Shown here in pieces: positions 1-36,008 of a stretch of DNA of 36,008 nucleotides (position 1 is the first letter of the stretch; each line of letters opens with the position of its first letter). The translations under genes were made by a program, and so were the position numbers. The notes under the pieces were generated by a model that searched no databases, was not told where the DNA came from, and was given only the letters and a program-made list of their open reading frames with translations. Origin of the DNA: Candidatus Bathyarchaeota archaeon (GTDB lineage: Archaea; Thermoproteota; Bathyarchaeia; 40CM-2-53-6); contig VBBD01000065.1 in assembly GCA_005882895.1 (NCBI GenBank), positions 1-36,008 on the forward strand, written 5' to 3'.

Positions 1-285
1 TCGTTTCTCCAGAGGCCAGATCTTCTTCTCCAGCCACTGCTGAAGTTCAAGGTCGTCGGCGTATCCCCGGAAGAGAGTCATGGAAAGATGCGTATGAGTA
101 TTGATCAGACCCGGAATCAGCACTTTACCTCTACAATCAATAACTTCGTCTTTCCCTGACCCTTGAGTTATTCCCATGTCCCGAATGGTTCCACTGTCAT
201 CAATGCTAACAGAGGAGTTCCGGAGAACCTCACGATCAGGGTTTTGGGTGATCACCCAGTCGCAACCTTTCAGGAACAGTCCCAC
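1..285 (-). CDS. Amidohydrolase, SAH/MTA deaminase-like (N-terminal part, cut by window edge)
   Basis: The last 95 codons' worth of this minus-strand reading frame are visible, starting at a GTG at 285 just after the stop of the XPF gene (291). The translation begins [17 protein letters not shown] and continues to [30 protein letters not shown]. The H-x-H in NTHTH is the first metal-binding motif of the amidohydrolase superfamily. The LFRGYADD-x3-WL stretch is typical of the group that deaminates S-adenosylhomocysteine or methylthioadenosine and is related to triazine hydrolases. The rest of the catalytic barrel lies outside the window, so the substrate is inferred only from this N-terminal segment. 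The five-base gap to the upstream gene suggests co-transcription with it. Confidence 0.8.
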
Positions 286-290
286 GAATT

Positions 291-1010
291 CTACGCCTCT
301 GCGCGCAACTGGGTTTGAGAGTGGACCCCTTTTGAAGGCTTGTAGGGCGCATCTAGAAGGGCCCTAAGGCTCAGAGCCTTAGATTTGCCAATTCCAGCTC
401 CGACTGCCATCTCCGTTACGGAAGCGCTGAATGTTCGTCTTAGAGATCCAAAATGGGATAGCAATTGTTCGGCAGTGCGGGGTCCAACGCCAGGCACGGA
501 TCCAACAATGGATTCTTGAAGGCGTTTGATGTCCTCCGACCTTGGCTTACGAACAACAAGGGGAGGTGGCCCACGGCGGCCTTTGTAGCGACCCCCCTTG
601 CCGAGAGTGATCAAGAACTCTGCCGTCTCTTCTGGATCTCGTGTGAAAAAACAGTGCATGTCAAAATCTAGGACGGCAGAAATCAGCGCGCCCCATAGAG
701 AACGCGGGTTCCTCGCTCTCTTTAGTTCATTTTCCAGGTTACCTTCGACGACAAGAATCTTATCTCTATAGGACTCGCCTATTCTATACGCTTGGTCGAA
801 TAGCCTCCCGCTGAATAATGACGAGACGAAGTCACGGGTGGATTTTCGCTCCACGGCATATTCTCCAACTATGTAATCAGCCACCTCAAGGACCCTATAT
901 TCCACAGAAGCTCCCTTTGACCGAAGCTGGTCAGGAACCCCCGACGCTTTCTCCCTCTCATCAACGGCAATTCTAACCATTACGGGTCTGGAATCGCAGA
1001 GTGTGGGCAC
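291..1010 (-). CDS. xpf: XPF/ERCC4-family structure-specific endonuclease, short archaeal form
   Basis: This 239-residue protein consists of an N-terminal ERCC4 nuclease domain and a C-terminal tandem helix-hairpin-helix domain. The nuclease signature is clear: DER near residue 17 and VERKSTRDF near residue 55 form the GDx(n)ERKx3D active site. The stretch [20 protein letters not shown] is a helix-hairpin-helix DNA-binding motif. There is no helicase domain, so it is the short form found in Crenarchaeota and relatives, which cuts 3'-flap and branched DNA and usually works with PCNA. I do not see a clear PCNA-binding box at the C-terminus (it ends TQLRAEA). An internal ATG at 980 ([10 protein letters not shown]) fits the family start better than the first possible start at 1010. 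Confidence 0.9.
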
Positions 1011-1191
1011 AACAAAAGACTATCCAATCGAATAGAGTACCAAATCGGGTTTGGAAGGTCATGTGTTGTTTTACGCTGTAGGTTCTACGAAAGAATGTTT
1101 TTCTTCGAAAGGGTTCTGTCAAGTCTCAGGTTGCCGGGGCTTCCCGTGAAGGCTGTAAATATGCGGTTGCTAGTCAATTAGGAACGATAGA

Positions 1192-1722
1192 TTGTCCAAG
1201 CAACCAGAGCCAGCCACGCAGAAGTCAAGGTCGAGGAGAAAATGGCTGGCTCCTCCGACATTCCTTGCGGGCGCGGTTGTTTATTGGGCAATCTCAGCGT
1301 CCTTGGATTCGGTGAAGGCCTACTTTTTCACAAATACCACGGATATCTCGGAATTAACTGTCTTCATTCCGATAACGGCCGTTGTCGCGTTTGTGGCGTT
1401 AACAATCTTCACTATCAGATATCTTCTGACTCAGCCAATGCCGGGAATCTTGCGGAGAATACCGCCTGCTCGGTACGTAATCGCCTATTACGTAGAATTG
1501 CCTCTTGCAACAGTTCTATTACTTTACTCGGTTCCCGGATTATATTCAATCTACCAAGACATTGTCACTTGCCCCCGATTCTCGGTCTGTTATTGGTCAA
1601 TCGGGGCGATGGAATGGGTGATTATGATCCATTTGGGCACCATATTCGCTGGAGTTCTCACTTTCGATTACGTTCGATATTGGCTCAAAGATCGAAAGAA
1701 TCGGTCGCTGAGCATTCAGTAG
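1192..1722 (+). CDS. Polytopic membrane protein of unknown function
   Basis: A 176-residue protein starting at TTG. It has a basic N-terminus (KSRSRRKW) and about four hydrophobic segments near residues 20-38, 55-78, 95-118 and 140-162, and ends in a charged tail (WLKDRKNRS). An AT-rich TGTAAATATG at about 1155 could be a TATA element for a near-leaderless transcript. I recognise no family. It converges on the next membrane-protein gene and their stops overlap by a few bases (1716-1722). The group of small membrane proteins here (to 2719) has no visible enzymatic link. Confidence 0.6.
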   Translation: MSKQPEPATQKSRSRRKWLAPPTFLAGAVVYWAISASLDSVKAYFFTNTTDISELTVFIPITAVVAFVALTIFTIRYLLTQPMPGILRRIPPARYVIAYYVELPLATVLLLYSVPGLYSIYQDIVTCPRFSVCYWSIGAMEWVIMIHLGTIFAGVLTFDYVRYWLKDRKNRSLSIQ

Positions 1723-2120
1723 CCCAATTGGGCCGGGATAATGTAGACCAGCATCGCGAGGCAATACAAGGCGAGAACCGCGATCAGCTTGTATTGGGTC
1801 ATGAAATCATAATCAAATGCATAGATGAACCACGCCATCAGATTGGCCACATTAAAGAAAATCATCGCCAGCAAGAAAGCCAAGTGCGCTCCAATGTAGT
1901 CTGTGAGCGGGGCCCCTAGCTGATCAATGCTCAGAACCGCAACTACTGTTTCCAATAAGAAGTATGCAGTCAGTCTCCAAAAAGGCGCAAACTGGTTATG
2001 GAATCGGATTTTTCCCCAATGGTTACCCATTACGATAGAGCTACCGAGTATGATCTCTGCGCTTGCTAGGAACCAATCTGAAAAAGGAGCCAAGACAGCG
2101 CGTAGTAATGGGTCTAACAT
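1716..2120 (-). CDS. Small membrane protein of unknown function
   Basis: 134 residues with four likely membrane segments (about 12-32, 45-65, 75-100 and 112-130). The sequence contains aromatic stretches such as FFNVANLMAWFIYAFDYDFMTQYK. No conserved catalytic motif is evident. The gene runs opposite to the 1192-1722 gene and overlaps its 3' end. It may be co-transcribed with the other minus-strand membrane protein at 2360-2719, although 240 bases separate them. Confidence 0.55.
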   Translation of the reverse strand: MLDPLLRAVLAPFSDWFLASAEIILGSSIVMGNHWGKIRFHNQFAPFWRLTAYFLLETVVAVLSIDQLGAPLTDYIGAHLAFLLAMIFFNVANLMAWFIYAFDYDFMTQYKLIAVLALYCLAMLVYIIPAQLGY

Positions 2121-2182
2121 TGGGAATCTTGCCTCTATTCAATTCGGCCTTCTGATACTCTCGGGAAGTCCTACTTATTCGA

Positions 2183-2374
2183 TTGGTGCAGGGATACGGC
2201 ACTTCATTGATTGGGGGCCTTAGCGTTCTCGGAATCATCACTAAGGAATTACCTGTCGGAAAAGTTCTCGATTGGGCCGATTCTTCTTTCGGTCTTACCT
2301 TTGAGTTGGGCGAGTTGTTCGGCGTTTACTCACTTTTGGAGAGAGGTCTTAGATCAGAATCACGCGGTAATTGA
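2183..2374 (+). CDS. Possible small protein, weakly supported
   Basis: This TTG-initiated frame of 63 codons lies between two minus-strand membrane-protein genes. The translation (GTSLIGGLSVLGIITKELPVGKVLDWADSSFGLTFELGELFGVYSLLERG) has protein-like composition with a hydrophobic N-terminal stretch. I recognise no homologue. Its end overlaps the 3' end of the 2360-2719 gene. The 240-base stretch may equally be non-coding. Confidence 0.25.
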   Translation: MVQGYGTSLIGGLSVLGIITKELPVGKVLDWADSSFGLTFELGELFGVYSLLERGLRSESRGN

Positions 2375-2719
2375 TCCTGTGGATAGCCAACCTAGCAAGT
2401 CAAACGCAAGGGCGAGTCCATAGATGAATCCGTCTCCGGCCGGTTTTAGTGTCGCCTTTCCTCTAGCATATTGCAAGATGACTAGTAGAACTCCAAGTAT
2501 GGCGAGAAAAATTCTCAGAGCAGGCAACTCTCTATCTAACGAAACAGTCGAACTACCTGCTCCAATCCAAGCCAAGAACCCAACAAGTAGTCCAAGACCG
2601 AACCCTCTTTGGCCGTTCATCCTATACCATTTCGGTCCGGTGAATCTGTTCGCCCTCCGCCATGCATTAGTCAAACTAAGCAACCGGGTTTTTACAGCTG
2701 GTCGAATAAGAACATTCAA
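2360..2719 (-). CDS. Small membrane protein of unknown function
   Basis: 119 residues. A basic N-terminal third (residues 1-38, including RRANRFTGPKWYRMNG) precedes three hydrophobic segments: about 41-57 (GLGLLVGFLAWIGAG), 68-84 (LRIFLAILGVLLVILQY) and 95-113. I recognise no family. It is divergently arranged with ribA, which starts about 70 bases away on the other strand. Confidence 0.5.
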   Translation of the reverse strand: MNVLIRPAVKTRLLSLTNAWRRANRFTGPKWYRMNGQRGFGLGLLVGFLAWIGAGSSTVSLDRELPALRIFLAILGVLLVILQYARGKATLKPAGDGFIYGLALAFDLLGWLSTGSITA

Positions 2720-2789
2720 CCGGAGCCTTTACAGAACCTTCGAAAGCAATGCTCAAAAGTAACTGTTCTCGCTTTTCGCGTCGGCCTTG

Positions 2790-3497
2790 ATGGGCATCCC
2801 GAAATCGGCTGTCGAGCAGCTCTTGAGGGAGAGCGAAGACCACGCATGCCGTGAGGCACCTGAGATCTGCGTAAAGGTCATGGCGATCGCAAACCTCCCG
2901 ACTCTATACGGTGACTATCAGGCCGTTGCGTTCTGGAACAATTTCGACAAGAAGGAGCATGCCGCGTTTATCCATGGCGATATTTTCGAGAAAGAGGACG
3001 TTCCAGTAAGGTTGCACTCCGAGTGTCTTACTGGCGATGCTATCGGCTCGCTACGTTGCGATTGCCGAGAGCAGCTTCAGGAGTCCCTCCTGCGAATAGG
3101 CAAGATGGAACGGGGGATAGTCCTCTATTTGAGGCAGGAAGGCCGGGGAATCGGCTTCGTCAACAAGATCAAAGCCTACCAACTGCAGGATACGGGTTTC
3201 GACACTGTTGAAGCGAACAAGAAGCTGGGCTTCAAGCCCGACGAACGAGACTACGATATAGCAGCCCACATGCTAATGTCGCTTCATGTAAGATCGGTCA
3301 AACTCCTGACGAACAACCCGGACAAGCTGAAGGATTTGCAGCTTCATGGAATCAAGGTGGCTGAGAGGATACCTGTTGTGATGCCACCGAACCAGTTCAA
3401 CAAGTTCTATCTGGAGACGAAAAGGAAGAAGCTGGGCCACATACTCGACATAGAGCAGCGCGACGATCTAGCAGCCTATCCTCACAATCAAGATTGA
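2790..3497 (+). CDS. ribA: GTP cyclohydrolase II
   Basis: Catalyses the first step of riboflavin synthesis, converting GTP to 2,5-diamino-6-ribosylamino-4-pyrimidinone 5'-phosphate, formate and pyrophosphate. The zinc-binding cysteines are present in SECLTGDAIGSLRCDC (C79, C90, C92 from the ATG at 2790). Other family motifs are YLRQEGRGIG, LGFKPDERDYDIAAHML and LLTNNPDKLKDLQLHGIKVAERIPV. A TTG at 2787 directly precedes the ATG, so the ATG is the better start. Compared with E. coli RibA there is an extra N-terminal segment of about 25-30 residues (including the acidic ESEDHACREAPE). No DHBP synthase domain is fused. A RibD-type reductase and a PTPS-like gene follow at 4778-6003. Confidence 0.93.
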   Translation: MGIPKSAVEQLLRESEDHACREAPEICVKVMAIANLPTLYGDYQAVAFWNNFDKKEHAAFIHGDIFEKEDVPVRLHSECLTGDAIGSLRCDCREQLQESLLRIGKMERGIVLYLRQEGRGIGFVNKIKAYQLQDTGFDTVEANKKLGFKPDERDYDIAAHMLMSLHVRSVKLLTNNPDKLKDLQLHGIKVAERIPVVMPPNQFNKFYLETKRKKLGHILDIEQRDDLAAYPHNQD

Positions 3498-3565
3498 AAT
3501 TGAAATTGGCTAATTCAACTTCCCTGGCAAAATCAACCCTCCTGTCATGAATTGGCTCGATACTG

Positions 3566-4300
3566 TCAATAAGCTCTGAAAACGGTCGGAAGAAGCTGTG
3601 GAATAACGTACACGATGAGCCATGTAAAAGGGATCGATGTAAGAAATGAAAGAGCCACTTGTCTCCAAGTATGATATCCTAACTTTATTCTTGTGCCTCC
3701 GACAATAGCACCAATAACTAGCATCAGCAGGAAATCTAAGACTCCAAAGCTGTAAAGTATAGCAACCGAAGGACCCGTAATCCCCCAAGTATGGATGCTT
3801 ACTTTGGTTAGGTATCTTGTGATTACGGCGGCAAACGTAGTGTTGGCGAAGTAAGCGAACATCAAAGCGCTGAATATGAAGGGAGCCCCGAGATATCTCA
3901 GCAGCGCGAAGCCGACAAGGTAAGAGAGAATCGCTATTGCGAAGAGTATTGGTCTGTCCTTGCGATCTTGCACATTCACGTCTCTTTTCAAGAAGCGCAC
4001 GTACACCAGAAGGGAGCCTAGCTCAATCAAGCTAGCAAAGAGTATGGAAAGCAGAAGGTAAAACAGCGTTTCTTCGATTCCACTTGCAATCGACAGAGCG
4101 AGAAAAGCGTAGGCAGACGATGCTTGAGGCATGAACACTACTGCAACAGCTTTGTAGATTCGGTCAAGACGTTGAGGACCTGAAAGTTGCGCTACGGGTT
4201 CTCTTGTAGTTGCTGACAGTATCATCGACTTCAACACAGCGGGAGATTGTTGATTAATCAATCTCCAACTTTCAGCTGCTTCGTAAGAGGAATTTATCAC
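3566..4300 (-). CDS. Polytopic membrane protein, PAP2-like C-terminal motif
   Basis: 244 residues beginning at GTG. The first about 40 residues are polar, followed by six or so membrane segments (about 55-75, 80-103, 118-138, 140-160, 175-205, 215-237). The stretch YLTKVSIHTWGITGPSVAILYSFG resembles the K-x-S-x-H-x3-G core seen in archaeal PAP2-type phosphatase relatives. The upstream phosphatase motifs are not obvious, so activity is uncertain. It is downstream of the VOC gene on the same strand with about 20 bases between them and may share its transcript. An internal ATG (residue 26) is an alternative start. Confidence 0.6.
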   Translation of the reverse strand: MINSSYEAAESWRLINQQSPAVLKSMILSATTREPVAQLSGPQRLDRIYKAVAVVFMPQASSAYAFLALSIASGIEETLFYLLLSILFASLIELGSLLVYVRFLKRDVNVQDRKDRPILFAIAILSYLVGFALLRYLGAPFIFSALMFAYFANTTFAAVITRYLTKVSIHTWGITGPSVAILYSFGVLDFLLMLVIGAIVGGTRIKLGYHTWRQVALSFLTSIPFTWLIVYVIPQLLPTVFRAY

Positions 4301-4319
4301 ATGCTCTCTTCTTCAGAAC

Positions 4320-4766
4320 CTACTGTTTGAGTTTCATCTTGTAATCGTTGATTAAGTTCTTCTGCCTAGCATCCAGTTTGCCAGCCCAATCATACCTCTC
4401 CGTGATCCGGAGGTAGAACCCAAAGGGATCGACTATTCTGAAGTCGCGACGCCCCCATTTCTTCAACTGCAGAGGTTGGACAATCTTTGCGAACTTCCTT
4501 ACGCTGTTATAGAACCGTTCCACTCGTTCAACGGGAATGATTATCTCTACCCCGTAACCACATTTTGTGGTCTTCTTGAATCGCCCGAAGTACGAATGGG
4601 AGTACACTTTCTGACTGCCACCATAGAAATTGAGGACACTCCTCTTTCTCTTCATTACAAGATAGTCCTCGGTCCGCCACAGTAGTTTGAAACCGAGCCT
4701 TGAGTAGAACTCGATTGCTCTCTTGAAGTCCGGGACGTGAAGCTCAATATAGACATCCGTTAACAT
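4320..4766 (-). CDS. VOC (glyoxalase/bleomycin-resistance fold) protein
   Basis: 148 residues of the vicinal-oxygen-chelate type. The N-terminal beta-alpha-beta unit MLTDVYIELHVPDFKRAIEFYSRLGFKLLWRTEDYLVM is characteristic. The second half ends in DFRIVDPFGFYLRITERYDW, which matches the usual DPDGN-type strand of VOC proteins. VOC members act as glyoxalases, dioxygenases or drug-binding proteins, and nothing here tells which. The start ATG is only 11 bases from the ATG of the divergent RibD-type reductase, so the two promoters must overlap. Confidence 0.8.
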   Translation of the reverse strand: MLTDVYIELHVPDFKRAIEFYSRLGFKLLWRTEDYLVMKRKRSVLNFYGGSQKVYSHSYFGRFKKTTKCGYGVEIIIPVERVERFYNSVRKFAKIVQPLQLKKWGRRDFRIVDPFGFYLRITERYDWAGKLDARQKNLINDYKMKLKQ

Positions 4767-4777
4767 TGTCGTCGACC

Positions 4778-5629
4778 ATGGCTAGAACGGTGCAATTATT
4801 TGAAGACCCGAACGTATCCATCGACCAACTGTCAGAATTCTACAAGGTCGAGGGATCTCCCCACACCTACCTGATGTTTGTGACCACAATCGATGGCATT
4901 GCGGTCCCTCTCGAACCTGGGCAACGCGGAGGATCCGAAATCGCTCTGCGGCACTTGACGGACAATCCAATAGCGGCAGGAGGTCTAACCGACAATAGAG
5001 CACTCCAGTACGGATGGGCGACGGCCGACGCCGTCCTGGGAGGTGCTGGAATCTTCAGAGACAACCCAGCGGCGAGCTGGTATCCCAGAGACAAGGACCT
5101 ACAGGATCTCCTGACGAAAAGGAATCGTAAACCCGTCAGAGCAGTTGTAACTGGGAGAGGAGAGGTCGATTTGAAACACCCCGTGTTCAACCCCAAAAAG
5201 GACGAGTGGCAGCCGGTCATTTTTACTACAGAGAAAGGAGAAGAGAAACTGAAGAGTCAAGCAAAACGGTTGCAAGTCCAGGGTTTCAAGCCTCTTCAGC
5301 CTGCCAAAACGTACGCCATTGGAGATACGAGCGTAGACCTTACCAAAGCCGTAGGGATTCTAAGAAAGGACTACAACACAAAGCTTCTGGATATTCAGGG
5401 CGGGCCGATTCTGGCTGGGGGTGTGGTCAAGGCGATGCTGGTCGATGAGGTCAGGCTTACAGTTTCCCCGCAGATCATGGGAGACCTCAACTCCGAGGGA
5501 AAGCGAAGACCCGGCTTTCTCACCGGGATCCATTTCGGACTAGATGACTCTCCACTCGCAGAGCTTGAAGCAATCGGAGTCTCGATGAGTCATATCTTTC
5601 TAAGATACTTGATGAACTATAGGAACTAG
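4778..5629 (+). CDS. RibD C-terminal/DHFR-like pyrimidine reductase
   Basis: About 283 residues of the RibD_C (dihydrofolate-reductase-like) family. The NADPH-fold features are visible: TYLMFVTTIDGIAVP at the N-terminus, ADAVLGGAGIFRDNP, and LLDIQGGPILAGGVVKAMLVDEVRLTVSPQIMGD in the C-terminal half. Family members reduce the ribose of the diaminopyrimidine made by RibA/ArfA (the archaeal ArfC step). Position near ribA and immediately upstream of a pterin-synthase homologue supports a role in riboflavin or pterin metabolism. The ATG at 4778 gives MARTVQLFEDPN; a TTG at 4766 overlaps the divergent VOC start and is less likely. Confidence 0.75.
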   Translation: MARTVQLFEDPNVSIDQLSEFYKVEGSPHTYLMFVTTIDGIAVPLEPGQRGGSEIALRHLTDNPIAAGGLTDNRALQYGWATADAVLGGAGIFRDNPAASWYPRDKDLQDLLTKRNRKPVRAVVTGRGEVDLKHPVFNPKKDEWQPVIFTTEKGEEKLKSQAKRLQVQGFKPLQPAKTYAIGDTSVDLTKAVGILRKDYNTKLLDIQGGPILAGGVVKAMLVDEVRLTVSPQIMGDLNSEGKRRPGFLTGIHFGLDDSPLAELEAIGVSMSHIFLRYLMNYRN

Positions 5630-5640
5630 GGTGGACAAGA

Positions 5641-6003
5641 ATGGAGATGTTTGCGATGAGAGAGTTCCAGTTTTCATCTGCCGCCTCGCTCGATGTTGAC
5701 GAGAAGTCGATGCAGGGACACAACTACGAACTAAGAGTCGTTGTCAAAGGGACTCCTGACGAAAGAGGGGTGATTCTAGACACCCGGATTATCGAGAGAA
5801 TCGTAAACCAAGAGATAATCGCGAAATTGGATAAGAGGAATCTGAATGAGATCATCCCCAATCCCACAATGGAACGCATCTCAGTCTGGATCTGGAACAA
5901 GCTCAAACCATCAATCAAGGAACTGCACGAGGTCAGAGTATGGGAGAACAGAAAGAAGGGAACTAGCGTGATTTACAGGGAAAATGGGCCAGCACAATCC
6001 TAA
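5641..6003 (+). CDS. 6-pyruvoyl-tetrahydropterin synthase/QueD-family protein lacking zinc ligands
   Basis: 120 residues with the PTPS fold: MREFQFSSAAS at the N-terminus, QGHNYELRVVVKG, ILDTRIIERIVNQEI, and ENPT-like NPTMERISVWIWNKLKPSI followed by LHEVRVWENRKKGTSVIY. Canonical members bind zinc with three histidines (F-x-A-A-H and H-G-H). Here the first is Ser16 (AAS), the second is Gln25 (QGH), and only His27 remains. The loop carrying the catalytic cysteine is about six residues shorter and contains no cysteine. The substrate-anchoring Glu of the PTxE motif is retained. The protein is therefore probably not an ordinary PTPS or QueD enzyme. It follows the RibD-type gene by 11 bases and is likely co-transcribed. 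Confidence 0.8.
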   Translation: MEMFAMREFQFSSAASLDVDEKSMQGHNYELRVVVKGTPDERGVILDTRIIERIVNQEIIAKLDKRNLNEIIPNPTMERISVWIWNKLKPSIKELHEVRVWENRKKGTSVIYRENGPAQS

Positions 6004-6482
6004 TCCTTTGAGATATTTCCTTTCACCTTAGATCGCAAATATTCGGGTATGTCAAGCTCAAGGAAAACCTCACCCATATCTCCCATCGTCTGCTTGAAGT
6101 GATGCCTCTCATACAGCTTCTTAGCAAGGGTGTGAATTGTCGAGGTCTCGACGCCAACTGCACCCATTGCAAGCGAGTCTGCAATCGCTCCTTCTAGGAG
6201 AAGCGTTCCTAATCTTTTTCCCCTGTATGATGGGGATACGTAGAACGCTGTTATGAAGGAGTTGGGGCCTCCGTCGATGATATCTTCATGCATGACGTAG
6301 TGGATGAACCCAATCACTAGATTGTTAACCTCCGCTAGAAGCACCTCTCTGTTCGTAATTGCTCGGTGTATCGAGTCTAGTCGTCCTGAGTCTGGTTTCC
6401 AATCAAACCATTCAGATAGAAGGCTGTCCACGGCATGGGCATCTGTCTTTGCGGCTCTCCTGACTGTGAGAAAGCTGGCCAA
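6000..6482 (-). CDS. GNAT-family N-acetyltransferase
   Basis: 160 residues with the standard GNAT layout: N-terminal LTVRRAAKTDAHAVDSLLSEW, a central strand VIGFIHYVMHEDI, and the acetyl-CoA-binding motif A, FYVSPSYRGKRLGTLLLEGAI (R-G-x-x-x-G/T form). The C-terminal ETSTIHTLAKKLYERHHFKQT is the usual motif B. The substrate cannot be told from sequence. It converges on the PTPS-like gene with a four-base overlap. Confidence 0.85.
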   Translation of the reverse strand: MASFLTVRRAAKTDAHAVDSLLSEWFDWKPDSGRLDSIHRAITNREVLLAEVNNLVIGFIHYVMHEDIIDGGPNSFITAFYVSPSYRGKRLGTLLLEGAIADSLAMGAVGVETSTIHTLAKKLYERHHFKQTMGDMGEVFLELDIPEYLRSKVKGNISKD

Positions 6483-6604
6483 CTGTCATCAATACCCCTC
6501 CGTAAGCCTCCATGACAACCGAAGACGAATAAAGCATTATCGCAAGCTTCGAAATTCGCTCTTTTCATAGGCGGGCTATGGCGATTCGACAGGCGCGGTC
6601 GACA

Positions 6605-8329
6605 TCAGGAGTGGATCCCCGACTCTCTGTCGATCCAGCTCTGCATCTTGTTCTCAAGAACATCCAATGCCAGAGCGCCATCGCCGAGGAGTTCGTCGTG
6701 GAATTTGCGAATGTCGAATCGTGGTCCGAGCGTCTTCTCCGCCCTTGCCCGTAGCTCGCTGATTTTGAGCTGGCCGATCTTGTATGCTAGCGCTTGGCCT
6801 GGCCATGCAATGTACCTTTCCACCTCAGAAGCAATATTGAGTTCTGAGAGAGCGGTATTCTCTAGAAAGAATTGGATGGCGCGCTCACGCGTCCAACGCT
6901 TGTGATGAATTCCCGTGTCTACAACCAGCCGGGCTGCACGCCAGGCGTCAAAACTCAATCTCCCGAAATCAGAAAGTGCATCGTTGTAGAACCCGACTAG
7001 CTTGGGGAGTTCCTCCGAATAGAGACCCCAGCCTTCAATGAACGCAGTATAGCCCCCGTGTCTCCGAAACTTGGGCAGATTAGTCAGCTCTTGTTGAATT
7101 GCCAGTTGCAGATGATGTCCCGGCACGGCCTCATGGTAGGCCAGCACCTCCATTGTATACTTGGGCCGTTGCTCTGGTCGGAATGTGTTCACGTAGAAGT
7201 AGGCTGGACGCGACCCGTCTTCGGGTGGACGGTAGTAGTAAGCGTCTGGCGCGGCTTCCGCTCTGAACGTTTCAATTTCGCGGAACCCATATTTCGCCTT
7301 CGGCAACCGTCCAAACAATGACGGAAGCTTCTCCTCCATCTGTTGTAAAATCTTCTTGAATCCGGCCAGGAGTTCGGCGGCTGAGGTGTTGTAGAGTGAC
7401 CTGTCCTTTCTGAGGGAAGAGATGAAATCTTGCAAGGAGCCTTTGAAACCGATACGGTCTACAATTGCCCGCATTTCCGCGTGAATGCGTAACAGCTCTC
7501 TGAGACCTAGATCATGAATCTCATTCGGCGACAGGTTCGTGGTAGTGTAGTGCCTGACGGTGTAAGAGTATCGTTCGTTCCCGTCGGGAAGAGACCAGAC
7601 ACCGACGTCGCTTCGACACGCTGGCAGATATTCTTCTTTGAAGAAGGCGAGGAGTTTCTCAAAAGCTGGAACGACTGACTGTCGGATCGCTTCCTCAATG
7701 TTGCTCCTTACACGAAGTGCGTCCCTCGAAGCGATTCCTGGGGGAATGTTCTCAACGGACTTGTAGAGGTCGAGCTTCTTGGGATCTTGGACACCGTTAG
7801 CTTCCAATTGGGGAATGATCTTTTCCGCAGTCACTTTGGCAAGAACAATTCTGGCTCTTATGCCGGTTCGCATGCTCTGAATGACTTGGTCTACAAGTCG
7901 GGGAAAGGCTCGAAGGCGGCTGGAAAAATTCTCGAAATCCGAGAGCGACCCGAATGGATGATAGGTGACGAGCTCGGGAATGTCGATCTGCAGTCCGGAC
8001 TGCTGGGTCATGGGCGTGAGATAAGGACGGAACTTCGCCGCTTCTAGATTGTCTTTTAGTTCACGTTCGAAGAGTTCGTAGTTCAGCTGATCTGGTTTCG
8101 ATGATGGTTTCTTGATACTCCTCAATCGGTCCAGATATTTCTTGGACTGAGCGACTCGACGATGGAAAGCGTCCGCCGAGGCGTCCTCTAAGAGTCCGTC
8201 ATATCGATGGTCCCCGAGATAGGTTGCGCTGAGAGGATACTCTTTGAGAGTGAATTCCCAATAATCGTCGTACAGTTGGTTGAGTTGAGTTACGACATCA
8301 CCAGACGAGACTGATTTCCCGCGCGGCAT
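6605..8329 (-). CDS. DUF885-family protein, putative zinc metallopeptidase
   Basis: 574 residues, the usual length for DUF885 proteins. The stretch LAYHEAVPGHHLQLAIQQE carries the HExxxGHH-type metal-binding motif of this family. Further family blocks are YYYRPPEDGSRPAYFYVNT upstream and the C-terminal RYIAWPGQALAYKIGQLKI. No signal peptide is visible, so it is probably cytosolic. Some members are assigned peptidase activity by analogy, but the natural substrate is unknown. The gene starts at ATG 8329 and is transcribed alone or after the 8426-8788 gene on the same strand. Confidence 0.85.
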   Translation of the reverse strand: MPRGKSVSSGDVVTQLNQLYDDYWEFTLKEYPLSATYLGDHRYDGLLEDASADAFHRRVAQSKKYLDRLRSIKKPSSKPDQLNYELFERELKDNLEAAKFRPYLTPMTQQSGLQIDIPELVTYHPFGSLSDFENFSSRLRAFPRLVDQVIQSMRTGIRARIVLAKVTAEKIIPQLEANGVQDPKKLDLYKSVENIPPGIASRDALRVRSNIEEAIRQSVVPAFEKLLAFFKEEYLPACRSDVGVWSLPDGNERYSYTVRHYTTTNLSPNEIHDLGLRELLRIHAEMRAIVDRIGFKGSLQDFISSLRKDRSLYNTSAAELLAGFKKILQQMEEKLPSLFGRLPKAKYGFREIETFRAEAAPDAYYYRPPEDGSRPAYFYVNTFRPEQRPKYTMEVLAYHEAVPGHHLQLAIQQELTNLPKFRRHGGYTAFIEGWGLYSEELPKLVGFYNDALSDFGRLSFDAWRAARLVVDTGIHHKRWTRERAIQFFLENTALSELNIASEVERYIAWPGQALAYKIGQLKISELRARAEKTLGPRFDIRKFHDELLGDGALALDVLENKMQSWIDRESGIHS

Positions 8330-8425
8330 ATCGGACCGTTTGTCAACTCGGGCGATGGATTCTATTTATGCGCAGGGATCTAGGTAAGACGTTGAAACTC
8401 CACGTCACGAAGAGGCAGGTCCGGT

Positions 8426-8788
8426 CTACTCTTTTTTGACGTTGAGCAAGAGGCCTTGCTGTTTGAACCATGTGGATAGTGTGTCTGTCAACTGGTCGAA
8501 TTGTTTGTTGACCTTTCTCATTCCAAGGAGTCCTCCAGCAGCTCCTGAACCCACCTTGATCAGTCTGAGGGTCCCACCCTCGGTGGCGGGGTATATCTCG
8601 AACGTCACGGTATGATGTTGAGCCATCGCCCCAAGTAGAATGTTGGCTCCCTTGCTTCCCTTCTCCGCCTTTCCTTTCGTCGGACCATCCCATTGGATTG
8701 TGAACCCATTGGAGGTGAACGCTTGAAGGGCCAGGTTCTGTATATTTTCGACTGAACCCTTTACCGCAATGTCAGCATACTTAGCCAA
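8426..8788 (-). CDS. Conserved hypothetical small protein
   Basis: 120 residues. The N-terminus (MAKYADIAVKGSVENIQNLALQAFTSNGFTIQWDG) looks like an alpha/beta unit. A glycine-rich stretch KGANILLGAMAQHHTVTFEIYP and SGAAGGLLGMRKVNKQFDQLTDTLSTWF follow. The pattern resembles small START-like or DUF1499-like domains, but I cannot assign a family. It is divergent from the SagB-type gene at 8930. Confidence 0.6.
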   Translation of the reverse strand: MAKYADIAVKGSVENIQNLALQAFTSNGFTIQWDGPTKGKAEKGSKGANILLGAMAQHHTVTFEIYPATEGGTLRLIKVGSGAAGGLLGMRKVNKQFDQLTDTLSTWFKQQGLLLNVKKE

Positions 8789-8929
8789 GCTACCTTCTCA
8801 ACCCAATATGGAGGGTCCCTTGTCGCGAATAAATTCATTGCGCCTCGGATTCGAGACTCCCAAGACCGCCAAGAGCACTCCCGGGTGATTCGAGAAGGCT
8901 AATTACGAGAGATTGCAAGAATCGCTCTA

Positions 8930-10492
8930 ATGGCCGGCAATGACTTCAGTTCAGCTCTAACCTATCACGAGGCTACAAAGCACTCCGAAGTAAGCATTGG
9001 AGCGTCCGCTCACTACCTGGACTGGGACAACAAACCAGCACAGTTCAAAGAATACAAGAATCTCGCCTCTATCGCCCTTCCACGAAATTTTCCCCGTCCT
9101 AAAGAGAACTCGATCTCGGCGATTAAAGGCGAGACGAAAGATGCAGGCGCCAAGCAGATCGACATAGGAGCACTTTCCGAGCTTCTCTTCTTCTCTGCGG
9201 GCCTTACACGAAAGATGAGATTTGGCAAGGAGTTCTACTACATGCGGGCAGCCTCCGCAACGGGCGCGCTCTATCCTATCGAACTCTACGTGATCTCCGG
9301 CCGAATCCCCGGCTTAGAGGCAGGAGTGTATCACTTCAACCCTCTACACTTCTCGCTAGCGAAGCTGCGAGAGGGAGACTATCGAGCCGCACTGGATGAC
9401 GCAGGTAGCCCCGATAGCCTGTCTGCACCGCTTACCTTGGCATTCACATCATTGGCATGGAGGAACGCGTGGAAGTATGAGGCCAGATCCTATCGTCACT
9501 GGTTCTGGGACTCAGGAGTTATCGCCGCCAACCTTCTCGCCACCTCTAACTCAGCCGGCCTGTCTACCAAAGTTGTACTGGGCTTCGTCGATTCCGAGGT
9601 CGACCGGCTTCTGGGTTTGGAGCCAAAGAAAGAAGCAGCTGTAGCCCTCGCAGTTGTCGGGGCTGGCCCCAGTGAAAGAGCTCCAAGGATGCATATGCCG
9701 ATTCCGAGTCTTGCCCTAGAGGCTAACCGGCTATCAAAGGAGGAAGTTGACTATCCGATAATATGGGAAACTAACGAGGCCTCGCAACTAAAGACCAAGT
9801 CGGAGACCGACTCCTGGAAGAGGAGTCTAGGGCCATCCAAACGAGCAGTTCCACTAACTACCTCAGTCTTTCCATTGCGAGAGTCGGAAGAAGACTTGTC
9901 TCCACGCCTAGATGAAGTGATTCTACTTCGAGGGTCGACTCGAAAATTCGCCCAAGATCCTGTCTCCTTCGATAATCTCTCGACGATTATCCAGGCTTCT
10001 GCGACCAAGATTCCACTTGACTTTCTTCCAGATAATGAGACGCTGATTGATTTCTACTTCATAGCCAATGAGGTCCAAGGACTCCCTCCAGGATCCTACT
10101 TTTATAATGTAAACACAAACTCGGTCGAACAACTGAAGGTTCTCAAGAACCGCTCCGTGTCGGGTTATCTCTGTCTCGGACAACAGCTCTTCAGCGATGC
10201 CAGTGTTGTATTTTTCCTGATGACTGACCTAGACTCTGGTCTCAAATCTCTCGGCAACAGAGGCTATCGAGCAGCCCAGTTTGAAGCCGGCGTCCGGGTA
10301 GGAAAGATCTACCTCTCCTCCTATGCGGTGGGAATCGGAGCCTCTGGATCGACTTTCTTCGACGATGCCGTCACAGAGTTCTTCTCACCCCATGCTAACG
10401 GGAAGAGCCCCATGATCGCTGTCGGAGTTGGGGTGCCGGCCTACAAAGCCCGATCAGGAAAGGTGCTTCCACAAATGACGGCGAAGTCTTAG
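8930..10492 (+). CDS. SagB/ThcOx-type FMN-dependent oxidoreductase with two nitroreductase domains
   Basis: 520 residues made of two tandem nitroreductase-fold domains (about 60-250 and 300-510). The N-terminal YHEATKHS is the characteristic opening of SagB-type proteins. The first domain includes LTRKMRFGKEFYYMRAASATGALYPIELYVISGRIPGLEAGVYHFNP, and the second includes ILLRGSTRKFAQDPVSFDNLSTIIQA and AAQFEAGVRVGKIYLSSYAVGIGASGSTFFDDAV. Known SagB/ThcOx enzymes oxidise azolines to azoles in ribosomal peptides, but many genomic copies, like this one, stand alone. No YcaO cyclodehydratase or precursor peptide is visible within the window. An AT-rich AATAAATT around 8830 may be its TATA element. 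Confidence 0.88.
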   Translation: MAGNDFSSALTYHEATKHSEVSIGASAHYLDWDNKPAQFKEYKNLASIALPRNFPRPKENSISAIKGETKDAGAKQIDIGALSELLFFSAGLTRKMRFGKEFYYMRAASATGALYPIELYVISGRIPGLEAGVYHFNPLHFSLAKLREGDYRAALDDAGSPDSLSAPLTLAFTSLAWRNAWKYEARSYRHWFWDSGVIAANLLATSNSAGLSTKVVLGFVDSEVDRLLGLEPKKEAAVALAVVGAGPSERAPRMHMPIPSLALEANRLSKEEVDYPIIWETNEASQLKTKSETDSWKRSLGPSKRAVPLTTSVFPLRESEEDLSPRLDEVILLRGSTRKFAQDPVSFDNLSTIIQASATKIPLDFLPDNETLIDFYFIANEVQGLPPGSYFYNVNTNSVEQLKVLKNRSVSGYLCLGQQLFSDASVVFFLMTDLDSGLKSLGNRGYRAAQFEAGVRVGKIYLSSYAVGIGASGSTFFDDAVTEFFSPHANGKSPMIAVGVGVPAYKARSGKVLPQMTAKS

Positions 10493-10524
10493 CATTCTGA
10501 GGATTTGTCGGTCGAGGTTTCGGA

Positions 10525-10785
10525 TTGAGCAGTAATCTTTGTCCCCGATGTCACAAGCCTATCCGAATACCTGAGGAGGAGGTTATCGTAGTCAGGACCA
10601 GGATCGGAAAAGGCAAGACCGAGGACAGAATGGTGCACAAAGTATGTCCATCAAGCGAGCCCGTAGCGCAAGTTGGGGGCCAGCAGTATTGCACTAACTG
10701 CGGTCATGCGAAGTCGATTCATTCTCCCCGGTGTTCGTATTCAAGCTTCGACTACCGCTGCGACTGCAAGGAATTCCGCGGGTGA
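10525..10785 (+). CDS. Small cysteine-rich zinc-ribbon protein
   Basis: 86 residues beginning at TTG. Cysteines fall in CPRC near the N-terminus, a CP in the middle, CTNC (YCTNCGHAKSIHS) and then RC-x7-RCDC near the C-terminus, enough for two zinc sites. The first half (IRIPEEEVIVVRTRIGKGKTEDRMVHKVCP) is beta-rich. It follows the SagB gene by about 30 bases and precedes a membrane-protein gene, so the three may form one transcript. Function is unknown. Confidence 0.65.
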   Translation: MSSNLCPRCHKPIRIPEEEVIVVRTRIGKGKTEDRMVHKVCPSSEPVAQVGGQQYCTNCGHAKSIHSPRCSYSSFDYRCDCKEFRG

Positions 10786-10882
10786 ATGCGAAAAACCCTC
10801 TTGACCCAAAATGGCCATGAGGATATAGAAGTAGGAGGTATCAGCAACCAACAGTTGACTATCTGGCCTGGAGTTCGACTGC

Positions 10883-11293
10883 TTGAAATCAATCAATACG
10901 AAGCTGAAGCGTCTAAGACGCGGAGCCGACTGGCTCATCTACGCCTCGGTGATCCTGGGAGTAGCTCTACTGGTACAGCTATACGCACTCATGGTCCCTT
11001 CCTGGCTATTCTACTCGATCCTTGCCGGTTGGTTACTCTATTTGCTCGTGGCTATCGGAGTGGCAACAGGCCGCGATAAGGCATATCCTCCAGCCCTTGT
11101 TCTCTCAATCGTAACTCTGGCTGTTTCTCTTCCACAACCCGAACACTATTCTCTGGCTGACGCGGGTCCAACCCTCGCGTCACTGACCTTCATGGCGGGG
11201 TCACTGCTACAAGCAGGTGTGATAATCCTCGTCACTTCTTTTCTGGTTCTCAAGCGAAGGCAACCACGCATCAGAGCGATTCCCATTGGATAA
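10883..11293 (+). CDS. Membrane protein with about four membrane segments
   Basis: 136 residues starting at TTG. A basic N-terminus (KLKRLRRGADW) is followed by hydrophobic stretches at about 17-38, 42-62, 68-86 and 100-123. The C-terminus is short and basic (KRRQPRIRAIPIG). I recognise no family. The gene lies in a plus-strand run after the zinc-ribbon gene and before the KaiC-like gene. Confidence 0.55.
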   Translation: MKSINTKLKRLRRGADWLIYASVILGVALLVQLYALMVPSWLFYSILAGWLLYLLVAIGVATGRDKAYPPALVLSIVTLAVSLPQPEHYSLADAGPTLASLTFMAGSLLQAGVIILVTSFLVLKRRQPRIRAIPIG

Positions 11294-11349
11294 AACAACC
11301 GGGGCTGTTCGACAGAATCCATAAAGGTCGATCTGAGAAGGCGGCTCGT

Positions 11350-12132
11350 ATGTCTCTACAGTCTCAGAAGGGAGGAACCCAAGTTCTCGCCCGCAGGGTG
11401 AGCTCCGGGATTGCGGGTCTGGACGCGCTCCTCGATGGAGGATTTCCAGAGGGTAAGGTGGTTCTAGTTCTTGGCGAACCTGGAACAGGTAAGACTATCA
11501 TGGTCTCGCAGTTCTTGCACAATGGAGTTACTGGGCAGGGGGACAAGGGCGTTTACATCGGCATGAACGAGCCGAAGACCCGCTTCAACACGGAGATGAT
11601 GAGCCTGGGGATGGACTTCGCCAAACTGGAGAGGGAAGGCAAGTTTGCGTACGTTGACGCCACAGAAGTGAGACGAATCCCAGAACAGGCCAAGGTCGGA
11701 AGAATCCCGGTCGGCGGGAGAGAACTCGGCCTCGTGAATCTCATCGATCTCGTCCAGGAGGGAATCGACAAGCTCTCACCCAAGAGGGTGGTTGTAGATT
11801 CGATCTCGGACCTCGTATTTCGCTTTCCCCAGATCGAAGAGCGACGGCCTGCTGTTCTCGATATCGTTGAGGTGTTGCAGTCAACCGGCACAACCTGTCT
11901 TTTGACCAGTGAACTTCCGACTACGGGAGAAGACAGGGTATTGCAGCCAGAAGAGTATCTTGCCGAAGGAGTGATACTGTTGAGGATTCTTCGCAAGGGA
12001 GTCCGCACGTTACAGGTGTTGAAGATGCGTGGCTCCAAGGTCGACACGACCCCTCGACCGTATGTGATTAAGAATACAGGCCTCGAGGTTTATGCGACGG
12101 AGGAAGTGTACGGGCAGACCATGGAGAAATGA
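11350..12132 (+). CDS. KaiC-like RecA-superfamily ATPase, single domain
   Basis: 260 residues with one RecA/KaiC domain. The opening RRVSSGIAGLDALLDGGFPEGKVVLVLGEPGTGKT is typical, with Walker A GEPGTGKT at residues 42-49. Walker B is the strand KRVVVDSISDLV. GVYIGMNEPKTRFNTEMMSLGMDF and VLKMRGSKVDTTPRPYVI are further family blocks. Archaeal single-domain KaiC-like proteins are mostly uncharacterised and are often tied to signalling or motility. The stop overlaps the ATG of the next gene (ATGA at 12129-12132), so the two are translationally coupled. Confidence 0.88.
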   Translation: MSLQSQKGGTQVLARRVSSGIAGLDALLDGGFPEGKVVLVLGEPGTGKTIMVSQFLHNGVTGQGDKGVYIGMNEPKTRFNTEMMSLGMDFAKLEREGKFAYVDATEVRRIPEQAKVGRIPVGGRELGLVNLIDLVQEGIDKLSPKRVVVDSISDLVFRFPQIEERRPAVLDIVEVLQSTGTTCLLTSELPTTGEDRVLQPEEYLAEGVILLRILRKGVRTLQVLKMRGSKVDTTPRPYVIKNTGLEVYATEEVYGQTMEK

Positions 12133-12713
12133 AACGTCCGACACTAGAATCGTCTCCAGTGCCTGATCAAGTAATAGATGTTCTCAAGAACAACAAGATC
12201 GGATACCTTTCCGTTCTTTCGAAAAGTGAGGAGTTGTACAGTTATCCGGTCGCCTTCCACTTTTCAGGCTCGAAACTCTACTTCATGACGCCTGTAAGTG
12301 CAGCGAAGTTCAAGATTCTCAAAAACAATCCAACTGTATCCTTCATAGTCGATAATGGAAAAGTGACCACGGAAGCTTGCGGAGCCATGATCCAGGGCAA
12401 GGCAAAGATCTTCACAATTGGCCGGACGTTAGTCTCGATACTCTCAGTAGGGCCGAAGATGATTGGGTTCTCAAAGAAATACCCCGGAATGCTCTCGTTC
12501 TATGCCCGAGGAAAAGAGCTTCCGGACGAGAGGAAGTTGTACAAGTACAGGCTCATCAGAATAGACCCCTCAAAGATCATCTACTGGCTAGGCTACACCT
12601 TCGGCAGGTACATTCCAAGGACCGAAGCTAAGACGGAGGGGCATTCGCTCAAACTGGGTAAAGACAAGTCTGGACTCGAACTTTCCGCGAAGCTGCTTGA
12701 GTCCTCCCATTAG
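12129..12713 (+). CDS. Pyridoxamine 5'-phosphate oxidase-like FMN/F420 split-barrel protein
   Basis: 194 residues. The first 110 show the split-barrel pattern: VIDVLKNNKIGYLSVLSKSEELYSYPVAFHFSGSKLYFMTPVSAAKFKILKNNPTVSFIVDN followed by GAMIQGKAKIFTIG. Family members bind FMN or F420 and act as oxidoreductases or haem-degrading proteins. The C-terminal half (about 100-194) ends in the strand KLYKYRLIRIDPSKIIYWLGYTFGRYIP. It is translationally coupled to the KaiC-like gene by a four-base overlap, which suggests a related role, though none is known for such a pair. Confidence 0.8.
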   Translation: MKRPTLESSPVPDQVIDVLKNNKIGYLSVLSKSEELYSYPVAFHFSGSKLYFMTPVSAAKFKILKNNPTVSFIVDNGKVTTEACGAMIQGKAKIFTIGRTLVSILSVGPKMIGFSKKYPGMLSFYARGKELPDERKLYKYRLIRIDPSKIIYWLGYTFGRYIPRTEAKTEGHSLKLGKDKSGLELSAKLLESSH

Positions 12714-12731
12714 GATGTTCCGGCAGAGCCC

Positions 12732-12917
12732 ATGCCGATGGAGCACGATTGGATCTCAAGGCTGGATTCTAGCGTTTCGGAAGGAATCTTGTCCCCAGAG
12801 GAAATGAAGATACTCGGGTCGTACAAGGGTGAAATCACATCCGCAAAGCCTCGTTTCGAGACCAGTAGCAGGGTGACGGAAGAAGAAAAGAAACTACTCA
12901 GGAAGTCAAGACAATAG
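12732..12917 (+). CDS. Small charged hypothetical protein
   Basis: 61 residues starting at ATG, 18 bases after the split-barrel gene. The composition is highly charged (SEGILSPEEMKILGSYKGEITSAKPRFETSSRVTEEEKKLLRKSRQ) with helical character at both ends and no cysteines. Its end overlaps the convergent membrane-protein gene by 20 bases. It is kept as a gene because spacing, start codon and composition are sound, but no homologue is recognised. Confidence 0.45.
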   Translation: MPMEHDWISRLDSSVSEGILSPEEMKILGSYKGEITSAKPRFETSSRVTEEEKKLLRKSRQ

Positions 12918-13650
12918 GCTGCAAGACAGCAGGCTCGGTCGAGTCGGCGATTGACACGTGCCCTAGCGGCACGAGAGACTTGGCGCTTCTGTACAGAGAA
13001 TAGGCGCCCGCCGCGACGAAGACATAGGTGATTACGTCCGGAAGATTCAGTTGGACCAGGAACTGGATACGAGAAAGTGGCATTTGTACCTGACTTCCGA
13101 GCCACAAGAAAAAGGTGCAAAGGCCGGTCCAGGTGAGATGCTTCCTCAGAGTAATATCTCCGGACCTACTAGCGCTGAGCAACAACGCGAATGCACCGAG
13201 GAACAACGCTCCTCCAAATGGAGCGACTTGCGAGAAGCCTGACATAATCGCTGAGATCACCGATGCAATTGCACCGCCTACCGTGCCAAACCCGAGGAAG
13301 TACCTTAACTTGCTCCAGCGGAGTGTGTCTCTGAACAGAGGATCGGATAGACGAGCCACGCGAATGGTCGAATCCATCCAAGCGAAAATCACGATGAATC
13401 CCGACCCGATCAGGAGTCCGCCCACCACGTTGACATAAAGAGAGCTAACTCCGGTTGAAAGTGCCAAGGTAAGAAAGGAAGATAGTGCTACGAAGTATAC
13501 GCCCATCCGACCGACCCAAGTTGCCTGTCGCCTGTATAGACGATGAACGAGCACTCTTCTGATAGTGAACGCCCAATATGTAGCGTATGAGAAAGTGACC
13601 GCAACAATGAGCCATAGGACCAAGAATGCCGATGAGAGATCACTTTGCAT
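12898..13650 (-). CDS. Seven-helix-type membrane protein of unknown function
   Basis: 250 residues with about seven hydrophobic segments (roughly 8-30, 48-66, 74-94, 115-135, 140-160, 170-190, 200-220). The loop between the first two is basic (RRVLVHRLYRRQATW). The start (ATG 13650) overlaps the end of the upstream KaiC-like gene (stop at 13640) by 11 bases, so the two are coupled. Archaeal genes of this kind next to KaiC-like ATPases have been suggested as sensors; that is inference here. Confidence 0.65.
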   Translation of the reverse strand: MQSDLSSAFLVLWLIVAVTFSYATYWAFTIRRVLVHRLYRRQATWVGRMGVYFVALSSFLTLALSTGVSSLYVNVVGGLLIGSGFIVIFAWMDSTIRVARLSDPLFRDTLRWSKLRYFLGFGTVGGAIASVISAIMSGFSQVAPFGGALFLGAFALLLSASRSGDITLRKHLTWTGLCTFFLWLGSQVQMPLSRIQFLVQLNLPDVITYVFVAAGAYSLYRSAKSLVPLGHVSIADSTEPAVLQPIVLTS

Positions 13651-14305
13651 AGGGGGTTATCTCCATTTTGCGATGCGTGAAGGCGAAGTTGTAGTATCCC
13701 GGTTGCGGTGACATGCCCCTCATCTTTCGTATGCGAAGCAGGGGGTGGACCCTCAACCCCTCTTCGTAGAGACGCAGTTCCAGAACTCCATCGAAGAGTT
13801 GTTCCATGGCCGCGAGGACTTGAGGCTGATGCATTCCGTCCTCAAGCGTCGCTAAGACTACGGCGTTGTACTGTTTTGTTTCCGAGAGGAGCTGCGACAG
13901 GAATCGATAGATCGTTTCCGAAGAATTCAGCATTAGCAGGGAGGATAAGATGTCGGTAACAACTCGGATAGATCTCTCTCCGTTTACCTTGAGGGTCTCT
14001 TTGATGCTGAAGGAGAGACCTGGCAGGTCGTTGATGTCGACCCTTGTTTGGCCACCTTCTCTGGCAAACCAAACCGTCGGACCCTTGATTTCGACTCCGA
14101 AGGCCTTGACATCCTGAATGATCTCGGAGACGGCTAACCTTGTCACGTATAGGCAGAAGTCGCCTTGTGAAAGTCCGGCCTGGGTAAACCAGTAGCCGAG
14201 GGCCTCTTTTCCAATACCCGGTGGTCCAACCACAAGAATGGCTGATTTGTCAGGGTACCCATCTTTGAGAAGCTGATCCAGCTCCCCGACACCAGTTGAG
14301 ACCAT
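13640..14305 (-). CDS. KaiC-like ATPase with altered Walker A (GKE)
   Basis: 221 residues of the KaiC/RecA type. MVSTGVGELDQLLKDGYPDKSAILVVGPPGIGKEALGYWFTQAG gives the P-loop at residues 27-34, but the usual Thr/Ser after Lys is Glu (GPPGIGKE). Later blocks include CLYVTRLAVSEIIQDVKAFG, SIRVVTDILSSLLML in the Walker B position and the C-terminal LLRIRKMRGMSPQPGYYNFAFT. The Thr/Ser normally contacts the magnesium, so ATP hydrolysis may be reduced or lost. It is translationally coupled to the membrane protein gene that follows. Confidence 0.8.
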   Translation of the reverse strand: MVSTGVGELDQLLKDGYPDKSAILVVGPPGIGKEALGYWFTQAGLSQGDFCLYVTRLAVSEIIQDVKAFGVEIKGPTVWFAREGGQTRVDINDLPGLSFSIKETLKVNGERSIRVVTDILSSLLMLNSSETIYRFLSQLLSETKQYNAVVLATLEDGMHQPQVLAAMEQLFDGVLELRLYEEGLRVHPLLRIRKMRGMSPQPGYYNFAFTHRKMEITPYAK

Positions 14306-14391
14306 AGGACCGCGGTCAAACGGTGTGATCCGAGACTATGAAAGTTGCGCCTCCGAAAGACCAAATAGCGACAATTTGTTGAGGGCGGGCG

Positions 14392-15045
14392 ATGCAACAG
14401 CCGAGTGCTGGAGGACATCCACGCCCCCGAATCGAGACTCTCGCCGACCTGATTTTCGGGTTATCGCTTTCAATCGGCTCTATCGCTCTAATAGCGAATC
14501 CTCCGAAAAGCAACGCAGAGATAACAACCCACATACTCGCATTCGCATACACGTTTTTTGTTCTAATCACGGCGTGGATGATCTACACGACATACATGTC
14601 CGTATTGCCAGTCGAGACGAGAACAGTCACATTCCTCAATGTGGGACTACTCTTGCTGGTTGCGATTGTCCCATACCTGCTAAACGGTGTTGAGGTGGTA
14701 GCTCCCGGTCTAGCTTCGGATCAGGTATCCATGATCCAGAACTATTCTTCCCAACTCTTTGCGCTGGATCTGGGAGGAATCCTGATTATCTTGGCAACTT
14801 TCGCTCACGTTATCAGCTTGGAAGAGAAGAAGCTAGTGGCACCTGAACTCGTTACGCTATTCCGGAACGGGCGGAACCGAATGGCGATCCTCGCGCTTCT
14901 GATCCTGATTTCTGTCGCGCCGCAGTTCTGGGAGTGGACGCTGCTGGGCGTCCCGATAAGGCTCTACTTGTGGTATCCACCCTTGATATCTTACTGGGTT
15001 GGAAGAGCGGTCAGGCCGGACAGTCGTACGTACAAACTTGCATGA
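14392..15045 (+). CDS. TMEM175-like (DUF1211) membrane protein, putative cation channel
   Basis: 217 residues with about six membrane segments. The first segment carries RIETLADLIFGLSLSIGSIAL, close to the R-x3-F-S-D-x3-A/G pore-helix signature of bacterial and archaeal TMEM175 potassium channels (here L-A-D replaces F-S-D). Later segments are around 45-68, 80-100, 122-145, 165-185 and 190-208. Channel function is inferred from this motif and topology only. It is divergent from the GKE KaiC-like gene. Confidence 0.55.
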   Translation: MQQPSAGGHPRPRIETLADLIFGLSLSIGSIALIANPPKSNAEITTHILAFAYTFFVLITAWMIYTTYMSVLPVETRTVTFLNVGLLLLVAIVPYLLNGVEVVAPGLASDQVSMIQNYSSQLFALDLGGILIILATFAHVISLEEKKLVAPELVTLFRNGRNRMAILALLILISVAPQFWEWTLLGVPIRLYLWYPPLISYWVGRAVRPDSRTYKLA

Positions 15046-15388
15046 AACCAGAATACGACGCTAGTGAAATATTCGATCGCCGAAGAGAGAGCGCTAGGTA
15101 GGCCCTATGCTGTCTGTTAGTCGGTCTTCCATTGAAAATGCTCAAGGAGTTCTGCAGCCTCAATGCAAATTGAACTCGCTAGGTTTCGAGGAGTGTCATA
15201 CTTTCTCCAATCTCTACTGTCTCTGAATTCTGTCACGCTGTTCATGAGTTCCCGAACAGTCGTTTTCCCATCCATGTGAGAATGGATCATCGTACTCGAA
15301 TGTTGTTCTTCTCAGCCCCTGATAAATAACCAATGATCTGAGGAAGCGTACATCAGAAGAGACTCTTGGGGCGTCTGAACTTTCTCGT
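15046..15388. other. Intergenic stretch between TMEM175-like gene and tRNA-Gly
   Basis: About 340 bases without a convincing reading frame. I looked for C/D-box RNA signatures and another tRNA and saw nothing firm. The right end is the 3' flank of the tRNA gene on the minus strand. Confidence 0.5.
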
Positions 15389-15426
15389 TGGTGCGGCCGC
15401 CGGGATTCGAACCCGGGTTCCCGGCT

Positions 15427-15441
15427 CTTTCCATACTCCAA
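15427..15441 (-). other. Canonical tRNA intron (position 37/38), 15 nt
   Basis: The exon bases TTCC (anticodon loop 32-35) pair with GGAA at the 3' end of the intron, giving the central 4-bp helix. It is flanked by 3-base bulges CA^T and AG^A, where the cuts fall. The intron-side loop is only eight bases. This is a textbook bulge-helix-bulge. Confidence 0.9.
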
Positions 15442-15466
15442 TGGGAAGCCGGTGTCATAGACCAGG

Positions 15467-15499
15467 CTGCCCGCCAACCCTCGCGGTTGAGTGCTGACT
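15467..15499 (-). other. Non-canonical D-loop tRNA intron (between positions 15 and 16), 33 nt
   Basis: Exon GTCC pairs with intron GGGC to form the 4-bp central helix. The two 3-base bulges are AG^A and AG^C. The intron itself continues with GTCA pairing to TGGC. Cutting in the bulges removes exactly 33 bases and restores a standard D arm. The exon-side helix is weak (one G-C pair), as in relaxed motifs of non-canonical introns. Confidence 0.85.
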
Positions 15500-15623
15500 C
15501 TGGACCACGGCCGCTGGTAGTGCCGGCAGGGCCACTCTTTCTAAGTGTTTTCTCCAGTTTCTTGGCTAGACAGTTCTCGTTGGCCTGCAGTAGGTTCAAT
15601 TATCCGCGATTAGGTATTCGTTA

Positions 15624-15815
15624 ATGGTCTCTGTGAGAACGATTGGCAAGATCACAGCTATCGGGGGATTCTCCCTGATCGTAGCACCCGCGTTGCTGAC
15701 CATTAACGGCCTGATGGACAACGCGACTTTTACGATTCTGTTCATTGTTGGGTTCTTGCTGATAATCGTAAGCAGCACGAACAGAGCAAGGTTGACCCAG
15801 CAACAGAGAATCTAG
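15624..15815 (+). CDS. Small two-helix membrane protein
   Basis: 63 residues from ATG. Two hydrophobic segments (about 10-30 and 34-50: ITAIGGFSLIVAPALLTING and ATFTILFIVGFLLIIVSS) are separated by a short loop, with a polar tail NRARLTQQQRI. No family is recognised. It converges on the EF-2 gene, whose stop is 40 bases further on. Confidence 0.5.
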   Translation: MVSVRTIGKITAIGGFSLIVAPALLTINGLMDNATFTILFIVGFLLIIVSSTNRARLTQQQRI

Positions 15816-15854
15816 ACGAGGCACAGCCTCCCTCGACACGGGAGAGTCTGTCCG

Positions 15855-18044
15855 CTAAGCTTCCATGAAATCGGACGCCTTCGGCGGCTCAAGTGAAAGT
15901 CCCTTTCGTTTCCTGATTCCCTCAACGACTGTTTGCAGCAGGGACGTGGGAACGGGAGACCACCTCGCGAACTCCAAACCCCAGAACGCTCGTCCTTGAG
16001 TTTGACTCCTCATCACTTCCGATAAATCGAAGCTTTCCGCAGTAGGCATCTCTCCAACCACCGAGACCAAGTGCCCCTTTTGATCGACAGAGACAATCTT
16101 TCCGCGCTTCTGCGTGATCACACTCGTCACTGCCCCCAACAGCTCATTCGGGACACGCGTAGTGATCTTCTGAACTGGCTCCAGCAACGTTGGCGCGGCT
16201 TCTAGGAAAGCCACGAACATGGCTCTGCGGGTCATGGGCATTATCTGCGCGGGACCCCTGTGAACGGGGTCCTCGTGAAGACTAACGTCAGTTACCTTCA
16301 CTTTCAAACCTCGAATCTGCTCGTATGCGATGGGGCCTTCCTTGATTCCCCAGCGATAGCCAGCTAGAACCATGTCCTTCACCTCTTGCATGTACTGCGC
16401 TCCCTTAGTAACGTCGAGAATCATGTTGAAGGGCTCGTCTATGCTCCAAACTCCCTTCGCCTCTTCCGGGGCCCATCCCACTGCTCGGAGGGTCTTGGCC
16501 ATCTCGGCTTTGTCCCCGTACTCGCTGATCTTGCCCTGTTTTATCAGGTCCAAGACGGCGTCTTCGAGCGGTTCGACCTCGATGTAGATCTTGTTGTGCT
16601 TGTTAGGCGACTTTCCTTCAACAGGCCCCGCATTTTTCCGCACAGCCTCACGATAGATCACGATAGGTTTGGAGGTAACAATCTCCATCCCAGTCTTGGT
16701 GATCAACGTGTTCGCAATCTCAAGGTGCAGCGTGCCCATTCCCGAGATCAGATATTCGCCAGTTTCCTCGTTGATGCTCGTTACGAGGTTCGGGTCCTCC
16801 AGTGAGAGCTTTCTCAAGATCTCAACCAGCTTGGGAAGGTCTCTGTTGAACTTCGGCTCCACCGCTATCGTGACAACCGGCTCGGTCACATAATGTACAG
16901 CTTCGAAAGGAACGAATTGCTTCACAGACGCAAGGGTTTCCCCCGCCTTCACATTCTCCAATCCAAGAAGAGCTGGAATGTTACCCGCGCTAAGATGCCC
17001 CACTATCTCTCGTTGCGGACCCATGTAGATGGCCACCTGTTGGACTCGTCCCTGTGCGCGGGAGTTGATCAGAAAGACCGCCTCTCCATCCGAAACTGTG
17101 CCCGAGAACAAGCGACCCGTCGCAACAACTCCGGCTTGCGGGTCCACGACAATATTCGTAACAGACATCAGAACCGGGCCCTTGTCATCACACTTGATCA
17201 TCGCCTGACCGTACTCGCTTTCTGGATCCCCGTGCCAGATCTTAGGAATTCTGTAGACCTGAGCTTTGTGGGGCGGCGGCATAACCTCCACCGCCATTCC
17301 TAGAATGGCTTCGTGGATCGGAGCGTTGGTCTTGAGCTCGTCCACCTTACCGTTTACATACGCATCGACAACATCAGAAAACTTGATCCCTTTCTTCTTC
17401 GCGACTACCGCATTAAAGCCCCACCTGTCCTTAGCCGAGCCCATCGCCACGGTGTTGGTAGCGAAGTTTACCTTCCATTTTTCCCGGAACTCGGGCTCAG
17501 CGTAGAGGTCGAGGAGGGCGTTGAAGTCCTTGATTATCCTAGCAACTCTTTCCTGTATCTGTTCAGGGTTCAGCTTGAGCTCCTTGATCAGCCGGTCAAT
17601 CTTGTTAATGTAAAGGACCGGCCTGACACGCTCCTCCAGGGCTTGTCGTGTCACGGTTTCTGTCTGAACCATCACCTCCTCCACCGAGTCGACCACAACC
17701 ACCGCTCCATCAATAGCCCGGAGCGATCTAGTGACTTTGCCCGAGAAATCCACGTGACCAGGGGTATCGATCAGGTTGATGACGAAGGGAACGTCATTAT
17801 GTTCGTAGTAGAGGCTGACGTTCGCAGCCTTGATCGTCATCTGACGCTTCTGTTCTTCCTCCATAAAGTCCATCGCCAAAGCCGTCCCCGCTAGAGACGG
17901 CGAAAGAAGCCCTGCACCAGCTAGAAGGCTGTCTGTCATAGTGGTCTTCCCGTGGTCCACGTGTGCGATGATTCCTATGTTGCGGATCTGCTCTTTGTTA
18001 GAGACGATTTTTAGAATGTCCGCTGAACTCTTGAAACGAGGCAA
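15855..18044 (-). CDS. fusA: Translation elongation factor EF-2 (archaeal)
   Basis: 729 residues, full length for aEF-2, the GTPase that moves tRNAs and mRNA through the ribosome. G1 is AHVDHGKTT at residues 27-35, with DTPGHVDF (G3) and NKIDR (G4) following. The C-terminal domain IV contains SLHEDPVHRGPAQIMP, the loop whose second histidine is converted to diphthamide. That loop separates archaeal and eukaryal EF-2 from bacterial EF-G. The ATG is at 18044, behind a clear TATA box (18097-18104) and an inverted repeat (18067-18085). The gene is divergent from the lipoyl/TusA fusion. Confidence 0.98.
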   Translation of the reverse strand: MPRFKSSADILKIVSNKEQIRNIGIIAHVDHGKTTMTDSLLAGAGLLSPSLAGTALAMDFMEEEQKRQMTIKAANVSLYYEHNDVPFVINLIDTPGHVDFSGKVTRSLRAIDGAVVVVDSVEEVMVQTETVTRQALEERVRPVLYINKIDRLIKELKLNPEQIQERVARIIKDFNALLDLYAEPEFREKWKVNFATNTVAMGSAKDRWGFNAVVAKKKGIKFSDVVDAYVNGKVDELKTNAPIHEAILGMAVEVMPPPHKAQVYRIPKIWHGDPESEYGQAMIKCDDKGPVLMSVTNIVVDPQAGVVATGRLFSGTVSDGEAVFLINSRAQGRVQQVAIYMGPQREIVGHLSAGNIPALLGLENVKAGETLASVKQFVPFEAVHYVTEPVVTIAVEPKFNRDLPKLVEILRKLSLEDPNLVTSINEETGEYLISGMGTLHLEIANTLITKTGMEIVTSKPIVIYREAVRKNAGPVEGKSPNKHNKIYIEVEPLEDAVLDLIKQGKISEYGDKAEMAKTLRAVGWAPEEAKGVWSIDEPFNMILDVTKGAQYMQEVKDMVLAGYRWGIKEGPIAYEQIRGLKVKVTDVSLHEDPVHRGPAQIMPMTRRAMFVAFLEAAPTLLEPVQKITTRVPNELLGAVTSVITQKRGKIVSVDQKGHLVSVVGEMPTAESFDLSEVMRSQTQGRAFWGLEFARWSPVPTSLLQTVVEGIRKRKGLSLEPPKASDFMEA

Positions 18045-18066
18045 CTAATCCTACCTTTCTAGCCGA

Positions 18067-18085
18067 AGAGATTCAGCGAATCTCT
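18067..18085. promoter_or_regulatory. Palindrome in the EF-2 leader
   Basis: A perfect 8-bp inverted repeat with a 3-base centre (AGAGATTC-AGC-GAATCTCT). It lies 23-41 bases upstream of the EF-2 ATG, at the expected transcription start given the TATA box. It could be an operator or a 5'-UTR hairpin. Confidence 0.55.
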
Positions 18086-18096
18086 ACGGTTCTCTA

Positions 18097-18104
18097 TTAT
18101 ATAT
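18097..18104 (-). promoter_or_regulatory. TATA box of the EF-2 gene
   Basis: On the minus strand the sequence reads ATATATAA, about 53 bases before the ATG. The expected transcription start is about 25 bases downstream, near 18075, giving a leader of about 30 bases. Confidence 0.65.
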
Positions 18105-18206
18105 TGCGCCAGAATAGGCCCCAAAATAGACTCACAAACCGAGACATTCTTTGCACCATTGTCAGTCCTAATATCCAGCCACTCCGCAGAATTCGCGTCC
18201 TCGCTC

Positions 18207-18214
18207 AAGGTGAT
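18207..18214 (+). promoter_or_regulatory. Shine-Dalgarno pointing to a CTG start
   Basis: AAGGTGAT matches the anti-SD of 16S rRNA over seven or more bases. It sits five bases upstream of the in-frame CTG at 18220, which begins the lipoyl/TusA fusion. The ATG overlapping the SD (18213) is in another frame and stops after 11 codons. Confidence 0.55.
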
Positions 18215-18219
18215 GCAAA

Positions 18220-18885
18220 CTGGAGTTAGATCACTGCAGTTTCCCTGACCATCTCTTGTATGATCTGGAAAACAACACTTGGGTAAAAAGCGAAGATAGC
18301 GGAGAAATGACCATAGGAGTAACCAGTCTCCTTTCAGCTATCGCGGGAAAATTCACCTCGGCGCGAATCCGGCCTGTCGGAACGACGGTAAAGCGAGTGA
18401 GTAGTCTCGGTACTCTTGAAAGCCTGAAATTCGTTGGTCCCATTCCATCGCCTATCTCAGGGATTGTGTCAGCCGTAAACGGAGAGGTGATCAAACGGCC
18501 GAAGTTGCTGAACGACGCACCCTATACAGAGGGATGGATTGTGAGGCTGAAACCGCTGGCACTCCAGACAGAGAGAGGTTTCCTCTCACGAGCGGCGGAC
18601 GCGACAGACACTCTCAAGAAAAGAATTGCTGAATTTCATGCTCGCTGTTTCAAAGCCTTTCCCGACCATGAGATGTATGAGATCGGGACGGAGTGTTCTG
18701 CAGTTCTTGTTCATCTAAACGAGCTTCTCGCGACAGCTCTCGTCGGAGATATTGTTCATCTCGTTACGGATGATCCAACGTCCTACGTGGAGATGGTGCG
18801 GTGGACGGACCAGACTGGTCATGTGTTCGTTGACTGGCGGCAGGAGGGAAACCTCTTCCATTTCATCGTTCGGAAAGAACAATGA
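18220..18885 (+). CDS. Lipoyl-carrier (GcvH/LbpA-like) - TusA fusion protein
   Basis: The N-terminal half is a GcvH-type lipoyl domain: FPDHLLYDLENNTWVKSEDSGEMTIGVTSLL, then ESLKFVGPIPSPISG with the lipoylatable Lys at about residue 70, then PYTEGWIVRLKP. The C-terminal part, from about residue 150, is TusA-like: YEIGTECSAVLVHLNELLATALVGDIVHLVTDDP and FHFIVRK. Cys159 occupies the persulfide-carrying position, but the CPxP motif is CSAV. Lipoate-binding proteins and TusA both carry sulfur in archaeal and bacterial sHdr-type sulfur metabolism, so the fusion suggests sulfur transfer between a lipoyl arm and a thiol. A rhodanese gene converges on it downstream. The GcvH N-terminal homology extends upstream of the TTG at 18256, so I place the start at CTG 18220, with a strong Shine-Dalgarno. 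In-frame upstream there is a stop (18211) and no ATG. Confidence 0.85.
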   Translation: MELDHCSFPDHLLYDLENNTWVKSEDSGEMTIGVTSLLSAIAGKFTSARIRPVGTTVKRVSSLGTLESLKFVGPIPSPISGIVSAVNGEVIKRPKLLNDAPYTEGWIVRLKPLALQTERGFLSRAADATDTLKKRIAEFHARCFKAFPDHEMYEIGTECSAVLVHLNELLATALVGDIVHLVTDDPTSYVEMVRWTDQTGHVFVDWRQEGNLFHFIVRKEQ

Positions 18886-18940
18886 GACGAATGCTTGAAG
18901 AAATGGGGAAGGAAAGAGAGAGAGAGGTTGATACGGTATT

Positions 18941-19816
18941 TTATGCTGGAACGGCTTGTGCTATCGATGGGCTCGGCTTCTCGATGGGATTCCGAACGAG
19001 GTTTCCCCATTCGGTCCATGAACCGTCGTAGTTTCGCACGCTTGGGTAGCCGAGGAGATACTTTAGCACGAACCATGTGAACGAAGATCTCTCGCCTATG
19101 CGGCAGTAGGTGACAATCTCCCTGCTGGCGATGATGCCCTTGTCCTCGTAGAGCTTCTTCAATTCCTCTGGGCTCTTGAATGTGCCATCTTCTCGGACCG
19201 CTTGGGACCATGGAATGTTGATCGCGCCCGGTATGTGGCCTCCACGTTGTGCATGCTCTGTGGGGTACTCTGGCGGCGCTAGCACTTCACCGGTGAACTC
19301 TTTCGGCCCTCTGACGTCAACCAGCCTCACGCTAGGTTTCTGGTAGATGTCAAGAGCTTGTTTGAAATAGACTCTAACGCTCTCGTCGGGTCCTGATGCC
19401 TTGAAGCCGGTGCGTGGGTAAGTGGGGACGTCCTTGGCTAGTGGTTTGTCTTCGTCGATCCATTTTTTCCGCCCGCCGTTCATTAGTACGACGTTTTTGA
19501 CGCCATAGTATTGTAGGTCCCAGAAAGCGTAAGCGGCGAACCAGTTGTTGAAATCGCCATAGAGCACAATCTTAGTGTCCTGCGCGATTCCGGATTTGGC
19601 GAATAGTTCTTCCAGTTGCTGTTTGGATAGGATGTCTCTTTCGAGGGGGTGGTTGAGGTCCTTCTTCCAGTCGAAGAGGACCGCGCCGGGAACGTGTCCC
19701 AGCTGATAGTTCGCAACCGGGTCATAGTCCACTTCTGCAATCCTTACCTTAGGATCGTTGAGGTGTTGTTGTACCCAGTCACTGGTTACCAGTACTTCGG
19801 GGTGTGCGTATGACAT
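18941..19816 (-). CDS. Two-domain rhodanese (thiosulfate/3-mercaptopyruvate sulfurtransferase)
   Basis: 291 residues with two rhodanese domains. The N-terminal, inactive domain runs about 5-130 (VLVTSDWVQQHLNDPKVRIAEVDYD through GHVPGAVLFDW). The C-terminal domain has RLVDVRGPKEFTGE, GGHIPGAINIPW and the active-site loop VTYCRIGERSSFTWFVL, where the Cys forms the persulfide. The CRIGERS loop is of the thiosulfate-sulfurtransferase type. The enzyme would feed sulfane sulfur to acceptors such as TusA-like proteins. It faces the lipoyl/TusA fusion tail to tail. Its ATG lies within one arm of an inverted repeat (19809-19852). Confidence 0.92.
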   Translation of the reverse strand: MSYAHPEVLVTSDWVQQHLNDPKVRIAEVDYDPVANYQLGHVPGAVLFDWKKDLNHPLERDILSKQQLEELFAKSGIAQDTKIVLYGDFNNWFAAYAFWDLQYYGVKNVVLMNGGRKKWIDEDKPLAKDVPTYPRTGFKASGPDESVRVYFKQALDIYQKPSVRLVDVRGPKEFTGEVLAPPEYPTEHAQRGGHIPGAINIPWSQAVREDGTFKSPEELKKLYEDKGIIASREIVTYCRIGERSSFTWFVLKYLLGYPSVRNYDGSWTEWGNLVRNPIEKPSPSIAQAVPA

Positions 19817-19852
19817 ACGTCATCTGGCTCACGCGCTATAACGTATGTCATA
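19809..19852. promoter_or_regulatory. Inverted repeat over the rhodanese start region
   Basis: Two perfect 12-base arms, TATGACATACGT (19809-19820) and ACGTATGTCATA (19841-19852), are separated by 20 bases. The first arm contains the rhodanese start codon; the second lies just upstream, beside an AT-rich TTAATAT that may be the TATA element. The arrangement resembles a two-site operator. Confidence 0.6.
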
Positions 19853-19944
19853 TTAATCTCTTGCTTACGCTATTCTACCGGGAATATTTCGCTCCTAAAC
19901 TATCACGCTGGCCTTTCTGGCAGACGCCGGCTCCCGGAACTTTT

Positions 19945-20104
19945 AGTCGCAGAATAAGCCCTGATCTCGAATCCAAGCCCGACGTTTCCAGGTACGCCAT
20001 ATTCCACGCTTATCCCTAGGGGAATCCGCGGGGATCGAAAACGGCCGTTCAAGCCAATAACAAGCCCATCTCTAAGAAACAACCCCGGAATCACGCCCAG
20101 ACAG
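19945..20104 (-). repeat. Dispersed intergenic element, copy C
   Basis: On the minus strand it begins CTGTCTGG-x4-GATTCC at 20104 and reaches GATTCGAGATCAGGGCT at 19973-19957. The same two blocks occur 131 bases apart in copy B on the plus strand near 29.5 kb, with GGGC and GGCTT also at matching offsets between them. Confidence 0.6.
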
Positions 20105-20287
20105 AAACAACGTTCGGAAAAAATTGAATCCCTTAGGCACGTCGTGTAGTATGAGTGGTCCCCGCGGACGCCTGCGAAAGTAAAATGCCAATCGTCTCTT
20201 TCCACCAACAGAACCGCCCCTGGTCAACCATGATACGATCCCGACCACATGACTTACAGAATCAGAACAAGCAGATCGGAGAACCAC

Positions 20288-20385
20288 TTTTGAAACCGGT
20301 TCCTAAAATCGGGTTCTGAAACAGGTTTCTGAAACGCAATTCGGAAAAGGTTCTAGAAACCATTTTCTGAAACAGCTTCCGAAAA
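20288..20385. repeat. Tandem array of eight TTCnGAA-like motifs
   Basis: Degenerate copies of a short palindrome (TTC-n-GAA with flanking A/T) begin at about 289, 300, 314, 327, 340, 351, 365 and 377 (add 20000). The period is 11-14 bases. Best copies read TTTCTGAAAC and TTCGGAAAA. The array lies 70-160 bases past the TFB stop. Confidence 0.6.
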
Positions 20386-20404
20386 CAGTAACCGTGAATT
20401 TCCG

Positions 20405-20418
20405 GGCCCCCCGGGGCC
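20405..20418 (-). terminator. GC-rich hairpin after TFB, possible terminator
   Basis: GGCCCC-CC-GGGGCC forms a 6-bp stem with almost no loop, 34-47 bases past the TFB stop. A second hairpin, GTGCC/GGCAC at 20436-20451, touches the stop codon. There is no strong T run directly after, so the terminator role is tentative. Confidence 0.35.
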
Positions 20419-20451
20419 TACTCAAGTCTCACGCCGTGCCCTGCGTGGCAC

Positions 20452-21411
20452 CTATATCGGGACTTCTATCATCAGCTTCTCAAGAAGCTCCTTGTACCTA
20501 TTCCGAATAGTAACCTCAGTCACGTTCGCGATCTCCGCGATCTCCCGCTGCGTCTTCCGCTCATTCGTCAACACCGTCGCAATATACGTGGACGCGGCCG
20601 CGATCCCCGCCGGACCCCGACCGCTGGTCAGCTTCATCTGGCGTGCGATCTCCAAGATCCGAATCGCGATCCCTTCCGCCTTCCCGGATATTGTTAGTTT
20701 GTTCGAAAACCGCGCCGCATAATTCCTGTTCGCGGAAGGCGGCACAAACATCCCGAGTTCCCGCAGCATGAACCGATAGCTCCGGCCAATATCCTTCTTG
20801 TTCAGCGTCGACACACTAGCAATCTCATCCAGAGTCCGCGGAATACCGCACTGCCGGCACGACATGTAAATCGCCGCAGCCGTAACATTGTGAATCGATC
20901 TCCCACGGATCAAACGCCTCTTAATCGCTCGACGATAGATAACAGATGCCGTTTCGAGAATATTCTTCGGCAAAGAAAGAGCCGACGACAACTTGCTCAG
21001 CTCCGACAATGCCACAGCCAGGTTCCGCTCCGTCGCGTCCGACACTCGGACACGCCGCTGCCACTTCCGCAGCTTGTAAAGCTCGATCCGTTGATCCGCT
21101 GAGACACCCTTTGTCCCGGTAGGGCGATCACGCCAGTCGATAATCGTCGAGAGGCCTTTGTCATGAATAGTATACGTCATCGGCGCACCGGTACGCGCCC
21201 TCTTCGCGCGCTGCTCGTCGTCAAACGCACGCCACTCAGGCCGCGTATCAGCAATCTTCTCCTGCACAACATACCCACAAGCCATGCAGACAACCTCGGC
21301 CGCGTCGTAGTCCCTCATCAGCCTGGAGCCACCACACTCCGGGCACAACCGTATTCTCCGTGAGCTGCTTTCGGGTGCCCGTTCTAGCGTCTGGCCTACT
21401 TCTTCAACCAC
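20452..21411 (-). CDS. tfb: Transcription initiation factor B (TFB)
   Basis: 319 residues, the archaeal TFIIB homologue that recruits RNA polymerase to TBP on promoters. The N-terminal zinc ribbon uses C23, C26, C42 and C45 (CPECG... CMACG). The B-finger/linker region contains RPEWRAFDDEQRAKRARTGAPMTY. Two cyclin repeats follow (about 115-210 and 215-310), with the recognition helix at NVTEVTIRNRYKELLEKL near the C-terminus. KWQRRVRVSDATERNLAVALSEL and the second repeat closely resemble thaumarchaeal TFBs as I remember them. It starts at GTG, 14 bases after Gar1, forming an operon with it. Confidence 0.97.
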   Translation of the reverse strand: MVEEVGQTLERAPESSSRRIRLCPECGGSRLMRDYDAAEVVCMACGYVVQEKIADTRPEWRAFDDEQRAKRARTGAPMTYTIHDKGLSTIIDWRDRPTGTKGVSADQRIELYKLRKWQRRVRVSDATERNLAVALSELSKLSSALSLPKNILETASVIYRRAIKRRLIRGRSIHNVTAAAIYMSCRQCGIPRTLDEIASVSTLNKKDIGRSYRFMLRELGMFVPPSANRNYAARFSNKLTISGKAEGIAIRILEIARQMKLTSGRGPAGIAAASTYIATVLTNERKTQREIAEIANVTEVTIRNRYKELLEKLMIEVPI

Positions 21412-21425
21412 TTTTTCCCGTTCTC

Positions 21426-21674
21426 CTAATTATCCTCTAAAAGGTATAGAACTCTGCCCGCGAACCCTTCTCCCGCAGCCTCCGGCTTTACGGAGACATA
21501 TGGACTCTTCACAGGACCGAGAATATTGTTGACAGTCCCGATTCTCTTGATCTTGTAGTCGACCACGTTTGCTCGTTCGGGGGGTACCGGAGGCTGTTCA
21601 AGCCGGACAATCAAGTTACCGCTCTTCGACATATGCAGAACTTTGCCAAGCCGTCTTAATCCCGCACCTGGCAC
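21426..21674 (-). CDS. gar1: H/ACA RNP component Gar1
   Basis: About 82 residues with the Gar1 beta-barrel: LRRLGKVLHMSKSGNLIVRLE, VVDYKIKRIGTVNNILGPVKSPYVSVKP and AGRVLYLLED. Gar1 binds Cbf5 in the box H/ACA particle that makes pseudouridine in rRNA. A TTG at 21701 would give nine more codons, but it lies only seven bases from the TATA box (21708-21715) and thus upstream of the likely transcription start. The GTG at 21674 is therefore the better start. Gar1-TFB is a common archaeal gene pair. Confidence 0.88.
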   Translation of the reverse strand: MPGAGLRRLGKVLHMSKSGNLIVRLEQPPVPPERANVVDYKIKRIGTVNNILGPVKSPYVSVKPEAAGEGFAGRVLYLLEDN

Positions 21675-21707
21675 ACTCCAATGAAAGGCGAAAAATGCCA
21701 AATCGCG

Positions 21708-21715
21708 TATATAAA
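21708..21715 (-). promoter_or_regulatory. TATA box of the gar1-tfb operon
   Basis: On the minus strand the sequence is TTTATATA, the archaeal consensus. Transcription should start near 21686. Read in the other direction (TATATAAA) it might also serve the SMC-like operon. Confidence 0.65.
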
Positions 21716-21789
21716 CATTGATTGGACGAGAAAGACTTCTAATTCAGCCAAGCCAACACTATCCAAGAACAAGGCTGGCCAGTAGGAAA

Positions 21790-23745
21790 TTGATCCGCGA
21801 AGTCCAACTCTCCAACTTCATGTCCTACAAGAACACAAGCATCCCGCTCCGACCCGGCCTAAACCTGATCATAGGACCAAACGGTGCAGGAAAATCTTCC
21901 ATACTGCTCGCAATCTCCGTCGTCCTAGGTCAAGCTTACACTGAGCGAGCGAAAAAACTCAGCGAGCTCATACGCTGGAACGAACAAGAAGCGCGTATCT
22001 CTCTTCTTCTGGACAACGAAGTACCCAAGGGTGCTAGACCGTTTCCGCAGGCGAGGTCCGACAAAGTCCTCCTCACCAGAGTTCTCAAAAGATCTGGAGA
22101 CTACCACTACTTGCTCAATAACAAGCCAATCAGCAAGATCAACCTAGTCGAGGGACTATCTAGGATAGGACTCAACCCTGACAACATGCTGGTCATAATG
22201 CACCAGCTCATGGTCGGACGATTCGGCTCAGTTAGCCCGATAGACAAGCTACTCCTTCTGGAAGATGCTGTGGGGTTTGCAGCTTATCGTCGAGAAGTAC
22301 TCGAGGCATCCTCTCGATTGCAGAAACTCACAACTGAACGGGAGACAATGTCTTCAGTCCTGGAGGGCACGAAAGAGACCTATTTGCACTGGCAGCGGGA
22401 GTACGAGAAGTATGAGCTGAAGAGGAAGCTTGAAGACCAGTTCAAGGACCTCCAGAGAGAACTCATATGGAGACGTATCATCAGAAGAGAATCCTCACAA
22501 AAACGGGTGAAAGACCGAATCTCCTCCCTGCAAGGCAAGATAGTGGAAACGAGGGAAGAGTTCGAAACATCTCACAAACAACACCAACAGGTCCTAACCG
22601 TCCTCGCAAGGGTCTCCGAAGAGCTAGAAGAACTCAGGGAAGAACACCTGAAGCTTGAGCACGGTCGTGGCCTTCGAGCCGGTTCACTGGAATGGATCTC
22701 AAGAATCACTGATCTCCTTCGTACACAGCAAGAAGTCTTGACTACCCTTCAGCAAAAGGCCCGTGATGTTAGCTTGTCAACGGAGAACGACCAGCTGAGT
22801 CAGGTGTTGTCGGACTTAGTTGAAGAGCATGAGAAAATTTCGATCACTGCCAAGACAGCCGATCAAGACTTCGAGAAAGTACGCACAGGGATTACCGAGC
22901 TAACTTCACAACTCACCAAGAATACCGACGTCCTCATAGAATCGAGAGTCAAGAAAGAGGTCAGCAACTTCAAGCTCGCATTAATGGAACAGGAGGTTCA
23001 AGAGCTCGAGGTCCAGCTTCGGATTGGCCAAGAGGAAATCGAACCCCTTAGAACGCAGGCTTCCCAGCTCGGACCGGTATTCGAGAATCCCAGAGACCTC
23101 CAGCAGATCTCGTTAGATGTCGCTTCTGTTCAAGAACGGTTGCGCCCACTAGCACATCTTTCCGCCGAAGTCGAGAAGATGTACAAGAACTATGGAGACC
23201 TCTACGAGGATCTAAAGAAGAAGGCTGAGGTTGTGGAGCAGAACAGGTCCGAAGTTCTTGGCGAACTGAGAGAACGCTTCGACCGATGGAAGACTGTTAT
23301 GGACAAGTTGCTTGAAGAACTCTCCGCGAGATACAACGCTTTGCTCTCGGAGGTGGAATCAAAGGGACGAATCGTCATCAAAGCCTCCAAAGATATTGAG
23401 AAGGCGGGCCTCGAGCTCTACGCAGGGTTCAAGGGTAACGAACCAGTATCGCTGGACGGTCTAGCCCCCAGTGGGGGTGAACGCACGGTCGCGCTAATCG
23501 CGTTTCTTCTCTCCCTACAACAGTTCATCTCATCTCCTTTCCGGGCAATCGATGAGTTCGACGTTCACATGGACCCGCGAAACCGGGAAACAGTATCCAA
23601 GCTCATCCATGCCGCTGCAAAAGCAAGTGACTCGAGCCAGTACATCGCGATAACCCCTGGACAAGTGACACTTCCAGAGGACAATGTCCACGTTATCGTA
23701 GTCCAGAACGTCGAGGGCAGTTCGATTGTCAAGGAGCTAGCATAA
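21790..23745 (+). CDS. Hinge-less SMC-superfamily ATPase, Smc6/coalescin-like
   Basis: About 651 residues: an ABC-type head split by roughly 380 residues of coiled coil. The N-terminal half-head has IREVQLSNFMSYKNTSIPLRPGLNLIIGPNGAGKSSILLAISVVLG (Walker A GPNGAGKSS). The C-terminal half-head has the signature LAPSGGERTVALIAFLL and Walker B FRAIDEFDVHMDPRNRE, which is strikingly like Smc6. The coil lacks a globular hinge or a Rad50 CxxC hook, and the whole is about half the length of a true SMC. Hinge-less SMC-type proteins such as coalescin (ClsN) organise crenarchaeal chromosomes, so a chromosome role is plausible. Two small genes follow within bases. The TTG at 21790 fits the head start better than the TTG at 21718, which abuts the TATA-like element. 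Confidence 0.85.
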   Translation: MIREVQLSNFMSYKNTSIPLRPGLNLIIGPNGAGKSSILLAISVVLGQAYTERAKKLSELIRWNEQEARISLLLDNEVPKGARPFPQARSDKVLLTRVLKRSGDYHYLLNNKPISKINLVEGLSRIGLNPDNMLVIMHQLMVGRFGSVSPIDKLLLLEDAVGFAAYRREVLEASSRLQKLTTERETMSSVLEGTKETYLHWQREYEKYELKRKLEDQFKDLQRELIWRRIIRRESSQKRVKDRISSLQGKIVETREEFETSHKQHQQVLTVLARVSEELEELREEHLKLEHGRGLRAGSLEWISRITDLLRTQQEVLTTLQQKARDVSLSTENDQLSQVLSDLVEEHEKISITAKTADQDFEKVRTGITELTSQLTKNTDVLIESRVKKEVSNFKLALMEQEVQELEVQLRIGQEEIEPLRTQASQLGPVFENPRDLQQISLDVASVQERLRPLAHLSAEVEKMYKNYGDLYEDLKKKAEVVEQNRSEVLGELRERFDRWKTVMDKLLEELSARYNALLSEVESKGRIVIKASKDIEKAGLELYAGFKGNEPVSLDGLAPSGGERTVALIAFLLSLQQFISSPFRAIDEFDVHMDPRNRETVSKLIHAAAKASDSSQYIAITPGQVTLPEDNVHVIVVQNVEGSSIVKELA

Positions 23746-23747
23746 CC

Positions 23748-24542
23748 ATGACGGAGAAGGTCCGCCGATTGTCCGGAAGACGAGAATTGGAAGAATTAAT
23801 TCAGACGTGTATCTCGATCGAGAACCGCAGGTTCAACCCGTTCCTCTTGGACATCACTGAAGCTCTTCGGATCATACGACGACACTCGAACCAGTTGCGC
23901 ACGATAGATGACCATCTACTCGATATGCGAGCCATCACTAGCGTGGCTAGGGTTGTCGGGTTGCAGAGTGCGAATCTCAGATTCCAGTCCAGCGCCCTCT
24001 TTGTCGATCCTAGCATGGTGCAACAGAAGCTCGATTCACTCTCGAGAGAACAAATGGCAGAGTTTCTCCTTCTCTCATGGCATCCAATAGTAGAGCTGGA
24101 ACAGCTCACACTAGCGTCGACCAAAGAGGCGAAAGAATTTTGGGAAAGGATGCTATCGTTCTTCGAGCGAAGAAAGAGGCTTCACCTTGGACCCTTCGTC
24201 AGCCCTGATGCAGCTGACTTTGAGGAACTGGCGCGAATGCATGTGGTCGAAGAGAAGGCGTACACGAGAAAAATGCAGGACCTTTGGAAGGAGCTCAAGG
24301 AGAGCGCTGAGAAGGACGAGAGAGTGGACTACTGGAACTTTATTAGAGGCTCGGACTTTGCTGCAACTATTGCTCGAGCCCAACTTGTCAGCTTTCTCGT
24401 CACCTATGGTTACGCGAACTTGCAACGAAAGGGGAACAGCATGTTCCTGGTCCCGAAAGCAAGACCTGATCCTCACCCCGAAGGGTCACCGCTCAGCTTT
24501 CCCATCCCCATCACAAAGGAGGTTTTGATACGGGCGAAGTAA
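23748..24542 (+). CDS. SMC-operon partner 1, helical protein with C-terminal winged-helix-like region
   Basis: 264 residues, starting at ATG two bases after the SMC-like stop, so co-transcribed. It is largely alpha-helical: VRRLSGRRELEELIQTCISIENRRFNPFLLDITEALRIIRRH in the N-terminal part, AREMQDLWKELKES-type helices in the middle. The C-terminal DFAATIARAQLVSFLVTYGYANLQRKGNSMFLVPK looks like a winged helix. The layout recalls kleisin-like subunits (ScpA, MukF) that bridge SMC heads, but I see no sequence match and infer the role from position only. Confidence 0.65.
   Translation: MTEKVRRLSGRRELEELIQTCISIENRRFNPFLLDITEALRIIRRHSNQLRTIDDHLLDMRAITSVARVVGLQSANLRFQSSALFVDPSMVQQKLDSLSREQMAEFLLLSWHPIVELEQLTLASTKEAKEFWERMLSFFERRKRLHLGPFVSPDAADFEELARMHVVEEKAYTRKMQDLWKELKESAEKDERVDYWNFIRGSDFAATIARAQLVSFLVTYGYANLQRKGNSMFLVPKARPDPHPEGSPLSFPIPITKEVLIRAK
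24518..24523 (+). promoter_or_regulatory. Shine-Dalgarno pointing to an ACG start
   Basis: GGAGGT is a perfect match to the anti-SD. Six bases later is an in-frame ACG (24530), the most likely initiation codon of the third gene of the SMC operon. Confidence 0.4.
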
Positions 24543-25156
24543 AGGACGAACCGCCCTACTACAATGAAAAGGTCAAGCGAGCAGCACACATGCTCTTCTT
24601 CAAACGGGGAAGAGTACCTGGTGCAAGATCGTGGGAGTTGAAAACAGGACTCGGAAAAGGGTACACGAAAGTTCTGGAACAACTGGATGAGAGTCTGAAG
24701 GACCTGGACCTTGAAGTCAAGAAGGTCGAACCGCAGACTCTGTCTGATTACAAACCAGGACCAGACGACGGGGAAGAAGAATCCCGATATTTCGTCCGCC
24801 TCAAGGGGACACTGGCTCCGAAGGAAGCGAGACTGTGCGGATGGAGAATCGACAATCTCGCAGCCTTAGCGGCCGCCTTGGCGCTTGTAGTATCCAAACA
24901 AGGGAGGAGCGAAAGAAAGGAATTGGAAACGATCATCGGCAACAAAGCAGGACGCTGGAGAGCACTGACCCTAATGGACACATTCCTCCGATCAGGATAT
25001 TTGGAAGAAGACGAGGAAGGACTAGTCAAGCTTGGCTGGCGGACCCGCGCCGAGCTCGATCTCCCAAGCCTGATGATGCTGCTCGCCGAATCAAAGGCAC
25101 CGTCCGCAGAGAGTAGCGAGCCTGTTGAAGATGATCAGGCGTCGATCGAAGGTTGA
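24530..25156 (+). CDS. SMC-operon partner 2, winged-helix (KITE/MukE-like) protein
   Basis: The reading frame is open upstream of the ATG at 24590 and the upstream codons look coding (GEVKDEPPYYNEKVKRAAHMLFFKRGRVPG). No ATG, GTG or TTG occurs in frame there. A perfect GGAGGT six bases before an ACG at 24530 suggests an ACG start, giving about 208 residues and a 13-base overlap with partner 1. The middle contains a segment LAALAAALALVVSKQGRSERKELETIIGNKAGRWRALTLMDTFLRSGYLEEDEEGLVKLG, a likely winged helix of the kind found in MukE or ScpB/Nse1-type subunits. The tail is acidic. The function is inferred from gene context. Confidence 0.65.
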   Translation, partial: TGEVKDEPPYYNEKVKRAAHMLFFKRGRVPGARSWELKTGLGKGYTKVLEQLDESLKDLDLEVKKVEPQTLSDYKPGPDDGEEESRYFVRLKGTLAPKEARLCGWRIDNLAALAAALALVVSKQGRSERKELETIIGNKAGRWRALTLMDTFLRSGYLEEDEEGLVKLGWRTRAELDLPSLMMLLAESKAPSAESSEPVEDDQASIEG

Positions 25157-25542
25157 ATACTCTCTAGGTATCTCTTTCCTTGAGGCACAGCGGCCGCGCA
25201 TAGTTTGTCGAAGGGCAGAATCTTCTCGTCCCACTCTGAGACCTCTTCGGGACGGAGCTTTAGAAATCCCTTATCTTCGCTGACTGTGCCCCACACCAGC
25301 ATGTAGCGGCGGTCAGTGTAGCCCCCCGTTGGGATTCCGGTTATGTGGTTGAAGAGAACTCCGACTCGACCGCGGGTCATTGTTGCGGGGACGCTGGGTT
25401 TCTTCAGGAGAATCTCACCGTTCTCGGAGAGGATAAAGTCTGTTGCAACACTGAACGGGAAACCGTCTGTGTCGATCCAGGTGACTATGCCGTATCGGAA
25501 CAGTGATAGCCTGTCTGGGTCAATGAGACCTAATGTGGTCAA
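25135..25542 (-). CDS. FMN-binding split-barrel-like protein, short
   Basis: 135 residues starting at a TTG that overlaps the stop of the upstream gene (TTGA at 25542-25539). A GGAGG ten bases upstream supports it; longer versions in this frame run inside the neighbour and look like noise. The core RYGIVTWIDTDGFPFSVATDFILSENGEILLKKP with GRVGVLFNHIT resembles a pyridoxamine-phosphate-oxidase-like split barrel. The C-terminal part includes LRPEEVSEWDEKILPFDKLC. Its coupling to a second split-barrel gene suggests a heteromer. Confidence 0.6.
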   Translation of the reverse strand: MTTLGLIDPDRLSLFRYGIVTWIDTDGFPFSVATDFILSENGEILLKKPSVPATMTRGRVGVLFNHITGIPTGGYTDRRYMLVWGTVSEDKGFLKLRPEEVSEWDEKILPFDKLCAAAVPQGKRYLESIQPSIDA

Positions 25543-26009
25543 AGGTTGATTGCCTCCGCGGGTTTGGAGGTGTCTCCGTTCTTCCATGCAAGTATCTTCT
25601 TTGGTTCTATTTCGACCACGATTCTTTTCCAGAACCAGGCGAATTGGTCCCGGGCCGCAAGGAATCCGTCGATGTAAGGCTCCTTCTTGCGCCACATAGG
25701 GAGGTATCGTTCCCATCCATGGTCAAGGTCGGAATCATCGCATTTTGCAATGCCTTGGACGAGGACGACATGCTTCTCAACTCCACTGCCTTCCGGGTTG
25801 GAGAAGAGTAGCGATACTTTCGGGTTCTTCTTCATATGTTCAATCTTGCGCGAGAACAATATGCTGGATGTCACAGCGAACCTAGGAGGATTATTGTCAT
25901 AGAAGAATAGTAGCGGAAACGTCACAGGCTTCCCGTTATCTATCGATGTGAATTCGCAGATCAAGTATCGATCGAAAACGGATTGAACCCAGGTCGGAGC
26001 TTTCATCAA
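25539..26009 (-). CDS. Pyridoxamine 5'-phosphate oxidase-like split-barrel protein
   Basis: 156 residues. ICEFTSIDNGKPVTFPLLFFYDNNPPRFAVTSSILFSRKIEHMKKNPKVSLLFSNPEG and VVLVQGIAKCDDSDL match the FMN/F420 split-barrel pattern. The C-terminal WFWKRIVVEIEPKKILAWKNGD is the usual last strand. The substrate is unknown. Its TGA overlaps the TTG of the next minus-strand gene, another split barrel. Confidence 0.75.
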   Translation of the reverse strand: MMKAPTWVQSVFDRYLICEFTSIDNGKPVTFPLLFFYDNNPPRFAVTSSILFSRKIEHMKKNPKVSLLFSNPEGSGVEKHVVLVQGIAKCDDSDLDHGWERYLPMWRKKEPYIDGFLAARDQFAWFWKRIVVEIEPKKILAWKNGDTSKPAEAINL

Positions 26010-26073
26010 CCTATTCGACCTTGCGGGTGCGCGTGTGGCAACTCCTTGGCTATAAGACCGCCGATTGAACTGT

Positions 26074-27165
26074 TCATGCTTGCTTCGGGATCTGTCTAAG
26101 AAACTCCTTAGGATATTGTTTCGAGTTCAGCAGTGTCAGGAACTCTCCTTTCTTGATAGATGCTCTCGCGGATTCCAGCTCAGTTCTCTGAGCCAGATGA
26201 TCGTGGACCTTCGCCTTTGCTAGCACGTCCAAGACTTTGCCTTCGTAGAAGGGTTCCAGGTCCTTCCCTTGGCAAACAGCGCAGTTGCAGCTTGTCGAGT
26301 TTCCTCTGATCTCTTCATAGTCTCTCTTCTTCAGCGCTCCCCAGCCTTTTCGGTCGAAAACATTGATCACCTCTTTCGTAAGCGGTGTTGGTGGCGGTGG
26401 GACGATCCATCTGGAGAAGCTGTCTATGCTGAACATTGGAAGGATCATTCCTTGGCTGCAGGGGATCGGGCTTCTTCCGAGCCGTACCTTCGGTGGAACT
26501 TGGAACGCATGGAGCCAGACCCCAGGCTTCCTCCTCTTGAATTCCTCCATTACTCGGAGAGCGTGGTAGTGGAACGCGCCTCGGAGATCAATCCCCACCT
26601 GAGCTGACTCATGCTTCTCAACCATCTTGACTACTTTTCCGAAGACTTCCTTGTTGTCGGTGGCTTGCATGATCGGCATCAACGGTTTCTCGACGCCGCG
26701 CTCTTCCATCCAGCGTTCCGCGAAGCGGAGCTGACCATCAAAATCCTCCGGAGACATGTCAACCGTGTGCTGGACCGTGATGATGTCGAGTCCCGCAAGA
26801 TATTGTAGGTCCAGGATCGTTTTCAGGTCTTGGGTCTCTTTCACCATGGCTCCGCCCTTAAAGGCTAGGTAGAGGAGACGAACAGCGTCAGGGCTCGTTT
26901 CTCTAGATAGGAATCTCGCGGTAGACTTCAGAGCCTCTTCCTGAGTGAGAATTCTCTTGATCGTGTCGGGCGGGGCGAGCCGGGCGAGAACTGCTACTTC
27001 TCCAGGTAGTGGCTCTTTTACACCTGCTGGCTTGAGCGCGTTTCTCTCAGGACTGATAGGGAATCTGTTGGGAAGGGGAATCCGACGTTGTCCGATCCGG
27101 AGCTCGGACTGACTCGCGCTGGTCTCGGAGTCAACTTTGATCTGGGCTAGCTGGATTGTGGACAT
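26074..27165 (-). CDS. Divergent TGT-like protein (tRNA-guanine transglycosylase fold)
   Basis: 363 residues. The C-terminal part has CNCAVC (C-x-C-x2-C) followed about 26 residues later by H in VHDHLAQRTEL, which is the TGT zinc site. The middle contains TVQHTVDMSPEDFDGQLRFAERWM and QVGIDLRGAFHYHALRVMEEFKRRKPGVWLHAFQVPP, compatible with the TIM barrel. Usual TGT landmarks such as the GGLAVGE motif and a clear catalytic DFxxPxD are not visible. It is shorter than archaeosine TGT and lacks a PUA domain. So it is probably a paralogue with another substrate or no transglycosylase activity. Confidence 0.65.
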   Translation of the reverse strand: MSTIQLAQIKVDSETSASQSELRIGQRRIPLPNRFPISPERNALKPAGVKEPLPGEVAVLARLAPPDTIKRILTQEEALKSTARFLSRETSPDAVRLLYLAFKGGAMVKETQDLKTILDLQYLAGLDIITVQHTVDMSPEDFDGQLRFAERWMEERGVEKPLMPIMQATDNKEVFGKVVKMVEKHESAQVGIDLRGAFHYHALRVMEEFKRRKPGVWLHAFQVPPKVRLGRSPIPCSQGMILPMFSIDSFSRWIVPPPPTPLTKEVINVFDRKGWGALKKRDYEEIRGNSTSCNCAVCQGKDLEPFYEGKVLDVLAKAKVHDHLAQRTELESARASIKKGEFLTLLNSKQYPKEFLRQIPKQA

Positions 27166-27219
27166 TACTAGGGAACATGCCAGGGTCAGGTAGAAAGAGG
27201 CTTCGATTAAGCAGCGAGC

Positions 27220-28572
27220 CTAGTATTCTTGGTCGTTTGACTGGGTGCCTTCTTCGGCGGGTTCAGTAACCGTTTCATTGGGCTCTGAAAGCGGTTCATT
27301 TGGTTCCGCAACCTGTTCGCTGGGTGCCGCTTCCTCAACCCTCTCCTCATGCGGGGTCTCTGGTGGCTTCAATGACTTCTTCCATGGCAGTCGGAATAAT
27401 GCATGGCGAGGCTGCTCTAGTACAGGCGAAGAAGCCTCTGGAGTCTGGCCAGTCATTTTAGCTTTGAAAGCACTCAACTCTACCGATGCAAGGTGTCTTC
27501 TTATCAGGAACATCATAGTGAATATGCCAGCCGCGAAGACGGTAGCGTTGACGATGATTGAGAGGTCGATTCTAGTTATTGGGACTTGGAGTATGAAGTA
27601 GAACTGTGCGACTGCATAGACTGAGCCGAACGCAAATACTAGAAAGGGTAGAACTTGGCTCCAGCGCCGGTCCGCACGTGTAACCGTCTTCCTCGCAAAT
27701 GTTTGCATCGCGCCGATGACGGAAACCAGCATCAGCCCGCTATCAACGAGAGGATTGGAGGGCTGGTTTTGCGTGATGTATCCAATCGCGATGATCGTTG
27801 CTCGGTAGAGCAGGTAGCCCCAGAGAACCAGGAAGGTTCCTCCTGCGAAGACGGCCGCTTGGGGCTTCTTCTGTACTATTACTCGCCATCCCCAGAGTGC
27901 TGTGAAGAAGTAGGTTGCGAGCAGCAGTACTGTCAAAATCATTGTCCAGATGATTATCTTGTCGGTCGCCCCCTGAACGTTTCGGTATGTCGAGCTTAGC
28001 CAGTTTGAAATTGCCCATACGCCGTATGTTAGTGGCGCGATTGGGAGGAAGAGTGTTGAAATTCCCAGGGTTCTCATCAGTTTCTTTGCGTGTCCTTCGC
28101 CGGTCAGTCCTCTTTCGACTTTGACCAGGAGTTGGGACACTGGAGCAGCGATGAAGTAGGCTTGTAGGAGGATCCATGTGTAGAAGATTAGGATGAATGC
28201 AGGGAATATGGGGAGAGCTTCTACCGCCCCTGCTTGTTGGACCCAGTATGCGATGCCGGCGATCATCGGCGTGTAGGCTATGATGAGTATGATGACACGT
28301 CTTGTCATTCTTGAGAACAGGATTGAGTTTCTGAATTTTTCGAGGAGGGCGAGCGGGGTTAGGACGAGGTATACTCCAGTAGTGCTGGCGCCGGCGATGA
28401 AGATGAGTGTCCATGCTTGCGCAAGTCCAAGGATGGCGCCGACGTAGGCGGTTGCGAATAGGAACGCCATTAGTATTGTGAAGATTAGTGTGTGTCCTCG
28501 TACGCCTGGAGATAGGAGTAGCCTGATCGAGATCGGGAGATAGAACCTAGACTTCTGCTCTGGTAAGGTCAA
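27220..28572 (-). CDS. Large polytopic membrane protein with acidic tail
   Basis: 450 residues with about ten to twelve membrane segments from residue 28 to about 365. The last 60 residues are soluble and rich in Glu and Pro, with a repeated EPNEx(L/V)xEP pattern (AEPNEPLSEPNETVTEPAEE). I recognise no transporter or enzyme motif. It lies downstream of no obvious partner; the TGT-like gene follows on the same strand 55 bases later. Confidence 0.65.
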   Translation of the reverse strand: MTLPEQKSRFYLPISIRLLLSPGVRGHTLIFTILMAFLFATAYVGAILGLAQAWTLIFIAGASTTGVYLVLTPLALLEKFRNSILFSRMTRRVIILIIAYTPMIAGIAYWVQQAGAVEALPIFPAFILIFYTWILLQAYFIAAPVSQLLVKVERGLTGEGHAKKLMRTLGISTLFLPIAPLTYGVWAISNWLSSTYRNVQGATDKIIIWTMILTVLLLATYFFTALWGWRVIVQKKPQAAVFAGGTFLVLWGYLLYRATIIAIGYITQNQPSNPLVDSGLMLVSVIGAMQTFARKTVTRADRRWSQVLPFLVFAFGSVYAVAQFYFILQVPITRIDLSIIVNATVFAAGIFTMMFLIRRHLASVELSAFKAKMTGQTPEASSPVLEQPRHALFRLPWKKSLKPPETPHEERVEEAAPSEQVAEPNEPLSEPNETVTEPAEEGTQSNDQEY

Positions 28573-28821
28573 AACTTGGTCGCGCTAGGCTAGCCTAGGT
28601 TACTGGTCTACGGGACGAAGCCTAATCATTTCTACGATACCGGCCCTTGGCTTGGCTCGTAACTGAGCTAACCCCATTTCCAGGCGGGCCTTCGAATTGG
28701 CGCTGTAGCCTGGCTATTGCCTTTTGTGAGCCTTGGTCCAAGGGGTTATATGGAGTTACTAAAGGCGCGGTCTCAAGGTCGTCCGGAATTGGTCGAAGCT
28801 CACTATCATCCAAAGGGCGAG

Positions 28822-29100
28822 ATGAAGAGGCATGTTCGCGCTTTCATCTACGTGGCTGCGGTCTTGGGCAAAGAGTCGAAGGTTGCTGACGCATTGTTCA
28901 AGCTTGCAGAAGTCAAGGAGGTTCATGTCATTCCGGGCAGGCATGACATCATGGCTGTTGTCGAGGTCCCTAGAAAGCTTCTGGAGCCTGACGCGCAGAG
29001 CATCTACTGGTTCATAGTTGAACGTATCAAGACGATCGGCGATGTCACCGATACTGAAACACTTATTCCGATAGTCTCGGCTTCGAAATGGTCTGACTAG
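28822..29100 (+). CDS. Stand-alone Lrp/AsnC effector-binding (RAM) domain protein
   Basis: 92 residues from the ATG at 28822 (MKRHVRAFIYVAAVLGKESKVADALFKLAEVKEVHVIPGRHDIMAVVEV). The fold is the RAM domain: two beta-alpha-beta units, the V-x-G-x-H/Y-D-I/L core in HVIPGRHDIM, and the ending GDVTDTETLIPI. It lacks the DNA-binding HTH of full Lrp/AsnC proteins. Such stand-alone domains bind amino acids and can modulate full-length regulators. A longer frame starting at 28717 exists, but the TATA-like TTATAT at 28744 argues for the shorter form. Confidence 0.8.
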   Translation: MKRHVRAFIYVAAVLGKESKVADALFKLAEVKEVHVIPGRHDIMAVVEVPRKLLEPDAQSIYWFIVERIKTIGDVTDTETLIPIVSASKWSD

Positions 29101-29215
29101 ACTCTCGACCACTCATCCCACGCGAATCGGTTTAGTTTCGCTGGCCAATCCGGAGAGTGCCCTCATGCGTCACGAGGCCGAGTCGCTAGACCCCCTATTT
29201 TCCAAAAACCATTTC

Positions 29216-29371
29216 CTGTCTGGCACCGCTTCCGGGCGAGACGGGCCGATCAGGGCGCAATGCGGGCTCAGATGGCATTGGAAAGATAATGATAATGACA
29301 ATTCCGAACGGATTTCGGAAGAGTCATGTGAGCGTTCCCGGATTCTAGTTCAGGGCAGGTATTGGGCGATT
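29216..29371 (+). repeat. Dispersed intergenic element, copy A
   Basis: Starts CTGTCTGGCA (29216) and ends with GATTCTAGTTCAGGGC (29341-29356) and TATTGGGCGA. It shares GCGAG, TCAGGGCGCA-like and GGCT blocks with copy B at the same offsets; spacing between the two main blocks is 125 bases. Confidence 0.6.
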
Positions 29372-29454
29372 TCACGACCGGAAAGCTTCCTGTCAACCGC
29401 TCTTGCGTCGTAAAGTCGTTGAACAATACCCCACTTTTCTGGAGAGGTCATTCG

Positions 29455-29617
29455 CTGTCTGGCAGGGATTCCACGCGAGTCTCCGGATTCAGGGCACAGT
29501 TCAGGCTTAGGTGCCGAGGCGAAACTTGCGGGTTTTGTCTCCCTATTAAGAACGATTTCTCGGCCAGTGTAGGGAAGGGCTCCCAGATTCGAGATCAGGG
29601 CTGATTTTGGGCGAGTT
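29455..29617 (+). repeat. Dispersed intergenic element, copy B
   Basis: Starts CTGTCTGGCAGGGATTCC (29455) and reaches GATTCGAGATCAGGGCT (29586-29602) and TTTTGGGCGAG. The 131-base block spacing equals that of copy C on the minus strand near 20 kb. Homology to copy A also extends about 55 bases upstream (TGCGTC start). Confidence 0.6.
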
Positions 29618-29946
29618 CGCCAGAATTCTTGTTGCGTCATTTACGCCCGTTTCTCCGTCTAACTTTTCAGGTCCGGATCTGAGTCGAGTTGTCGGTGGGC
29701 TTTTTTGGTTTCACTGGGAATCTGCTCGAATCTTGAAAGCAGCTAGTTTCGGTTGTTCGGAGGGGCTACCGGATCAAAATCAGGAGGATCCGGCTAGCGA
29801 GGACGGCTTCAACAAAAGCGTCCCGCGGATCGGTCGCTTGCGATACTTGAGGTCGGGAGATTGTTGTCTGGCTCCTTTCCATAAGGTATCAATACGAATG
29901 TTGCCATGGGCTCATGATATAAGGGGCGCCGATGGTTTCCACTTAA

Positions 29947-30207
29947 TTACCTCAGTTTGCTCCTGACAATTCCATTGGCAACCAAGAAGAGATTGTGGAT
30001 TCCACAAGCCTCGATCATCACAAGTTGTGCATTCTCCGGGCTGGCTTCGATTTCAGTGGAGATGCATTTCTTCATCCGGGCGAGGTGCCCTCTGTGCAGG
30101 TCAGTCCACATCATTGGCGTCCTTCCGATGATCAGTTCGACCAAATCTTTGGAACGCCGAACAAGATGTTTCTCAACCCGTATATTGGGTTTAGCAGTGA
30201 CAGTCAT
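29947..30207 (-). CDS. Small conserved-looking hypothetical protein
   Basis: 86 residues: IRVEKHLVRRSKDLVELIIGRTPMMWTDLHRGHLARMKKCISTEIEASPENAQLVMIEACGIHNLFLVANGIVRSKLR. Composition is protein-like with helices in the first half and hydrophobic strand/helix near the end. Overlapping plus-strand frames look less real. It is divergent from the phosphoribosyltransferase gene. Confidence 0.45.
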   Translation of the reverse strand: MTVTAKPNIRVEKHLVRRSKDLVELIIGRTPMMWTDLHRGHLARMKKCISTEIEASPENAQLVMIEACGIHNLFLVANGIVRSKLR

Positions 30208-30275
30208 CAGCTGACTAACAAAGGCTTAATGGAACAAGAATTCGAAACCCAGAAAGCTTCACGGGTCTTGATCCA

Positions 30276-30863
30276 TTGCAGAATCCGAAATATGTTGCTC
30301 CGACCTGGGACGAAGTCTATGTTATGATGATAGAGCTTGCCCGGCAGATCAAAAGCTCTGGCTACTCGCCCCAAGTCATCGTCGGGGTCTCTAGAGGAGG
30401 ATGGCCTCCCGCTCGGGTCATGAGCGATCTTCTGGAGAACCCAAACCTCGCAAACATGAAAGTCGAATTCTACAAGAACATCGGAGTCACAGCGCAAAGG
30501 CCCAAGATCACCCAGCCTGTAACTGCTGAAGTAATCGGGAAGCGTGTTCTAGTTGTTGACGATGTTGCCGACTCCGGACAAAGCCTCCGCGTAGCACACA
30601 GGCATCTGCGCCAAAAGGGGGCTCAGGAGATCAGGGTCTGCACTCTGTACCTGAAACCGAAAAGCATCTTCAAACCCAATCACTATGCCAAAACGACTTC
30701 AAAATGGATCATCTTTCCTTGGGAAAGATTGGAAGCCATTAAGCTCATCAAACGGAACCTCCGGTCAAAAGGGAAGACCATCAACGTGATTCGAGAGTTG
30801 AAAGGAAGCGGACTGAGCGTTTCACTAATCCGTTCACTCTGGGCGCTAGCATATGATAACTGA
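30276..30863 (+). CDS. Purine-type phosphoribosyltransferase
   Basis: 195 residues starting at TTG. The PRPP-binding loop VLVVDDVADSGQSL is intact, preceded by VIVGVSRGGWPPARVMSDLL (the type I PRTase PPi loop). The form resembles xanthine-guanine or hypoxanthine phosphoribosyltransferases of purine salvage. C-terminal features (WIIFPWERLEAIK) fit the Gpt-like hood. It overlaps the Cgi121 gene by 11 bases and likely shares its transcript. Confidence 0.88.
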   Translation: MQNPKYVAPTWDEVYVMMIELARQIKSSGYSPQVIVGVSRGGWPPARVMSDLLENPNLANMKVEFYKNIGVTAQRPKITQPVTAEVIGKRVLVVDDVADSGQSLRVAHRHLRQKGAQEIRVCTLYLKPKSIFKPNHYAKTTSKWIIFPWERLEAIKLIKRNLRSKGKTINVIRELKGSGLSVSLIRSLWALAYDN

Positions 30864-31419
30864 AAGAATCGGTTCCTATTTCCTTTTTGTCCAAGGATTC
30901 AGAGGTGCTCGACTGATCGACTCGGAGAGAGTCTTGCGGGATCTGCGAGGGTCATTTGGAGGAGTTGATCTTCAACTATTGCGTGGTGATAGAGTGGCGG
31001 GGATAGAACAAATTATTTTCGCGGCGAGGAATGCAGTTGACTCTTTTAGAGGCAAGGCTCGAAGAGCGAAACATCTCTCGATGGAACTCTTGCTCTTCGC
31101 TTCAGGTGAACATCAGATTGTTGAAGCGATCAAATTGCTTGGTGTAGATGCTTCGAGCACGGAACTGGCTCTGGTGGGACTATCCGAAACCGAGCTTGAC
31201 TCCAACGCCGTGAGTGGCGAAGTAGCAAAGGTTGTGCAAGGAGTGCCGGACGATACCGTGTTGGAAATCGGGACCATGACAAAAGTCCGAGCTCTAAGGA
31301 AAACTTACAATATTTCTGACAGGGAGCTGAAGTCGTCGAGGATGCCTGGCGAAGCTGAGAATAGCATGCTGAAGAGATTGATAATTGAGCGTTCCGCGCT
31401 CTTGGTGCTGGAGAACTAG
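30853..31419 (+). CDS. cgi121: KEOPS complex subunit Cgi121
   Basis: 188 residues. VDLQLLRGDRVAGIEQIIFAARNAVDSFRGKARRAKHLSMELLLFASGEHQIVEAIKLLGVDASSTELALVGL is the Cgi121/TPRKB core; the FASGxxQI block is diagnostic. Cgi121 binds tRNA and the Bud32 kinase in KEOPS, which transfers threonylcarbamoyl to A37 (t6A). Sua5/YrdC, which makes the donor, is nearby at 31951. The start ATG (30853) overlaps the phosphoribosyltransferase end. The last 40 residues extend beyond the usual domain. Confidence 0.88.
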   Translation: MITERIGSYFLFVQGFRGARLIDSERVLRDLRGSFGGVDLQLLRGDRVAGIEQIIFAARNAVDSFRGKARRAKHLSMELLLFASGEHQIVEAIKLLGVDASSTELALVGLSETELDSNAVSGEVAKVVQGVPDDTVLEIGTMTKVRALRKTYNISDRELKSSRMPGEAENSMLKRLIIERSALLVLEN

Positions 31420-31943
31420 GTCGTCCTCTTTTCCCGTTCAATCCCCAAGATTCCGTTAGGCGGGATAACGGCTATTCCCGCGACCGTGCCAATAATCTCG
31501 ACTAAGACAACCTTCGCCGGATCCCGCAGGTCAACCTTTCTAGGAATCTTAGCTGCAATCGCGTCAATAACTTCCTTAGACGAGACATTGCTCCGTCGCT
31601 TCTCGATCGACACGCGAAACGTTTCACCATCTCGAATTGCCCCTGATCTCTCTGAGACTGCCTTCCCGATGGCCTCAATTTCGGTGGGTACAACTTTCTG
31701 AACCGGTTTGACCTTGAGGACGTACCGAAACTCCCATGGTTTCTCTTTCAGAGTTGAGCGTAGGTTCTGTATCACTCTAAGCGGGTCAAGGGATGTCTTG
31801 GCAACAGTTAGGCCGCTGACTGGAGTGTAGCTGGTTTCCGCGGACCGGTCTCCTAGCTCGGCTATTAGATACCACAGCTCCGAGTTTGCCTCCCGCTCAT
31901 TGCCTCTTGCACTAGATACAAGGAGGTTGAAGTCGCTTAGCAA
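31416..31943 (-). CDS. THUMP-domain protein, Tan1-like
   Basis: About 175 residues. SDFNLLVSSARGNEREANSELWYLIAELGD at the N-terminus and FRVSIEKRRSNVSSKEVIDAIAAKIPRKVDLRDPAKVVLVEIIGTVAGIAVIPPNGILGIER form the Tan1/THUMPD1 THUMP arrangement. Tan1 presents tRNA for N4-acetylation of C12. All candidate starts are TTG; the one at 31943 lies just after the Sua5 stop and directly precedes the conserved DFNLLV, so I prefer it to 31967 or 32054. It converges on cgi121 with a four-base overlap. Confidence 0.8.
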   Translation of the reverse strand: MLSDFNLLVSSARGNEREANSELWYLIAELGDRSAETSYTPVSGLTVAKTSLDPLRVIQNLRSTLKEKPWEFRYVLKVKPVQKVVPTEIEAIGKAVSERSGAIRDGETFRVSIEKRRSNVSSKEVIDAIAAKIPRKVDLRDPAKVVLVEIIGTVAGIAVIPPNGILGIEREKRTT

Positions 31944-31950
31944 GTTTGAA

Positions 31951-32586
31951 TCATTTTTGAAGTTCAACGTTCGATGCGAGAGCCGTTCTAAGCTCTCCTC
32001 GACTAATGGCTCCTTCGCGGAGAACCTGAATGCTGGACTTGACCTCTCTGACAACTGTTGACTCGACGCCCACAGACATTAAGCCTCCATCCAGCACGAT
32101 GTCGACTTTGCCATCGAACACCTTTAGCGCATCTTCCGCTTTACTCAGCGACGGATTGCCCGAAATATTTGCGCTGGTCCCCAGAAGGGACCCTCCAGAC
32201 TTCGAGATCAGCTCCAACGTATCCTGCCGGCCTGGGATTCTCAGGCCAATCATTCTTTCGAGACCAACTACTTGGGGAGGAAGTGTTGCTCGGGAAGCAA
32301 CTACAATGGTTAATGGCCCTGGCCAAAATCGCAAGGCAAGCGCTTCAACTTCGCCGCTGATATCACCTAGTTCTCTTGCCGTTCCAAGAGTACCGACGAG
32401 GACCGGGAGGTTCCCTTTGTTTCTACCCTTCACTTTTGCCAAGGTGTTGACCGCTTTCTCATCGAAAGGATCGCATCCGAGCCCGTACACCGTATCCGTC
32501 GGATAGACTACGAGTCCACCCTTCTGTATCGCTGCCGCGGCTTTCTGGATCGACCCACCGCTAATCTTGAGAAACTGAGTTAGCAT
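31951..32586 (-). CDS. sua5: Threonylcarbamoyl-AMP synthase, YrdC/Sua5 type
   Basis: 211 residues, a YrdC domain without the C-terminal Sua5 extension. Motifs are GGLVVYPTDTVYGLGCDPFDEKAV, KVKGRNKGNLPVLVG, RFWPGPLTIVV and SLLGTSANISGNPS. It makes threonylcarbamoyl-AMP from threonine, bicarbonate and ATP, the donor for t6A in tRNA. The Tan1-like gene follows directly and the KEOPS subunit gene is adjacent, forming a tRNA-modification neighbourhood. Confidence 0.93.
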   Translation of the reverse strand: MLTQFLKISGGSIQKAAAAIQKGGLVVYPTDTVYGLGCDPFDEKAVNTLAKVKGRNKGNLPVLVGTLGTARELGDISGEVEALALRFWPGPLTIVVASRATLPPQVVGLERMIGLRIPGRQDTLELISKSGGSLLGTSANISGNPSLSKAEDALKVFDGKVDIVLDGGLMSVGVESTVVREVKSSIQVLREGAISRGELRTALASNVELQK

Positions 32587-32653
32587 TGCCGATTGCTTCT
32601 CGGACCAAGTCGACTCTTATATCTCGTTCACATCATCGACATCGCGACACGAT

Positions 32654-33601
32654 TTGGCAAGTTCGACAATCATTGTTCATGGTGGCGCCGGTGAATGGCC
32701 CGAATTGAAGCAGGCGACAGGTCTATCGGGCGTCAGGCAGGCTGCGACCAGAGGGTTCGGACTGCTCCAACGGGGAGGATCTGCACTACGTGTGGTTGAA
32801 ACCGCTGTCATGGAAATGGAGGATAATCCCATCTTTAACGCGGGCAGAGGGTCAACTCTGAATCTTGTGGGTGACGTTGAGGCTGATGCAGGAATCATGG
32901 ATGGAAAGACGCAACGGGGTGCGGGGGTCGCTCTCCTTCGACGTGTAAAAAACCCGATACGTCTCGCAAGAGTCGTGATGGAGAAAACTGATCATGCTTT
33001 GCTTGCCGGTAACAGTGCCGAAAAGCTTGGAGAAGCGTTTGGGTTGCCAGAGGCAAGCCTGAAGACTCCCGAGCGAGTCCGTCAATGGAAACAGGCAAGA
33101 CGACAGCTGGAGAAGGCGGATCCTGGCGACTTTTCGAGAAACCTGAAACTAATACGGACCAAAGGCCAGAGCCTACTTGGAGATACAGTGGGGGCGCTGG
33201 CAATAGATCAAAACGGAGACTTAGCTGCCGCGGATTCCACGGGCGGTGTCTCGTTAAAATTGCCAGGACGAATTGGCGACAGCCCGATCCTTGGAGCCGG
33301 ACTCTATGCAGACAATAGGATAGGAGCGGCAACGGCTACAGGTGTTGGAGAGATAGCGATGAGGCTGGTCGTTTCCAAGTCAGCCTGCGATGCAATGCGG
33401 GCCCTGACCGCACAAGAAGCAGCGTCCCAAACCATCAAGACTGTGACGAAACTAGCCGGTAAAGGATTGGGAATTGTGACTCTCGACCGCAAAGGGCGAT
33501 ACGGAGTCGCTCACAATACTCCGCATCTGTGCTGGGCTGCTTTCACCAGAAGCAGGGACTCATCTCGAAAATGCATCAGTAACTTGTCAGAAAGATTCTG
33601 A
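32654..33601 (+). CDS. Isoaspartyl peptidase/L-asparaginase, Thr-type Ntn hydrolase
   Basis: 315 residues starting at TTG. IIVHGGAGEWPE opens the family; NPIFNAGRGSTLNLVGDVEADAGIMDG is the substrate-binding block. Autocleavage should occur before Thr178 (GDTVGALAID), which then becomes the nucleophile. The C-terminal subunit includes GAGLYADNRIGAATATGVGE. The enzyme removes isoaspartyl residues or hydrolyses asparagine. A T6 run at 33621 about 20 bases past the stop may end transcription. Confidence 0.92.
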   Translation: MASSTIIVHGGAGEWPELKQATGLSGVRQAATRGFGLLQRGGSALRVVETAVMEMEDNPIFNAGRGSTLNLVGDVEADAGIMDGKTQRGAGVALLRRVKNPIRLARVVMEKTDHALLAGNSAEKLGEAFGLPEASLKTPERVRQWKQARRQLEKADPGDFSRNLKLIRTKGQSLLGDTVGALAIDQNGDLAAADSTGGVSLKLPGRIGDSPILGAGLYADNRIGAATATGVGEIAMRLVVSKSACDAMRALTAQEAASQTIKTVTKLAGKGLGIVTLDRKGRYGVAHNTPHLCWAAFTRSRDSSRKCISNLSERF

Positions 33602-33620
33602 ACCCTTTGCTATGCTTCAT

Positions 33621-33626
33621 GTTTTT
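33621..33626 (+). terminator. T-run terminator after the asparaginase gene
   Basis: A run of six T follows the stop codon by about 20 bases. Archaeal RNA polymerase often terminates at such oligo-T tracts. Confidence 0.35.
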
Positions 33627-33645
33627 TCGCGTGTTTCTCGGAAGC

Positions 33646-33652
33646 CTTTTAA
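33646..33652 (+). promoter_or_regulatory. TATA-like element before the acidic microprotein
   Basis: TTTTAAG lies about 45 bases before the GTG start, which predicts a transcript start near 33675 with a short leader containing the GGAG at 33685. Confidence 0.4.
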
Positions 33653-33696
33653 GAGGGTACAATTCGCGCTAACTTCTAGTTTTCGGAGACGATCAA

Positions 33697-33813
33697 GTGT
33701 TACCCTATAGCAAGGGGGAGGAATGGGGCGAAGACGAGGACTGGGGCGGCGAAGATGAATGGGGAGAAGACGACGATTGGAGCGGCGGAGACAACGGGTC
33801 CGAAGACAACTAA
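33697..33813 (+). CDS. Acidic tryptophan-repeat microprotein
   Basis: A 38-residue frame from GTG, with GGAG (33685-33688) eight bases upstream. The translation is VLPYSKGEEWGEDEDWGGEDEWGEDDDWSGGDNGSEDN. Trp recurs every six residues four times, each followed by Gly or Ser and then acidic residues. Almost every other residue is Asp or Glu and there is no Lys after residue 6. I know no family with this pattern. It stands alone between the asparaginase gene and the surface-glycoprotein gene. The periodic coding in this frame argues for translation, but the frame is short and unproven. Confidence 0.5.
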   Translation: MLPYSKGEEWGEDEDWGGEDEWGEDDDWSGGDNGSEDN

Positions 33814-33931
33814 AGTCCCAACGTAACTAGATAACCAAACGCCATCCATCTGTTTCTAGAAGGGCACTGAAAGGGTAACAGGAGTTCTATCTTCGGCTCC
33901 GCAGAAGTCTGGTGCAATAGGATGAAGAACA

Positions 33932-35313
33932 ATGCGACATCTATCATCCAGAGTCAAGGCGCTGCCCCTAATTGCGCTTAGCCTCCTATTCTTAGTGCCC
34001 GCGGTGGCCTTCCAAGCGGCCAACGCCAGCACCGTCAGCAACGGAGATTTCCAGGCTCAAAGCTTCTCAAAGGTTGTCGACTGGTACGACTACGTGCGAC
34101 AGTACGCTGCTAACAACAATCTACCTCAACCAAATGCTACTGAACATGCGTACATCTATACGAACTACATTAACGTGGGTGGCTTCCAGCTCTTCTACGC
34201 CGGGCTCGTAAACGCCACTCACAACGGGACGTTCGTGACTATACCCATCCAGACCTTCTTCGAACACTTCAAGACCGTTGGTGGAAAAGACGCCATAACA
34301 GCTTCTTCATTTATCAGCCTCGTCAGCTTCAACGAGTCCAACGCCGACCCCTATCCCAACTCGCCTGACAAGACCGACACAGTCTACGCAAGCTTCAGCC
34401 TCGGCGTAAACCTAACAGCAATCACCGGCCACAAGCTGCCAGGATACGTCGCGAGCAGCCAAGTTACACCTCTAACCCAACCTCTAAGACCGCAACGCTG
34501 ACCGCAAGCTACACTATAGGCAGGATAACAGATCTATACATCCTATCACCTACGCCAGCAATTCACCTCAACGGAACTGGGACCTTCGACCTAAATGGTT
34601 CCAAGACTAGTAGCCAGAGCATCTACCAGTTCCTGCAATCCAGACAAATGAAACTCTCAATAGTTCTTGCGAACAAAGCTATCCTCGCTAGCACGGTCAC
34701 TAACAAAGACGACTCGGGCGCAAGTGTCGACAATGGTAACTCAACAGATGTTACTCACACCGCTGTGAATACGGAAGCAAGTGACGGAGACAAGGTCTTC
34801 AAGGCAGACTTTGGCGTGAAATCGGCATACCAACTCTACAATTATACGGCGGATTCCTCCGAAAACACCGCCTCTGCCAAGAACGTAAACGTGAGAACGG
34901 TCAATCTCAATGCATGGGGCGGGAACCCCGTCTTCTGGTTCCAGAACCGCTTCATGGGATTCCTACCTTTGTTCGTCGCCAATGTGGATCCAGGACTCAT
35001 TACGCAGGCAAAAGAAGGACTCAAGAATTTTGTTGTTTCAGACTATCTCTACATCATATCGTATCCAACCTGGAGCGGTTACAAGCTTGTGCACGACCCG
35101 GAGTACACTGCATTCTATACTCCCGCTAACAATGTCGGACTACTTACGGCCATATTCCTAGCAGTAGCTGTCGCAGCAGGAGTTGGCGGCCTATTCGCTT
35201 TCCTTTTCAGGAAGCGAAGAGCTGCCGGCATAGCAGTCAGTGGAGTTGGGCCGACTGGTCCAAGCCCGACTCAGGATCCGACCCCCTCAGGCCCAACTAT
35301 TCCTGGACGATAG
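33932..35313 (+). pseudogene. Surface glycoprotein-like membrane-anchored protein, split by a frameshift
   Basis: The first frame (33932-34501) starts with a signal peptide (RVKALPLIALSLLFLVPAVAFQAANA) and has many N-x-S/T glycosylation sites. It ends at a TGA, but the same protein continues one base out of frame: YTSNPTSKTATLTASYTIGRITDLY onward to 35313. The second part ends in a membrane segment (about LLTAIFLAVAVAAGVGGLFAFLF), RKRR, then a Thr/Pro-rich tail. A single missing base near 34470-34490 (CCTCTAACCC region) would join them into about 460 residues. It may be a sequencing error or a true disruption. An extracytoplasmic role, perhaps with the ABC transporter that follows, is inferred. 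Confidence 0.65.
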
Positions 35314-35324
35314 CGCTTCAATTT

Positions 35325-35346
35325 TCTATCTTTACCTCTTTTTCTC
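35325..35346 (+). terminator. T-rich terminator after the surface protein gene
   Basis: T-rich tract with runs of four and five T (TTTTC... TCTTTTTC) 12-33 bases past the stop, before the ABC ATPase gene. Confidence 0.4.
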
Positions 35347-35408
35347 GGTCGCCTAGGGAACAGTGAGCTAAACTTCATCTTCAAAGCCAGTACCACCGCG
35401 AATTACCC

Positions 35409-36008
35409 ATGGCAACCTCAGGTCCAGCGATAGATGTATCACATCTAACGAAAGTCTACGGGCCGACGGTTGCGCTAAATGATGTCACACTATCTGTAGG
35501 CACCGGTGAAGTTCGAGGCCTTCTTGGACCCAACGGGTCCGGGAAATCGAGTCTGATGAAAATAATCATGGGCTTGACAAAGCCCTCCTATGGTTCAATC
35601 CAAGTTCTCGGCTATGACGTCCGAGCCAGCCCAATGGACATCAAGAAGATCGTTGGCTACGTTCCTGAGTCCCCACGGCTGTACGAATTTCTCACTGCCA
35701 CCGAATATCTTGATTTCATAGCAGATGTCCGAGGACTACCATACGAGCAGAAAAAGGAACGCATCGCTCGATTTGTTGACGCCCTCGACCTTGAGGGAAA
35801 GCAAGGTGACATGATAAGCAGCTACTCGCAAGGCATGAAACAAAAGGTCGCGATCATCGGAGCATTGCTCCACAGGCCTCGGGTCTTGCTCATGGACGAA
35901 CCGCTCAACGGCCTAGACCCAAAGTCAGCCAGGCTCGTCAAAGAACTCATCCACGGCTTTGCCAAAGAAGGTGTGTCAGTGGTATTCAGCACGCACATTC
36001 TTGAGATA
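35409..36008 (+). CDS. ABC transporter ATP-binding protein (partial, runs off the window)
   Basis: 200 codons from ATG 35409 are visible. IDVSHLTKVYGPTVALNDVTLSVGTGEVRGLLGPNGSGKSSLMKIIMGLTKPSYG contains Walker A (GPNGSGKSS). The Q-loop region is GYVPESPRLYEFLTATEYLDFIADVRGLP. The signature is SYSQGMKQKVAIIGALLH and Walker B is RVLLMDEPLNGLDP, followed by the H-loop STHI. It matches the ABC-2 type exporter ATPases (Ccm/Nod/drug type). A permease gene would be expected beyond the edge. Confidence 0.93.
   Translation, partial: MATSGPAIDVSHLTKVYGPTVALNDVTLSVGTGEVRGLLGPNGSGKSSLMKIIMGLTKPSYGSIQVLGYDVRASPMDIKKIVGYVPESPRLYEFLTATEYLDFIADVRGLPYEQKKERIARFVDALDLEGKQGDMISSYSQGMKQKVAIIGALLHRPRVLLMDEPLNGLDPKSARLVKELIHGFAKEGVSVVFSTHILEI

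Follow-up and report, generated by a model that had tools for sequence, protein, structure and literature searches.

The Smc5/6 complex guards the chromosomes of animals, plants, and yeast, and to our knowledge its partner subunits have been described from eukaryotes only. SMC machines are thought to be held together by their hinge, to which current models assign the role of dimeriser, DNA gate, or second compartment; in other SMC complexes a second DNA compartment is closed through it. MukBEF and Wadjet JetABCD carry an SMC, a kleisin, and a KITE within one operon. For archaea, excerpts of PMC7055376 argue that Smc-ScpA is without a KITE subunit, and excerpts of PMC9389158 describe a zinc hook in the vast majority of ASRPs and no consensus among the genes adjacent to ASRP genes.

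The locus presented here consists of three genes, A, B, and C, and lies in the window (the whole 36,008-nucleotide stretch of DNA that was analysed). It is most like the eukaryotic Smc5/6-Nse1-Nse3-Nse4 core, with ATPase heads nearest to Smc5, a predicted Nse4-type kleisin, and a putative KITE resembling Nse1 and Nse3. Unlike that core, it has a single gene for the SMC and a single one for the KITE, where the core has two of each, its SMC has shorter arms on which no hinge was found, and a Pfam scan of the window's A, B, and C gave no RING or SUMO-ligase domain. The features are as follows.

21790..23745, plus strand: gene A, Smc5/6-type SMC ATPase with no detectable hinge, 651 aa, TTG start (SMC_N; PDB Smc5)
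21874..21900, plus strand: Walker A of A, GPNGAGKSS, residues 29-37, with residue 33 either A or S and all others invariant in alignment A1
23470..23484, plus strand: ABC signature of A, SGGER, residues 561-565, invariant in alignment A1
23539..23577, plus strand: Walker B and D-loop of A, FRAIDEFDVHMDP, residues 584-596 (alignment A1)
23748..24542, plus strand: gene B, predicted Nse4-like kleisin, 264 aa (PDB Nse4/EID3 by family profile)
24165..24491, plus strand: C-terminal winged-helix region of B, residues 140-248, the Nse4-aligning part (profile match; weak ScpA match)
24590..25156, plus strand: gene C, putative tandem winged-helix KITE-like protein resembling Nse3/MAGE and Nse1, 188 aa (family profiles)
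24842..25084, plus strand: second winged helix of C, about residues 85-165, GWRID...GYL...GWRTRAE (alignments A3 and A6)

Gene layout and conservation

The three plus-strand reading frames stand at the same positions as in an earlier reading made from the letters alone (the sequence-only reading). A and B are separated by 2 bp, and B and C by 47 bp. A would gain 24 residues if it started at the in-frame TTG at 21718; the alignment of the homologues begins at 21790. The genes flanking the operon in the window are on the opposite strand, with TFB and Gar1 as the upstream neighbours. In comparisons with two genus-mates, dN/dS was 0.04-0.05 for A, 0.07-0.08 for B, and 0.02-0.04 for C, the third comparison for each gene having a saturated dS and hence no ratio.

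The A and B families were found in the same 28 of 41 close genomes and the C family in 26, and both genomes with A and B but no C have contig ends at that place. Each of the 28 genomes holds one A-family locus, whose identity drops with more distant kinship. The conservation of the gene order in related archaea had been proposed as a check, and the order A-B-C was observed in all of the named loci with room for it (14/14); the contrary outcome named beforehand, an order confined to this one place, was not obtained. The system is not universal: 13 of the 41 related genomes, some of them incomplete, yielded no member of the A and B families, and 175 of the 300 genomes of the phylum yielded none of the C family.

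Gene A is an SMC ATPase with no detectable hinge or hook

The Pfam model SMC_N matched A at 4.2e-36. In phmmer searches of the PDB, the whole of A (4e-35), its N half (8e-17), and its C half (1e-20) all had yeast Smc5 as the top match. Nearly all positions of the ATPase motifs of A are invariant in 18 aligned sequences, the window's included, and its Walker B and D-loop read RAIDEFDVHMDP. The sequence-only reading had called this stretch Smc6-like; A has the form DEFDV.MD in common with Smc6, and the PRN that comes next is similar to the letters of Smc5 at that place (yeast SRN, human PIN).

An ATPase of about 650 residues with no hinge had also been proposed, and the 651 residues of A agree with this. 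The hinge family was absent among the 13 Pfam families listed for A and among the best 25 of the 79 families for the 18 aligned sequences. Neither was a zinc hook seen, as CxxC occurred in none of 30 A proteins. Walker A and the signature could both be located in 29 of these 30, at a distance of 439-562 residues from one another; in a canonical SMC (L135) from the same order as the source of the window, the distance is 1,046 residues. Judging from the PDB matches, the arms of A come to about 320 residues in total between the two halves of the head.

In three unrooted trees the A family was monophyletic (UFB 99, 100, and 100). A node uniting A with Smc5, Smc6, and the Asgard proteins L132 and L134 received UFB 75, 85, and 88, and the same node enlarged by the Asgard L133 group 85, 96, and 96, while the split of canonical SMC plus Asgard L164 and L165 from all others had a support of 100 in two of the trees. 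The grouping of A with canonical SMC, constrained with L164 and L165 left outside that group, was rejected by the AU test (p 8e-7). Smc5 joined the long-branched L132 and L134 and not Smc6; a grouping of Smc5 with Smc6 was compatible with the data in the AU test (p 0.26). The human SMC5 used was the C half only. L139 was excluded, as the Walker A is missing from its longest frame. ASRP and Rad50 stand outside the trees; L141, L143, and L144 failed at the motif search, and L145 and L146 were left out. Of 12 new Asgard loci, eight were put forward for the last tree, and L187, L189, L190, and L191 dropped out at the motif search; this tree also lacks A_L031 and Asg_L161. The trees support the placement of A with Smc5 and Smc6 rather than with canonical SMC.

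The partners B and C

Single-sequence scans of B and C with Pfam, NCBIfam, and PADLOC gave nothing over the cut-offs, and only family profiles were informative. A search of the PDB with the B family profile gave four sequences at E up to 10, all of them Nse4/EID3 (best 4.6e-6). Nse4_C was matched by 33 of 43 B family members (E up to 10; best 4.9e-6), with no match to the window's own B as a single sequence; among the best 25 of 32 families, the next one reached 3 of 43. The resemblance lies in the C-terminal winged helix, the N-terminal part being without a significant match, and a ScpA chain was matched weakly (E 0.79). By these profile matches, B is an Nse4-like kleisin, which agrees with the helical partner of the sequence-only reading and adds to it a C-terminal winged-helix region.

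For C, each test taken singly gives a weak link. In 40 members of its family, at E up to 10, MAGE was found in 6 (best 3.6e-4) and Nse1 in 5 (best 4.8e-4). The broad profile A6 gave nine PDB matches, all above E 0.04, including MAGE at 0.049 and two Nse1 chains at 0.26 and 0.36. By hhalign, A6 aligned with Nse3/MAGE end to end (columns 10-179; P 1.1e-4, probability 56%), the reversed control giving 0.52. The profile A4 matched MAGE weakly (0.008) and the close-relative profile A3 did not (P 0.56), and neither A3 nor A4 found the KITE proteins of the PDB. Among 21 close relatives of C, the unrelated model TY-Chap3 was matched by 9 and Nse1 by 8. C thus looks like a tandem winged-helix, KITE-like protein with a weak resemblance to Nse3/MAGE and Nse1. 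The winged helix predicted earlier was retained; its number was revised, as the fold appears to be tandem rather than single. Matches of the partners to unrelated families had been named as the outcome that would speak against the operon being an SMC complex; what was obtained was Nse4 for B and, weakly, Nse3/MAGE and Nse1 for C.

A putative Smc5/6-type complex

We think it probable (about 0.78) that an archaeal SMC complex of the Smc5/6 type is encoded here, with A as its ATPase, B as its kleisin, and C as its KITE subunit. This is in line with the minimal Smc5/6-like complex suggested by the sequence-only reading, at the level of sequence evidence. A pairing of Smc5 with Smc6 was not encountered, the genomes having one A-family locus plus canonical SMC. 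By homology, we infer that two A subunits would join head to head upon ATP binding and that a single B would bridge them, with its N-terminal helices on the neck of one and its C-terminal winged helix on the head of the other. A dimer of C may sit on the middle of B and touch DNA. The DNA would be clamped atop the engaged heads, and hydrolysis would lead to its release or movement. Because there is no recognisable hinge on the short arms, the complex must hold by the heads, kleisin, and KITE, or else by an unrecognised contact between the arm tips. As an ATP-driven DNA clamp or extruder, A-B-C would most likely maintain the chromosome or take part in repair where replication runs into problems, alongside a separate canonical SMC-ScpA.

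If this is correct, homologues of the Smc5/6 partner subunits exist in archaea, encoded in a conserved operon, and the origin of Smc5/6 is therefore testable there. A KITE-bearing SMC complex would also be added to a domain whose canonical Smc-ScpA is argued, in excerpts of PMC7055376, to be KITE-less.

Alternative explanations

A role in defence against plasmids or viruses, either by sensing DNA shape as Wadjet does or by extrachromosomal silencing as by human Smc5/6, appears unlikely. The presence of A-B-C is patchy, and excerpts of PMC10586767 describe both human Smc5/6 and Wadjet as targeting extrachromosomal DNA. The sole positive evidence is the best PADLOC match of A, mad3, an SMC-like ATPase (8.6e-33); this match is generic, and PADLOC at E up to 1 was silent for B and C. 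No nuclease family was matched in the 7 flanking window proteins scanned, so that a JetD nuclease was not found beside the operon, where the flanking genes are on the other strand, and none was seen in 10 scanned neighbours of other loci, a minority of all neighbours there. The single A-family locus in each of 28 genomes, with its identity tracking kinship, and the TFB and Gar1 genes upstream in the window also argue against defence. The operon, with its SMC, predicted kleisin, and putative KITE genes, resembles MukBEF and Wadjet JetABCD in composition; unlike in those systems, no Muk or Jet model was among the families listed for B (best 25 of 32) and C. With MukF and MukE missing among these families, the MukBEF-like complex also entertained by the sequence-only reading found no support.

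That B and C instead serve canonical SMC as alternative partners, with A acting not as a motor but as a regulator or loader, is very improbable. In its favour, related genomes carry canonical SMC, as does the window's own, where it is split across two contigs; ScpA was found in only 10 of 41 genomes, the window's own not among them, and archaeal Smc-ScpA is argued to be KITE-less (PMC7055376, in excerpt). However, A retains its ATPase motifs, B and C come after A in the examined loci, and ScpA adjoins canonical SMC where both were seen (genomes G004, G024, G026, G038, and G039, all of which also have A). A-B-C resembles SMC-ScpAB and archaeal Smc-ScpA in having an ATPase and a kleisin, B matching the ScpA chain as given above, but Smc-ScpA is separate from it in several of these genomes, ScpA lying beside canonical SMC. 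We give still less credence to A being an ASRP (coalescin-like) or Rad50 relative with B and C as unrelated neighbours. Like coalescin, A is a short archaeal SMC relative without an SMC hinge, of about 650 aa and with a short coiled coil, and there are weak NCBIfam matches, which reach 41.5 of the 300 bits required for ASRP and 65.5 of the 700 bits required for Rad50. Against the ASRP pattern outlined in excerpts of PMC9389158, the zinc hook is missing, with no CxxC in 30 of 30 A proteins, and two dedicated partner genes follow A in the examined loci with room, unlike ASRP genes, which are without consensus neighbours.

Asgard relatives and the history of the hinge

Asgard genomes show a gene order similar to A-B-C. 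A hinge match was present in 4 of 6 Asgard SMCs scanned and absent from the other two, L132 and L134; the match of L181 was below the Pfam cut-off. Nse4_C was found in none of 5 scanned kleisin-position proteins from full-length Asgard loci, and the B profile gave E above 0.1 for 5 of 14 Asgard kleisin-position proteins. Because Asgard operons bear a hinge, and the tree puts A with Smc5 and Smc6 if the root is assumed on the canonical SMC side, the hinge was probably lost in the A lineage. We somewhat favour the broader view that a whole Smc5/6-type machine, comprising SMC, Nse4 kleisin, and Nse1/3 KITE, existed in archaea before eukaryotes, that Asgard archaea keep its hinge, and that Bathyarchaeia and related lineages dropped it, leaving a motor that would clamp or extrude DNA without a closed hinge ring. 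As a natural experiment, such a hinge-less form would bear on whether a hinge is indispensable to SMC motors.

A neighbour protein in the Asgard locus L134 gave one weak match to MksE (0.006).

Genes of the operon

The operon lies on the plus strand of the window, and all three of its genes (A, B and C) are under purifying selection, with dN/dS values of 0.02–0.08 against two genus-mates. The genes of the region are:

20452–21411, minus strand: TFB gene
21426–21701, minus strand: Gar1-like gene (1.7e-6)
21790–23745, plus strand: gene A, SMC ATPase
23748–24542, plus strand: gene B, Nse4-like kleisin, 2 bp 3' of A
24590–25156, plus strand: gene C, putative KITE protein, 47 bp 3' of B
25135–27165, minus strand, adjoining the operon: three genes, one for a PNPOx-like protein (8e-5), one whose product weakly resembles tRNA-guanine transglycosylase (0.012) and a third with no match

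The Gar1-like and TFB genes are divergent from the operon.

An SMC ATPase without a recognisable hinge

By its sequence, the product of gene A is an SMC ATPase, as it matches SMC_N (4.2e-36) and its nucleotide-binding motifs are intact in the alignment. Yeast Smc5 was the top PDB match to the whole protein (4e-35), with Smc chains below it at 2e-28 and weaker, and it also came first for the N half and the C half separately. The Walker B stretch, RAIDEFDVHMDPRN, shares with Smc6 the pattern of the human chain, LDEFDVYMDMVN, while its ending is similar to that of Smc5 (MDSRN in yeast, MDPIN in human). With the ASRP/coalescin model, whose cut-off is 300 bits, A scored 41.5. No hinge family was among the 13 families listed for A, nor among the 25 of 79 families listed for 18 A sequences. 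Both motifs were found in 29 of the 30 A proteins, and in these the Walker A-to-signature distance is only 439–562 residues, leaving little room for a hinge; CxxC is absent from all 30, which excludes a zinc hook.

The kleisin and the putative KITE protein

With a profile of 21 relatives of B, all four PDB matches at E≤10 were Nse4 or EID3, the human relative of Nse4 (best 4.6e-6), the alignment covering B residues 140–248. A more diverse profile of 43 members still placed Nse4 and EID3 on top, at 2.4e-5 to 7.5e-5 (11 PDB hits); further down came unrelated chains, the best of them at 0.19, and a single ScpA chain (0.79). Pfam Nse4_C was matched in 33 of the 43 members at E≤10 (best 4.9e-6), the B of the window not being among them, and the runner-up family in 3.

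The sequence of C suggests two winged-helix units. Among 40 members, Pfam matches at E≤10 were to MAGE (6/40, best 3.6e-4), SMC_Nse1 (5/40, best 4.8e-4) and TY-Chap3 (4/40); among 21 closer relatives, to TY-Chap3 (nine), Nse1 (eight) and MAGE (one), every match being above E 0.005. A 30-member profile including Asgard sequences gave nine PDB hits at E≤10, headed by a BAG chaperone (0.047), and three of the nine were MAGE/Nse1 (0.049, 0.26 and 0.36). In hhalign, columns 10–179 of this profile aligned with 2–181 of four Nse3/MAGE chains (P 1.1e-4, probability 56%), the controls giving 0.52 for reversed MAGE, 0.046 for the B family, 0.077 for A and 0.22 for D. Other C profiles gave 0.008 (the 40-member alignment) and 0.56 (close relatives). 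Single tests are insufficient; C is read as a putative KITE protein because of the sum of these profile results and its place behind a kleisin gene.

By analogy with SMC–kleisin–KITE complexes, the products would form an A2-B-C2 assembly clamping DNA over ATP-engaged heads. Since the hinge is absent, opening and closing would have to be run by the heads, kleisin and KITE alone, or by an arm-tip contact of an unrecognised kind.

Conservation among relatives

In a set of 41 genomes (that of the window and 40 relatives), the A family was found in 28, with E-values up to 9e-35, weaker hits being canonical SMC. B was present in the same 28 and C in 26; in the two lacking C, G013 and G023, B reaches the contig end. 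In a sample of the phylum, C was found in 125 of 300 genomes, and at the best 30 of these loci B adjoins C in every case and A is present in 29, the thirtieth (L119) being truncated at its end.

Named genomes yielded at least 29 loci, 17 of them with an A-family protein. The order A-B-C was observed in all 14 with room for three genes (L063–L069, L071 and L074–L079; L075 includes only the end of A), while L070, L072 and L073 stop within A and are outside this count. The A-B-C loci carry the labels Bathyarchaeota, Methanomethylicota, Thermofilales, Calditenuaceae, Methanodesulfokora, Hadesarchaea, Thaumarchaeota and an unnamed archaeon; in L079, A and B each occupy two frames. The remaining 12 named loci are a Lokiarchaeota SMC (L080) and 11 bacterial ones (L081–L091). 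The C proteins of L098, L099 and L103, loci assigned to the same class as the genome of the window, are 80–87% identical to those of Bathyarchaeota L063 and L078, which probably places that genome in class Bathyarchaeia.

A Lhr-type helicase gene, its identity Pfam-scanned in L067 alone, is convergent with C in six of the 14 (L065, L067, L069, L071, L077 and L079), which fits a repair role and proves nothing. A conserved protein of about 228 residues, with no significant Pfam match, is encoded near A, often head to head, in eight loci of various lineages (L030, L033, L065, L067, L071, L074, L078 and L079; e.g., L078 4149–4838, minus strand). It was found in 3 of the 41 genomes, that of the window not among them.

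Coexistence with canonical SMC

A canonical SMC of about 1180 residues is also present in related genomes. In the genome of the window it seems split between contigs C27 and C34 (L001 and L002; frames of 693 and 553 residues), perhaps by an assembly break. ScpA was matched in 10 of the 41 genomes, seven above the cut-off, with no match in the genome of the window. Since it adjoins the canonical SMC in G004, G024, G026, G038 and G039, all of which have A too, B is not simply the missing ScpA.

One paper makes the case that KITE subunits are missing from archaeal Smc-ScpA (PMC7055376), and another, citing a paper of 2021, mentions archaeal SMC proteins that are 'SMC5/6-related' (PMC9389158). Among the literature matches listed, judged by title and start of abstract, neither archaeal Nse4 or Nse1/Nse3 homologues nor an SMC that lacks a hinge and has kleisin and KITE partners was described; this does not prove novelty, since many matches lie beyond that list and the search took in neither bioRxiv preprints nor most papers under subscription.

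Asgard relatives with and without a hinge match

Of 227 genomes from the phylum that includes Lokiarchaeota CR_4 (G334), 3 had a match to the B profile. The order A-B-C also occurs in four genomes (G415–G418), where A is about 850 residues long (truncated at the contig end in G415); of these A proteins, that of L133 was scanned and matched the SMC hinge (2.9e-13). The C profile including Asgard members matched 81 of 222 genomes at E≤0.001 (one, G368, full of stop codons), and in at least 31 of the 81, C lies within 8 kb downstream of an SMC hit on the same strand.

Fourteen loci were read, 12 chosen for adjacent SMC and C together with L080 and L166. All 14 encode a full-length SMC (1123–1166 residues), then a protein of 215–246 residues, then C, that of L080 being detected in this search alone (G334 was a miss among the 222 genomes). 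The middle protein matched the B profile, which holds one Asgard member, at E<0.02 in nine loci and >0.1 in five; Nse4_C was found in none of the five scanned. The hinge family was matched in three scanned SMCs (1.9e-5, 2.4e-5 and 0.0033, the last below the cut-off).

Two further genomes (L132 and L134) have an SMC, without a hinge match, beside an Nse4-like gene in another layout. There, an SMC, a protein of 323–325 residues and the Nse4-like protein are encoded (L132 9827–12327, L134 807–1781), with a 191-residue protein also in L132. Nse4_C was matched in the neighbour protein of L132 (0.0014) and not in that of L134, and the 323–325-residue protein of L134 weakly matches MksE (0.006); the layout might be a two-KITE version.

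Related AAA ATPase genes directly precede the SMC genes of L133 (7367–8806), L132 (15646–16638) and L134 (5140–6150), Pfam confirming those of L133 and L132. Ubiquitin-type genes lie beside hinge-bearing operons (L133 1439–6222, L161 11250–15999, L162 16219–17376): in L133, E1 (ThiF 4e-60), E2 (2e-33), an E2-like RING protein and a JAB protease, and in L161 and L162 look-alikes judged by eye. An exceptionally long SMC-like frame, of about 1480–1500 residues, occurs in many Asgard genomes (e.g., L164 5231–9694, L165 6746–11185).

Phylogeny of the SMC heads

Three trees of SMC heads were computed (31, 36 and 38 proteins; 366, 366 and 364 columns; LG+F+R5), their groupings assuming a root on the canonical SMC side. 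The A family was monophyletic (UFB 99, 100 and 100) and grouped with Smc5, Smc6 and Asgard L132/L134 (75, 85 and 88), this clade being joined by the hinge-bearing L133 group (85, 96 and 96). Canonical SMC and the 1480-residue L164/L165 stood apart from the rest (UFB 100 in the two larger trees). Placing A together with canonical SMC was rejected (AU p 8e-7); unrejected constraints were Smc5 with Smc6 (p 0.26) and A with the L133 group (p 0.23). Because the neighbouring branches carry hinges, the simplest reading is that the hinge was lost in the A family.
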